A stretch of 64,000 bases of DNA from Auricularia sp. M13 (taxonomy: Eukaryota; Basidiomycota; Agaricomycetes; Auriculariales; Auriculariaceae), in NCBI GenBank assembly GCA_037042915.1, contig CM073203.1, positions 2,790,001 through 2,854,000 of the forward strand. The letters run 5' to 3'. Made by a program: the position numbers and the translations under genes. Of the stretch, positions 1 to 64,000 are shown in pieces. The notes beneath the pieces are model-generated. The model made no database searches. It was not told where the DNA came from and saw only the letters and a program-made list of their open reading frames with translations. How positions within the stretch are numbered: position 1 is the stretch's first letter; the number at the start of each line of letters is the position of its first letter.

Positions 1-3000
1 CGGTGATGCCAGAGATCTTGAACAATAGTTCCCCGATAAGTGTGATTGACGAGTGCTGACAAGCCGATGATCAATATTGCGAATGCTGCAAACGACGTTG
101 GAGCTCACCCGTATACGCCACCGCTCGTCAAACATGCTACGCTCGAGCTCTGGCAGGAGCAGATCCACAGCACGGACTGAATAATTGTTGATGATCATAC
201 GGCCGGCTTTCATGGACGCCTCTCGTACGAACTCCTCGGTGTCTGCGAGGCCACTCAAGATAGGCGGAATGATTTTCGGCAGATGCGGGTGGAAGCGGGC
301 GCCGAATGTCGCGGGAAGGAAGACAAGTAGGGACATGAAGCCTTCACGGACGTAGGCACGGGGGCTGGTCGCACTGTCGATGATATCCGGCAGGAGACCT
401 TCCATGCGCTCGATACCCAGGCCAGCGAGGACCTCGGAAAGACCTTGCGCCGCCCCTTGGCGGTCGATTCCCGGTATGTCTTGCTTCAGCGTCTTCAGCA
501 GATTTTGAACGAGGTCCGGGAAGCGATCCTCTCCCAGACGCTCGACCAGGCTGCCGAGAGCCTTTGCCGCGGTCGCGCGAGCCTCTGGAACGGGATCTGC
601 AAGCACTGCGTGTACCAAAGGCATCAAGCGGCTCAGGTACGGCACGAAGTCCTTCGCGTCTGTGAGCGACGCCATGTTTCCCACAATCTGAGCGGCCTTC
701 TTCTTCGTCTCAGCTCCACGCTCCTTCATGCCACGCTCAATGATGGGGATGACCTAGCAAGCATATGAGAGCAAGGTCAGACAATGAGTTGCTGTACATA
801 CCAAGGCAAGGGACGATGAGTCGATGTAGTGAGAGAATGTCGTTTTCAAGAGCGCTGACAATGCTGGGGGAGTCTTTTCCGGGTCCACGAACGCTTTGAG
901 AAGAACGGGCACGAGATGCTGAATCTCTGGGTTGCTGATAACCTCGCCGAACTGCTTCAGACTCTTGTTGGCAGCGGCGCGCACTTGAGTGTGAGAATCG
1001 GTAAGCACGCCCGTCAACCGCGGTATGATGGTCGGCAGCGAGATGGACAGCTGGCTCGGTGCAAGGAAAGCCATGGAACCGAGCAGCTCGATAGCCGCTT
1101 TCTTCGTACGCCACTGCTTCTCATCCAAGGCCTCGAGAAGCGACGGCAGGATGAGCTTGACACCGTACCCCGAGAGCCCGGACATGATGACCTTGGCGGC
1201 CTCCTGGGTTGCTTCGCGGACGTCGGGTTGCGGGTCACCGAAGGAAGTCAATAGATCTGGAATGAGACCAACTACGTATGGCTCGAAAAGCCGGCCGAGC
1301 GTCACGTTCAGCGTCTCGAATGCGAACATCGCACCCTGTCGAGCTTCATGGTTCTTCTTGTCCTCGAGGCTGGATTGAAGACGCGATAGAATATGATATT
1401 TCGGTATGCTGGCGATCCCAAGACCCTTGACGACTCCCGCAAGTCCATAAGCCGCACCGCGACGCTCAGCGTACTTGGGCGCCGAGAAGAGCTGCTTGAA
1501 GAGCCCTTCGATAAGCGTACCAACGGTAGGCTTGATGAATTTCATCAAGGGCGCCATGCAATCAGCGACGGCGATCTGCACTTGCTCTACAGGCGTCTTC
1601 AGAGTGTCGACGAGGCGCGTTACGACCTGGGGTACGCGCGGGTCGTTCGGGTCCAGGTGGCGAGCGAGTCGGCCTAGAAGAACGACGACCGCTTCATGCA
1701 CCTGATCGCTAGCTTCCGTATGCGTCTTGGACGCTAGGCGGTCCTCAAACAGCTTGATGAGGGTCGGAAGACAGGGCTTGCCATGCAGATCGATGACGGC
1801 GTTTCCAGCTCGAAGAAGCCCCCGCCGGACGTCCGTATTGCGGTCGCCCAAAGCTTCCTCGTTGACGAGAAACTCAAAGAATGGCATCACGTCTCGTGTC
1901 GTCATCGCCGGCGCCAGTCCTTCAAACGCCGCGGCAGTAGCTAAACGGGCGGGCCATTGATCCTGCCGATTCAAGCTCTCCTCGATGAGCAGACCCTACA
2001 CGGGGCAAAGTCAATAAAGTAGAGTGCCAACAATCGCACATACGTATGCGTCGAATTGCGGCTCGAGAAGCTTCGCCTACGGAAGCGTAAGAACGTAAGT
2101 GCAAGCTGTAATGCTCGCGTACCTTTTCGCGGTAAAACGCTCTCAATGCGTCAAGTAGTTGCTCGACACCAGCGGGCCAGGACTGGGCGCCGCGCGCGAT
2201 GCCAGCCGCAGCAGCTGAGCGGACGTATGCATTGTCGTACTCTACGGATATGTTCAGTAAAGGGACAGTATGAGGACATAGTGGGAGCAACCCACCAAGC
2301 TTCGGTAACAGGTCTACTGCGAAGGATTCCGATACATCCAGTCCGTTTTCCTCCCATATATGATCCGCAAGGCGCGCGACTTCGTCGTCCGCATCCTGGC
2401 AGGCGATCCAGATTTCAGTGGACCAGTCGAGCTCCGTCAGGTCGAACGGCTGCAGCGCCTGCAATACAGCATGGCGGACAGACGTCTCCGGCTCAAGTAA
2501 GCAGCCGAGGAGGAAACGGACTTCAGGCGAGCTTGCGTCAGTGGACCGTGCTGTGGCTTCGCCCGCTGAGATGAGCGCCGACACAGCATTCTTGGATAAT
2601 TGGGGATGGCCTTTGATGACGCCAACGAGGCATTTTAGACATTCCAGGCGAGGATACGCTGGCTCCGCGACTGCAGCATGATTAGACTTTAAATGAATCC
2701 ATATGTAATGATGGACGACTCACATGAAGGAGCATGGAATGTAATGACATCGATAACGAGCGCAATTTGCTCGAGCGCTTCGTCTGCGTTGGCAGCGCCC
2801 AAGCCACCAGCCGCCACGACTGCGCCAAGCAGAGTGGAAGCCATGGTGAGGGTCGCGGGATCCAAAGGTTCGCGTTCACTCAACGACCGCAGCCGATAGA
2901 GGACACGCAACAGAAGACCTTGTAAGCAGTCAATAAGAAGATACGATGTCGTGGTAAATGGACCAACCATCCAGCGGTTCCGTGGTCAGGTCATCAGGAA

Positions 3001-6000
3001 GCGCTTGGATCTTCAGTGCGCGAAGGGTTGCAACGCCCAGAGCGTATTTGAAGGTCCCGAGGCGGTCTGAGCAGCAGTCCGCCAAGTCCTATTGATTAAT
3101 CCTGTTCAAAAACAATGCGGCGGAGAACACTGACTGCACGTACTAGGAAGGTATCGACGCCACGTCGTCCCACGAGCCCGTAGCCAGAACGGATAACACC
3201 TCCTTGCTCGAGCAGCAAAGTCGACAGTGAACCAAGGTAAGGCCGCAGCTCGTCAACGCGCGCCCGCACAGTTCGACGAACGAGCTCGAGGCCGCCTTCA
3301 ACAGCGAGCCGCACGCCGTCCACACGCCGCCGAATATCCGACTCCTTAGCGAGCTGCGCATCGACGAGCGCGCGATCCGCCTTGGACAGCGCCGGCGCAG
3401 CAGCCTGCGTCCCGCTCTTCTTCTTCGCGAGCGACTCACGCAGCTCGGCCTCCCACTTGAGCACATCCGCGTCCTTGCCTTTCTGCGGCGCCTTTGACGG
3501 GGCGCCCTTCTTGTTGGCCAGAACTGAAAAAGGACGAAGTTAGTCCGGGCGTGGCATGTACAAAGAATATAGTACTCACCATCAACGCAAAGGACGCCCT
3601 CGGGCGTCCGCCAGATCTCCAGGTCTTCGGTACTGACCGCACGCAGAGTCGCCGGGTCGAGCGCCGCGTGGATGCGGGCCAAGAAGCGGGGGAGAAAGAG
3701 GGACGGCTGGATGCCAGTGAGGGTCGTCACGGCAGACATGCGTGCTTCTTCCTTCTGCAAAGCTGGTCAGAAACCGTAAAAAAACGACTGTGAGAGGGAC
3801 ATACCTGGCCGCTGTCAAGCACAAGGGCAAGAAGTCGGTCCAAGTGTTTCTCGGCGAGAGCGCGCGGGTCGAAACCCGCTCGAAGGACAAGATCGGTCCA
3901 CATCTGCGCTTCCCCGGCTGGCGGACGTCAGTGTCTCGAGACATTTCGCTGGAGCGTGGAAGACGAACCAATCATGGTATCGTGCGCGAGCACCAGCAGC
4001 TCGACTACAAGCTCTTCCCTGAGCTCGTTTTCTGCTTGGCCGTTGGGAACGGCGGCGACGAGCACGGGCGCGTATCGCTTTCCGTCTGACGTGTTTCGAT
4101 GCGAGAGAGCCTCGCGCACCATCGTGCTGCCCGCCAGAGGCGCAGCGCGCACGACCTCGTTGAGCGTCTCTACCGCCGCGCGTCGGGTATCCAGTCGTGC
4201 GCTGTTAAGCGCTAGGTGCAGGAATGTTGTACCAAGGTGCTGTCTACACGCGGTCAAGATAGATGTCGAAGGAAAAGAATGAAGCGCACCGTAGGTCGAC
4301 AGCTTTCTGGGCCCCAAGTGGGGCAGAGAACGCCGTTACGACGGCATGGGCGGCGCGTAGGAGCCACCGCTCGTCTTCCGCGTTCGAAAGCTTGGTGTAA
4401 ACCTTGTCGAGCACCAGAAAGCCGGGCTTTGCGCCGGTCCCGAGTACAGTCGCAAGTGACGGGGCGCATTTAGCTGAAACAAGCACAAGTCAGCCATCCA
4501 TGCACGAAGGGGTCGGAAATGACTTACCGAAGACATCGCGCGGCTGGCATCGCAGCAGGACGGCCAGCGCGACGTAGCCCTCGAGCGGACTGGGCGAGTT
4601 CGCGGTGGGATTGGCGCTGACAGCCTTGACGATAGCCGCGAGTGGCGCTGCGATCTCCCCAGCGAACTTGGCCGCCGAACCCGTCGCGACCACATTGTCT
4701 GCGTTCCAGAATAGCTCGCCGAGAGCCTCCGCCAGCGCACGCCGCATCGGCGCCCGCGTCCCGCCGAGCTCCTTGACCCAGAGTGCAGCGTCGACAGGGA
4801 CCTCCGCCTTGAATGCCGCGCGCAGATGCGATGGCAGCAGACGCGCGAGCAGCGGCAGATTCGCGTCGCTGCTCTCTTTCAGGAGTAGCGGGACGAGCTC
4901 CGTCACGAGCTGGGCGTCCGGCGCGGCGGACGCGAGCATCGCGTAGAGCGCCGCGCGGTGCTCCGCGCCACCCGTCTTGCCCGAGCGCAGCGTTGCGAGG
5001 AGCTCTGCGCGCGCCGAGTCCGACTGGGGGAGCGCAGCGTACAGCCTGACTGCACCCGCGCGCACGGCCGCGTTCGCCGACTTGGCGCTGCTCCAGATGG
5101 ACGTGATGAGCCGCGCAAAGGTCGCATCGTCGATCCCGCGCGTGTAGCTGCTGAAAAAGTCCGCGACGACTGGAACGCCCAATTAGTCCTGTTCGAGTGT
5201 AGGGCAGACGCGCACTCACGTGTAAGCGAGACTTCTGGAGAACGGAGCATCGCCTTTTCCATGACTGGCAAGATCTCCTTGGACAGTAATTCGGGGGTCA
5301 CTTGCGAGCTGATGAAGCCGTTGAGTGCTGTCTGCGGGTCATTAGAGTCGCAGTAAAAGTTGAAAGCGGACGCACCGAGACATGCGGTGCAACAGGTGAC
5401 CGCGACATGAGCACAGAGCCCGTGTAAAGACTGATAATACCAGGAGTGGAAGGGCCTAGCAGAGTCTCTACAGGTTCTTTTCTATGCTGCAGATGCTGGG
5501 CAACGTCGATGACGAGGCCGATGAACGGTACGAAGACAAGGGGGGTCGACGAGGCTTTGGCATGTTCAATGGTCGTGTTCAAGAGTTGTGGGATGTGTTT
5601 CGACGCGTTGCGAACGACTCGGCGAGAGCGCACGACGGCGCTCCGCCGAATGGGGGCTTTGACTGGCCGGCTGTCGTCCAACAAACTGTCGAGCAGCGGG
5701 GCGATCGCGGCAACGAGAGTGGGCATTAACGGCGAGTCCACGGCTGCTGGAAACAAAGCGCAGGCCCATCCTAATAGCGAGTATTGGTTTGAGGCCGCTG
5801 TTGAGCTGGTCGGACATCAGCTTTGCGGAGCCGGGCTCGTGACTAGACGCACCCTGCGCCAGCCACAACACGTTCGGCCTCCCGGGCAAGCCACTGCGCG
5901 ATTTTCGAGTTGGCCTCGGTTTTCAGATCGAAAATGGCTCTGAGGACGCGTTCCGCGGCATTCCGTGAGCTGAAATCGATGTATCGCGGATAACTGAGGA

Positions 6001-6297
6001 TTAAGACGCGAAACAAGTCCAGCAAGTGAGCAGCGTCCAACCCTGCAATAGAGTTAGCTAGGAATAGCTCTGAGGATGGGATTTGCCTCGTGAGATCAAA
6101 GGTAATAACTGCTGTTCGAGAAATTCAGTCCTGGCTTTGGTGCTGGACTGTAGCACTGCGTGCTGGGTCTGATCTATGACACGAGGCCAATCGCTTTCGT
6201 CGCCATTCCAAGCCAAAGCCTGGGTATGGTCCTCGTGGTCGTCGTCATCGTCAGCGCTGGCGTTCGCAATCCACGATCGTATATCGACGCCGCTCAT
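1..6297 (-). CDS. GCN1: GCN1, ribosome-bound activator of the eIF2alpha kinase GCN2 (3' end outside window)
   Basis: GCN1 is a giant HEAT-repeat protein that sits on ribosomes and passes the uncharged-tRNA signal to GCN2, which phosphorylates eIF2alpha in amino-acid starvation. On the minus strand the exons read in order: an N-terminus from the ATG at 6295-6297, alpha-helical HEAT repeats (5182-4490, 4486-4244), the charged KWEAELRESLAKK segment near 3464-3390 that is typical of GCN1, and a long HEAT array at 2584-1922 and 1974-754. The last part contains the eEF3-like core, with phrases such as AERRGAAYGLAGVVKGLG and EARQGAMFAFETL. Short GT-AG introns separate the exons, for example about 801-754. 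The gene continues past base 1, so the C-terminal GCN2-binding region is only partly present or absent. No frame break was noticed. Identity rests on the run of family-like segments, and individual exon limits are approximate. Confidence 0.88.
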
Positions 6298-6700
6298 CGA
6301 AACGCGTGTGACCGAGCCGTCACAGAAAATTACAAGCTTTCGCGCGTCCGCCGGAAACAGCCGACTCCGACTGACCCCTTGACCACCGACTTTATTTTTC
6401 TCAGCGCTTGAACTATTCAGGTAAATTATTCAGATCTGCAGTCCCAAGAAACTCAGTAGTTTCAGAAGGTGAAAGCTAACGCTATTGATTGTGTCGGTCT
6501 GCCCAACGCACCACCGTTTCACCTGGCATTGCTATCAATGGGTTCAACGCTCTGCGATGCTCCACGAGGGCCTGAATTACTGGCACTGCGCGAGCCATGG
6601 ATCTTTCATACTTGAAGCTTGCCAACTCCTGCCGCGTTGCTTCCTGTGTCTTTCTCACCAAACGCACGGGAAACCCAAGCTCAAGACCGTGATCTCTCAC
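6298..6700. promoter_or_regulatory. Shared intergenic region between divergent GCN1 and the MpaB-like gene
   Basis: About 400 bp separate the GCN1 start (minus) from the likely start of the MpaB-like gene (plus), so both promoters must lie here. No clear TATA box was seen. A minus-strand open frame at 6482-6700 (72 codons, basic and helical, ending in TAG) could be a small gene or chance. An upstream in-frame ATG at 6557 makes the start of the plus-strand gene uncertain. Confidence 0.4.
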
Positions 6701-7865
6701 ATGTCCTCAGACACTGCAGCATCTCCCGAAACAGTTGCTCAGACTGGAACTTCATATGAAGACTTCTTTTTCTATGCACGCGAGCTCATCATACCCATCC
6801 TTTTCTTGGCAATGCTCAGCCCCTCCTGCTTGTCGATGATTTCTTTCCCAACGTGCTCCGGGCTCATTGTCTCCCTCATTTCACTCCCATGCTTGGCCCG
6901 ACGCATTTCGCCGTACCTCATGTCAACAAGCATGCTCGACGCATTGAACATCCGCGCCGGCGCTACACTATCGCTCTGCGCAGGCATCACCGCGCTCATC
7001 CTGCAGAACCACAGTCCGCAGATCGCTTTTGCTGTCCACAGACACTCGGGCCTCCACGCGCGCCCACTAGCTCGTCTTCTCCGCACCTTCCTCTTTGTGG
7101 AGCTCGCCCTGAATGGCACGGCCCGAGAAAAAGTGCAGATCGCGAGCTGGCTGCGATGGATACACCGTGGCGTGTATGGGTCGCTTCCTCTCAAACTTCA
7201 GAATCCCCTCGACACGGAAGGAGCCAACACGAGCTATGGTTATACCGAGGAGCTCAAGGCGTACGTTCTGCAGACCCTGACTTGGTCGACCATCGAATTT
7301 TGCAACCGCTTCGGAAAAAGGTACGGCTAATGATGTTCCGTCCTTTGATCAAGAACTCAACACGCCTTTCAGATTAGACGAACGCGGGCAAGATCATATT
7401 GTCCTCCAGTACACATGTATCGGCTACCATCTTGGTATTCCGGCTTCTCACCTTGCCAGGGACTTCGCCACGTTTTCTACCCAATTTAAAACACGCCTTC
7501 AAAGCATCCCCGTTCTGCATCATCATGCGACGGGTGGTGATCTGCGGCAAGAAACCTTCGCGGCCCTCGAATACACTACACTTGCAGCCGGAAACTCCTG
7601 GACTCGTCTACTCAGCCGCTGTGCCTTTCTGATAGGACATGAACTCCTTCCCGTCGAAGTGAAGCGCTCATATCGACCTCGAATGCTAAATAGCTGGATG
7701 ATGCGGTTTACACAACATCTGTTACTGTTCGTTCTCTGGTTCGTATACCCTTCCTTGGTATGGCTTCCGATTCGGGGAGTAATCGCACTATTTTGTATTC
7801 TCGAGCCTGCCGTAAGGAACACCGTCGAGGTGAGTAGTTCATCATGTACTCGGATAAGCTCATAG
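6701..7865 (+). CDS. MpaB/rubber-oxygenase-like (DUF2236) membrane protein
   Basis: This family (ER-bound oxygenase MpaB/MpaB', rubber oxygenase Lcp) holds a haem-type iron and cleaves isoprenoid chains oxidatively. The N-terminus carries a hydrophobic stretch (RELIIPILFLAML onwards). Next comes the family signature: ITALILQNHSPQIAFAV, the HS pair in VHRHSG, RPLARLLRTFLF, then WIHRGVYG with the histidine expected to bind haem iron. GYTEELKAYVLQTLTWS follows, matching the 'Y..ELQ.WV..TL' block. An intron at 7321-7373 joins to DERGQDHIVLQYTCIGYHLGIP. A second hydrophobic segment (HLLLFVLWFVYPSLVWLPI) follows. The ATG at 6701 was chosen because it just precedes the membrane segment; 6557 is an alternative. 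If the intron at 7830-7876 is retained the gene stops at 7865. If it is spliced the frame stays open into the next gene. True substrate unknown. Confidence 0.66.
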
Positions 7866-7900
7866 CAGTCTTATAGTCATCCTTACACACAATCCACTGC

Positions 7901-8998
7901 ATGGACGTCACGAGCGATAAACCGCTGTTACGCCCGATGCACGCTGAGCCGAAAGAGATAGCTATTCCCGCCTATGTTCAATGGCTCTCGTCCGGGAACG
8001 AGGTTACAACTGGTCAACCGCCCTTGCTGCAACTTTTCCTCTGTCGCTTTCTCGCCATTCAGACATCTGGGAAGCGTCGCTTTCGAGACTCGGTTTCCCT
8101 CTTCGCAGTCACCTTCGTTGACGTCCTCCGCGTTTTGCTCTGTGGGGTGACCGTTTGGATGTCGAAGCGGCGCGCAGAAATCGTGTTGGGCCGCATAGCA
8201 GCGTCTTTGAGGAAACATAATTCGTCTCATCCGAGTCTCCCGCATCACGGTACGCTGCCTCGTCATGTATCATATAATATAAGACATCGCTGACCGCTCG
8301 AACTTCCCTGAACAGTCGGCTGCATCATGGACGGCAACCGGCGCTACGCCCGCTCCCGACACGCAGCAGTCGCCGTTGGTCACGCCCAAGGCGCCCTCGT
8401 AGCTGTGAGGCTTCTCGGCTGGTGGATCGATTCGCTCGCGTACTTCCCGGCAGGCCCGCGCGTGCTGACATTATGGGCGTTCTCCTCGGATAACTTCAAG
8501 CGCAGCCCCGACGAGGTGCAGACGCTATTCCGTCTCATGACCTCCGAGTTCACGGCGCTCGCCTTCTCAAGCGTCGTCCATTTGGCGCGCATGCGCGTGC
8601 ACGTGATCGGCTCCCGCACGCAGTTTCCCAACGAACTGATACACGCGATCGAGCTCCTCGAGAACAGGACCGCTATTTACGACGAGCTACACCTGCAACT
8701 CGCCGTGGGCTATGGTGGACGCGAAGAGGTGGTCGACAGTGTGGGCCGTGTGTTAAGCCGAGGAGAAGGCGTTACAGAGAGTGCAATCTCACGCGAAACG
8801 TACTGTGCCCGCAGCGGATTGCCGCCGGTCGACCTCATCCTCAGAACCTCTGAGCGCCGCACGTCGGGTTTCTTGCTCTGGGATACGCAAACTGCCGAGC
8901 TGCATTTCATTGACAAACTCTGGCCGGAGCTGAATCAGCTGGATTGGCTGTGGGCGCTAGAGACCAGTGCACAGCGCGAGCAACGCTATGGCACGTGA
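7901..8998 (+). CDS. cis-prenyltransferase (undecaprenyl/dehydrodolichyl diphosphate synthase family)
   Basis: Cis-prenyltransferases add isopentenyl units in cis to farnesyl diphosphate to make the polyprenyl/dolichyl carrier lipids used in ER glycosylation. The intron at 8250-8315 joins ...SLPHH to VGCIMDGNRRYARS, restoring the family motif with the catalytic Asp. Further motifs are LTLWAFSSDNFKRSPDEV, HVIGSRTQFP, LQLAVGYGGREEVVDSV and the C-terminal RTSERRTSGFLLWDTQ followed by LHFIDKLWPEL. The SER/R substrate-binding cluster is kept. The N-terminus holds a hydrophobic stretch (LFAVTFVDVLRVLLCGV) suiting an ER-membrane form. The start is unsure: ATGs at 7901 and 8159 are both possible, and the frame is open backwards into the MpaB-like gene if intron 7830-7876 is removed. 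No catalytic residue seems missing. Confidence 0.82.
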
Positions 8999-9583
8999 TG
9001 ATTCAGGGGGTCGTCTACGCGATGCAGAGAGCGTTATCTCCATAAAATGCAATTAAAAGTGAGATAATGCAACAGTGCACTGCTAATACACCGGCAACAA
9101 ACGCGTCCAGCGTGCGAAACTTTCTCACAAAATGACTACGATCTGAATCACAGTTTGCTTAGTTGTGGACGACCGGCGGTTACTTGAAACACGTTTGGCT
9201 ACGGAGCATCATGGCAGTGTGCAAACTCACGCGGGGCGTGAGAGTCACGTGAATCGCGTGTTGTTTACAGGAGCCATAACTGCACGACTTGCCGTTCACA
9301 CGCAGGACCAGTCCCTGTGATACGCACAGCATAGCGCATCACGTGATGCTTTTGTTTGCAGGCGCTACCCGCAGCCCCGCAGCCATCCAATCTGTTTCCC
9401 ATGGCCATGACTTGCCTTGACTCGAAGGGGCCGACACGGCACGTCATCCAGGCACAGTGGGCTGGGTATATAAGGCGGGGCCGAGCTATTCGCATTTCAC
9501 TCGATTAGCTACCTGAGGACTTGCTGAGGCGCGTTTCCTCCTTCCGAGGACGCGCGACGTCAACTGATTTCGGGACATCGTGG
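8999..9583. promoter_or_regulatory. Intergenic region and promoter of small gene A (CACGTG palindrome, CCAAT, TATA)
   Basis: No gene is seen. A perfect 14-bp palindrome with a central CACGTG lies at 9336-9349, ATCCAATCTG at 9385-9394 and TATATAAG at 9467-9474. The same three signals in the same order stand before gene B at 10681-10711, so the promoter was duplicated with the gene. Confidence 0.55.
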
Positions 9584-9610
9584 ATGTTTTCGCAGATCAC
9601 AGACAATCTT

Positions 9611-10293
9611 ATGTCATCATCAGATGTCGAACCAGACGGCCGTTGGCTGGACAGCCTCACAAACGATCTGCGCAGTGACCAGGAGCGGCTCGTTGTGTAT
9701 TGCACGCATCTACTTGCTCTCCTCGTGCAATGCGGTACTACCCATGATGAACTCGCTAAACTTCATGTCTGAGAGATTCTGTCTGCTGTGGAACAAGATC
9801 ACGGAGCTATCCCAGACACATCCACCTCCGAAAGGTTATCGTAACAGATCCGGGATTGATAACTATGGTCGTTCATACCTTGTAGTGGCGCGGTTTGATG
9901 TCCAGGTTCGTGTCGATGACAAAGCTTCAGTAGCATCATGCGACGGAATGCTAATACATAACGCACTTCTAGCCAGGCCGATTCTTCGAGCGTCGCCAAT
10001 TTAATACGCTCGGAGAAGTTGGATACTACTATTGGTATACTCATACTCTTTGCTTTCCGTCTTTAAAGAGTGGGTAACTAATGGAGCAATGCAGCCATGG
10101 ATCTAATGTGTACTTTTATTACAACCCTGAGGATGGCTTCTACGGCTCCTACGTTGTCAAGAAACCGGGCACGCATGACACTACGATCAACTTTCGAGGT
10201 GTCAAGGTCTCAGCGCGGGGAACTCGTTCGTACTTATATCCACCGGATATACCTTTCCGGGAGAGGGACGGATCAGCGACGCGTTCGCGCTGA
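9611..10293 (+). CDS. Unrecognised small protein, tandem paralogue A
   Basis: Not a family I recognise. Three exons are proposed: 9611-9906, 9973-10034 and 10095-10293. They were set by comparison with copy B, which shares blocks and intron positions. Shared blocks are: M-S-S-D start; a leucine-rich stretch (THLLALLVQCG); LWNKITELS; DNYGRSYLVVA; FFERRQFNTLGEVGYYY; FYYNPEDGFYGSYV; GVKVS; and a tail YPPDIPFRERDG before the stop at 10291-10293. The phase-2 intron after exon 2 is identical in both copies. The product would be about 185 residues, with no signal peptide or membrane span. One frame change is needed near 9760-9780 inside exon 1, so the copy may be dead or this junction misread. An earlier in-frame ATG lies at 9584. 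Confidence 0.45.
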
Positions 10294-10680
10294 AGGCATC
10301 TGATCATCATGTGAACTTCCCTGGACGTAGCTGTGCCGCAGAACTAGTAGCTTTTGGAGGTCATCTCGCGTGACTCTTGGTGGCAGGTGAGAGAAATGCT
10401 CTTGAATCTCGCACACTACAGGATTCTCAACTCCGCGGGGTGAGTTTGGACCAGTGGCCGCAACCTTAATTGACAGAAGCTGGAAGATGCGAGAATATTC
10501 TCAAGGTCATACATCGCTGACAGTGCAGAGAAGATGAGTGATGAGGAAGGACTCTATCCTTCATCAGATGTCCATTGAATACAGGAGGTGCGACCGACGT
10601 CGTGTTTTACAGTGCTCATGAACAGGTAGAATAGGAGATTCAGCCGACATGTGATATACATCCGATCTGAGACAAGCAAG

Positions 10681-10711
10681 CACGTGATCCAATCTGATTG
10701 CGGATATAAAA
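10681..10711 (+). promoter_or_regulatory. Promoter of small gene B (CACGTG, CCAAT, TATA)
   Basis: CACGTG at 10681-10686 is followed at once by ATCCAATCTG (10687-10696) and TATAAAA (10705-10711). This is the same series as upstream of gene A, here packed into 31 bp. The ATG of gene B is at 10821. The rest of 10294-10680 shows nothing recognisable. Confidence 0.5.
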
Positions 10712-10820
10712 GGTGTCATAATGGCCGCAGGGAGTTGCCACAACTCTTCTCCCCCCAAAGGCAAGATGTCCATGCTTTGTCTCATACAACTCTCTTTTGC
10801 TGACGGCCATAGTAGTCTGG

Positions 10821-12691
10821 ATGTCGTCGGACCTCACCATCGCACCTCCGGATATTGGGAGCTGCTGCATGCAGCTTCTTTATCTCTTGGCACTATTCGC
10901 TGAACACGCCGGTCTCACCACTACGCAGATGCAGTTGTTTTATCAGCTATGGACGAAGATTGTTGATCTATCTCGAAACCTTCCGGGCCCGCATCGTAAC
11001 AAGACCGGCAGAGACAACTACGGGCGCCCATACATCGTTGAGGCATGCTTCTGTAAAAACCCAAATGCTTCAGAGCACCAGCCACGGCTACAAGAGTACT
11101 TCAGAGCAGCTGGCTGCTCCATAGCGCCTGAGAGCACTCCAGATCACCATTCAAAGAACCATAGCGCGTCAGAGCACTGAATTGATGCTCCAGGGCACTC
11201 CGAAGCCAAATACAGCGGCTCTGGTACGCTTTTGATTGCTCTGACCGCTCTGCGCGCCGCCGCGCGCCGCTCAGTCTGCCGCAGGTCTGCCGCGCCCGGA
11301 TGGTTGCCATCGGCGTGTAGCCATCAGCCAGGTTAGTCACTTCGGGACTCGAGGACATGGTTCGACTTGTGCTGACTTTGAACTCCCCTTGCTCTCTCTC
11401 TCCCCCCGAACGGGGCGTACCACACGAGCGACAAGCCGCCCTTGGTCGCTCAAAGCCTGACGACCTACAAGATCGCCCGCAACATTCAAGCTTCCTGCCA
11501 GCTGTACTGCCTGACTTCCGTCTCGTCGTGCTGCCTGGAGTTGCTCGCCGTCCCGTATGAGTACTCTGCTCGGTCTGGTACTCTTCTGTCTGCGTAGACT
11601 TCTGACTCTCTGGTGCTCTGGGCTGTTCTGGGCTGACTGGGATGTCTCATTTTGCTCTGTTTGCGGTGCTCTCTTACTGCCTGCTCCATGCCGTCACGCT
11701 TCGCCCATTTTTGAACAACTGACATATTTTCTCAGAAGTTCATCGACTCCCGCAACTGCACACGTACGTGGTTTATGGGCAACATTTTATATACGTTTCA
11801 CTCATTCTCTTGGCAGGTAGTTTTCCTTTCATGCGAGGAGTCGAAGGATCATCGGGGCGAGAGGCGTCGTAATGCTTGTATGTCGTTCTACACATCGACA
11901 CGGCGAACATGCCCCGGTCCCACTTGTTACCGTATATACTATAATATATGTTTGTTAGCGTCTTTATGTACTACAGAACAAGACCCGAAAAAAAGCAAGG
12001 AGCAGGCAAGCAATCGGGTGATCAAATGCTGCTCCGGTATCAGCGGGGCATGGATATCACGGAGTTGCCTGAATTGGCGTGCTCCAGAGCGCTTTTGGCT
12101 TGCTATCAGAGCACTCTCAAAGCAGGCCGCTTGATCTGAGAGAGCTTTGCGGCAAACGGCTTGCTTCAGATCGGGGTACGTGTCTCTGGCGGCTCTGGCC
12201 GCTATGGAGGCTCCACAGCGCTCCAGAGCAACCCCGGTTTTTACAGAAGTGCATCCACCTCCCTGTAAGTCTATCTCTGGGATGTTGCCATAAGCTGAGC
12301 GCGTCTCACACAATTAGAACAACATGTATTTCGAACGCCGTTTCTTTCCCAAGATGAAGGTGGTGTCATACTTATTCTCGTAAGTTCATGTGAAGGATGT
12401 CATGGCCGGATCTCATCCATACGCAGAAATCGCAAGTATGGCCCCCGTAACTTCTTTCACTACAAGTACGTCATATGCTATGGTATCTGCATGACCGATA
12501 TGACTGAATCACTTTCAGCCCCGAGGGAAACTTCTACGGCTCATATTACGCGCTCACTGGGGGTCTCAATGGTCTCACAGTCAAGATCAAAGGCATCAAG
12601 CTCTCTAAACTGGCTCATGAAGACATACGAATATCCACCCGACATTCCGGCGCGTGAGCGTGGCGGAAAGGCCGAGCGCTATAATAACTGA
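10821..12691 (+). pseudogene. Unrecognised small protein, tandem paralogue B, interrupted by a TIR element
   Basis: Paralogue of gene A. Exon 1 runs from the ATG at 10821 to about 11046 and carries LLYLLALFAEHAG, LWTKIVDLS and DNYGRPYIVEA. It is then broken by a 1.2-kb inverted-repeat element. Later exons are about 12318-12379 (MYFERRFFPKM), 12427-12465 (KYGPRNFFHY) and 12519-12691. The join between the last two gives HYNPEGNFYGSYY, matching FYYNPEDGFYGSYV of gene A, which supports the introns. Copy B has one more intron (12466-12518) than copy A. The C-terminal block YPPDIPARERGGKAER is in a different frame from the preceding IKGIKLS block, so a frame break lies near 12600. With the insertion this suggests a disabled gene. 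The function is unknown. Confidence 0.45.
11047..12250. mobile_element. Non-autonomous DNA transposon (TIR element), ~1.2 kb, inside gene B
   Basis: The left end GCTTCTGTAAAAACC (11047-11061) is matched by the reverse complement of the right end (12236-12250), with 14 of 15 positions equal. Both ends are flanked by GCAT (11043-11046 and 12251-12254), a possible 4-bp target duplication. Inside both ends the motif AGAGCAC/TGCTCT recurs many times, a subterminal-repeat pattern often seen in hAT-like elements. No transposase-like reading frame was seen, so the copy is probably mobilised in trans. The superfamily is not certain: the TIR does not match a standard terminus I know. The terminus contains GTAAAA at the left and TTTTTACAG at the right, which resemble splice sites. 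Confidence 0.6.
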
Positions 12692-13704
12692 ACGGTTGGG
12701 ATTACCTGGTAACCGATAACTTGCGTGTAGCAATGGGATTCGTTCATTCTCCCTGTAATTCAGTGATGACCTGTGATGATGAGCTCCGGCATGTACACTA
12801 CTGCCTGTAACATTCCCTGGTTGTACGTTGAGTAAACTCCTTTCGTCTGAAGAGACATGTTATCTCTCTCTTTGCCGTCATCCGCGGGCGCCGCGGAGGT
12901 TCTCCTTGCTGCTCGAGCTGGGCCTTTGAATCGGCGCAAGTCTACCCAGATGGTCAGTTCAGGCCCGTCAGATGGACTATAGGGATTATATACGTAATAA
13001 ACTGACTCGGAGATTAGACGAACCCCAACAAGTATGAGACGCGTGGGATGGGTTCAGACTCGGACAGTCACTCTCAACGCGCGTTTTCTCCAAGCGGTAG
13101 CCTGCTGTGCGAGATTAGCTAAACCGGAAGCCTCGTTAGTTGCGTTACAGCTGTACCGTTAATGTGATCTCAGAACAGATTTTCATGCTTTTTGGGAAGT
13201 TCAAACTTGAAGTTATGACATCGCTCGCGAGTGAGTACCAGTCGAATCACGTGGTCCGGATCGCTGATCTGTCGGGTACACGCGTGAGAGTTGCCATCGC
13301 CAGGGACTCACATTGACCATCTCAGTACTTGTGGTAAAGAGGGCGGTACCACCTATCTTTGGCATTGTCAACGCTATTCCTGGGCAGCCGTGATGCGCCT
13401 GAACAACGGGCCTCGGTTGTCCGGCAGGGAGACGATCGAGAATTTCGATAAGATTTCCGTGGCGTGAGACTCCATTTTCCTACCTATGGGAGCAGCTCAC
13501 ATATATAGCTGCTTGTAGTAACGAATTCCCGTTGCCATTGGGCGTCACCGCCTCGGGATTGTTGTTGCGGAATCATGTCCGCCATCAGCGGCAGTGCCTT
13601 CGCGCGGCTATTTTTGCGTCACCCAGCAACACCGCGCAGCGGCTGGACAAGCTGCAGCGTGGTTTGTTTCTCGCTTTCCTTTCTTCACTTGCCTCGTTTT
13701 CGCC
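12692..13704. other. Intergenic region with promoter of the Stealth gene
   Basis: No gene is seen in about 1 kb. An ATATATA box at about 13501-13507 and a purine-poor stretch precede the ATG at 13705. Nothing else was recognised. Confidence 0.4.
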
Positions 13705-16312
13705 ATGGTCCGGTCCCGAGGCCGTTTTGTCGTTGCTGGAGGGGCGCTGCTCGTGTCGACCGGCGCGCTGTATCTATGGATGGCTCCAGATGCTGCGCAG
13801 GAGCATTGGCAGGCACTCCAGTCTTTCTCATTCTCTGGTCTCAATTCGTCGCCCGAGCCACCGCTAGTGGTATCACCACCGCAGACAGGCGAATCCCTCT
13901 GCGATGTGCCACCTGGGACCGATGTTGCGGAGCTCGTGACAATACCTGACGGCGACGCACGCGCGCAATATCGCTTGATACACGCGCCGAGCGAGCATGC
14001 ATGGCCCAGTTTCCGCCCTTTGCAGCATTCCCGGGGCTTGCCCTCTGAATGCATCGACAGCTATGTCAGCGCCGGCAAGCCGTGTAAGGGGTTTATTGCG
14101 CCCCTGGCCACCTTCGACTTTGTTTGGTAAGCCCGCCGTCAGCGTCCGGCACGCGACCAGCTTGGGCGCTCACACGACCGCCGCAGGACTTGGTCCAACG
14201 GCAGTGAGGGCCTGCATAGATCAACCTACCTGGCCTACGAACGCTCTACACTGCCCGTAGGCAGCAAATCACAAGCAGACCAGCCAAGTCGTCTAAAGCT
14301 ATTTAGGTTTGCCCTATTTCGGTTGTCCAAGGCCGACGTCTGACATGCCACGGCCAGGGAGCACGATGAGCTGCGCCATTCGCTTCGCTCGGTGTTGCAG
14401 CATTTCAGGCCGTTCCTGAACCGCATTCACCTCATCACGGGCGACCTGCCAGTGCCCAACTTCAAGGACACCTTCAAGGCCGCATACGACGAAAAATTCG
14501 AGCCCTGTCCGCACACACGCCCCACCATCCCGCGCCTCGGCCAGGTCCCGACGTGGCTCAACGTCAGCCAGCCCGACGGCAACGTCCACATAGACGTCAC
14601 GCATCATTCTCAATTCTTCTCGCACTACACCGACTCTGTATTCAACTCCCTCGCTATCGAATCGCAATTCCCCAATCTGCCCAACCTGCATGAGCATTTG
14701 TGAGTCTCCGTTCAAGCGGTATTACGACGCCTTTCTGACGATCCCTCGCAGCGTTTATATGGTCCGTCTCTCGATGCACTGACTGGATGGTATCCTAACG
14801 CGTAGCGTGCACAGAACGACGACTTCTTCTTCTCTGCCAACCTCATTGGCACGGACTTTTACAGCGACGGTGCGTGCAGTGGAGCGCTGGGCTTCCATCC
14901 AGTCGCTGACTTTCTCTCAGCCTTTGGCACCGTCTTCAGAGTGTACCCAAGCCGCGTCATACAGCCAGCAAGCGAGCGAGATCCCAACAGCCCGCTCCAG
15001 GCCACCGAGACGGTCGCGCTGGAAAAGTCCAGCGAGGTAATAAGTGCGTCAACCTTCGCTGCCTCCTCATGGACATCCCCTGACCATCGCGCACCTTCAG
15101 GCAGGCGCTTCGGCTTCCGTTCGCGCCCTTATCCGTCGCACGAGTCCAAGGTGGTGTCCACGCCGCTGTTCCGCGAGCTCGCTGCGCTCTTCCCCGAGGC
15201 ACTGGCCGAGAGCGCCCGCGCACGCGTCCGCAGCGTGACGGGCTCCAAGGTCGTCAACGTGCACATGATGGCGCTCTACCTGCACTTTGTCGTCGAGCGC
15301 CACCGCGAGGCCGTCCTGTGGTCGTGGGCCGTCGCACGTCTCAGCCAGATCGCTGCCACGGGCCGCGAGGACTGGGCCGAGGTCGCCTGGAAGGAGATTG
15401 GCGGCGCAGCCAAGGGCAAGGCCGTCGACGTCAAGGCGCGCCGCCGTGCGACGCTCGACAAGAACCACACGGTCAGCGTCATGGGCGAGATGGAAGGTTC
15501 CTATGCGGCCAGGGCGTACCGTTTCTGTGCGTACCCTCCCCATGTCATCTGTGTGTTATTGATGTTAGCTCTCAGCGAGCGAGGACGGCTACCCATACGC
15601 GTCGCTCGGCGACAAGGGCCGCAAAGTTGGCCGGACATGAAGTCAGTGAACGACATCGCGGACGGCCACCCCCACTTCCGATGCAAGGTCGTGCGGCAGC
15701 GGTGCTTCCCCACGCGCGACGACATCGCCTCGGGCTACTCCCCAGCGGACTTCTTCACGCACATCGCGTTCTTCGACATCGCGTGCGGCGACTGCAGTGA
15801 GTCTCATCGCCCGTTTGTGGCGCGCGCTGACCGCTGCAGTCATCACCGCCCTCGTGGCCAAGAGCGGCGAGCTCGGGCTCTCGGCTGCGCTGCCCAAGGC
15901 CGGCGGGAAGCTGAAAACATTCGACGAGCCGCCGCACCTCCCGCTCGTGTCCGACTGGACTGACGGCAACTTTACCGTTGAGAGCGTCGTCCCGGCCGAC
16001 GCGGACCTGCGCGCGTGGTCGGCACAGCTCATCCACCGCTATCGCTATGTCATTGGTTCGTCCTGCCGCTCTGCATTCCTCCTCCCTTTCTCACGCCGCG
16101 CAGGCCGGATATTCTCGGGATTCTCAATGCTGAAGAACCCGCAGCAGGCGGCGGACGAGTTCAAGCGGCTCGACCGCGACATCAAGGCGGGCTGGATGGG
16201 CGTTGTGTGCGTCAACGACGACATCGTCAAGGGCGCGCCCGAGGTCGACAAACTGTTCCGCGGCTGGCAGGAGGAGCACTGGCCGCACCGCGCCGAGTGG
16301 GAAATATACTAG
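13705..16312 (+). CDS. Stealth-family exopolysaccharide phosphotransferase (type II membrane protein)
   Basis: Stealth proteins transfer hexose-1-phosphate to glycans; the fungal example is Cryptococcus Xpt1, which phosphorylates mannans in the Golgi. The N-terminus has one membrane anchor (FVVAGGALLVSTGALYLWM). The four conserved regions are visible across introns. CR1 is FDFVWTWSNGSE, joined over intron 14127-14186. CR2 is REHDELRHSLRSVLQHF then RIHLITGDLPV. CR3 is HEHFVYMNDDFFFSANLIGTDFYSD, which needs a 10-nt microexon at 14752-14761. CR4 is the region around RPYPSHESKVVSTPLF. The acidic pair in NDDFFF is present. The protein ends ...EEHWPHRAEWEIY at 16312. The junction near 15030-15100 and the frame around 15637 could not be settled: GRKVG is followed by an apparent shift before MKSVNDIADG. 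This may be a sequence error, a missed intron or real damage. Confidence 0.82.
14752..14761 (+). other. 10-nt microexon in the Stealth gene
   Basis: The exon before ends at 14699 with CAT TT and is followed by GTGAGT. The sequence TCGCAG precedes 14752, GTCCGT follows 14761, and CACAG precedes 14815. Using all four sites gives H-E-H-F-V-Y-M-N-D-D in one frame, exactly the Stealth CR3 motif; without the microexon the frame is lost. Confidence 0.65.
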
Positions 16313-16650
16313 TAGCGTTTTATCTATTGTATCGCTCACTGTATTCTTATGTTTCCCTCATATACCACTGTCGCAGAGCGGCCTTGCACATAATACAATC
16401 GGATACCTTCAAGTTCTATTGGGTGGAGAATGGCTAGCAAAGGACCCAAGGGCTGCTTTCCCGACTGACACCGCCTCTCGCATTCATGCAGCGCTCCCGT
16501 GGCTTCTCCATTCCCGTATTCCAGACAGTGCAGTCCTGTGCTGGTTACAGTGTGCAGCTTTCCCGGACTGCACCCGGCGACGTTCATATAGCTCGCTCTC
16601 GAGTTCGACCTCCAGCTCGACAAGTACTCTTCGCTGCCCTTCCTCCGTGA
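16313..16650. other. Intergenic region
   Basis: This is the presumed 3' untranslated region of the Stealth gene and upstream region of the next gene. No gene was recognised; the minus-strand frame at 16336-16812 looks like chance. Confidence 0.35.
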
Positions 16651-17342
16651 ATGCGGCTCACGGCTTCCAGGCTGAGGGCGCGGTCCCGCGCTGCGGCCGA
16701 GATGGCTGTGGAGCTCGCTAAGGAGGCTGCTGTCGCCTTTCCACCACTCCAAGCCGGAATTGGCCCAGTGGCCGCACTCGTAAAGCGACAGGCGGTGTGT
16801 CAGCAACTTCATCTTCAGGTTCTGTCCTATTTATGAGTATATGCTCTAGATCGTCCGGCAGAACATCGACACCGCGGAGGACTTGCGATCGCGTGCTGCG
16901 ATGCTGGCCAGTGCGTGCTCGCGCCTGCTCTACAACCCCGAATCCGGGGAGGTCGGTGCCGGCGAACTGGAAGAATTGCGCGATCACTGCGAAAGGTAAG
17001 ATGAGATTTACTGCTAGCGCTGGTCCTCACTTCCACCAAGGGCTCTTCTGCAGGCGACCGTAACCCTGGAAGACTATGACAGAAGGAGAACAAGGCGCAG
17101 GTCAATTCTGCGACGGATGGATCTCATTGTTGTGGCACCGGACGATGGAGTCGCCCTTGCTGACGCGATGGCAAAGATACACTATGCCACTGAGAGGCTG
17201 GTGAGTGTCATTTTGCGAGCACTACCGTGCTTCTGCTCATCAAGCATTCAGAGTGCGTTCGAGCTCAACTCTTCAATCGTTAAGAATGCATTCGAACTGC
17301 GCCAGCATCTGATCCTCCTTCGGACAGAAGTAAGGCAGTGAG
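16651..17342 (+). CDS. Stand-alone four-helix domain like the N-terminus of agaricomycete NLR proteins
   Basis: The opening VELAKEAAVAFPPLQAGIG resembles the 'A.DAFPPLKSAVGG' opening of four-helix (MLKL/HET-S-like) N-terminal domains found before NACHT or NB-ARC modules in mushrooms. An intron at 16796-16849 joins KRQA to IVRQNIDTAEDLRSR. Further helices read AAMLASACSRLLYNPE, RRSILRRMDLIVVAPDD, DAMAKIHYATERL and, after an intron (about 17201-17251), SAFELNSSIVKNAFELRQ to the stop at 17340-17342. No NTPase or repeat domain follows, so this is an isolated adaptor-like protein or a gene remnant. The exon joint near 16998/17056 does not keep frame with the sites I could find, so damage is possible. 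The start may be 16651 or 16702. Confidence 0.42.
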
Positions 17343-18277
17343 TTATCGTTCAAACGGCAGGGAAACTGTAGTCCAATGATTTATCCTAGGGACGGAGCCA
17401 TCGTCATTTCCGCCGTTTTATTTTCCAATTGGGCATGCAGGTTGCCCCTAGAAAATAGCCGGCTCTGAGCCAACGGCAAAAAAATTCAACCAGTCACAGC
17501 AGAGCGGGCGACAAGCATGAGATACCCCGCGCGCAAAGCAGCAACGACGTGGTCCAAACAATCTGCAGCGACCACAAAGCCTGGTATCCAAGAAGACCTG
17601 GACGCCCCGAGGTGTTGCCCCCGTCACCTGCAGGGCGGGCAAGCTAACTCGGGTAGAAGTCCTCGCACTCACAGCGCGGAAAGTGACTGGACGCGCTGCC
17701 ACCACAATGTGGCATTCTCCTGAGGTGGTTGAGAGCGATGCATCTTTCGATGCTGCTCCGCGAGCCAGCGTCTGACATCCGGCAGGCGGTGTCAGTCCCG
17801 CTTCAGGTCAAGAGGCCGAAGATAGAGTGCGCATCAAAGACAGTTGTGCAGACACGACTTAGACTCCCTCTCCGAGTCCTTGCATATTCGGAGCCAGGGA
17901 ATGTCTGCCCTTCCGGGGGCTTCGATGAGATCGGTCGATCTCGAGTGAGCCCAGTGCGACATGTGCTGAGATCAAGAGCTTTTGTGCATGTTCGCCTGGA
18001 CCGGATAAATATTTGCATGTACCCATCTATTGTCTGATGGGTTCCAAATGCAACTTGCGGGCTGCTGCTTAAATCATGGTAGTATGCGCAGAACCTTGTA
18101 TGCCATTCTCAGTGACCTGAGCGGTAGGTTGACAAAGAATCTCACAGAAGCTGCGATACGTTTCAGCTGTTATCAATTGTTGTCGCTCACGCAATTGAAT
18201 GTTATCATGAGAGAATATAATTGCAAATCAAGGGGTACACGGTGACCAGCGACAATATACATGATTATGTACGGATC
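17343..18277. other. Intergenic region
   Basis: About 0.9 kb between converging genes. Only short frames without codon-like pattern were seen; no repeat or RNA gene was recognised. Confidence 0.35.
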
Positions 18278-20169
18278 TCAAGAGTTAGATAGTTTAGGAA
18301 CCTCGTTCTTCACCCATTGAAGTACCTTCCACACGTCCTCGAAGTTGCTCACCAGTCCAAGACTGATACGAATGAGACCGAAACTAGAATCGCCGTCGAA
18401 AAGCAAGTCTCCGACCTCCTTGTTCACGCCCAAATGGAGGTTCCGCTGCCACCAGTCCAGGTCGACCTCCTCGCCGTTGTCCGCCAGGCGCTTCGGAAAC
18501 CGGCCGGAGCGGTGGAGAAGCCCGAAAACCGCGCCAGGGTTGCACATGCAGCCTGTCCTGAGCGCGATGCGCGACTGGCGCGCGGAGCGCTCGACGATGT
18601 CGTTCCGGATAGGTAGCCCCGACTGGTCGAGGAAGATGCACGCTACGACGGAGCCACTCGCACCCGGCTCTTCCAGTTTCGGGAGAGTGGAGACGACATG
18701 AGCGAGCGGGGTCCCGTTCGCGTGCGTCGCCTGCGCGATGCCCGTGCTCAGAGCGTGAGTCAGGATGGTGAGACGTTCGGGAAGTATGTCCCGGTAGCGC
18801 GAGACGATTTCGAGGCCGGCCGTGACGGCGGGGATGCTGAGGTAGTTGATCGTTCCGTCCTCCCACTTCTCGGAATCGACGTCGGACGGCGCGTGGTCGT
18901 CGTCGACCTCGGCCTGCTCCATCGCGCTCAGGGCAATGGGGCAGTCAGTGTCTTCCTTCGGCTGGACGAGATGGTAGCTCATTGGCCCAGAACCGGGGAC
19001 CTGGACTGCGGTGACAGTGCCGCCACTGTCATTCGTGTTCAGTTTCTGGACTTGGTACGAATGAGGACAACGTACGCGAACCACACCCTGCGCATAACAT
19101 TGCGCGAAAATGAACGCCTCACGATGAGCGCTCCCATACCGGTAGGGTAACCGCAAATCTTATAGAAGGACACCGCGCAGGCGTCGACCGGGGTCTGGCG
19201 TAGAGAGATCTTGGTCGTCGGGACCAATGCGGCGGCGTCAAGGAGCGTATACAGTCCTGTGGCCCGTGCGAGCGGGAGAATCTCAGAGAGTGGCGCCTTG
19301 GCAGCGGTAACGTTCGATTGTCCAGTAATAACTAGGAGAGACGATGAGAAGGACTGCCCACGTAGCATGCCCTGGGAAAGTCAGAAAGAAGTTCACATGA
19401 AGAAGAGAGAGCTTCCATACCTCAAGGCTATCCATGTCAACTCCACCACATGGACCACATCCGTAATAATGAACGTTGGCCCCCTTGGTCTCTGCAAAGA
19501 CCCGAATGCCGTGGACGGAATTGTGCGCATCCATCGGGAGCAGCACCGAGGAGCCTTCAGTAAAAGGGAAGGACTCTCCCACCATCTTGAGAGCGCCAGT
19601 AGCGTTTGGGGTGAAGATGATTGCATAGTCGTCCTTGTCTGCATCAACGAACTTGAGGACAGCTTCGCGGGCACGATAAGCTAGCTCGGACGAGCGGCGA
19701 GAACTGTGAGACCGTTATCAACGACGTTCCTGATATCGGGCCGAGGCCCCGGACGGCGAGCTCACCTCTCTGAGCGCGAATGCGCGTTGCCGAAGAGATT
19801 CCCCTGCTCGAGGAGAAGCTTCATGTGGTCCCGGAGGAGAACCTCGGGGAAGAGAGATCCGCCCATGTAGTCGACATAGGTCTCGGCACCGTCGAGCCTG
19901 GTGTACTCGCTTGCGCGCAATTTGTCCAGCGCCGTGGTCGCCTTGTACGCAGGGTACTCATGCAGGAAAGCCTCGAATGCTTGAGCGAGATCGGTAGCCT
20001 CGGCTTCGGGCGCGGTCGAGGGGTGGGAGCTGAGCACGCCATCGCCGGCGGCAGCCGCAGAGGCCTCGTTCTGCTTTTTGACGGTGTCGTAGCCTGCGCC
20101 TTGTACGAGGCGTAGCTGGAGCGTGCCATAAGTCTCAGGAGCGAGAATTTGGGTCTGGGTAGCGATCAT
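18278..20169 (-). CDS. PLP-dependent class V aminotransferase, molybdenum cofactor sulfurase-like (no MOSC domain)
   Basis: The class V fold uses pyridoxal phosphate to take sulfur from cysteine; molybdenum cofactor sulfurase is the closest described eukaryotic type. Exon 1 (20169-19766) ends with the family block YVDYMGGSLFPE and NLFGNAHS. Exon 2 from 19703 reads SSRRSSELAYRAREAVLKFV, then DYAIIFTPNATGALKMVG. Exon 3 carries LLVITGQSN, TGLYTLLDAAALVPT and VSFYKICGYPTGMGAL, where the Lys in FYKICGYPTG is the expected PLP lysine. Exon 4 (from about 19023) carries GTVTAVQVPGS, INYLSIPAV, a cysteine-rich LRTGCMCNPGAV and ends RISLGLVSNFEDV...NS. The fourth intron (about 19074-19024) restores WFAGGTV. 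The protein is about 560 residues and stops before any MOSC domain, so it is a sulfurase-like paralogue, not a full MOCOS. All joints keep frame. Confidence 0.78.
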
Positions 20170-21029
20170 AGTAGGCTAGAGGTGGGCGAGAGGAGAGGGG
20201 TGGGAGTGCTGCCCTCTTGGCTCGGGACCTTTTTGTAGGTCCGGACACGTTCTTGCGGCCTTGCGTCGGCTGATGTTGTGCCGTAAATTGATGGTGACTG
20301 GCGACCCCATTGCCTAGGAGCACCCCCAACCTAGTCCCATCGTCCCAAGTCACTGATACGTCTTCTAATCGTGACTACAGCGCACCGATGGCTCCTGCCA
20401 GAATGCACTGGCACGGAACCTGTCTAGCATCTCGCCTGGGGTATAACACAATCGCTTTCAACGTGTGCTTGGGAGGCCTTGTCGATACATGGTATGCTAC
20501 AGGCATACAGTGGTCAGACGATCAAGATGATCCGACCGAGCCTCCTCCTCCGCATTCTCCTTCCTCGGGTCCCCGAGCAAGCATACCTAACATTGTACGG
20601 TACCTGTCTCGCTTGGAATACCTCAGATACTAGCTTTCGAGTTCAGCCCTCGCAGAATCTACTATACGCGCTATTTGATGATGTTCTCAGGTCTTGCAGT
20701 CACCAAAAATGCCTCTGTATGCCTCTGTGGTGATGGGCTGCAGCGATCGCAAACGGAGGCGCCCAGGACGTACGTGGACGTCCAGCCTCATATACAGTTG
20801 AACGAATGTCAAACGTCCAAGTCAGACGGAGCTTCCATTGATATTCTCCGTGGCCCTAGCGCCAGCCGGGACGCCTAGAATACAATCGTACATGATGCGT
20901 ACTACTCCATGTCGTGGTAATGCGAGGCATGCATAGCTAATGGTCATCATAAAAAAGCTGCAAGAGCTCAGTTACAAACGTTGGAGTCGAAGTACGATGC
21001 TGCGTTCGATGTCATGTCTGAGGGGATAA
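20170..21029. other. Intergenic region
   Basis: This is the upstream region of the sulfurase-like gene (minus) and downstream of the glucanase. Only short chance frames are seen. Confidence 0.35.
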
Positions 21030-23039
21030 TCAGATGCGCGCGCTGTGTATGCCAAGAGCGGACATACATCCTTGTGCAACGGCGTCTTTGTACGACCTCA
21101 AGTGGTTGGTGCCATCGCTGTCCGAGTTGGTCATCTTCCAAGACCTTGTCATGCTAGTGAGCGAGAGGGCCATCAGAATCCAGACGGGCGATGCCCTCAC
21201 CAGAAGTACCAGCCAAAGCCGCCTTGTCCTCCTTCAGGAGAGTAGCCACTGTGCGCACGATTAAGACAGCCCGAAGATTAATCCACTATGCTCACCGCTT
21301 CTGTGCGTCGCCAAAGCGGCGGACGGCAGCCTGGTCCCAGTTGTTGAACGTGCCGCTCAGAGGGAGAAGCCACCATTCGCCAAGGAACGACGGGGTATCT
21401 GGAAGATGTTGGCAACCTTCACATCGAGAACGATATAATTGCTCACTGTATTGATCGCGGTCGTTCCCAATGCGCCCGCCTCCACCCTGGCACGCAAATG
21501 CTACGTGCGAGGAGAGTTGGTTGGTCACGCAGCCCCAGTTACCGCACGGCTAGTTGGGCGCGTTGAACGGTTTACGCTTTGTGAAATTGACTAACTTACT
21601 GCGCCGAAGCTGTAATACTAGAGTTCATTCAGATAGGAGATGTATGACAGATGGGCTTTGCGACGTACGATGTGCGAGTCGTAAGCATTTCCGCCATTCT
21701 GAATGTATGCCGGGTTTCCGGCCGGGTTCTGCCACTGCCTGTAAGTACAATGAGCAAGTTGCAAGTGAAGCAACGAAGATAAACTCGCCATGAAACATCC
21801 ATGAACACGGTCGAGATACGATTGGCCTCGGCGACGTTCAACTGATTCTCAACGCCGCGCACGGCCGAGACGAATCCCTGCATAAACTGATAGTAGCCGG
21901 GCGAGTCGTTGCCGTTATTAGGCGGTTCTGGCAGCCCGACTTCAGCGGCTGACAAACTTTTTAGGATTCAACAAACCGTTCAATGCCTGGAGACCCCACA
22001 CGGAGCCGAAGTTGGCGGGCTCGTTGTGGATGAGACGCGTCAACTCGGCGGCAGCGCGGTTCATGCGGTCGAAGTTGGCCTGATTCCAGAATCCCGGGTT
22101 GGCCACACAGCGACCGGCAAACGCATTGCGGGCAACCTGGGCGCCCGGCGCGGCGTGAAGGTCAAGCAGAACGTTGATGCCTGCGTCGCGGAAGCGTTTG
22201 CAGCCTTGACGCTAGAGGCAAGGTCAGGCTGGCCCTGAGGCGATGGTTGCAGAAGAACGAACGAGATAGTTGAGACCTCCGCGTGGGTAGAATTCATCGC
22301 CGTTGACGGTTGACTCTAAAAACATGTTATGTCAAAGAGAGGGATGGGTGAGCACCGAGTGCATACCTATGATCCAGAAGCCGATTGGAATGCGAACCTG
22401 CGGCTGAATTTAGCCTCCACAGCATTTCAGGTTCAAGGACCCACAGAGTTCAGGCCGAGCTGCTTGATCTGGTTGACGTCGTCCTGGGTGATCCTGCGGG
22501 AGTCTCAGTGTCTGGTCACAAAGTTAGAAATAGGCGAACCATGTGTTCCAGTGGTTCGCGAACACGCTATTGGCGTTGGTCTGACCCAGCTTGCGAGTGA
22601 GCGCAAACTCGTCGTTGACACAGGTCGTGCCTAAACACGACGTCACAAATGACAGGACGTGACAACAGTCAGTCTTCTTACAGTCGCCGCAAAGCCAGTC
22701 GCCGCCCTACGACAACAAGGTTTGTACGGCGCATGGCGGCTTTGAAGTGTCGACGTACCATATCATGCCACCTGTCAACAGCCTAAATCTGCAGGTCAGA
22801 TAATGGATCATGCAACCTACAACGCTCACCATGTAGGGCTCAAACACGAACCATGAGCCAAGGTTTACACCTCGAATACCGCTGGAGGGGAAGATGGCTC
22901 TCCCCGCAATGGTCGCGTTCTTGAGGCGATTAAGCCCAGTCATTTCCGCACGCAGGGGAGTGACTGCCTCGACAGGGCCATCTGTAGGCAACGCGAGGGC
23001 GGAGGTGACGAGAGCGAGGAGCACGAGCATCTGCATCAT
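21030..23039 (-). CDS. GH5 exo-beta-1,3-glucanase (glucan 1,3-beta-glucosidase), secreted
   Basis: It removes glucose from beta-1,3-glucan ends during cell-wall turnover. A signal peptide (MLVLLALVTSALA) begins the protein, followed by SSGIRGVNLGSWFVFEPYM, the family opening. Later exons read ITQDDVNQIKQLGLNSV then VRIPIGFWI, EFYPRGGLNYL, RFRDAGINVLLDLHAAPGAQ, FAGRCV, VWGLQALN (near the acid/base Glu), PGYYQFMQGFV, NPAYIQNGGNAYDSHIYYSFGA, CGNWGCVTNQL, DQY then TPSFLGEWWLLP (nucleophile Glu in GEW), and GGFGWYF. The end is SWKMTNSDSDGTNHL...SARI, stop 21030-21032. At least eight introns were traced; one near 21770-21820 has a GC donor (GCGAGT). Near 21955-21985 the frame needs either a 28-nt intron or a 1-nt change after ALNGLLNP, where normally Asn-Glu-Pro would stand, so the acid/base region is odd. 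Confidence 0.8.
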
Positions 23040-23042
23040 CAA

Positions 23043-24115
23043 CAGCGTCTGGAGGGATCCGAGACACTGCGACCTGTTCTTTGAGAACGAGGCGTTTTAA
23101 AGCGCAGGCTGGCAGACCGTCGGAGAGCGAGCATGTGGCGCCCGGCGTCGCCTGGCCGAACACGCCCGGAACGGTGGTGTCTCGTGAGCATCGTTCCGCG
23201 CGGCAGACAAGCTGGGCAGCTCTGCATAATCACTAAAACCTATCCGGCGAAGCAGAGGTAGAGCATGATGCGGCCGCGGTAAAGGGGCCGTGAGATGCAC
23301 AAAACTCGGCTCTATCACCTACGTGATGTCTTATCGGCCAGAATACCCCGTTGATGAGCTGGAAAGTCTCAAACAGCCAGAGCAGCCTGCAGGATCGTGT
23401 GAGCCCGCAGCGGAATATGGCCGGGAGCTGGAAATGAGCGCGAGCATCGATTGGGGCTAGAAGCGAGCACAAGGACATGAGCTACGTTATAGGATATACG
23501 ATGTGAATCGCCGCATGCCACAAGCGCGTGAATTTCATGGGTTGCTGTTTTGGACTATCGGGATAAATTCCCAATAAATTCCTGAAGAGACCGGGGTTTT
23601 TTGGCGGCGAAGTCGTGAAGCGCGCGAGGAGCTGGGGCCAGGCAGCGGCCAAGAATGGAGCCAACGCGCAAGAGGGCTCTCGAGACTTGGCGTGCTGCCA
23701 GCGACCATCATTCAAATGTGCAAGACCGCGGTGACGGGTCATCAAAGAGAAGCCGGTTTTTCACTGTTGCCGGTCCTTCATAGGAGCCATGAACTGTCGA
23801 AATTGAAAAAGATGATACCAAAGGAGTGCGCTGCGGAGCTGCTTGGTGTCTGGCCAGGGTGCAACAGCACGTGACCTCGGTGAACGGTTGCTATCGGAGG
23901 AAGGATATTGAGTCGGAGCCTCAAAATTTTTTTTCATGATAAGCCGCTACTGTCCACAGCATTTGTTATCCCCAGTGGGAATATCTTGCTAGCTGCCCGT
24001 AAGTGTATATTTTTCACACACGATTTTTTATTTGCATCATTGCATACAAAAAATACTACTGGCTGGGCGCTTTGGAAGACTCATAGTGCACCGAGCTGCT
24101 CTTGATAAAGGACTA
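23043..24115. other. Intergenic region, upstream of the glucanase
   Basis: About 1.07 kb with no recognisable gene. It is rich in short A/T runs near 23920-24050. Nothing further is supported. Confidence 0.35.
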
Positions 24116-25141
24116 CTACATCGAAGCAACAACGGAGGCAATAATAACCAGTGTCCATGAGGGTGTGAAGGACGCCGCAGAGTTCTTTCCCGTTTGCTGA
24201 TCGCTGGTTGGAGTCGCAGAGGCGCTCAAGCCAGTCGCAGAAGCAGTAGATGGCGCAGTCGAAGAGGTAGGCGTACCAGCACCTACATTGCTGCTATTGC
24301 CATTGGTAGCAAGAATGTTACCTGATTGGAAGTTAGCAACCCATACGACGCGGGATGATTGGGTTTAGGTGTGGCCACAGTTTACGCACCACAATCTATC
24401 GCAGCGACCCCGAAGTTATCTACAGCCAATCCTGAGGAGCATTTTGTCAAGAAGCATTGCGAGAGTTCTTGCTGCACACTCGGAAAGGTACACAAACACT
24501 GCTGAAGAGCCCTATGGAACGTTCAGTTCGTCAATACTTTCGGGACAGTATAGATTACTGTATCTGGCTACTAACGTCGGGTCTCCAGAAGCAGCATTCG
24601 GGCACGCGCCTTTGATGGTCTGCGCGGATGCCTTGGAGCACGTTGCAGCACATTGTGCCGCGGGGCTCGCAGCGCCGGCTAGAATTCAGATTCAGAATCG
24701 CAAGTTAAGCGCCTCATGAACACTGAATAAACATACCAGTCAAGGAATCTATGCGCAGCTAGATGAGACATATTGTTCTGCATCTCGACGTCTCATCCTG
24801 TAGACATACCACACGAATTCTTGAGCAGGGCGATGGCAACGTTTGACACGTTCGGGCACCGCGAAGCCGCACAAGTCTTGAACTGCGCCTGAGCGTCGGC
24901 GTTCGTGCACATGCAGCTGACAATTCCCGCGTCATCACTTTCAGGCAAGGCGAGATATGAGTGAGGAATCGGGACAATGAAGGGAGAATTCTCACTCGAC
25001 AGCTACACCGCACGTTGCAGCGACATCGATGGTGTTCCCGCAGTCGATGACACACTGTGCTGGTGCCGACGGAGTAGGCACCTGCGCCGTGACCCCAGCG
25101 AGGAATACGATAAAAAACGCGAAGAGGACGGTGGGATGCAT
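24116..25141 (-). CDS. CFEM-like two-module secreted protein with GPI-type tail (copy 1)
   Basis: CFEM-like modules are eight-cysteine domains of fungal surface proteins, some of which bind haem. The ATG at 25139-25141 starts a signal peptide (LFAFFIVFLAGVTAQ). Module 1 begins CVIDCGNTIDVAATCG and continues after an intron with CMCTNADAQAQFKTCAASRC. Module 2 includes AAQCAATCSKASAQTIKGAC and a later LSQCFLTKC stretch. A Ser/Thr-rich linker (SSTAPSTASATGLSASATP) leads to a hydrophobic C-terminus TLVIIASVVASM with stop at 24116-24118, as expected for GPI addition. A TATA box (TATAAGAG, minus, 25226-25233) lies about 85 bp upstream. Four further genes in the window share this plan. Exon limits are approximate. 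Confidence 0.62.
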
Positions 25142-25787
25142 CGTGAGATCAGGAAGAGAATGAAGAATTTGAATAGTGGAGGGGCGCACGGCGCTGGATG
25201 CAGAATACTTCGAAAGCAGTCTGCGCTCTTATATCTCACGGTGTTTAGGCAGTGCAGCGCCGACATGAATTCAGACTGTCCATCACACCCTCGCCACCGA
25301 GAATCGGCTGGTGCGACAGTGTTCGAGCTCCTTTCATGGGCGCGGTGTTTATTCCAGTGACAAATTCTCGGATGCAGGCTTCGGCGACTCTGAGGGCACT
25401 AGAAAGAACCATGCTCAACATTTGGGAGGACGAAGAAGTCCAATCCAACGCACTATTTAGTTATGAATGGCGCAGGCATTCGCACCAGCCATTGCTGCTA
25501 CCGTGTCCTGTGCACATAATCAGTCCTTGACAGTTCATTTCAGACCCTGGAGTCTGATGAACTGCTCAGCGACAGCGCTGAATGTCTGGATGAGCATGCG
25601 GCACCGCAGATATGGCCTGCATGAGCATCGCTTCGACCCTGAATCCTTACACAACGCGACTCCCGAGGACGTGATCGCGACCAAGCAGGATACAGTGTCA
25701 AGCCAATGATGTTTGAGTAATTACGTACGGGGCGGTATGTGCATATGCTGAAGATAAAAGCAGTGTGGAAGGGTCAGCGCACGTTCC
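25142..25787. other. Intergenic region
   Basis: It holds the promoter of CFEM-like copy 1 (TATA at 25226-25233) and the 3' flank of the dehydrogenase. No further gene was recognised. Confidence 0.35.
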
Positions 25788-28700
25788 TCACAGCTTAGCC
25801 TGCCTCAATGCAACGCTATCCATCCTCACGCCCTCGTCGTCCTCCTCAGCGACCCGAAGGTCAGGAAAGACAGCGGGCATAATCCTGCGAGAAAAGTATT
25901 TATGAGATTGAGGATATCTATGCAAGCTCCGGAAGAGAACGAACATACCGTCTGGGCGTGGTGCCGGGAACGAGGCTGTACAGTGAAAAGTCGCGCACAC
26001 CGGCGACGTCGCGCAGGAAATCTTCATCGGTCGTAAGCAAGCCGTTTACACGCAGCGCCGGAGTGGCGAGGATCGCGAGCACTGCATCTGAGAAGATGGT
26101 CTAATATGGATGTTAGAATATGTGCGCAAAAGGGAATGCGCGCTGGTCAACTCACAGCCTTGCGCAGATCTCCTCGTCTCTCGCCCGAAGGGTCGTTATG
26201 TCTAGTTGCAGCGCTCTCGATTGCAGCGGCAGGCCAGATGCTTGTAATGGCCTTCCGAGATCCTTCGCGTTTCCAATCGTACGCGAGCCCTAGAGTTAAG
26301 GCAGACATTGCAAACTAGAGAAACATAGACGAGTCAGACTTCGTGCACAAGAGCGAAGGCGGTTGAGTATACCTTGCCCATGGCATACGCAGCCTTGCCC
26401 CGCGTAAATCGTGAGTATATCGGCGGGCTGACGACCACGATCCGCGCGTCGTCCGCAAGATGGGGCAGCGCTGCTGAGATGGTGGCGTACAATCCTTCCG
26501 GGTTCACGCGCTGCATGAGTTGGAAGCGCTTGAGCGGCTAGAACGGGGTTTAGAAAACGATAAAGCTGCGCAGAGGGTCGGACAAACCGTGTCCTTGACG
26601 CTCGCCCACCAAATTGCGCCGGAACTGTCGACATCGTACTTCAGCGGATGACCCTGCCTCGAGTACTTGCAGCGCACTTGTATACCAGCACGTCGAGCGT
26701 TCCGGATATCTGAGCGTATAGTAATGAGCAACGGATTGTCGTTATGATGGATCATCCATGTTGGTGCAACGTACCTTGACGGCTGCCTCAACCATAGCTT
26801 GTACGCTCGCCGGATCGCGCACGTCAACGGTAACAGCATGGGCCCGCCCGCCAGCCTTGACTATATCGTGGGCGACGGTGTCCACAGTGCTCTGTAAGCG
26901 AAACAATAAGCTTCGCTGGAAGATGAAGAGCGGCCCTACTCACCGATCGGGCCGGCTCCGCTCGGTCCCGAAGCGGACTCTGAAATCGTCGCCCAGGCTT
27001 TGGAAACGACCACCTCTGCTTCCATCCTTCCTTCGTCTCCCTCCGCGCCGCAACAGCCCTCAGCGCTGGTCTCTCCGCTGCACCCTGCCACGACGCGCAC
27101 AGCGGATGACCTAGACACGCCAAGTGACCACGCGAGGGCCCTGGCGGTGTCGAATGACCGTCGGAACAGGCGTCGCGCCTCCATGGAGGCCTTTGACGAG
27201 GCTGAATGGCCGCCTTTGCCGCGCGGCCGCTCGCGCGTCGCGTCCACACGCGGCTCAGTACAGATCGGCTCTCTGAAGCAGGTCACCTCGGTTGAAGGAC
27301 TGAGGAACATGCGCGCGCTCGCCAGCTCCACCACGTCAGCACAGCGGGCCGTATCCTCATCAAGAGAGCGACAGTTTCGCCCACTATCTGAACGCCCGCC
27401 GCCTCCTCCGCCCCCAGTCTTCCAGAAGCCCACGGAGCGTCAGCCAAGCGTACAAGGCTCTATGCCGCGCCGATCCTCCGCCAAGGCGCAGGGAATCAAC
27501 AGGCCGACCTCCAATGATGGCGGCGAGCAGGTATGCACACACGCCATACATCACAATGCTCCTCCTTAAATACTATGGTAGATCTTAGTTGAAAGCACTC
27601 AACCTGACGGATACGACGACGTCTTCTCGCAGCCCGATCATCCAATTGCCCGAGCGCCTCCTACCACGGCTGTGGAGAAAGCAGTGCGAAATGAAGCTCG
27701 GAACGGTCGCGACACCCGCCTGGGAGCGGGCTGCTGCCACAGCGAAGCGAATTTCCGCCCGTCTGTCCGACGCTAGGCCTGCCTCTTCGCACAGCCTGCG
27801 CTCACGCGCCCCGTCTCCGCCAGAAGCAGGCACGACCGCCGTGGCGCGCGAGAATGACGCAACTCCTCTCATCCTCCCCATGGACGTGGATGCAGACATG
27901 TCCGATGGCGACTACCACTACCCGGGCGAGCCTCCGGCCGCTCAGCCTGTGCGCGCGCACATCGAGGACGGAGAAGAGGAGCCTGAGTACGTCGAAGTCA
28001 GCGAGATCGAAGACCCAGACGACTCGGATCGCCAAACGCTTCACCATGCCTTTGACCAGCGCACCGTCCTCGTCGCGTCCAACAACGACAACGCCCCCCT
28101 CGATGGCCTAGTGCAGAATGGACACCTACTGCACATACTGCCCTCACAGCTCAAGGCCTGGGAGCTCCACGCAGGCAATAAAGCTATCTTTATCTGCGAC
28201 GACCTGGACGGTCAGGACCCCGCGACCATGAACCGCACCGCCGCTGTCAAGAAGATCACCCGCCAGTTCCAGGGAGCATGGCCAGGTAGCTCGCCGCAGA
28301 TCTCCCTCGCCGACCCCGACCCCAACTCGCCGCACAGAGTCCGAAAGAATACCTTCCTCATCAAGAACATCGACGACGAGCAGCTCGAAGCCATCACGGC
28401 CAGGAACCACTACATCATTGGTGTTGCGAAGATCACAACCTTCCCCTTCGACGTCCCCGTATCCCCGTTCATGGGCTCTGTGCCCGAAATCGACCTCGAG
28501 GCGAGCGAGGTCCGCGACATCATCATGGAGAAATGGGCGAAGGAGCCAAACGTGATACTAGTGTTCGACAAGCACTTGCGCCACCGCCAACCATCGACCG
28601 CTCTGCGCGCCGCATTCTTCAAGTCCATACGAGTTGCCCCGATGGTCACGAAGACACAGGGCGAACATGTCGTGGAATACAACATCTACGCCGACGCCGC

Positions 28701-31700
28701 CTACCTCTCGCCAGCCCTGCACAAGGAGCTCCGCGAGGCTCTTAGGAAGATACGTATCACGCACGACTTCGCCGGAGTCATCGCCCTTCGCGACCCGGAC
28801 TGGCGCTGCTCGGCATGCCCGAGCCGCGGACACCCCAGGGGCCTCTGCAAAACCCATGACGTGCCTGGCTGGCACACGCTCCCGACTCCCCCGCAAGCTT
28901 CCCAATCCTCCTCAAGAGGACGCGGAGGTGGCTCGTCCCGCGGCGCGTCCAACACGCGAGGAAACCGGGGAGGCCGTGGTAGCCGTAGCCATCTAGCCTG
29001 AGCTGAGACTCGAGCTGACTAACCCCGTCCCCGCTGTATCCTCCCCAGACGGTAGGACTGCAAATGTAGCATCGCGAAAGCTGAGTCCGAGTCTGCGCGA
29101 GCTCCCAAGCTGTCGGTTGCGCTCCTCGCCATATGCGTGTGCTCAATAAACTGCTGTCCATACACAGCGCCACGGCGCAGCTACATCGGAGTGACTACAA
29201 GACCAAGGTCCACCACGTGAGCACGCACTTCTCAAAGTGCAGAATGCCTGCGGTAAAGGCGAATCGGGTACCAGCAACGGTCCGCCAGAGTGGGCAAAGG
29301 CCCGTGCTATGAACCGGCATAGCGGCTGGGCACTCCTGGTCGGTCCTGCACTGTCCGTACAATCAGTGCCCTGAGCAACCTAAATTTACTGACCTACGGG
29401 TGCTGGAAAGTTGCCAGGAAAAAAGCGGGAGCCTATTTAGGCTGCGAACGTCCCGCGCGGAGACGCTTAAGCCCAATGGAACGCAGACTCGCCCGGGCAA
29501 GCTCTGCTAGTACTCTGGCGCATAGTTCGACGCGCTGGCCGTCAGCCAGCTGTGCTACACGGATGCGCTGGTCCGTGTATGCGAGATCGCAGCGCAACCA
29601 TCTCAATCCAGATCTTCCTCTCTCTCACGGTCAACGAATAACAGGCATCGGCAAACGATCCTCGAGTCAAGACCGGTGGAACTCCCTCCTGCCACTCCGC
29701 ACGGGAATGACGGACTCGAGGATATAGGCGGCAGGAACGCGGCGTCCGGAATTTCGGACACAGGGAGGGCGCAGGGGGTGGTGGACGGTTTTTCACCATC
29801 TACCATGCCTGTCCCTTCCCCTGACCGGTCGCCGCTCAACCTCACGGTCAATCGTGAGGCGGCCCCTGAGCCATGGACCCACCAGTCCGGAAGACCACGA
29901 CAAGTCTCTCCACCCTACGCGCAATCCAGCGTCCCGGCCATGCCGGGGTATACACCGTCTTGGGCACATTCTAGCCCTGTCTCACTTCTGAGCTCGCCAG
30001 CTCCACCATCCCAGCAATCGCCTGAAGTGAGCGCATCCACCGCAGTAAATGAGCCAGAACGAAATGCTGCAATTTCTAACAAAAATACCAGGACCTTCGT
30101 TCGCGTAGCCTCAGAGAACATGCGAGGACGCGGTGCGCCAGCGATAGCAGGGAGCATAAAATGGAAGAAAATCGCAGACGACATGAGACGACATAAAATT
30201 GGAATTATGGCAGTGCAGGAGACACATTTGTCCCCCGAGCACATCGACGAAATTAAACTTCTCTATGATCATCTCCACATCGAAAATACTGCGTCCACAG
30301 AGAATCCAACTGGTGCTGGTGGCGTCGCTATTATCGTCAACAAGCTTCTCACAAATTACAAATCGGTACGCTCCTTACAGCTGATTCCCGGCCGGGCTAT
30401 CCTAACGACAATGTCCTGGCACCGTGAAGAGTCCCTCACAATCGTAGCGATCTACGCTCCCACATCTGCCAGAGAGAACTACGAGTTCTGGAGAAAGCTT
30501 CGGCGTCTACTAAGCCGTACCCCACATGCATTCCCCAAGCCAGACGTTATGTTAGGTGATTTCAACTTCGTTGAAGACGCCATCGATCGCTTCCCTGCTA
30601 AATTATCGCGTATAGACTCACCAGCCTCATTCGACTCACTGAAAACCTATCTGAAGGTCCTGGATGGTTGGAGAGACACTTTCCCAAGCAGTATAGAATG
30701 GTCCTGGCGCAATTCCGCACAAACTGCTCTCTCGCGCCTGGATAGAATATACCTAACGAAGCCCATGCTTCGTAACAGTCGAGGCTGGGCTATACAACTC
30801 TCCAACTTGACCGTCAATGACCACAGCAGAGTGAGTGTCGAGCTGACTTGCAATAGTGCCCCAGCTGTTGGCCCGGGACGCTGGGCGATGAAGGAATCAT
30901 TGACAAGGGATGGCCGCTTCATGAGCAGTGTGAATAAGATCGGCAAGTCCGCAGCGCACAGACTCAAGACACTAACGGCGGTAGAGCGTAGCGACACGAG
31001 CAACCCGCAACAAATTTGGCAGGATTTTAAAAATGAGGTGATCGCATGCGCGAAGAAGCGCGGCCGCGAACTTGGCTGCGCTAGAGACTCTCGACTCAAG
31101 AAAGCAGTCGCCAGTAGAGAGGCCGCTGCGAAAGAACTCCTTACTGCGGACTCTGAGGAGTCGGCGATGGCTGCCAGAGAGCGCCTTAGCTCTGCAGAAG
31201 AAGCAGTAAGACAAACCCAGGACGAGGCTCACTCCAATATCTTCGACCATCGTACTACCCGTGCATGGGCGATCGGGGAAACGATGCATAAGGGTTGGTT
31301 CGCTTGGGCCAAGGAAAATCAGCCGAGAGAAGTCATTGCACATCTGCAGAGACCGGGCTCGGACCCCCCAGTCTACGTACAGGAATCACGCGGAATGTCA
31401 GAACTGGCGGGTGAATACCATCGCGACATTCAGTCCAAGGACATAAATGTCGATGAAGAACTGCGCCTCAATGCAACAGCTGTAGCGGTGCAAAGCATCA
31501 CAGCGAAAATTGAACGAGATGGTGCGCCTGACCTCTCCGGCTTCAGCCGAAGTATATCACGTGATGAGGTCATCGAGGCGCTCACGACCGCCAAAAATGC
31601 TTCCGCGGCTGGAGTCGATGGAGTGATTTACGAGCTTTGGAAGAGCCTGCATAGATTCTACTGCTCTACCAAGAACAAACCTGATCCTTGGTTCGACGTA

Positions 31701-34700
31701 GCCGGCCTCATGACGGCAGCTTACAACGATCTGGAACAGCATGGGCTCATGCCGGGTTCCACCTTTACCGACGGCTGGATGCGCCCCCTCTACAAGAAGG
31801 GAGATCGCAGCATGATAGAAAATTACAGGCCCATAACACTCCTGAACACGGACTACAAAATTTACACAAAAGCTTTGGCGCTCCGGCTTGCTAAGCTCGC
31901 CCCGGACCTGATACATGCGTCCCAAGCTGGCTTTGTGAGAGGTAGAAGCATTGCGGACCATACCAAGATCACGAGCCTGATCCTTAGCTACGCGGAGGCG
32001 GTAGAAGAAAACGGCGTTATAGTAGCCCTAGACCAGGAAAAAGCATACGATCGCATTCGGCACGATTACCTAAAACGGATACTGATAGCGTTCGGATTCC
32101 CAGATCTGTTCATCAGAGTGGTAGGTGCGCTGTACGACAATGCCTTCACCTCGGTGATGGTCAACGGTTTCCTTAGTAAGAAGTTCCGAGTAACCCGTGG
32201 CGTCAGACAAGGTGACCCCCTCTCCTGCCTCCTCTTCAATCTGGCCATTGAGCCCCTATCCGAAATGCTACGAACCTCTACCCTACTTGGTTTCAGCATC
32301 CCGGGCCTGAACCAGAAGCTAATTGCAACCCTCTACGCCGACGACACCACAGTTTATCTCCGTGAGTCCGATTCGTACGGCACGCTGCTCGCAATCTTAG
32401 ACAAGTGGTGTTTAGCAGCGGGCGCCCGCTTCAACGTGGCCAAAACCGAAATTATCCCGCTGGGATCCGAGTCATTCCGTGCAGACTTGCTGGCCGCCAG
32501 ACGCCTTCACGCCGATGACGAGCCTTTCCCGGCTGGCACCAGAATTGCGAGAGACGGGGAACCGACGAGAATTCTTGGCACCTGGCCCGGTAATGGCGTA
32601 GAAAATGCCAATGCCTGGTCGGTAATCACAGGGAGAGTACAGGACGCGCTGGCACGATGGGAACGCAAACGCCCCACGCTGCGCGGTAGAAGTATCATTA
32701 CACAGGTGGTGTGCGGCGGACACACGCAGTTCCTCACGGCCGCGCAGGGCATGCCGACAGAAGTTGAGAAGAAGCTCGACAAGATGGTAATGGATTTTTT
32801 CTGGAGCTCGTCCAAACGACATGCCATAAACACTACCTCCCTCCGAGGCCTCAGACGTGAAGGAGGCCTCAACCTGTTCCATGCCGCTGGCCGCAATGAT
32901 GCCCAGTATATCACCTGGCTTCGATCATTCTTAACCCCCTCGCCCACACGTCCGATTTGGGCTTTCTTAGCCGACGTTATCTTCAAATATGCAATTACGC
33001 GAAAAGACGCCCAGCGTATCCCCTTCCCTGCGCGCCAAGACCCTTTCAGCCAAAGCTGGCGGACGAATCCCAAAAAACTTCCCTTTATACTTCGACAGAT
33101 GGTAAGGGTTGCCGATAAGTACCACCTGGCCCTCGATGCCCCGGTCATTGCAAGCTCGATACGCGACCGGGCGGTGATCTGGGGCCACCCAGCGCTAATG
33201 AACGCATCTGCGCTGCATGGTAGACGTCCCCGCATGCGGTGCATAAAATCCACACACGCTGTAATGACCGTGGAGGATCTTGAGGAGATCGGCGAACAAG
33301 ATGATACGGACCACGAGGACGTATCGTCATGCGGCTGCACGAACTGCGCAGACGACCGCGTAGAAGGATGTGCGAAGCCACACCGTTGCCAAGCGCTAGC
33401 CAGAGACATACTGGGCGACATAGCACCCAAATGGAACCCAGCGACGGCAGTCTGTGATCCCGATAACGAGCTGTGGCAACTATTTGCGGACCAACGACAC
33501 ACGGCCATCGCTGACGGCGAGCCGATAGTATTTGACGCAACTCTCCACCAAGGACCGAACCAGGCAGATTATTTCCGGATCTTCGTACACTCCGTAGGAA
33601 TGGCCCCGCGCTCAGCGAGCGATGTTGTACGTGGGGATGCCGCGTCCCGCCGGTACGCGAGGAGCGCGGTTTCGGCCGTACAGGTCGTAATAGCAGCAGC
33701 CCTCTTCCGCGCAAACACACAAGATGTGAGCGGCGGCCTTGCCGCACACTTCCCTGATTTTGACGCACTAGATGCCACCGGCAGGTGCCCAGGAGAGTCA
33801 CACACGTACATCAGAAGTCTGGCCCTCGCGCTTGTCCTCGCCGTCCAGCGAGCGCCTCTAGATCGTCCGCTGCACGTTATAACAACATGCAAGCAGCTGG
33901 TTGAAATGCTTACCACACGCCTTGCCCACCACGAGAGCCGCGGCTGGATGGATATGCCACCGGAGGCGAACGCTCTGCGGGCAGCTGTCGCAGCCCTGAG
34001 AAGCAGAGCCTCTGAAGTGACCTTCACCTTCATCGAGAAAGCTAGAGTGAAGGCGTGGCCACAGGTCGCGAGTGCTCGAAAAATGGCAGTAATCGCAGCA
34101 GAGTTGGGCCCGGACATCCAAATAGATTTGTTGGAACACGCCGCTTTTGATAAGCCAGGCATAGCACTCAGCAGCATGAACCAGCGCCGGGCGTACCGCG
34201 CCATCCAGCACGCAACAGCTAGCGCAGCACCCCCACGTCGTGCGACGGCCGCGAATTTGAGCCTGGCAAGACTAAGCGTAAAGAGGGAATCCGGTTTTTC
34301 GCCGACCGACGCCCAAATATGGGAGAGTCTCCAGTCACGTGACCTTTCACGAAACGTGCGCAATTTCCTGTGGAAAGGCATCCACGGAGCGCACAAGATT
34401 GGTGCGTACTTCTCCAAGATGCCAGAACCGTGGCAATCCCACGGGACCTGCCCCCGATGCCATGTGCTAGAATCAATGCAGCACATCCTGTTTGAGTGCC
34501 CGGACACAGGGCATGAAGTCGTGTGGAGGATGGTGGAACGCCTCCTGTCGCACAAGAAAATTACGGTGAAGTTTGATATTGGCCTGGTGTGGGGCTGCGC
34601 GACTGCACGCTTCCCGGGCAACGGCGCGAACCGCTGCAAACCCTCTGAACGTTTTTTCCGCATCCTAGTGTCAGAGTCAGCTTTCCTCATCTGGAAGATC

Positions 34701-35444
34701 CGGTGCGAAACACGTGTGGGCCACGCGACAGACCCGGATTGGGTCCTGCCCACAGCAGACGTGATTACCCGCTGGGCCAAGATGCGCAGACTCCGCACCT
34801 CGCAGGACTGTTTACTGGCTAATCGCCGCCGCTACAAACATCATGCGGTGGACCGCTGGCTTGTCAAAGACACCTGGTCCAACCTCCTTGTGGTTAAAGA
34901 GATCTATTACGGGCGAGCACCCCGGCGAACCGGAGTTTTAGTGGGTACGGGAGGAGCGCATCGCGCAGGAATTGGCTAAGGCACAACCTCCAAGCCCCAC
35001 ACTGCCCCACTGGGCGTGTTAACGGCTATTTCTCCGGTTGGAGACATCCCTTTCTTCCTAGTCTCAGATGGCAAACCGCCATTTGTCCCAGCTCCCTTGC
35101 GGAAAAGAGTAATCCCAGGTCACTATGTGATTGTGGAAGCTCTGATGCTCCAAAAAAAAAAAAAAAAGAAACAATAAGCTTCTAAGCTGCCAGCCTGACC
35201 CCAGTGGAACTCACCGCGGGCGAATTGGGATCCACGCCTTCCAGTACAGCGCCTGGCGCGCTACGGGTCTTGGCAGCAATGATAACTGGATACGTGAGCA
35301 CAAGACCATAGCCGGGGATAATTCAGACTGACCGGAATAGCCGCCCTTGAGCGCGAGGTCCACGGCAACCTGGCGCCCCATGCCGCGAGATGCGCCGACC
35401 ACCAGCGCAGTCTTTCCTTGCTCTATGTGCGTCGAAGAGGCCAT
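25788..35444 (-). CDS. Short-chain dehydrogenase/reductase (HSDL2-like), split by an 8.25-kb LINE in an intron
   Basis: The N-terminal exon (35444 to about 35330) reads TALVVGASRGMGRQVAVDLAL, the NAD(P)-binding glycine motif. The next exon ends VLEGVDPNSPA at about 35214, followed by GTGAGT. The LINE and its target duplications then lie between this donor and the acceptor CTTACAG at 26889-26895, after which the gene goes on with STVDTVAHDIVKAGGRAHAVTVDV. Later exons give NSGAIWWASVKDT, QRVNPEGLYATISAALPHL, the active-site Ser in IVVVSPP and the YAMGK (YxxxK) catalytic pair. AITSIWPA and a C-terminus ...VALRQAKL with stop 25788-25790 follow. Without the LINE the intron would be about 55 nt. 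All joints keep frame, so the gene could still work if the 8.3-kb intron is spliced. HSDL2-type proteins are peroxisomal or mitochondrial; the substrate is unknown. Confidence 0.78.
26900..26914 (+). repeat. Target-site duplication, left flank of the LINE
   Basis: GAAACAATAAGCTTC, 15 bp, is identical to 35168-35182 on the other side of the element. Confidence 0.88.
26916..29001 (+). CDS. LINE ORF1 (gag-like RNA-binding protein) with an intron-like interruption
   Basis: Part one is open from the element's first bases to 27530; the first in-frame ATG is at 27183. Part two runs 27589-29001. Between them 27531-27588 begins GTATGC, ends ATCTTAG, carries stops in the relevant frames, and its removal joins the parts in phase 0, so it looks like a 58-nt spliceosomal intron. 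The joined protein is about 650 residues or more. It has a Pro/Ser/Arg-rich N-terminus and an acidic middle (EEPEYVEVSEIEDPDDSD). A globular region of about 300 residues follows, then a zinc knuckle CSACPSRGHPRGLC (CX2CX4HX4C) and a Gly-Arg tail (SRGRGGGSSRG). The role known for such proteins is to bind the element's RNA in the retrotransposition particle. Confidence 0.75.
29002..29675 (+). other. Inter-ORF spacer of the LINE
   Basis: About 670 bp between the two reading frames, with no coding pattern. The ORF2 frame is open from before 29676 and its first ATG is at 29805, so how ORF2 translation starts is unclear. Confidence 0.5.
29676..34979 (+). CDS. LINE ORF2: endonuclease-reverse transcriptase
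   Basis: A 1,767-codon open frame. The apurinic-type endonuclease domain covers about residues 140-400, with SENMRGRG, VQETHLS, YAPTS, MLGDFNFVED, LSRLDRIYL and NDHSRVSVEL, that is, the usual N, E, Y, D/N and SDH catalytic groups. The reverse transcriptase covers about residues 600-960, with MRPLYKKGD, ENYRPITLLNTDYK, SQAGFVRGRSI, VALDQEKAYDRI, GVRQGDPLSCLLFN and the active-site YADDTTVYL. A region around residues 1270-1500 has the layout of an RNase H fold (VITTCKQLVEML then NALRAAVAALRSR), but I do not see the usual acidic residues. The C-terminus has the finger CPRCHVLESMQHILFEC. It nicks the target and copies the RNA into it. No internal stop or shift was seen. Confidence 0.92.
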   Translation: MELPPATPHGNDGLEDIGGRNAASGISDTGRAQGVVDGFSPSTMPVPSPDRSPLNLTVNREAAPEPWTHQSGRPRQVSPPYAQSSVPAMPGYTPSWAHSSPVSLLSSPAPPSQQSPEVSASTAVNEPERNAAISNKNTRTFVRVASENMRGRGAPAIAGSIKWKKIADDMRRHKIGIMAVQETHLSPEHIDEIKLLYDHLHIENTASTENPTGAGGVAIIVNKLLTNYKSVRSLQLIPGRAILTTMSWHREESLTIVAIYAPTSARENYEFWRKLRRLLSRTPHAFPKPDVMLGDFNFVEDAIDRFPAKLSRIDSPASFDSLKTYLKVLDGWRDTFPSSIEWSWRNSAQTALSRLDRIYLTKPMLRNSRGWAIQLSNLTVNDHSRVSVELTCNSAPAVGPGRWAMKESLTRDGRFMSSVNKIGKSAAHRLKTLTAVERSDTSNPQQIWQDFKNEVIACAKKRGRELGCARDSRLKKAVASREAAAKELLTADSEESAMAARERLSSAEEAVRQTQDEAHSNIFDHRTTRAWAIGETMHKGWFAWAKENQPREVIAHLQRPGSDPPVYVQESRGMSELAGEYHRDIQSKDINVDEELRLNATAVAVQSITAKIERDGAPDLSGFSRSISRDEVIEALTTAKNASAAGVDGVIYELWKSLHRFYCSTKNKPDPWFDVAGLMTAAYNDLEQHGLMPGSTFTDGWMRPLYKKGDRSMIENYRPITLLNTDYKIYTKALALRLAKLAPDLIHASQAGFVRGRSIADHTKITSLILSYAEAVEENGVIVALDQEKAYDRIRHDYLKRILIAFGFPDLFIRVVGALYDNAFTSVMVNGFLSKKFRVTRGVRQGDPLSCLLFNLAIEPLSEMLRTSTLLGFSIPGLNQKLIATLYADDTTVYLRESDSYGTLLAILDKWCLAAGARFNVAKTEIIPLGSESFRADLLAARRLHADDEPFPAGTRIARDGEPTRILGTWPGNGVENANAWSVITGRVQDALARWERKRPTLRGRSIITQVVCGGHTQFLTAAQGMPTEVEKKLDKMVMDFFWSSSKRHAINTTSLRGLRREGGLNLFHAAGRNDAQYITWLRSFLTPSPTRPIWAFLADVIFKYAITRKDAQRIPFPARQDPFSQSWRTNPKKLPFILRQMVRVADKYHLALDAPVIASSIRDRAVIWGHPALMNASALHGRRPRMRCIKSTHAVMTVEDLEEIGEQDDTDHEDVSSCGCTNCADDRVEGCAKPHRCQALARDILGDIAPKWNPATAVCDPDNELWQLFADQRHTAIADGEPIVFDATLHQGPNQADYFRIFVHSVGMAPRSASDVVRGDAASRRYARSAVSAVQVVIAAALFRANTQDVSGGLAAHFPDFDALDATGRCPGESHTYIRSLALALVLAVQRAPLDRPLHVITTCKQLVEMLTTRLAHHESRGWMDMPPEANALRAAVAALRSRASEVTFTFIEKARVKAWPQVASARKMAVIAAELGPDIQIDLLEHAAFDKPGIALSSMNQRRAYRAIQHATASAAPPRRATAANLSLARLSVKRESGFSPTDAQIWESLQSRDLSRNVRNFLWKGIHGAHKIGAYFSKMPEPWQSHGTCPRCHVLESMQHILFECPDTGHEVVWRMVERLLSHKKITVKFDIGLVWGCATARFPGNGANRCKPSERFFRILVSESAFLIWKIRCETRVGHATDPDWVLPTADVITRWAKMRRLRTSQDCLLANRRRYKHHAVDRWLVKDTWSNLLVVKEIYYGRAPRRTGVLVGTGGAHRAGIG
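35168..35182 (+). repeat. Target-site duplication, right flank of the LINE
   Basis: It is identical to 26900-26914 and directly follows the poly(A) run of the element. Confidence 0.88.
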
Positions 35445-35747
35445 GGTGTGAAGGCGAATCTGTCAGCTCCGCTTCGGCCTCGGGGCAGCTGAGCCATGGC
35501 GTGACTGAGAATCATGAGCGCGTTTTCAAACTCCTCCCGACGACCTTTTTCAAATTATTTCGGTCAGATCGATAATTGAGGCAATGTACGAGTGACTAGA
35601 TGCATTTATCTTATTATATCTTCGCAGAATAGGTCTCAGCTTAATCGCACGCGAAGTCTGCCCTACGATAGAGCAGTGCATATGAAGAGGAACGGTCGTC
35701 GACACTCGCAATGGTCTACAGGACCAGCCATACAGAAATGAGACAAA

Positions 35748-37870
35748 TTAATGAGAGCCAAAGAAGGCTTTGTTGCTTGTCCACTGCTCCATAATCAGTT
35801 TCGAAAGCGCAGGCTGGTCCTTGGCGACCTGCTGCTGAGTCAGCCAATGCACCAAAGTACTCGGGAAAAGGGACGCACGAAATGACCAGCTTCTGCGAGT
35901 AACACAAGCGTGAAGTTACCAGCGCCGGGTCCGATAGCTCTCACAGTCGCGACATCGTCGTGAGGCCAGGGCAGGTCAGGCGCGGCGCGGAATTCTTCCG
36001 CGAACGGCGAATCGAGCAACCGAAGCTGTGGGAGGGGTGATAAGCTTCAGGAATCCGAAAATCCAGAGTACCCACGAATGAGAGGGTCCCTGGCCAGCCT
36101 GCGATGGTGTCGAGCTTGCCGAGATAATCTGTGCTCACGTGAGCGTGGGAGCAACGACGAGGAGAAGTCTGCAAACACTTACGAAGGACGCGGATTCCGT
36201 CTCTGAGAAGGGGCTCATATAGACGGTAGGATTCTTGTATGCTGAGAGACTATCAGGCATGCGATGGAGAGAGCTAAACTGGAAGCTTACTGGTCTCCAT
36301 TCATCATAAATTCCAGGTATACCGCCAAACTGACACTCTCATATTTGATGTCCTCCCGTGCACCGAGTGCGGCCTTGGTGGCGTTCGAATTAAGGAAGTC
36401 GAGCGCCCAGCCGAACTCGGGGTTACATGCGATGGGATCGCCAGACTCGCACTGTATACACGACACCGCTGAGCGTCAATCACCTCGCGGGAGAGGAGTG
36501 GGACGCACTCTATGCTTGATATTGTCCTTGGACACACCGTGTGTGTCCGCCGCGAGGAGCTCCAAGCATATCTCCAACGCCGCCAACCGATTCTCCGCCG
36601 TCGAATGCTCGTAGGCGTACTGCACGGCCTCCAGACATACCGGCAAGATCTGGTAGAGCTCGTCGCACTGCGTCTCATTATACAAATTCTTGATCGGACT
36701 GTGACAGGTGTTCTGGAGATGCCACCCGAACCACGCCCGCGCGTCCTGCCAACGCGTTTCTCAATGTCAGCCAAACTAATGATCCAGTCACGCGTGCGCG
36801 CACCGAAACTGGATTGCTCAGCATGAGCGATTCCAGGTTGAGGTGCCGTGCGCCTGCGGGACCCCGTCCAGCTGCAATCTCCTTGTTGTGCTCGTGGATC
36901 ACAGTGGCGATATGCGGGATGTACATGCCGCCGTAGGACCCAGAGGCAAGTACCAAGTTGTTCCTGTGCGTCCGGAGCGTCAGCCAGATCTTGCCACGAC
37001 GAAGATGATACATACCCTGCGAACTCCGGATACACCGCAAAGAATTTTTGCAGGAAGTCGTAGACGTCGTGTGCAGCGTCCCGGCTGTTGTTGACGAGTC
37101 TGCCATAGGAGTAGCCAACGCCGACGGGCTACGGCATGTCAGAATTCCATTGCGTTCAGCGTCTGGAAAACCGAGAGGCTTACATGGTCAAGCGCGAGCA
37201 CGTTGACATTCTCCGACCATGCATTTGGATTGGGGACAGTGCCGTGTTGGGACACCGTGCAGTGGGACTCTGTGGGAGCCGATCATTATCCCAATCTATG
37301 TATTCACGACTCGTGCGACCTACGAGCGAAGAGAGGGTTCAATAAGCCGGACGATCCTGGCCCTCCGCCGATGGTGAACCTGCACGATCCTGATGAGTAC
37401 TTACGCGCTGGCTTTCACGCTTGCAAGACTCACACTATGGGAGCGGACTCGTAGTTACGCTGAGCCTGGAAGAACCTGCTCGGGTGTCAATTTTACTGTG
37501 CAGGGGTCCAACGAAAAATGAAGTGAAAGGAGTACCAGTAAAACGAGCGACGAGGCGCGGCGTCGCTATCGCCCTGCAGCCCGATGTAGCCAGCATACGA
37601 AACATTGCCATGCACACCGGGACAGAGGGCGCTCGCGTCGTTGCGTGTCCAGAAGAACTTGTCCGGGTCCAGCGAGATGTCCGAAACCGACTCGTGTTGT
37701 TTCGGCGCATGCGCATGCACACGTGGCGCGGTCAGCTTGAAGTGGATCAGAGCGACGCACAGCAGCGCCGCCCATATCACGACTTTCACTTTGGAGCGGG
37801 CCGTCTGCGCAGGCTGGCCGCCTACGCTGAGCGGTAGCACGGGCACGCCCTTCTCGCCGTTGGGATACAT
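35748..37870 (-). CDS. Serine carboxypeptidase (S10 family), left arm of the inverted duplication
   Basis: S10 enzymes remove C-terminal residues from peptides in acidic compartments or outside the cell. The N-terminus is a type II anchor (VKVVIWAALLCVALI). FFWTRNDASALCPGVHGNV then SYAGYIGLQGDSDAAPRRSFYW follow, the usual S10 opening. The nucleophile region reads LVLASGSYGGMYIPHIA; in most S10 enzymes this is GESYGG, so the residue before the Ser is changed in this pair. The later block YLGKLDTIAGWPGTL carries the expected catalytic Asp. After an intron FTLVLLAEAGHFV joins to AKDQPALSKLIM with the catalytic His, ending ...FFGSH and stop 35748-35750. The right-arm copy at 40964-43152 is clearly its paralogue. 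Exon joints around 37000 could not be resolved. Confidence 0.72.
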
Positions 37871-39150
37871 GCTAATGGCGCGCGGGGAAGTGGCGACATC
37901 ATGCGCGGATCGAATTTGTACTCAGGCTTACCGCGCTGATGCTGATGGACAACGTGTCACCAACGCAGCACTGACGAGTCCACAGTTACACACTACATAA
38001 GTATTGCGTGATGCCTTGAAAGGGAAACGTGGAGCAGGCTGCAGGAGAAAGCCTTTGGCTGGGAAGCCTTGAGCAACGATCAACCCACGGTCGCGCAGTG
38101 GAGTAAGTACAAACGTTGTACTTACCTAGGTAGTTGAGCCTCGACTTCGCGGCGTCAAATGGGAAGCCCTCTGCGCCCGTTAGCGAACGTGGAGAAACCG
38201 ACGGCCTCGTGGAATGCTCCGGACGAATGAGTGCCCAGTGTGAGTGCACATTCTCCTCGCATGCAAGAATGCCTAAGGATTCAGAAGCTGTAAAATCTCA
38301 GCCTACACGGATAATCAACGTCTCTAGTCGACAACCATTAAGGCAACCTACATTTCGATGATCAGCCAGCCAGGCGCGTGGCCTGCAAAAAAATGCTGAC
38401 GTACGACGCAGAATGCATACGGCAAGGGCGACGCGTGAAGCACCGGGTTTGTCGAGGTGCCGGTAGCTAGCTAACGGTAGCGTATTCGGCAAGTGCAGAA
38501 GGCAAGGAAGGTTTAAGACGCAAGGGGCAGGCGCTGGACGCGCTTTTGAACTCCGCTGGGCGAGGCGAGTCGCATCTTCCCGAGCGCCTCTTTTTCTCCT
38601 GCCTCTTGGGTTCTTCAACACCGCCCAGCCCTCCGTTGACACCGCGCTCGGCTCTGTTACTTTACAGAGAACTACGCTCGAATTCCAGGCCCGGAATGCT
38701 CTGATTCATCTCGTTTTCCATGGGCTTGCCGGGGATATGAAGCGCGCCCCAGCTTTCTGAATCGCGCCATTACCTCTTGAAACGCTAGCGTCTTATGCCT
38801 GCGCTAGGCTGCGCCCTCGCTACCTGATGTCGATGATAGGCTCCTCGAGGCTCGTTTCCTGAGCAGGTCGACCCAGGTATTCTATTCCTTCGGTCAGCTT
38901 GGACTCGGCTGGCCATGGACGACTTGGCCATACAATCCTCTCGGGACTTCTCGTGATTATTCAGAGCTCGGGCGGCAACTCTCACGATACTTGATCCACG
39001 GTGCTACATAGTCGCTCAGCTGCTCACACATTTTCTTCGCCGCTCCTCTTTCCTCAAGAGACTGGTGGGCCCTGAAATCATACAGATTGAACAAGTGTGC
39101 ACGCGGATACAAGTACAGTACATTAGACGGCATACTGCACGGTCCACGGT
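37871..39150. other. Intergenic region of the left arm
   Basis: About 1.3 kb with no clear gene. It holds the 23-bp hairpin at 38103-38125. A minus-strand frame at 38298-38642 was seen but lacks family features. Confidence 0.35.
38103..38125. repeat. Perfect inverted repeat (10-bp arms, 3-nt loop)
   Basis: GTAAGTACAA and TTGTACTTAC are exact reverse complements separated by ACG. It could be a protein-binding palindrome or a hairpin. It lies between the carboxypeptidase and the VVHG gene of the left arm. Confidence 0.6.
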
Positions 39151-39680
39151 CTCAGACATCGCTGCCATGGCGCGGCGTGCGCCCCATGACCTTATCCACG
39201 CCGTTCTGGTACTCGTGCATGCCTTTGGCGGCGACGTCGGGCTGCCCGCCCTGCGTACGCGCCGGGACCGCGTTCTTCTCGCGGGCGGTGATGGAATCGC
39301 CAAACGAGTCCTGCGTAACGAAGTCAGCAGCCTTTACTGTGAAAGAGAAAGCGGATGGGGCGCACGAGCGCGCTCTGAACGGTGCCGCGCAGCACCTCGC
39401 CGGCACCGTGCACGACGTCGAACGTGCCGCGCACGCGGTCGCCGATTCCTCCCGCCGCCTTCGCCGTCTTCTCGGGCGTCGCGTGCTGCGGCGGCTTGTC
39501 GAACTCCGCGGCGTGCGCGCGCATCGGGGTCGACGTCGTGCTCGGCGTGCGCGTCGCGGTATTAGAGGTGGAGTTGTCGGTGTGGGTGCTCGTCATGGAC
39601 GCCGCGCCGGGCTCAGTGCCGAGCGGCTCCTCCGTGCGGCGGGCGGGCAGCGTCGGCGCGAGGGGGAGGCCTGTCGACAT
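39151..39680 (-). CDS. Small uncharacterised 'VVHGAGE' protein, left copy
   Basis: The ATG at 39680 opens a low-complexity Thr/Ser/Pro-rich N-terminus (TSTHTDNSTSNTATRTPS). The conserved core is DRVRGTFDVVHGAGEVLRG then TVQSAL. An intron with donor GTGCGC and acceptor ACGCAG, about 39322-39377, joins it to DSFGDSITAREK, and the protein ends GGQPDVAAKGMHEYQNGVDKV...GSDV. It is about 155 residues, hydrophilic, with no signal peptide or membrane span. The core and intron position are shared with the divergent copy at 39859-40293. I do not recognise a named family or function. Helical, Gly/Ala-rich small proteins of this kind are often stress-related, but that is only a guess. Confidence 0.62.
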
Positions 39681-39858
39681 GGGTGGTGGTTTGGTGCAAA
39701 GGTGCGTGTGTGTCAGGGAGCTGCGCGCGAGTGGCGCGGAAGTATATGTATTCGGGATTGGGTGGGCGAGTGACGTCACATGACGTCTCGCGCTCTCCTC
39801 AGCTTAAAGCCGTCCACTATTCTTCCGCTCTCCCACACTTACACTGACGGCATCCATC
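39681..39858. promoter_or_regulatory. Bidirectional promoter with CRE/ATF sites
   Basis: Only 178 bp separate the two divergent VVHG starts. The palindrome TGACGTCA (39771-39778), a classic CRE/ATF-type bZIP site, is followed by a second TGACGT at 39781-39786. It sits near the centre, so it could control both genes. This is also the axis of the inverted duplication 35.7-43.2 kb. Confidence 0.6.
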
Positions 39859-40293
39859 ATGTCTGCTCCTATTTCTCAAGACTACTCAACCACCAACTCG
39901 ACGACGGCGACGACGGCGCCGACAACCGCCACTGGCAACACCGCCGGCGCGCAGAAAGGCGCCGGCCTGGGCAAGGCGTTGCGGTACGTCTCGACTAGCT
40001 CATTTCCCGAGTTTCCTGTCGCTCATTCTCGTTACAGAGGCAGCGTAGACGTCGTGCACGGCACGGGCGAGGTGCTCCGCGGGAACGCCCAGAGCGCAGT
40101 GGTACGCACGAGCTTTGACCGAATATTCTCTGCATCACACTGACTTACGACCACTCTGCAGGACGCATTCGGCGAGTCGATTACGGGCAAGTCGCGTCCC
40201 GTCGCCGAGACGCAGCCGCGCACGGACAGCGTCGCCCAGAAAGGCGCGCATGAGGTCCAGGCTGGCTTGAACGCCATCCAGGGCCGCAAGTAG
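39859..40293 (+). CDS. Small uncharacterised 'VVHGTGE' protein, right copy
   Basis: Three exons, about 39859-39984, 40037-40101 and 40163-40293. The first holds a Thr-rich N-terminus (TTNSTTATTAPTTATGNT) and GAGLGKALR. After an intron (GTACGT...TTACAG) the core GSVDVVHGTGEVLRGNAQSAV follows. A second intron (GTACGC...TGCAG) leads to DAFGESITGKSRPVAETQP and the end AQKGAHEVQAGLNAIQGRK, stop 40291-40293. It is about 107 residues. The core, the order of blocks and the position of the last intron match the divergent copy at 39151-39680. The function is unknown. Confidence 0.66.
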
Positions 40294-40963
40294 ACCATGG
40301 CATGAAGCAATTGAAAGGACACTTTGTATTGCTACGACTCGGAGATGTGCGCGTCATTAATAATGACCCAAAATGTCGTGCTGGCGAGAAAGCTTCCTTC
40401 ATGCACAGACAAACGAAAAATATCCTTCTCTATCCAGGGTAGACAGGTCTCACGGCCCAGACGAGCCAGAGCTGACCGGTACTCTGTGCACCCATCGATT
40501 TACCACCAGTGATAAGAACGACGCCCGGTCCCGACTACAACAAAAATGCATCCATCGCGAACGACCTCTGCCCACATTTTCCTCCAGCTCTCCGGACCAT
40601 GATCCCACGCGTCGCGGCCGTCGCGGCTCTGCACCGTGCCGTGGCTGCAATCTAGTAGATAACGCTGCCAGACTGCATCGTTTCGCCAGCTCTAGCTGCT
40701 GTGTCTCAGCGAAGAGATGGCATACGGCGGAGGGATGGTGGATACGTTTCCGCAAGCAAGCGCGTCTCCAGCAACCATCCATGCTGGGGAGCTTCGGATT
40801 TACTACTGGTACTCCTATTGCCATAACACAATATTTTGGCTATTTTCCTATGATCATGAAGGCGTCGGCGTTGTCCATTACCATCATCACGGGCGCGGAT
40901 GAGCGCTTGAGCTGCGGAGGGGTCCGCGCAAGTCGCAACCTTCCACTTACATACGCTCGCGCC
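40294..40963. other. Intergenic region of the right arm
   Basis: About 670 bp; no gene recognised. The matching interval in the left arm is about twice as long. Confidence 0.35.
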
Positions 40964-43152
40964 ATGAATCCCAGCCTGAGCGACGAAAAGCGCGTTCCAC
41001 CGCCAATGCTACCGGTTAGCGTGCAGCCGGAAGAGACAGCGCGAACGCGTCCCTGGATCGTCATCTGGGCGGCGCTTCTGTCACTGTGCCTCGCTCTGAT
41101 TTACTGGACCGCGCCACATGAGTCGGATATTGCGCTGGACCTGGACCCGGACACGTTCTTCTGGACACGCAACGACGCGAGCGCCGTATGCCCCGGTGTG
41201 CGAGGAAATGCTCAGTCGTATGCCGGCTACATCGGGCTGCACGGCGACAGCGATGCGACGCCCCGTCGGTCGTTCTACTGGTAACTGAACTTACTCCCAT
41301 CCTCTCGTCAGAGTCAAAGGAGTATTGACAGACAAATCAGGTTTTTTCGGGCTCAGCGCAGCTACGAGTCAGCTCCAGTGGTGTGAGAGTCCTACAGGTT
41401 GGAAAGTCGACATGTATTATACTCATGAAGATCGTTCAGGTTGACGATCGGCGGAGGGCCGGGATCGTCAGGCTTGATGACCCCTCTCTTGGCTCGTAAG
41501 TCATGCATGCTCAGGCTGCGCTGGTATCATACTGCTCCCCCACACTCCCGTAGAGTCCCACTGCAAAGTCTCGCAACACGGCGCAGCCCCCAACACAGAT
41601 GCATGGTCAGAGACCGTCAACTTGCTCGCCCTCGACCACGTAAGCTTCCCGGCCTGGCTCTTTACTGGGCTGGATGCTGACACGCTATAGCCCATCGGCG
41701 TTGGCTTCTCCCATGGCCGGCTCGTCAACAACAGTCGCGATGCCGCACACGACGTCTACGACTTCTTGCAGAAGTTCTTTGCGGTGTATCCGCAGTTCGC
41801 AGAGTACGTACCTCCACTCGTCTCTGCAGATCGCACGATCTTAAAGTACCTACGCTCGGGGCGCACAGAAACAATTTGGTGCTTGCCTCCGGGTCCTACG
41901 GCGGCATATACGTCCCGCATATCGCCACCGTCATCCACGAGCACAACAAGGAAATCGTGGCGGGTCGCGGGCCCGCGGGCGCACGGCACCTCAACCTGGA
42001 ATCGCTCATGCTGACCAACCCCGTCTCGGTATGCGTCTCTCGTGCTTTTTGAATAGTTTGAGCCTGTTTCAGCTGACGGGTGTGCAACGCATTGGGATGG
42101 CAGGACGAGCGCTCGCGGTTCGCGTGGCATCTCCAGAACACCTGCCACAACCCGGTGAAGAACCTGTACAACGCGACGCAATGCAGGGAGCTGTACAAGA
42201 TCGTGCCGCAGTGCTTGGAAAACGTGCAGTTTGCATACGAGCACTGGACCCCGGAGAATAGCCTAGCCGCGACGGAGTCGTGCTTGCCTCTCCTTTGGGC
42301 GGACTCGCACGGCGTGCCGCTCGACAATATCAAACGCAGGGTGCGTCCATGCATCTCACATCACATCACTTCGTCCCCCCACAACCCACGATTGAATCTG
42401 ACGTTCAGGAACGGCTGGCAGTGCGAAACTAACGATCCTCTGACATGCAACCCCGATTTTGGCTGGGCAGTCGACTTCTTAAATTCGAACGCGACGAAGG
42501 CCGCGCTTGGCGCACGGGCGGACATCCAGTACGCGAGCTTCTCCGACGCGGTACACCAGGAGTTTTACAGGAACGGAGACGGGTTCGTGAGCTGGCTCTC
42601 TCTCTCCCCCGCTTCCACCTCCCACTAATAGTTCATCCCTAAAGCGTCCAACAGTCCTACCTCCTATATGAGCCGCTCCTCAGAGATGGTATCCGCCTCC
42701 TTCGTACGTGTTTGGTTGTGCAGGTCGTCTTTGTCGCCCACGTGAGTATGCTGTAGATTATCTCGGCAAGCTCGACACCATTTGCGGCTGGCCAGGCACT
42801 CTCTCATGGGTGAGGTGGCCTTCTTCCCATGAAGCTTACCAGAGTCTCACCTCCGGCACCACTCAGCTGCGATTGCTCGATTCGCCGTTCGCGGAGGAGT
42901 TCCGGAGCGCGCCTGACCTGCCCTGGCCACATGAGGAGGTCGCAACTGTCAGAGCCATCGGTCCCGGCGCTGGAAACTTCACGCTTGTTTTCCTGGCGGA
43001 GGCTGGCCATTTCGTGCGTCTCTTTAATTTCCCTTTCGCGGCGATGCATGGACTGATATCAGAATGAACAGGTGCCCAAGGACCAGCCTGCGCTTTCGAA
43101 GCTCATCATGCGGCATTGGACGAACAACGAACCCTTCTTCGGCTCTCATTGA
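40964..43152 (+). CDS. Serine carboxypeptidase (S10 family), right arm of the inverted duplication
   Basis: Paralogue of the gene at 35748-37870. A type II membrane anchor (WIVIWAALLSLCLALIYW) is followed by FFWTRNDASAVCPGVRGN and SYAGYIGLHGDSDATPRRSFYW, nearly the same as the left copy. Further exons give PIGVGFSHGRLVNNSRDAAHD, YDFLQKFFAVYPQFAE, LVLASGSYGGIYVPHIA with the nucleophile Ser, EIVAGRGPAGARHLNLESLML, CHNPVKNLYNATQCRELY and ADSHGVPLDNIKR. The catalytic Asp lies in YLGKLDTICGWPGTL. The catalytic His in AEAGHF is joined across an intron (about 43017-43071) to VPKDQPALSKLIM, and the protein ends FFGSH, stop 43150-43152. As in its twin, the usual Glu before Ser is missing (SGSYGG). The exon limit before LVLASGSYGG is not settled. 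Confidence 0.74.
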
Positions 43153-43189
43153 TCGTTGCTGCGCTTGCGTACAGTCCGTTCGCAAAGGT

Positions 43190-44336
43190 GATTTTTGGGT
43201 TGATCACCGAGTTTCGATCGTATTTCAAGGGTCCTTGGATTGCACTCCTTCGGAACGCCTAGAGTTATCGAGAAACCACAATCGTGCACTCCTATACATA
43301 TCTGGGCGTCCAGTTCCAATCAGATGCTCGCAATATGTTTGCGGCCCACTACAAATCAAGGGCAAGCAAATCAAGTGCGGCTGTGCACGCTGTACTCCAT
43401 ATTGACGCCATGGTTGATAGTCTGCCCCCGGTGGCGGCCAAGACATTATACATGGCGCGCATCGACCCGCTGCTAACATACGGCTGTGAGATAATGCCTG
43501 ACATAGATGAGCCACTTTTGGACAAACTGTCAGCCGTACAGTCCATGTTCCTGCGTCGAAACCTTGGAGTCCATGATCGCTCGGTGCTCGCACCTCTGTA
43601 CACGGAAACCAGCATCTTCCCTCTCCGTTTCCGCCGGATCGACATGACCCTCAGATACCTACAGTATACACTCTCTATGGCCCAAGACTCCTTCGTCAGT
43701 CAGGCCATAAAAGAGTGTATAGTGCTTACTGCGGCCGAACAACAGGGCTGGCTCATGGATTTACAGCTTGTCATTCTCAAGTTACGATCCCCAGTCCGTC
43801 TCCCCCCGCTGCACAGCCTCTCTGTAGAATCCGTCGAGGAATGCCGGTTGAGCATCATGGCTTGGATGCGTTCGGATTTACAGGCCCAATTGGACTCGAA
43901 CAAAAAACTCTACCTACTGCGTCACCGCCCTGGCCCCGTACTCGCGATGCGTCCTTATCTCCGCATTGATAATGATTTGCATCGTAAGGCACTGACTAGG
44001 GTGCTACTATCTTGCCATGCATTGGCAGTTGAGCGCCTGAGATGGCCAGAGCGCTATCGAGCGCGAGTAGATTACGACGACCGGCTATGCCGTCTGTGCA
44101 AAACTCATGTAGAGACAGCTGAACATGTCCTACTTGGATGCGCAGCAACTGCCGAAGTCCGAGCACTACGCGCCGCCTTCCTGAACGAAATGAGACAAGC
44201 CCATCCTACTTTACTGCCTCTGGTCCTATACAATGACCATGCGGTGTACCTACGGCTACTCATTTCATATGAGGACTCGATAGCAAAAACGGCAAAGTGG
44301 GTTTATGAGACGCTGGAGCAAGTCGAAAAGGTGTAA
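43190..44336 (+). mobile_element. 3' fragment of a second LINE (reverse transcriptase thumb and C-terminal finger)
   Basis: From 43284 a 350-codon frame reads SYTYLGVQFQSDARNM, then AAKTLYMARIDPLLTYGCEI, SAVQSMFLRRNLGV and FPLRFRRIDMTLRYLQY. This is the pattern of the thumb and post-RT region of non-LTR elements. It ends in a finger CRLCKTHVETAEHVLLGC and stop at 44334-44336. The stretch 43190-43283 (KVIFGLITEFRSYF) shows the preceding part in another frame. The endonuclease and palm domains are absent, so the copy is 5'-truncated, as LINE copies commonly are. No poly(A) or target duplication was found, so it is older than the 26.9-kb element and of a different family. It starts about 40 bp after the carboxypeptidase stop. 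Confidence 0.75.
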
Positions 44337-44706
44337 TTCCGGACGCAGCCCTGCTGTCTGCGTAGGCGGGATCGTTGGGATGCGGGGTTTGCGGCGGCTC
44401 GTAGAGGGCGAAGAGCGGGACGGCCGACTGCTTAGCGAATGCGTCAGCTGGCTTGTTTGGCTTCAGCTTGACTGCGGGTCCTGAGAGCGAAGACTGTAAT
44501 TGCCGTTATGTCGGGATGCCTCTCAGAATCGAACTTCCTTCCTTCCTTCCTTCCACTGGCAGAACGAGTTCTTCTTGGAGTTATTTGACGCGTTCTCTCG
44601 GCCGCACGCTCGCTGGTAGTGCACTTTGCTTGTGCGCCTCGTGCACTAGTGATCGAACGTCCTCCACACCATGTCACTGTCAATGGTAGCGATATACTAC
44701 GAGGGT
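44337..44706. other. Region with a coding-like minus-strand segment
   Basis: On the minus strand, from about 44474 down to 44345, one frame reads KLKPNKPADAFAKQSAVPLF, then ALYEPPQTPHPNDPAYADSR, which looks like real protein but is not recognised. A short CTTC tetranucleotide run lies at about 44529-44545. The segment may be a remnant cut by the LINE fragment on its left. Confidence 0.3.
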
Positions 44707-45197
44707 GCATCAGTCAACAAGTATCCGAGCGCAACACGCCCAACCGTTTTCACTCACCGACGACAAGTCCTGGTTCCCAATCTGGAGGTTCACGACGGTG
44801 ACGGGCACGGCGGCGGGCGGGAAGCGCACGCCGACGACCCCGCTCGCGGCGCCCAGCTCGAACGCGTCGAAGGTCGTGTCGCGTTCCTCGTCCTGGTCCC
44901 CGTCTTCTTCGAGCACCGGCTTGGCGCAGACGACGAGCAGCGTGTCATCGCGGAGAGTCTGCTCGTCCATGACGACGATCGGGTCGCCCGTCGTGTCGGC
45001 CGGCAGCGCCGCCCAGTGGCGCGCGTGTATCTGCGCGGGCGTCATGCCGTGCGTCGCATCGGGCGCGGCAGTCAGGCCGATATGGCCTGGGGCGGGAACC
45101 CGTCTTCGCCGCCCGTGTCGAGTGCATGCTGGATGCGCTGCTGGACGTCCGCCGGGATCGGGCAGGTTTGGTATAGAGCGACGCGTGGGAAGGTCAT
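44707..45197 (-). CDS. Uncharacterised protein, tentatively DUF6924-like
   Basis: The ATG at 45195-45197 gives MTFPRVALYQTCPIPADVQQ, then RIQHALDTGGEDGFPPQ. Then, with a frame change or short intron near 45075-45090, HIGLTAAPDATHGMTPAQIH follows. It goes on ARHWAALPADTTGDPIVVMD, EQTLRDDTLLVVCAKP, an acidic loop, and GVVGVRFPPAAVPVTVVNLQ then IGNQDLSS. The order 'duty to a deadline-like DEQTLRDDTLLVV ... RFPPAAVPVTVVNLQIGNQD' recalls DUF6924 proteins, which keep 'NLxIxNMDFxEF'. This match is from memory and weak. The 3' end is unclear: a GTGAGT after DLSS suggests one more intron. Confidence 0.35.
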
Positions 45198-46106
45198 CGA
45201 TAGCTAGGCGGGGTGCGCGGCACTTTGCTACTGGATGTGCCTTTTGAGCGGGTTCACGGGGCCATCGACGTCACTTGCTACAATGTTTGAGAGTCGGAAT
45301 CGTGCTGTGGGCCGCTAGGAAACCGTGCTCACCGGAATAGCGTCCGCAACTCAACATCGCAGTTAGAGTTTGCCAACCATTCTGTGTGACAACACAAGCC
45401 TCCAAGAAGATGGCACGCACACTGATCAGGCTGGCGATACCAGTTCGTAGTTGCTGGAGCTGCGATGAGCCTGCAAATGAAGGATTTGGACCTTGGCTTC
45501 CTCGAAAGGCTAGTATACGGGCGTTGTGCACACTAAGCGCTGAGCGTACCCTCCGTTCAATGCAGAACTAGAAGTTGTGCTTAGAAAGCAAAGGGAAGAA
45601 GCAACAAGTAAGAGTCCCAGAGTCGTGTGTTGGTCACTGCGAGCCTGCACACCAAAGAAATCCTCTGAGATCACAGCCTGGGCGTCTTCGATATCATGAC
45701 ATGGCGGGAGTACTTACGGGTCGGTAAATATTAATAACGAGCCTCGACTTGATTCAGTCCTCTGCCACCTTCGGATTCGTGGCAGAAAGGCGTCTCTGCC
45801 AATGGCGCCCATGGCACGCGCGGGTAGCGCAAAATTCAAGAATCCACAGCAAATCCAGTCAAGCGGGCGCTGGACGAGGGCAAGACAGCGACCTCATCAG
45901 GTTGGACTCAAGAGCGGCGTAGGCGTCTAGCGGAGTTGCTCCGTGCTTCTCCCGGACAAAATCGAAACCCGGAAACGGGACTGGCGTAGGAATATTCTGA
46001 CATTCTCAGCCTCACAGCGATAACGAGCTCTATCTGTGGATGGTATTGTTTCGAAAATGGGGCATACATCAAGGAGTCGCATAACCAATCGGAATGTGGA
46101 GATGTT
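45198..46106. other. Intergenic region
   Basis: About 0.9 kb with only short chance frames; nothing recognised. Confidence 0.35.
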
Positions 46107-47181
46107 TCACGCCACTACGGTACTCTCCTCGCCATCTCCATCTTCCGTCGCCATCCAGATCTTGCTTCCTATAACCGGGCGAGGTCCACCGGCGTATATG
46201 AACTCGCGGCCTTTGTCGTCGACAATGGTCCCGGTTTCAATGGCCTTCGCGAAGGGAGAGTTGTCCTTGACCTCCACAACAGCAGCGGTGAAATTCGTGC
46301 GGGACGGGCAGAACTACAGGACGTATTTCCGGTCAGATCGATTTGATAACGGGAAATAGTCCGTCGCACGTACACTACCTGCCGGGGGAGCGTTGCGGAA
46401 GCGATAAACGGCACCGTTGTTGGTGGGGCAGCCGGTGAGGTCCCATTCCGCACCGCCCTGCAGAGCGGAGCGTTGTCGATAGTCGAATCGAAGATGATGT
46501 CTTTGGGCACCATGAGCTCAGGCCTGAGACTTTTACAATCGCAAGTCCTTACTGAATGCGCTCCCTTCGGTGAGATTGTTCTGGCGATAAAATGCGGCGA
46601 TCCGCGCGCCGTGTGATCGGTTCTGCGAGGAATTGGCGCAGCGTGTCGTGCCGCTCTGGGCGACCGTGCCGTTGAAGCGCTGCGCGATGCACTGTACAGG
46701 ATTCAGCGGAGCGCGCGGATGGCTCTCACAGAAGCGACGCACCCCGAGGCCGCCATCGAATCTGAAACGAGTCGCAGTCAGTATCCCCGAAGGCATTCTT
46801 CTCCCAGTGACTTCAACTCACGTGCTTGCATACGGGTATTCGTCGCAGTCCGTCCCAGTGCCGCGCAGTAGTTGTTAGCGCCGCAGCCGACGTTGTTGCG
46901 CCTGTATGTCGCAGCGGTCGTCGTGGTGTTGGGGTTGGGTCTGTTGGAATTGGACAGACTATCGTAGTGAAGTGTCGTCGTGATGCTGTGGCAGAAACGG
47001 CGTTGCACGTGTTGTCGCATCTGAAGGCCCGGATGAGCTTGAGACGTTTCGAGAAGGGTATAAAATGCGTGAAATACATGTCTGGGTAGATGGTGCAGTT
47101 CATGACGAAGTTCGGTTGCGCCAGCGAGCTGGTGAGGAAGAGAGTCGCAGTAAAGAGAGCGATATAGAGGGATTTGAACAT
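46107..47181 (-). CDS. Secreted NucA/NucB-type deoxyribonuclease-like protein
   Basis: The ATG at 47179-47181 begins a signal peptide (FKSLYIALFTATLFLTSSLA). Cysteine-rich blocks follow (CDNTCNAV, NNVGCGANNYCAALG). The family signature CDEYPYAST comes next and, after an intron, FDGGLGVRRFCESHPRAPL, CIAQRFNGTVAQSGTTRCAN, QNRSHGARIAAFYRQNNLTE and GSAF. NucA/NucB nucleases show the same order 'CDEYPFAST..GG...N..QG..L..FY......G..F'. The C-terminal exon ends VEVKDNSPFAKAIETGTIVD, DKGREFIYAGGPRPVIG, SKIWMATEDGDG...VVA with stop 46107-46109. A TATA-like GATAAAAAGG lies upstream near 47255-47265 (minus). Two joints, near 46840 and 46970, do not keep frame with the splice sites I found, so the copy may be inactive. 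Exported nucleases of this type degrade extracellular DNA for nutrients. Confidence 0.52.
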
Positions 47182-48502
47182 CGCGATGGAAGCAAGCTGC
47201 TGAGAGCAAGAACACTGGATGGGTGTGCTGAGGATTATTCCATGCTGTGGCCTCAGCCTTTTTATCGTTCGAACGGCGCTCTCGTTGCTCGGATGACTGA
47301 ATACAATTTGACACCCTGCACAAGAGTAATTTCTTCTAGACGCGGTCTCAGAGAGTGCCGTGAGGTATACGACAGATCCCCGGATTGTTAGCTTCACTGC
47401 TTTGAACAATCCATATGCTCAACTCAGGGCTCTGTTCAGTCGCAATGACGTTGCGAGCAGTCTCACAACCAGAGACTTCCGGCAATAATTGACATGCCGA
47501 AGGACTAAGAGCACGGTATATGCATGCTGAGCGGCCGGACGAGGGCGCTCCGCTTGCCGAGAGCATCTAATCGCGAAGAGAGCCTCTGATGTTGAGATTC
47601 ATTTGCAGCCCTCTGACACCGTTGCGCGCGTAAATTTATCGCTCAGCAAAACATTCTAGAAATACAGAGTCACCATGTGGATAATGACGTCCTGTGCACT
47701 CTCAGCGTCTTCGACAATGCAATAAAGCGCTGTGGGAACCGCCCAGCTTTGTTCTGCGCGTCCTGGAAGTGCCAATTTATGATAAACAACTTCTTTGGCG
47801 CGCTGGACATAGGGAGACCAAGGACAAGACGTATCCAGAGCTCGTTGTCTACGTTGTCTACTTAAGCGGATGCCGTCGGGTCCAATGCATGATCCTGGGG
47901 GAACGGTGCTGCTTCGAAGGTTGTTAACGCGGCGCAGCACTGTGGCTCGCTCTTCCGCCGATATCTTCATCCAACAATATTATTTTATGTGGCATCTGGC
48001 TGAGAAAAGGAGATGCGGACGTTCAAGTCAAGACGTCTGCAAAGATAGCATTCAAAGAGCACACAATCTGTTGCAGATACACACCCCGAGCTCCTGCAAG
48101 AAATCGACATGCCCGGAAGCGAACAGACGGACAATCGCGTCAAAATTTCATGCCGCATAGCTGCATGGTGCGGTTGCATGCGAATGTCTGCATCTCAATG
48201 CTTGAACGACGAGGAAAGGATCCAAAGTTCCGCATCTTTCCGGTCGTCTCCCTCCCGTCGTCGAGTCGACCCGAAGCGGTACCACCCTCTTCCATGCAAC
48301 GTCGTGTGAGCTACCATCAGTATTGTGTCGCCTTTGTTTTTTCAGTTTCATTTGCGCATTTGCGCGTTCACGCGTTTCGGTGATGGGTCCTGGGTTTGGT
48401 CTGCTGCATCGCAATGCGTCCGTAGACTGAGTGCGGCTTTTTGGGCCGCAAATGTTGGCAAAATCACTGCGGCATCCACGGTCACAAAGAAGATTGATCA
48501 GG
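47182..48502. other. Intergenic region
   Basis: About 1.3 kb. A minus-strand frame at 48148-48540 and others overlap but show no family feature. Nothing is supported. Confidence 0.35.
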
Positions 48503-49433
48503 ATGACTTCACTTGGTCTCGACACCTTTTTTCTCTTCATCTGAGCTTTTATCCAACATCACCAACGTAAATTCTGTCCAGTTTATCTTGGCGACGCTTG
48601 CGCTGGTCTCTACCGCGACGGCGGGTATTACGGTCAATCTTGCCATCAACAGCACTCTTCCGGAAGGCACGACGCTCCAGAACTCTGCGTTCCTTTGTCA
48701 CTGGGCTTGCATCCTCACATCGGACGCGGAATCGCAGTGTAACACGGTTGCGACGTAAGTTGAGTGGATGCTCGTTCAGCGATGCATTGATGATTGGTCT
48801 TAGAACTGGCGCTGCGGATCCGGACTGTCTCTGCAAAGATGCCGGTGCTCAGGCAGGGTTCGTCGCGTGCATCGAGAAACAATGCCCTGCGAAGAAAGGA
48901 CGAACTCGTTGCCTTCAACAAGGTCCTTTGCGGTATGTACTACATCTTCCGGCGCGTGGGTCGCTATGTCAATCCGTCCCATTAATTCCTTCTCCAGATG
49001 CAGGCGGTATGATGCCTGGACGCAGAATGCTTGCATCTTGAGCTAACTCGGAGGATGCAACAGTCAAGAAAACCAACGACTCGCTTACCTGCGTCTTCGG
49101 TGTGTGCAACTCCCAGCTCAAAGCGCCCATCCAGAAGGCCTGTGGTGCGGACGCAGAGTACGTCGTTTATATCTGACCGCGATGTCGCTATAACATGCTG
49201 TCAGCACCAAGGGAGAGTGTGCCTGCACCTCCCAACCCGTCCAGGACAGTCTAGATCAATGCTTGACCAAGATGTGTCCCGCCCTCGTCGATACAGCTCG
49301 CGCCGTCCGCAAGATGTATTGCCGTACGTCGATCCACGTGATGTTGACTCATTCCTGCGCGTGATGATTCGGCAAATTCATCATCGTTACTCAGCTCAGA
49401 AGTTGTTCCGGTGGTGGTACTAGTTTCTCCGTG
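48503..49433 (+). CDS. CFEM-like two-module secreted protein (copy 2)
   Basis: A hydrophobic leader reads FILATLALVSTATAG. Module 1 shows CHWACILTSDAESQCNTVAT and, after an intron (about 48756-48804), DCLCKDAGAQAGFVACIEKQ with CPAKK, then DELVAFNKVLC in a neighbouring frame (a break near 48898). After another intron, module 2 begins SLTCVFGVCNSQLKAPIQKA. An intron (about 49161-49206) joins STKGECACTSQPVQDSLDQC, LTKMCPALVDTARAV. The cysteine plan matches the other four copies. The first exon is uncertain: the ATG at 48503 does not directly share the leader frame. No clear GPI tail or TATA box was found, so this is the most degraded or worst-resolved member. Confidence 0.5.
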
Positions 49434-51805
49434 ATTGGCGCAGGAGCGCAGTGATTTCAGCCATCTCTTCCATCGCGCTGTAATGGATCGAGCTAGAGTA
49501 TGCTCTGTCTCAACAGCCTGAGTATTCGTAACTGCCTGTATCCATGCAGATGCTATCGTGGGAGACGTGTGCTCTGAAATTTCTGAACTGTGGACGACGA
49601 CACCTATGGAAAACAGATTCTGCATGACACATTTTACAGGGGTAAAGACCATTCGGGGCGACCGCAGCTGTACTCAGTCACTAATAACGCTCAGCGTGCC
49701 CGCCGCTTTCCCGAGACGGCACATCGGGCGGATACCTGAGATCCCTGATGTGCGTGGGCCTATACATGCGGCCACGCAGGTCACCATCATTGTCTACGTA
49801 GCCGCAGTAGAATTCCCCCCCAGGGCGGTCAACACTAGGCGAAGATCAATACGATGCTGGTTTCCAGTGCTCAAAGCGACTAACTTGTAGTAGAAATCGT
49901 TGTTGTGGCGCGCGCTTAGGTAGCAGCAAACGACCACTGTTCATCGCAGCAATCGCGTCCATGGGTCTTGATAGCGAGTGTCAGATGGAGCAGACTCGAC
50001 CATTGCTCCATGATGAGTAAGACGTATTTATAGCGAAAGTTGTTCTGCCCGCTCTTGCAATCGTGTTCTGTCGGCCCTGGGAGGCGCTTTGCCAGCTCGA
50101 CATTTTCTGTGCCAATCTATATTGACGCAACACTGATCGGGATGGAAGGATGTACGATTCAGATTGTCGTGCGTTGTCGTAATCGTCTTCTATCATGAAC
50201 TCCGACACTTCACCCTACAACGGTTGGTAGTTTTACCATCGGGAAGTCGATGACGTACATGGCGAGGTGGACACCGACGAGTTTGGAACGATCAAGCCAA
50301 AGAGAGCCAAGCTAAGCTGCGTAATAACGGTTGCGGATGCAGAGGTCGGCAATGCAGAAAAGGGTCGCGAAACGCGGCAGGGGCGAGGCGTTGATTTCTC
50401 CCGGAACTGGTACATCGAGATGAGGGGATACTGGAACCGACGCCAGCGTCTCTAAATCTCGCGGGTTCAGATAGATACAGTACAGCGGGGACTATGGGGC
50501 GTAGATTTCGCACTGCATCTCAGATTCCGACCAGGCCATGGAAGCAGCCAGAAACCTTGGTCTGAGTCAAAGTATAGTGTAACCTATTCGTCGTTTAGAA
50601 ATCGCCGGCTGAAAAGGGCCATACACGGGACATAGTTTAAAACAGAGGTGAGGGTGCAGAGAAGACAAGCTATCTCAATTATATCGGTCAAATGTTCCCG
50701 GAATTCATCCAGAGCGGAACGTGAACTTGCGGCCATGGAAGCGTCCACCTTTGTAATGCATAAAGTAGAAATTCATTTGATTGTGCCAGATGCCAAGAGC
50801 AACGAACTTATAGTAAAAATATTCGTTTGATTGTGCTGCTCGGCTGCGAAATCATCAGAGGTGTTCAATGCGCGGCAATGCTTTTCACCCGTAACAATAT
50901 CCCGTACGATCCAACTCCGTAAAGACTCTCCTCTCAAAGTTTGCACCGTACTAATGCCGAGCGTCAGGCACATGGCTATATATACGATGACGGCGCTGTG
51001 CGGCGCACCGTGATCGATGCTCGGGCAGCAACCACGTAGGGTCGTCCGTAGTTGTCATGCCCGGCCTTGCGATCGTGGACAGCCGGCCCTGGAAGACCCT
51101 GCGACAAGTCGACAACGCGACTCCAGACGATCTCGAAACGCGCAGCGTTCCGGCAGTGATGGAACCTTCGGTTCCAAAGTCCTTAAGCATGCTGAGGATC
51201 TGGCCGCAATGCACGAAGACCTGCTCTTTCGGCGATGGCGGAGTGCCTTGGAGGATGCCTCTAGCCAGAGCCGCGCATCTTCATATTCGTTATCTATGAT
51301 CGAGTCAAATCAAGACTCGATTTCACATATTTTGGGTACAGAGGGTAAGTTCACCTGTGCATGCGGATTCGGTATGGCGAGAAATGGGCGTCGGCGCGAC
51401 GCCGTTCATACCGCAGTGGAAAGTTGGGGGAGAGGCGAGGAGTGAAGATCAGGCGAGATATGAAAAGCTAGGCCATGCAATTGCAATTGCGGGACCGGAC
51501 GACGGCGGGCGACGTCAAATATGTATGTCGCGACGGGTGGGTCAAGCCGGTCAAGCCGGGCTCATTTGATATCTGCATGGCCAACGAGGTTTGCACTGCT
51601 AGGGTGGCTGATTGATGCTAAAGGCTCGAGGACAGAGCATCCTTGTCTGAGTTTAGACGATTACAACGATGATTGTTCGGCGTGCCCGTCTTGCACCGCA
51701 CCGCAAATCTGGTCAGATGCACAAGCAAAGAAGTTCGCATGAGTGTTTCAAGCGTCGTTTCTTAGACTAACACCAGACAGGCGTTGCACACAGCGTGGGG
51801 GAAGG
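49434..51805. other. Long intergenic region with a diverged 63-bp direct repeat
   Basis: About 2.4 kb without a recognised gene. Two segments, about 50040-50102 and 51051-51114, align over about 63 bp with roughly three quarters of bases equal (GTTGT, TGCCCG, CTTGC, ATCGTG, CGGCCCTGG, TCGAC in common). They may be remnants of one duplicated unit. A TATA-like stretch (TATATATA) lies near 50975. Confidence 0.35.
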
Positions 51806-53091
51806 TTATTCTGAATCCGAGTCTTCGTCGTATGCTATCCGCCGCCGAGCCACCCTTCCAGGCTGTCGCCGCGCATGCGGGCGCACAGGCTCGGCGGATG
51901 ACTGACGGGAACCATTCGAGGACTTGTCGGTGACTTCGCCCTCAGACTCGCTCAGCGGAGTGGTTCTTTTACGCTTTGCGCGACGAGCAGATGGTTTCGT
52001 CGGCGGCACCGGTGCTGGACCTTGTCCCAATGAATAGTCATGTAGGCGCTTCTGGACTGCTGCATCGTAGCCTACACACTGCAGTGCCACGAGGTGCATT
52101 TTGCTGCAAGAGGAAATCAGCTAGGAGACGGGAACCACGAACAAGTGGTACCTCGTATCCAGTGTCTAGAGCAACGCGAAAATCCTCAGATGAGACTGTG
52201 CTATTCGTTTTTTTGGGTTTGCTATCTGACCCTTCGGATTTGACCTTCTTGAGTTCGACGAGACGACCAGTCATCTCCTTCGCGGCGCGGTATTTGCGTT
52301 TCGCGACGCTTTTGGCTCTGAGAGCCTTAACCTGTCGACGAGTTCTTGAATTCAAGAGTGCGCCACAATGAGCATCAACTCACGGGCTCCGATTGCATAT
52401 TCCATTCTTCACGAGTGAGCGGACGCATCTCCTTGTTCTTGTATTCGCCCATGTAGAGCCATTTCGCCTCGTGAGGGTCCCGGACGAATAGTCTGACGAT
52501 ACTCTTCTCGCCTCCGGTCGCGCGCCACGAGAAGGTGAAGAACAGCCCGTGTTCGCCGGGAGCGCGAGGGAGATATGGTGTCTGGGGCAGGGTAGCGAAG
52601 AGCATATCGCGACCATCTCGCCCGCGCGTGAACGCCGGTTGAGGACTTCCACCCAGGACTTTGCAAATCACGTCTATGCGATGCACAGGAACAGGTTTGC
52701 CTGAGGGAACCTGATATGCATTGCGTAGCGCAAAAGCCGTCATCGTGGTCCTGTACCAATGATCCCGCTGTTCTTCCCGTGAAGGAAATGATTCCTGCTT
52801 GATGTGAACAACTGGACGAAACAGTGGCTGCTGGCCGGGCTTACAACGTCCTTGACATCGACGACGTCCCTAACATCACTGTGGCTCGGATTTTGAAGAA
52901 TCTGGGTATCAAGGTCGTCCTGTGTATCGACGATTCCATCTTTAGAATCTACCAGCTCAGCTAGAGGCAGTCAGCGCGAAAACGCGAGATGGAGGGCAGC
53001 GTACTTTTGACCTGATCATTCTCTTCGGGCTCCGAGTCCGGATCGGTCTCCCAGTCAATCATAAATCCATCTTCCGTAAAGTAATCCGTCA
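51806..53091 (-). CDS. Uncharacterised nuclear-looking protein, possibly DUF6697-type
   Basis: The ATG at 53089-53091 gives an acidic start (DYFTEDGFMIDWETDPDSEP). A second acidic segment (AELVDSKDGIVDTQDDLDTQ) follows, then PVVHIKQESFPSREEQRDHW, YRTTMTAFALRNAYQVPSGK. The central domain reads PGEHGLFFTFSWRATGGEKS, IVRLFVRDPHEAKWLYMGEY, MRPLTREEWNMQSEP. 'LFV....W.YMGEY....PLT..EW' recalls the agaricomycete DUF6697 domain, a match made from memory. Lys/Arg-rich stretches follow (RQVKALRAKSVAKRKYRAAK), then a short MHLVALQCVGYDAAVQKRLH exon and a Ser/Arg/Glu tail ending EDSDSE, stop 51806-51808. Basic and acidic tracts suit a nuclear protein, by inference only. The joint near 52850 is not settled. 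Confidence 0.5.
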
Positions 53092-54043
53092 TGACTGGAA
53101 TACTAGAAATCCGGGAGTTCCGGTGGCGCTGGTCACTCTTGCCAGTCGGGAGGAAGGAACGGAGGGATCATCCGGCGAACTCCGGCGGATCGGTCCGAAC
53201 TTTCGCTGTATAGTTTTGTCATTATGGTTTTAGAACCGACGTTTGAGCACAGCCGTTGGTACGATATTTTAATACAACTCTTCTGATGACACGCACTTCA
53301 ACTCAATTCTCAGCGAGACTTTTTAGAGCCGATCATCACCTAAATTATATTTCTCTCTGCTGCACCACACTTCTCTCACTGAAACTTCGGTGATCTCCTT
53401 ACCTCCAGCGACCAATTTCCTATGCTGGGCTACGGCATGTATCGCTGTAGCGCGGGCTGATAGAGTGGGTGGAATGGAGACAAGCGCTGCAACTACGGGA
53501 TCTCTACCTTTGAGCGCCTCCGAGGCAGTGTGGGGCACTGCGAGTGAATCATCACAGGCAGAGCTAGCGTCGCTGTCGCGAGTCCCAACGCGTGTAGGGA
53601 AATTCAGGCACATGCAGTGTCCCTGCTATGAGCGTTTCTCCAGTAGTCTCCGTGCCTACCAATTATTCGGCGCATGAGGTGTTTTGTAAAGGCCTCTAGC
53701 GCTGCACCAGGTCCGTGCGCAAGCAGAGAGGTGAGTTCATTCACGAATGGCAACAGACCACTACTTAGTTAGCATGTGCTGTGGCAGCAGCGGACGATCA
53801 TCTCACTGGAAGATTGAACCTTGTCGCTCAGTCAGGGTGGAATGCAAGGGCGCCGATTGGCCGCGCTGGCGGCATCTGCGACACTTAGCGTGACGGCAAG
53901 GAGGATTACGAAGCGGAAAAATGACGAACAATCTGCTCCTCCTTTCCTGGGCGCCCTCGTTGTAAGGCAGATCCTTCAATCAAACACTATAAAGACAAGG
54001 TCAGGCGGGCAAAGTGCACTCCAGCATCACTAGCTGCTTCAGG
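53092..54043. promoter_or_regulatory. Intergenic region with TATA box of CFEM-like copy 3
   Basis: No gene recognised in about 0.95 kb. TATAAAG at 53988-53994 lies 50-55 bp before the ATG at 54044. Confidence 0.45.
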
Positions 54044-54719
54044 ATGCCCACGTCTCTCCACCTCCGTGTTCTCTCCCTCGTATTCGCCGCCGCTGCCGTG
54101 GTCATGGCGCAGACATCCGACAGCAGCCCTGAGGCTACGTGCCTTGGGAAATGCTTCACTACTGTCCTTTCGAAGACGCCAAGCCCTCAAGGTTGCGGGA
54201 AGGTCGCTACCGCGTATGTCATAGCCATGCCTAACACACCGGCGCGTGGGCTGACGGCGAGGCTTTAGAACGGACATAGAGAACTGTGTCTGCACGTCCG
54301 ACACATTCGGGGAGCAGGTCGGAGAATGTCTCGGGGGAACTTGCCCAGATATCGCGCAGACCATTGCGCAGAATGTCGTTTCGTTTTGTCGTGAGCTGCT
54401 CCGGCAATATGAAATGTTCAGAAACTGACTATTCTTAACGGCAGAAAACAACGGCGCTGGAGCTACCCCCCTTAGCGATAGCGGCGAAGAAGAGTCGACT
54501 AGCGAAGCGGCCGGTGCAGAGCCTACCAGTGGCAGCGCATCTGGCAGCGGTACCAGCGGAAACAGCAGGGGAGGGAATGGTGATAGCAGCGGCAAGAGCG
54601 GTGATAGTTCTGGATTAGGAATCCTTGGCGGCAGCGGGAAGGGTGGGGCAGAAAACCTCAAGGCATCCGCGCTTGGATTAGTCGTATTTACAAGTCTGTC
54701 CTTGTTGGCGATTTGCTGA
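54044..54719 (+). CDS. CFEM-like single-module GPI-type surface protein (copy 3)
   Basis: A signal peptide (LHLRVLSLVFAAAAVVMAQ) precedes one eight-cysteine module: CLGKCFTTVLSKTPSPQGC, then after an intron (about 54213-54268) ENCVCTSDTFGEQVGECLGG, TCPDIAQ and VVSFC. The second intron (GTGAGC...CGGCAG, about 54390-54444) leads to a Ser/Gly-rich low-complexity linker (SGSASGSGTSGNSRGGNG). A hydrophobic end follows (ALGLVVFTSLSLLAIC), stop 54717-54719, as in GPI-anchored proteins. All joints keep frame. Unlike the other four members it has a single module, so it may show the ancestral or a reduced form. It is expected at the cell wall or plasma-membrane surface. Confidence 0.7.
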
Positions 54720-55868
54720 GCCTTCAGGCCGAGTCGTAAGCACCGCAGGAAGGATCACTGCGACCATTGCAGTGAATTTGACAGTCGTATCTAGCCTAGT
54801 CCGCGCGAATAATAGGACTTCAGACCGACAGCACGAGTAGACAGCTGGAGCACCGTAGCATTGGTGAAGTGCAGGACATAAGACAGGGGCTGGACACTGA
54901 GTGTTGAAAGGTCGGGGATATTGCCAACAACAGGCTGAGTGATGTCGTTTAAGTCTTTCTGTTGGGTGCGGCGAAAGGCGGCTGTAAGTCGAGGCACCAC
55001 GACTTGGAGGGCAAGAGAGCAGTCTGGATGGAACGGACGAAAGCGCTGGTAGAATATGGTCTGAGCGCAGTGGCAGTGGTTCAGATGGATGTCCTGCGGC
55101 AGGGCAAGAGCTCGACGGTTTATTTCGGACAGGAAAGGCGTGCCATGCCAAGAGACGAAGCGGAGCTCGATTTTCGGTGTCGAACTCTTCCTTCTGTCGA
55201 TGTCACTCAACCGATAAACCTTCTTGACGCCCATAGCTCGCCCGGAACATATCTTCTTGGTTCAATTGACGGCCTGCTTTGTCTGGTATAACCCGCGCTC
55301 GTTGAGCTCCTCAGTCTCAGCGAGCCGTCATTGGGCCCGACTTGACCTCCTATGATCTACGGGACGCCCGACGCCATTGGTCCTCCAGTATTGCCAACTT
55401 TATTTCCAACTGGTGTCCAGTCTCCACGCGGAAACATCGGTTGGTAGATCGCGATGCACCGCTGTCGGTCACAATTGCGACGACCTGTCGAACACCGCCG
55501 CGCCGCACGACTATGTTCGAGGCGATACCTGCCCGACGTTGATGTCTGCACTCGGAGAAGCAGATAGGTGCTGATACCACAACGCGCATGCATGACGCCC
55601 TGACTCGGACGCGTCGCCTGGATTTCGGCGTCCGTCGACGATACCAATGCCAGTGCTCAGAATAGGACTTTCTGGCCGTTATCTGGCGGCAGCTCGATTG
55701 TCTGTTGCTATAGGTACGGCGGATTCGCTCGATCCAGCATAGAGACCTGACAGGTTATCACCTGTTATCACCTTCAGCGCATCAGCGCTCACCTTCTATT
55801 CCTGTGCTCAAATGCGAATCGGCAGTTCCGACGGTTCCGCCATGATAATTCCGTCCTCCTGGGAAGTG
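54720..55868. other. Intergenic region between CFEM-like copies 3 and 4
   Basis: About 1.15 kb. A minus-strand frame of 147 codons at 54791-55234 is the longest; it shows no domain I recognise and may be chance or a small gene. Otherwise nothing. Confidence 0.35.
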
Positions 55869-55875
55869 TATAAAT
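55869..55875 (+). promoter_or_regulatory. TATA box of CFEM-like copy 4
   Basis: TATAAAT, about 80 bp before the ATG at 55955, at the same relative place as the TATA boxes of copies 1, 3 and 5. Confidence 0.55.
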
Positions 55876-55954
55876 ACGGAGAGGGCTCCGAAGGCGTGTT
55901 TGCCTGTTGCGCTGTGCGTACTTGCTTTCGTATCCCTTCTCATCTTTGTCGGCC

Positions 55955-57012
55955 ATGCGTTCTTCCACCCTTCTCGTTCGCCTCGCATGCTCTGTTTTCA
56001 GTTTCGCTGCCCTGGCGGCCGCGCAGACGACACAGGTTCCACTCGACACGCCAGATGAAACGAAACAGCTCGCATGCTTCAATGCCTGCGAGGATCAGAT
56101 ACAGGCCACCATCACCTCTACGTGCAATGCCGTGGCTGGGTGAGTCGATATACACGACCTGCGCCTCAGACTCGTCTAATCTACGCGCAAGAGATGGCCC
56201 CGGGACGATTAGTTGTTTATGCTCGAACACGGACGCCATCCGCGCCATGAACTCCTGTCTCGCGCAGCTGTGTCCTGAGCAACAGACCGGGTTCCCAAAC
56301 ATGTACAGAACGCTTTGCAGTAAGTCCATTCTCGTATAGCTTGCTTTTTCGGTAACGCTTATCTCATCATTCGCTTTCTAGATCTCGCCAGCGCGGGAAC
56401 GAGTGAGTGCTGTCCATGGCCACGATTCCGGCTCCGTTGACGATATTCGTAGGTCAAGTCGCCGCACAAACCGCAGCACAATGCGCGCAGACCTGTCGTG
56501 GGAAGATGTCAGCCCAGATCACTTCGACTTGCGCGGCGGGCGACACTGGGCAAGTGTTATATTCGATAAGATCCCTCATCTGACCTGCTCTGTAGCGCAA
56601 TAGTGGACCGATGCACGTGCGACTCACCACCACTGCGCGCCGCCTTCGACAGCTGCGTCTCGCAAACCTGTCCCGACGCTGCCACGGCTGCGTCACTCGT
56701 AGCAGTTGCTGCCTGTGGTACATCCATTCGAACCTGCCGTTTTCGAACATTGCGTATTGATTATCATTCCGTAGATGCCTTGTCTCGGGCAGACCCAATT
56801 GCTGGGGCGAGCCCTACCGCCGATGCCTCGACGGATGCTGCGCCGAGCTGACTGGGGCTTCGGCAAGCCCGACGAAGGGAACGAGCAAGCCTGGAAGCCC
56901 GCCGGCAAGTGATCCGCCAGTTCGCGACGCAGACAACGCGGCTGGACGTGGGCTCGAACTGTCCCTCATGTCGTGGGCTCTGGCTGCGCTGGTAGCGGCG
57001 GCCTTGTCGTAG
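55955..57012 (+). CDS. CFEM-like two-module GPI-type surface protein (copy 4)
   Basis: A signal peptide (RLACSVFSFAALAAAQ) precedes module 1, which reads CFNACEDQIQATITSTCN. An intron (about 56140-56191) joins GTISCLCSNTDAIRAMNSCL and AQLCPEQQ to RTLC. After two more introns module 2 reads AAQCAQTCRGKMSAQITSTC, then, over an intron, DRCTCDSPPLRAAFDSCVSQ, TCPDAATAASLVAVAAC. The C-terminus is Ser/Pro/Thr-rich (SASPTKGTSKPGSPPASDPP) and hydrophobic (LSLMSWALAALVAAALS), stop 57010-57012, fitting GPI addition. The linker after the last intron and this tail lie in different frames (near 56840), so either a splice site was missed or the gene is damaged. Family and layout are otherwise clear. Confidence 0.65.
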
Positions 57013-57389
57013 TGCGATCGGTTATATCGACTGACAGCATGTGAGGGTTACCTATATCGCAGATGAGATTCGGATACATACAGCACATTAGTTTTTGATA
57101 AACCCGGGTGAATCGAAAACAAGGATTGATCTCAGCGTCTTCGAGGCAGCATCTCACAATTTGAGCACTCGCTCTACCTCAGCGACGAACCACTGCGGCG
57201 TGCTTCCATGGAATGTAACCTCCCGCAGCTTGCACGCGCGAGCGACTCCAGGATCTCCATGTTCCTCGGGCAGGTTGCGCGAGGAGATGAATCGCAGGAG
57301 GGCTTCACTCAATGTGTGGCTGTCAAGTCTATGGGGCAGATTCAGGAGATGTGTAAGCCTTGGCCAAATGGGCGGGGTATTGGTGGTGA

Positions 57390-57399
57390 GGAGCTCGAG
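57390..57399 (+). repeat. Target-site duplication, left flank of the retroposon in F-box gene A
   Basis: GGAGCTCGAG, identical to 58926-58935. Confidence 0.72.
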
Positions 57400-58925
57400 G
57401 AGATGTTAGACTCCGACCATCACCATGCGCGACCTGGCAGTCGAACGAAGCCGCCCGACAAAGCTCCTCCTCATGCACCACCGACCGCTCATCAAGTACA
57501 GGCTGGCCGAGCGCCCCAGACTTCCGCCAGACCTCGCCGTCTTTTGGATACCATTCCGAAGTGTTGCAAGGCTGTACACGACGCTAGCCTGGAGGCCCCT
57601 TACATGTCTGTCTATCCCAATCACCAAGAGTTCATAGTACAACTTGCCGCCGACATCCGTGTACTCGACAAGTGGGTGCAGACGCAGTTGGCCTTCTTTC
57701 GCAGCATCCACCCGGACGACGCCACGTCATCCCTACGAGCACCGCCACTCGAAAAGCTTCCGGCTTCTGCGCTACTCGGCCCTGCTTCACCACCGAAACC
57801 TTTGCCCGTTCCAACCTCACCTGCTTCTCAACGCGATCCTTCAACGAAGGCACCAGAATCAGTTACCCGGGCTATTACCACGCCGCCAAAACCACAGTCC
57901 CCAATTTCTGCCGCCTCTAAGACCACCGTGTTTCCTACACCTCGCGCAACTCCGCAACCCGACCCAGCTCCGCAGCCCGACCCAGCTCCGTCTACACGTC
58001 TCTTTGTCCGCTATCAGGACAAGTCTGCCTCACGACATCGACCTCATCCTAGCAAGATTGTTCAGTCTCTCAATGCCGCCTTCGGACACGAACTGCTGGC
58101 CGCTGTCAGCTACACCCGCGATGACCAGATCATTCTCCACTCGAAAGCGCCACACTCTGCTCAACAAATTCTGAGCCATAGCCGGAAAATTCGCAGTACA
58201 CTTGACACGCTGCTATTCGGAGATTCGTCTCGCAGGCCTATGCCGACATTTGACTTCGGCGAGCCTTGGACAAAGGTCGTACTTCATGCCGTTCCTCTAC
58301 CAATCTGGGAAGACAATTCTACAGTTGAAGGACAGGTCAAGACCCTTACCTCGGAGCTCTGCTCTTCGAACAACCTCAGCACCGACTCGGTACAAATCTT
58401 CCGCCCGCTTTGCGCCAAATCCGATCTAGAAAAGCTCTTTCAGTCTTCGAGCGACTCGTCACCGCAGCACGTCTCTATCATGCTTGGAACTTCAGATGGC
58501 GAATCAGCCTCTCGGCTCCTACGCAGCGGAGTGTTTATCCAGCATTCACACTGTCGAGCATCCACCTACCGGCCTCGTTCACGACGCAGCACATCAGCAG
58601 CGTAGGACATCCGTCCTCTTTCTCCTTTCCCACCTTCACCTACCTCCCTTCAAGGAGCAGTTGCGTTCACCAATCCCATTTTCTATTTCCGACTCAACCA
58701 CCCGCTTGTCGGCCGCGAGTCTGGCATGTGGCACGCATTCCACAGCCATGCAGACGGCACTGAGGCATGTCCTCCCAGTACAAGTGGCCGGTTATAATGG
58801 GGGCGCCCTGTTAGAGCTATTCACCCTGCAGCCATGGACTATTAGATACTACTACTATGTGTAAAGTCCGCATAGGCAATGCCTCATGGACTATATATGA
58901 TTTAAAAAAAAAAAAAAAAAAAAAA
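57400..58925 (+). mobile_element. Short LINE-derived retroposon (ORF1 only) with poly(A) tail
   Basis: A 1,526-bp insert between 10-bp direct repeats ends with about 22 A (58904-58925). It carries one 400-codon frame that resembles the ORF1 of fungal LINEs, followed by about 300 bp of non-coding sequence. There is no endonuclease or reverse transcriptase, so it must have been moved in trans. It lies antisense to the host F-box gene. Clean target duplications and an open frame suggest a fairly recent event. It shares no obvious sequence with the 26.9-kb LINE or its 3' end. Confidence 0.78.
57403..58605 (+). CDS. ORF1-like protein of the short retroposon
   Basis: An open frame of 400 codons begins three bases inside the element. 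It has a His/Pro/Arg-rich start (DSDHHHARPGSRTKPPDKAP) and a helical stretch (EFIVQLAADIRVLDKWVQTQ). A Pro-rich linker with a repeated PQPDPA unit follows. Then comes a region like the RNA-binding core of LINE ORF1: RLFVRYQDKSASRHRPHPSK, IVQSLNAAFGHELLAAVSYT, ILHSKAPHSAQQILSHSRKI, WTKVVLHAVPLPIWEDNS. No zinc knuckle is seen before the stop, but a stretch in another frame after it (FRLNHPLVGRES near 58690) may belong to the lost end. The family call is by pattern only. Confidence 0.5.
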   Translation: MLDSDHHHARPGSRTKPPDKAPPHAPPTAHQVQAGRAPQTSARPRRLLDTIPKCCKAVHDASLEAPYMSVYPNHQEFIVQLAADIRVLDKWVQTQLAFFRSIHPDDATSSLRAPPLEKLPASALLGPASPPKPLPVPTSPASQRDPSTKAPESVTRAITTPPKPQSPISAASKTTVFPTPRATPQPDPAPQPDPAPSTRLFVRYQDKSASRHRPHPSKIVQSLNAAFGHELLAAVSYTRDDQIILHSKAPHSAQQILSHSRKIRSTLDTLLFGDSSRRPMPTFDFGEPWTKVVLHAVPLPIWEDNSTVEGQVKTLTSELCSSNNLSTDSVQIFRPLCAKSDLEKLFQSSSDSSPQHVSIMLGTSDGESASRLLRSGVFIQHSHCRASTYRPRSRRSTSAA

Positions 58926-58935
58926 GGAGCTCGAG
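58926..58935 (+). repeat. Target-site duplication, right flank of the retroposon in F-box gene A
   Basis: GGAGCTCGAG directly after the poly(A) run, identical to 57390-57399. Confidence 0.72.
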
Positions 58936-60477
58936 CGCTTCGACCGATGCGAAGGACGCGACAAAGTCAAAGCTGATTTGTTCGAGATTCCGGAGCCGTG
59001 CCAGGATCAGAATAGAAGCCGCGGACAGAGATCTACTCACCGTGAGCTTCGTCACGGTGGGGGATATGGCATCCAGGAAAGGAAGAATTGAGTCGGTGAC
59101 GTTAGCAGCGGGGATGTTGCACAGCTCTAGATGAGCAAGCGCTGGGGTAACGATAGATGGCGCTGGAGTCGATGCAATCACCGTGGATGCAAGCGTAATA
59201 CAGAGATATTCGAGTTTGAGGAGATGTATGGTTGTCGGCGGGCCGCGCGTGAGGGCTTTCCAAAGGACGAGCTTCCGGAGAGATTGGCCGGATAGACGAA
59301 GAAACATAAATACGTCGTCGTCGGTACACGCTCCTGAGAAGAACGAAAGGCTCTTCATCTCAGGAAAGCCATGCCTTGTCGAACAACCGATGCCGGCGTA
59401 GTCAATCGAGAGGCCTTGCAGCCGCGGTGCGAAGGGCAAATATCCGCTTTGGGAGGGGCCAAAGTCAACGGTGAGTGGTCCTGTCGAGGTGATGATCAGA
59501 TCGACCAAAACCGGAGTAGGACCCCTCAAGAAATCTAACGGCGACGACCCGATGCCCGGCGGGAGCCGTAACGTCGCAAATTTCCATCGCGAAACGTGAG
59601 CGCCAAGCAGGTTGAAAATTCGGCGTAAAAGACGCAGCATCTCGTCGTCCTGTCGGATTAAATTTGGAGTCCTGATGTCGAGAGGAGACGAGCGCGAGCG
59701 AGACAGGAGAATAGTAGCCCGATCGTATTCGGTCGAAAGTGTCGTGTGGAGGTCCAAAAAGAGGCCACCAAAAGTAATGTGAATTATCGACCACAGCACC
59801 GCATAATCCAGCGCCACGCGCCTCCATCGACTGCAGACAGCAGCTACTGTGAACGGCGCGCGCGCTGCGCCGTCGCTGACGACTTCCGTGAAAATACAGC
59901 GCAAGACGTCGTCCGGGAGTGTCGAAACGCATTCCTGAACAAGCGCAGCACGCGACGACGCCAATTTAGCCGCCATTATCTGCTCCACGTCCTGCAGTTC
60001 GCGAGTTTCGCGGTCGAGGTCCTCTGCTACGCGTTTTGCCTCGGCGAGCCACGCATCGGCTGCTGCCCGTTCTTGCTGGAGCCGTTGTAGGCGCGATTGA
60101 ATATGCGCAAGCGATGCCTCGTCGTCACGAACCTGCGCGGCACGCCGGCCGCGCGCAGTGAGTGGCATGTCGAACTGAATCGAGTCGAAGTGCGCGGAGG
60201 AGGGTGTCACGGTCGGACTTGGACTTTGTTGATTCCGCTCGTTGATCAAAATTGATGTCGATCTGAGAGCCAAAGTAACTATTCTGCCATGATGATTACA
60301 TATATGCTCCCCAGGAAGCGGAATGTACGACCATGAAAGTCCAAGTCATTGGGGCAAAAATGGTGTATACAGACTTTCGATAATGACGGGAGACAGCCTG
60401 GAACAGACAAGAAGGCAGAGAACAAATGAATACGCTGATGACTATATGACGAGTGGCCGTATCATCCCTGTATCAAA

Positions 60478-61931
60478 TCAGAGCTCGAGAAGTCGTTCAA
60501 CCTCGGCTACGAACCACGGAGGTGGCTCGCCAGCGAAAGTCACCTTCCGAAGCTTGGATGGGCGAAGTGTTCCCGACCCGAGACTGCGCTGGTCTGGTGG
60601 GGCCGACACGTTTCTAGACGATATGAACCACAAGATAGCTTCGACAGGCCACCTGTGTTCTTCGTCAGGTGGCCAGGAGTTCACTGTCGTTAGGCGAGGC
60701 CAGATAAGGGGAGAACGCTCGACGAGTAGCTGGAGAGCAGCTTCCTCGAACCCGTGCGACGAAAAAATTTGGGTTTCTCAAGATTCCTGAGATGTTCCAA
60801 AATCACGATATTGTCGATGGTGACCGGAGCGTGTACCGTCAACACTTGTACTGTAGTAGACACAGCATCCAAAAACGGCTCCATATCGTGACTTGCGGAC
60901 GGCGGCAGCGTCAAATTTGTGAGCGCGGGTGCAAGTATAAGGGAGGACACTGGTTTGGAGAACATTTTGATTTTCAGTTGTTTGAGTCTTGGCAATTCAA
61001 TCACCGTACCCGGGACACAAGACCTCGAAAGGCCAAGACAGAGAGAGAGCGAAGGCACTCGCAGGGACGCAAAAGATATCCGAGCAGTGATTTGTGAGCC
61101 TAGCCCAAAAAATGGAGGATTGATAGGAGCGGAAACTCCGCAAAAGACGAGCATCCCAGTGCGACGCCGGATATTCGTAGCTCCTGCAGAAGTGGGGCGA
61201 ACGGGAAAAAGCCTTCGACCAAATGGTCTTCTGGGGGCGTAGTAGGGAGAGGCAGATGAATGGAGAATGAGGAGAGAAGAGGCGTTGGCCCCTTTAGGCA
61301 CTCCAAAATGACAGGATTGAAATAGCGGCTGAACCAGAATGACGCAGATTTCCAGCGCGCCGCGTGGAGTCCGAGTGCAACGCATAGATATTTCACTGAT
61401 TTGACGATTCTTGCATCGTTCGACCGATGATGACGGCGGTCGTCCAGTGACTTCAATAAGCAAAGGCGCGGACCCAGAGCGAGACGACAATTGTTTGACC
61501 CGCGCGTATTGGGGCTTCAGTGCATCCAGCCTGGCCGAAACATGAATGATGGACCAAACGGCCGGGCATTGAAGGGCGACCCTCCTCCATCGGGCGCAAA
61601 CGGCGGCAAGAGCGAACGGCGCAGCGGCCTCGCCGTCGCAGACGAACGCCTCGAATATGCAGCGCAGCACGTCTTCCGGAAGCGTCGCAACGCACAGATG
61701 CAGAAGATCGGCGCGTGAGTCCTCAAGTCGTGCAGCCAGAGTGTTCGTGAGGTCGCGCTGCTGGCTCGCGAAGCGAGCCAAGTCGTCCATCGCGCGTTGC
61801 GCCGCCACAAGGATAGCAGTAGCCTCCTGCTGCTCACGTAGCACGCGGTCCAGGCGCGTTCGTGACTGCGCGAGCGCATATGCGTCACTGCGGACGCGTT
61901 CAGAGCGTAGACTGCGGATGTCGGTGGCCAT
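60478..61931 (-). pseudogene. F-box/LRR-like protein gene B, tandem paralogue of A, with frame breaks
   Basis: The ATG at 61929-61931 gives MATDIRSLRSERV and a coiled coil (TRLDRVLREQQEATAILVAA). The F-box follows: LPEDVLRCIFEAFVCDGEAA, PFALAAVCARWRRVALQCPA. It lines up block by block with gene A. The middle (about 61410-61100: LHAARWKSASFWFSRYFNP, ECLKGPTPLLSSFSIHL, FFPFAPLLQELRISGVALGC) is in another frame than the parts before and after. The C-terminal block (EEHRWPVEAILWFISSRNVS ... WFVAEVERLLEL, stop 60478-60480) is in a further frame. At least three frame changes without splice signals point to a decayed copy. Order and strand show a tandem duplication with gene A. Confidence 0.66.
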
Positions 61932-62898
61932 GGCGGAGATGGGTAAAGTTTCAGCTTCCAAGCTTGATAAAGTCGGACTTGGGACTGAGCTTCGCAAACT
62001 GTACAGCATTCACTGGCATGATATCGATTTATCCAACGGACTTCTGCACCAACACCAATTCCAACGCCGACTTGGAACTCGTGACAGAGACGGACGTAGA
62101 TTCTTGCTAGCTCTACTAGTAGCTAACTGCTAGCGCAACCACTTCGCAATTTTCTTATGCTTTGGGCCTATAACTGCGTACTTGCGGCCGACCGTCCTGT
62201 TCTTATTCCGCCTGGGACGAGAGCTTAGTAACAGTCGGTCGTGGTTCGCGGTCAACAGCTTGGAGCTGACTTTGAATGTTTCCCACCGCGTTTTTGTTTC
62301 CGCATCCGAGTCGCTGCAGCCTACCGGGCGACTTCAATTCGCTACCTAGTTCTCGTCTTCATCTCTGCTCCCTCCCTCAATGATCTGCTACTGACTAGCG
62401 AGCAGCGCACAACCCCTATAACCCGAATCATTCCGCCAGCGAGCCTTGCGCCCCGCCACAAACGATCTGGCGCAGTTAACGCCGCTTTGCTTTCCCTGTC
62501 TCGAGACACAGCGCGATAGTCCTGCTTGCACCGACCAATGCGCTGCTGGCTGCTGCGCATGCAAGCTCGCTGTACAGCCCGGAGACTCAGAATAGCTCAC
62601 CGGACTCGGCTCCGGCGTCAGCAAGGCGCTCAGAGATAGACGTCTCGGCTGCGAGGAAACCCTGTGCACTCGTCTTGAGGGAAATGCATCCAGGCCCACG
62701 CTGCCTCTGTTGGTCGTCGGATTGGCTGCATTTGCACGGTCTTGAGGTGTCAGGAGGTACGGGCCGTGTTGCACCAGAGCCTTCCTTATGGCTGACCTGG
62801 TTGGCTAGGACATCATTTTCTCTTTTGGATGTGGGCGCAGTGCCCCTCTCCGAACCAGCACCGGCGGCACCGGCACCGACGCGCCCTACTCAGTGTGG
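61932..62898. other. Intergenic region between F-box B and CFEM-like copy 5
   Basis: About 0.97 kb, divergent promoters expected. No gene was recognised; frames at 62388-62774 (minus) and 62675-62938 (plus) lack family features. Confidence 0.35.
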
Positions 62899-62905
62899 CT
62901 ATAAA
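62899..62905 (+). promoter_or_regulatory. TATA box of CFEM-like copy 5
   Basis: TATAAAA, about 61 bp before the ATG at 62966. Confidence 0.55.
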
Positions 62906-62965
62906 ACCGTCTGGCACCCAGGAATCGTCGCCCGTTGACTTTTCTTTCAGGATTATTTGCCCGCT

Positions 62966-63960
62966 ATGCTTTTTTCCGCATCCCTCGCCGCGACTTTTGG
63001 ACTCTTTTATCTTGTTGCGGCGGAGTCAACCCAGGACGTTCTCGCTTCATCATCCTGCTACATTACATGCGCCACCTATGACACACAGACGTTGGCGACG
63101 GAGTGCAACGTGGCATTAAAGTGTGTGGATTGCATTGCGTTCGTACCGTCTGCAGAATTTAATTTGGACTTCTGTCGCAGCGACACACAGGGGATTAACG
63201 CATGCTTCTGTACGAACGACGGGCTGCGCAACCAGTTCAGCACGTGCCTCGACAAGACTTGCCCGGAGCAGAAAGACAAGGCACTCGATATCAACGACAC
63301 TCTTTGCAGTACGTCTCCGTTCGACTGCTAGTACATCGCTCACGAGGCTGTGTCTCAGAGGCCGACGGTGAACATGCCGATGTTTGCGCACTTCGCATGA
63401 GTCTGATGAACCAACGCAGATAAGGAGCAGTCCGACTCCGTCGACTGCATCCAGACATGCGCTCGGAAGCTGGCCCCGCAGATCGAGGCCGTGTGCACCG
63501 ATCCCAAGTACGTCCTACTGTGCCTCTGTCACTCGGGAATTAGCTGACGTCTGCGGCGCAGGACGGAGGACAAGTGTTCGTGCACCAATCAGTCAGTCCG
63601 GGACAGCCTCGAACAGTGCATCCCGGCGACATGCCCCGACATATCCAAGACGGCTCTCGTCGCATCGGGCATCCTGTGCTGTAAGCCGCCCGCCTTCGCT
63701 GAGCCCTGGTGAACTAATTGACGCCAGCGCTCAACGGGCTCAACCTCACCGCCAGCGCTGATAACCAGACGGTGGGGATCCCGGTTGACAACGCCTCCCA
63801 GCCACTGGCAACCTCTGCCGGCGGTAAGCCTCCCGCGCAGACTGGCACTGCCCCCACCGGCGCGGGAGCTGGCGATGGAAAGAACTCGGCCGCCGCTGCG
63901 CTGTCCATTGGCGGCTATGCGTCGTTGGTGTTCGTTGCCGCGGCAGCTCTTCTCATGTAA
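62966..63960 (+). CDS. CFEM-like two-module GPI-type surface protein (copy 5)
   Basis: A signal peptide (LFSASLAATFGLFYLVAA) precedes module 1: SCYITCATYDTQTLATEC and ACFCTNDGLRNQFSTCLDKT, CPEQKD to DTLC. An intron (about 63310-63419) joins module 2: DCIQTCARKLAPQIEAVC, then over intron 63509-63561 DKCSCTNQSVRDSLEQCIPA, TCPDISK to ILC. After the last intron (about 63681-63727) a Thr/Gly/Ala linker with two N-glycosylation sequons (NLTAS, NQTVG) leads to the hydrophobic end ALSIGGYASLVFVAAAALLM, stop 63958-63960. This is the cleanest member of the family: all joints keep frame. Sixteen cysteines in two eight-cysteine sets fit two CFEM-like folds. Likely a GPI-anchored cell-surface protein; ligand unknown. 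Confidence 0.72.
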
Positions 63961-64000
63961 TCGTACCTCCGGGAAGCCTGGACTGTTTGGATATTCCAGT

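Follow-up and report, generated by a model that had tools for sequence, protein, structure and literature searches.

We identified a LINE within an intron of a dehydrogenase gene in a 64,000-nt stretch of the Auricularia sp. M13 genome (contig CM073203.1, positions 2,790,001 to 2,854,000; hereafter the window). The gene encodes an HSDL2-like short-chain dehydrogenase of 313 amino acids and occupies nine exons on the minus strand (35444..25788); coordinates of all features are listed in Table 1. Exon limits and GT-AG intron limits were placed manually from the sequence and then frame-checked, and the spliced frame of 942 nt (313 codons and a stop codon) contained no internal stops. The earlier note had proposed that two distant coding segments were halves of one gene with intact coding joints, and this was borne out, as the 313-aa frame joins across the LINE with the same phase on either side.

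Table 1. Features of the dehydrogenase gene and of the LINE located in its second intron (positions within the window)
Feature	Coordinates	Strand	Remarks
Exon 1	35333..35444	-	start codon 35444-35442
Exon 2	35215..35285	-	
Intron 2	26892..35214	-	8323 nt with LINE; 55 nt once flanks are joined
Exon 3	26775..26891	-	
Exon 4	26678..26709	-	
Exon 5	26588..26624	-	
Exon 6	26373..26537	-	
Exon 7	26156..26314	-	
Exon 8	25949..26100	-	
Exon 9, including stop codon	25788..25884	-	
Predicted mis-spliced 73-nt intron, exon-2 side	35142..35214	-	prediction; native donor, CTTAT, T16 and CAG in the LINE
Predicted 52-nt intron, exon-3 side	26892..26943	-	prediction; GTGAGT in the antisense LINE to native acceptor
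Target-site duplication, copy at LINE 3' end	35168..35182	.	GAAACAATAAGCTTC; antisense contains branch-point-like CTTAT
Target-site duplication, copy at LINE 5' end	26900..26914	.	
LINE (non-LTR retrotransposon)	26915..35167	+	8253 bp, slightly 5'-truncated; A16 tail 35152-35167
LINE ORF1, first part	26916..27530	+	start codon absent
Putative spliceosomal intron in LINE ORF1	27531..27588	+	58 nt, phase 0; proposed from this sequence and those of two related families
LINE ORF1, second part	27589..29001	+	470 aa; coordinates include stop
LINE ORF2	29526..34979	+	1817 aa between stops; encodes endonuclease (PF03372) and reverse transcriptase (PF00078)

The dehydrogenase was assigned by a Pfam scan (adh_short, PF00106, E 1.7e-24) and by comparison with 303 distinct sequences of solved structures (E <= 0.001), in which human HSDL2 (3kvo) was the top match (E 3.9e-37, residues 9-278). 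The SDR domain possesses both cofactor and YxxxK motifs, and the glycine-rich GASRGMGR, YNSGA and AYAMGK segments align with HSDL2 residues; thus, the fungal protein resembles human HSDL2 in its short-chain dehydrogenase domain and in its cofactor and active-site motifs. Animal HSDL2 has an SCP2 domain at its C-terminal end. In contrast, Pfam reported no SCP2 family in the fungal protein at E <= 0.001.

We further searched for copies of this gene in the whole assembly (52,096,326 bases in 14 contigs), with exons scored separately and the best-scoring candidates retained; exons 4 and 5 are very short and were not expected to give matches of their own. Seven of the 13 matches were exons of the same gene. 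The other six were only 27-35% identical, so that no second complete copy was found among these candidates, an outcome that goes against the possibility raised in the earlier note of such a copy elsewhere, with the two segments as unrelated fragments.

The LINE is antisense to the dehydrogenase gene and lies between two copies of the target-site duplication, which are identical at 15/15 positions, with a match that extends on neither side. The donor GTGAGT starts at 35214, next to the end of exon 2, and the native acceptor CAG ends at 26892, next to exon 3. Both splice sites are located outside the LINE and both duplications, as had been claimed previously, with positions that required correction by 1-3 bases. 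When the flanks are joined, a GT-AG intron of ordinary size is restored, its seven sibling introns measuring 47, 65, 53, 50, 58, 55 and 64 nt; the excess length of intron 2 is thus due to the inserted LINE. The exact 15-bp duplication at both ends of an element that encodes reverse transcriptase and endonuclease, together with the same-phase halves of the frame, means that the arrangement exceeds chance, and the insertion is real. The previously noted antisense orientation and length of about 8.25 kb, and the normal size of the intron once the element is removed, also held.

The ORF2 product contains an apurinic-type endonuclease domain (residues 215-418, E 1.9e-9) upstream of the reverse transcriptase domain (residues 758-977, E 3.2e-34). 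By sequence criteria, these two domains, the A16 3' end and the 15-bp duplication classify the element as an APE-type non-LTR retrotransposon. Compared with relatives at C11 and C4, which begin further upstream, it is missing the start of ORF1 and the 5' region. The LINE is therefore not full length, and a fully intact element was ruled out. Such 5' truncation is usual for target-primed reverse transcription. No near-identical source copy was found in the assembly among the best-scoring candidates. Among the matches listed, the best relatives showed 67% identity in the reverse transcriptase region (1631 nt), 78% in the 3' end (257 nt) and 72% in ORF1 (724 nt), the last being one of three matches that included the LINE itself.

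Additional observations concern ORF1 and the other LINE copies. ORF1 seems to contain a spliceosomal intron: three families have a phase-0 GT-AG intron at a shared position (58 nt in the window LINE, 47 nt in the family formed by the C7:1937k and C4 copies, and 71 nt at C11), and its removal joins the two ORF1 parts in frame, with a frame break further on in the C4 copy. An intron kept in an element that is copied from RNA would imply that the RNA used for copying is left unspliced. More distant ORF1 relatives had open frames of 600-800 aa and may lack this intron. The C4 and C7:1966-1971k copies were 99.2% identical over 5193 bp and had different flanking sequences, the C7 copy being shorter at its 5' end, and to judge from these sequences they represent another LINE family that moved recently. 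A related copy on C4 (at about 1362.8 kb) directly abuts a coding sequence judged by eye to be cytochrome-P450-like, so that a second gene may be interrupted; a target duplication was not found in the stretch examined around this copy, nor in that around the C7 copy. The first base after poly(A) was G in 8 of 10 LINE copies, with GA in seven and GAA in five, which suggests a preferred nick site, the duplication being verified for the window copy only. Elsewhere in the window (43263-44336, plus strand), we observed a 357-aa open frame that by eye resembles the C-terminal part of another reverse-transcribing element.

The insertion is recent. ORF2 is still open over 1817 codons, which indicates a young element, and the identity of the two duplications was also counted for its youth. 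Under neutral decay, the open ORF2 places a ceiling on the age of 0.0023-0.0156 substitutions per site (95%), the two limits corresponding to indel-to-substitution ratios from 0.2 to 0. The length of the poly(A) tail counts mildly against extreme youth: it is A16 in the window LINE versus 30-43 in nine other tails, a difference that could reflect either greater age than the other copies or different priming.

In the same decay model, a host gene under no constraint would still be intact, splice sites included, with a probability of 0.40-0.56 at the age ceiling and 0.81-0.88 at the median age. An insertion this young would often leave even a dead gene with an intact appearance, so the intact joints are poor evidence of expression. 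Intact exons were rejected as proof of use, the intactness modeled without constraint being 0.40-0.88. The earlier note had argued from the intact joints that the gene may still be expressed; this was not supported, since youth alone would often leave the joints intact and both edges of the LINE carry competing GT-AG patterns of normal size that would divert splicing into the element.

These patterns were compared with the seven sibling introns of the dehydrogenase gene, which served as the yardstick for splicing. A genome-trained splice-site model was dropped: a finder based on coding scores gave 8 clusters, and a consensus-led version, with 11 candidates (3 in the control on reversed sequence), recovered only one of the seven ordinary introns known in this gene. 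On the exon-2 side, GTGAGT is followed by CTTAT, the T16 tract that is the antisense of the poly(A) tail, and GGAGCATCAG, with a CAG 10 nt past the tract that would end a candidate intron at 35142. In this 73-nt option, 33 nt separate the branch-point-like A from the 3' end, versus 9-24 nt in the seven siblings, and GGAGCAT stands between the T tract and the CAG. On the exon-3 side, a GTGAGT at 26943 would, together with the native acceptor, delimit an intron of 52 nt, with a CTTAT 15 nt from its end. Because the duplicated 15 bp contain CTTAT, a copy of this motif remains in both halves of the old intron. Within the 8253 bp of the antisense LINE there are 31 donors of at least 6/9 quality, which gives about an 8% chance, calculated post hoc, that one would fall 45-65 nt from the acceptor. 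In 8 of 10 LINE copies, all except those at C2 and C5:2781k, CAG or TAG occurred 10-12 nt past the T tract of the antisense tail, which can thus supply a ready-made module resembling a 3' splice site.

Use of the 73-nt option is predicted to give a stop after 86 aa (61 from the gene and 25 from the LINE), compared with 313 aa normally. Other predicted outcomes are 61 aa with an immediate stop if a TAG at 92 nt serves as acceptor, 100 aa with an AAG at 119 nt, and 71 aa on plain intron retention. Neither AATAAA nor ATTAAA was found on the gene strand of the LINE, which has one AATAAT at 33573; premature polyadenylation would thus not be specially favored.

One study infers from data on retained introns that basidiomycetes, too, use intron definition, for which it quotes a limit of about 200-250 bp in Drosophila (PMC2397502). 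In Cryptococcus, splicing was reported to be most efficient for introns of 40-60 nt, followed by those of 60-100 nt and then 100-500 nt (PMC11913375).

Considering these features together, we think that the allele is probably mis-spliced, with function lost or strongly reduced. Target-primed reverse transcription recently placed an almost full-length, 5'-truncated APE-type LINE antisense in the 55-nt intron 2 of a single-copy HSDL2-like gene, duplicating 15 bp of the intron. A spliceosome that pairs sites across short introns would then use the native donor with the CAG in the LINE, and possibly pair the native acceptor with the GTGAGT that the LINE supplies, so that the antisense LINE body would stay in the message between the two edge introns. 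The expected product would end after 86 aa, or 71 aa on retention, instead of 313 aa, and the exons would be intact only because the allele is young. Correct removal of the whole 8323-nt intron, LINE included, with the normal HSDL2-like protein still made, is in our view unlikely, although the native donor GTGAGT, the CTTAT, the acceptor CAG and the coding frame all survive, the LINE is antisense, and the gene strand is free of AATAAA and ATTAAA. It would have to overcome the competing normal-sized patterns of 73 and 52 nt at the two edges as well as intron definition as presented for basidiomycetes (PMC2397502), and the intact exons that might seem to speak for it are already expected from youth alone. 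With patterns of normal size at both edges and short introns probably recognized as units, we consider mis-splicing that abolishes function more likely than precise excision of 8.3 kb.

Two further explanations were weighed against mis-splicing. The 5' end of the LINE is just upstream of exon 3 (26915 versus 26891), and antisense promoters are reported for mouse L1 (PMC2176070), which would suit a locus giving two messages, one with exons 1-2 that ends in the LINE and one with exons 3-9 that starts in the antisense 5' region of the LINE and possibly encodes an N-terminally truncated protein. We regard this as quite improbable, given that the copy is 5'-truncated, that a promoter is purely hypothetical here, and that, in the HSDL2 alignment, exons 3-9 are without the N-terminal cofactor-binding segment GASRGMGR, so that their product would hardly be an active dehydrogenase. 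That the gene was already non-functional or unexpressed at the arrival of the LINE is very improbable: its 313 codons and eight GT-AG introns are intact, and the SDR motifs GASRGMGR, YNSGA and AYAMGK are present in the HSDL2 alignment. Nothing direct speaks for such a state, although low constraint would explain why the insertion was tolerated without a close paralogue.

The mis-splicing proposed here has parallels in mammals. Exonization in the mouse has been traced to antisense splice sites of L1 (PMC2176070), and the cases of antisense LINE-1 and Alu described there and in PMC2639721 resemble the fungal locus in the presence of an antisense element in a transcribed gene and of a T tract, derived from the antisense tail, beside a usable-looking AG. 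The fungal case differs in that host introns are about 55 nt long and, being short, are probably recognized as units, and in that it is known from sequence alone; as far as tested, the LINE family of the window is unrelated to human or mouse L1. Another basidiomycete, Marasmius oreades, has active LINE families, one of them Tad1-like, whose new insertions show 5' truncation of variable length (PMC9674265). These are similar to the window LINE in inserting in a basidiomycete genome and in being 5'-truncated; they were observed between clones, whereas the age of the window LINE is estimated from its sequence. We found no matching case of a fungal intronic LINE insertion with transcript analysis in the literature searched, in which subscription journals were thinly covered. 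A fungal metabolic gene with a transposon in one of its introns is also known from Fusarium, where Fot1, a DNA transposon about 2 kb long, was reportedly recovered in the nitrate reductase gene by loss-of-function selection; the element described here is instead an 8253-bp LINE. The present locus is therefore a new instance of a known phenomenon, unusual in its size ratio and in how cleanly it can be tested.

For annotation, the dehydrogenase gene would probably be called in pieces. For the biology of splicing, the locus offers a natural and recent test of how a fungus with short introns handles a large one, as a single insertion left both splice sites in place. If clean removal were true, the basidiomycete spliceosome would pass over two competing introns of normal size and splice one more than 100 times the ordinary length. 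RNA from this locus would directly reveal whether the spliceosome keeps to intron definition.
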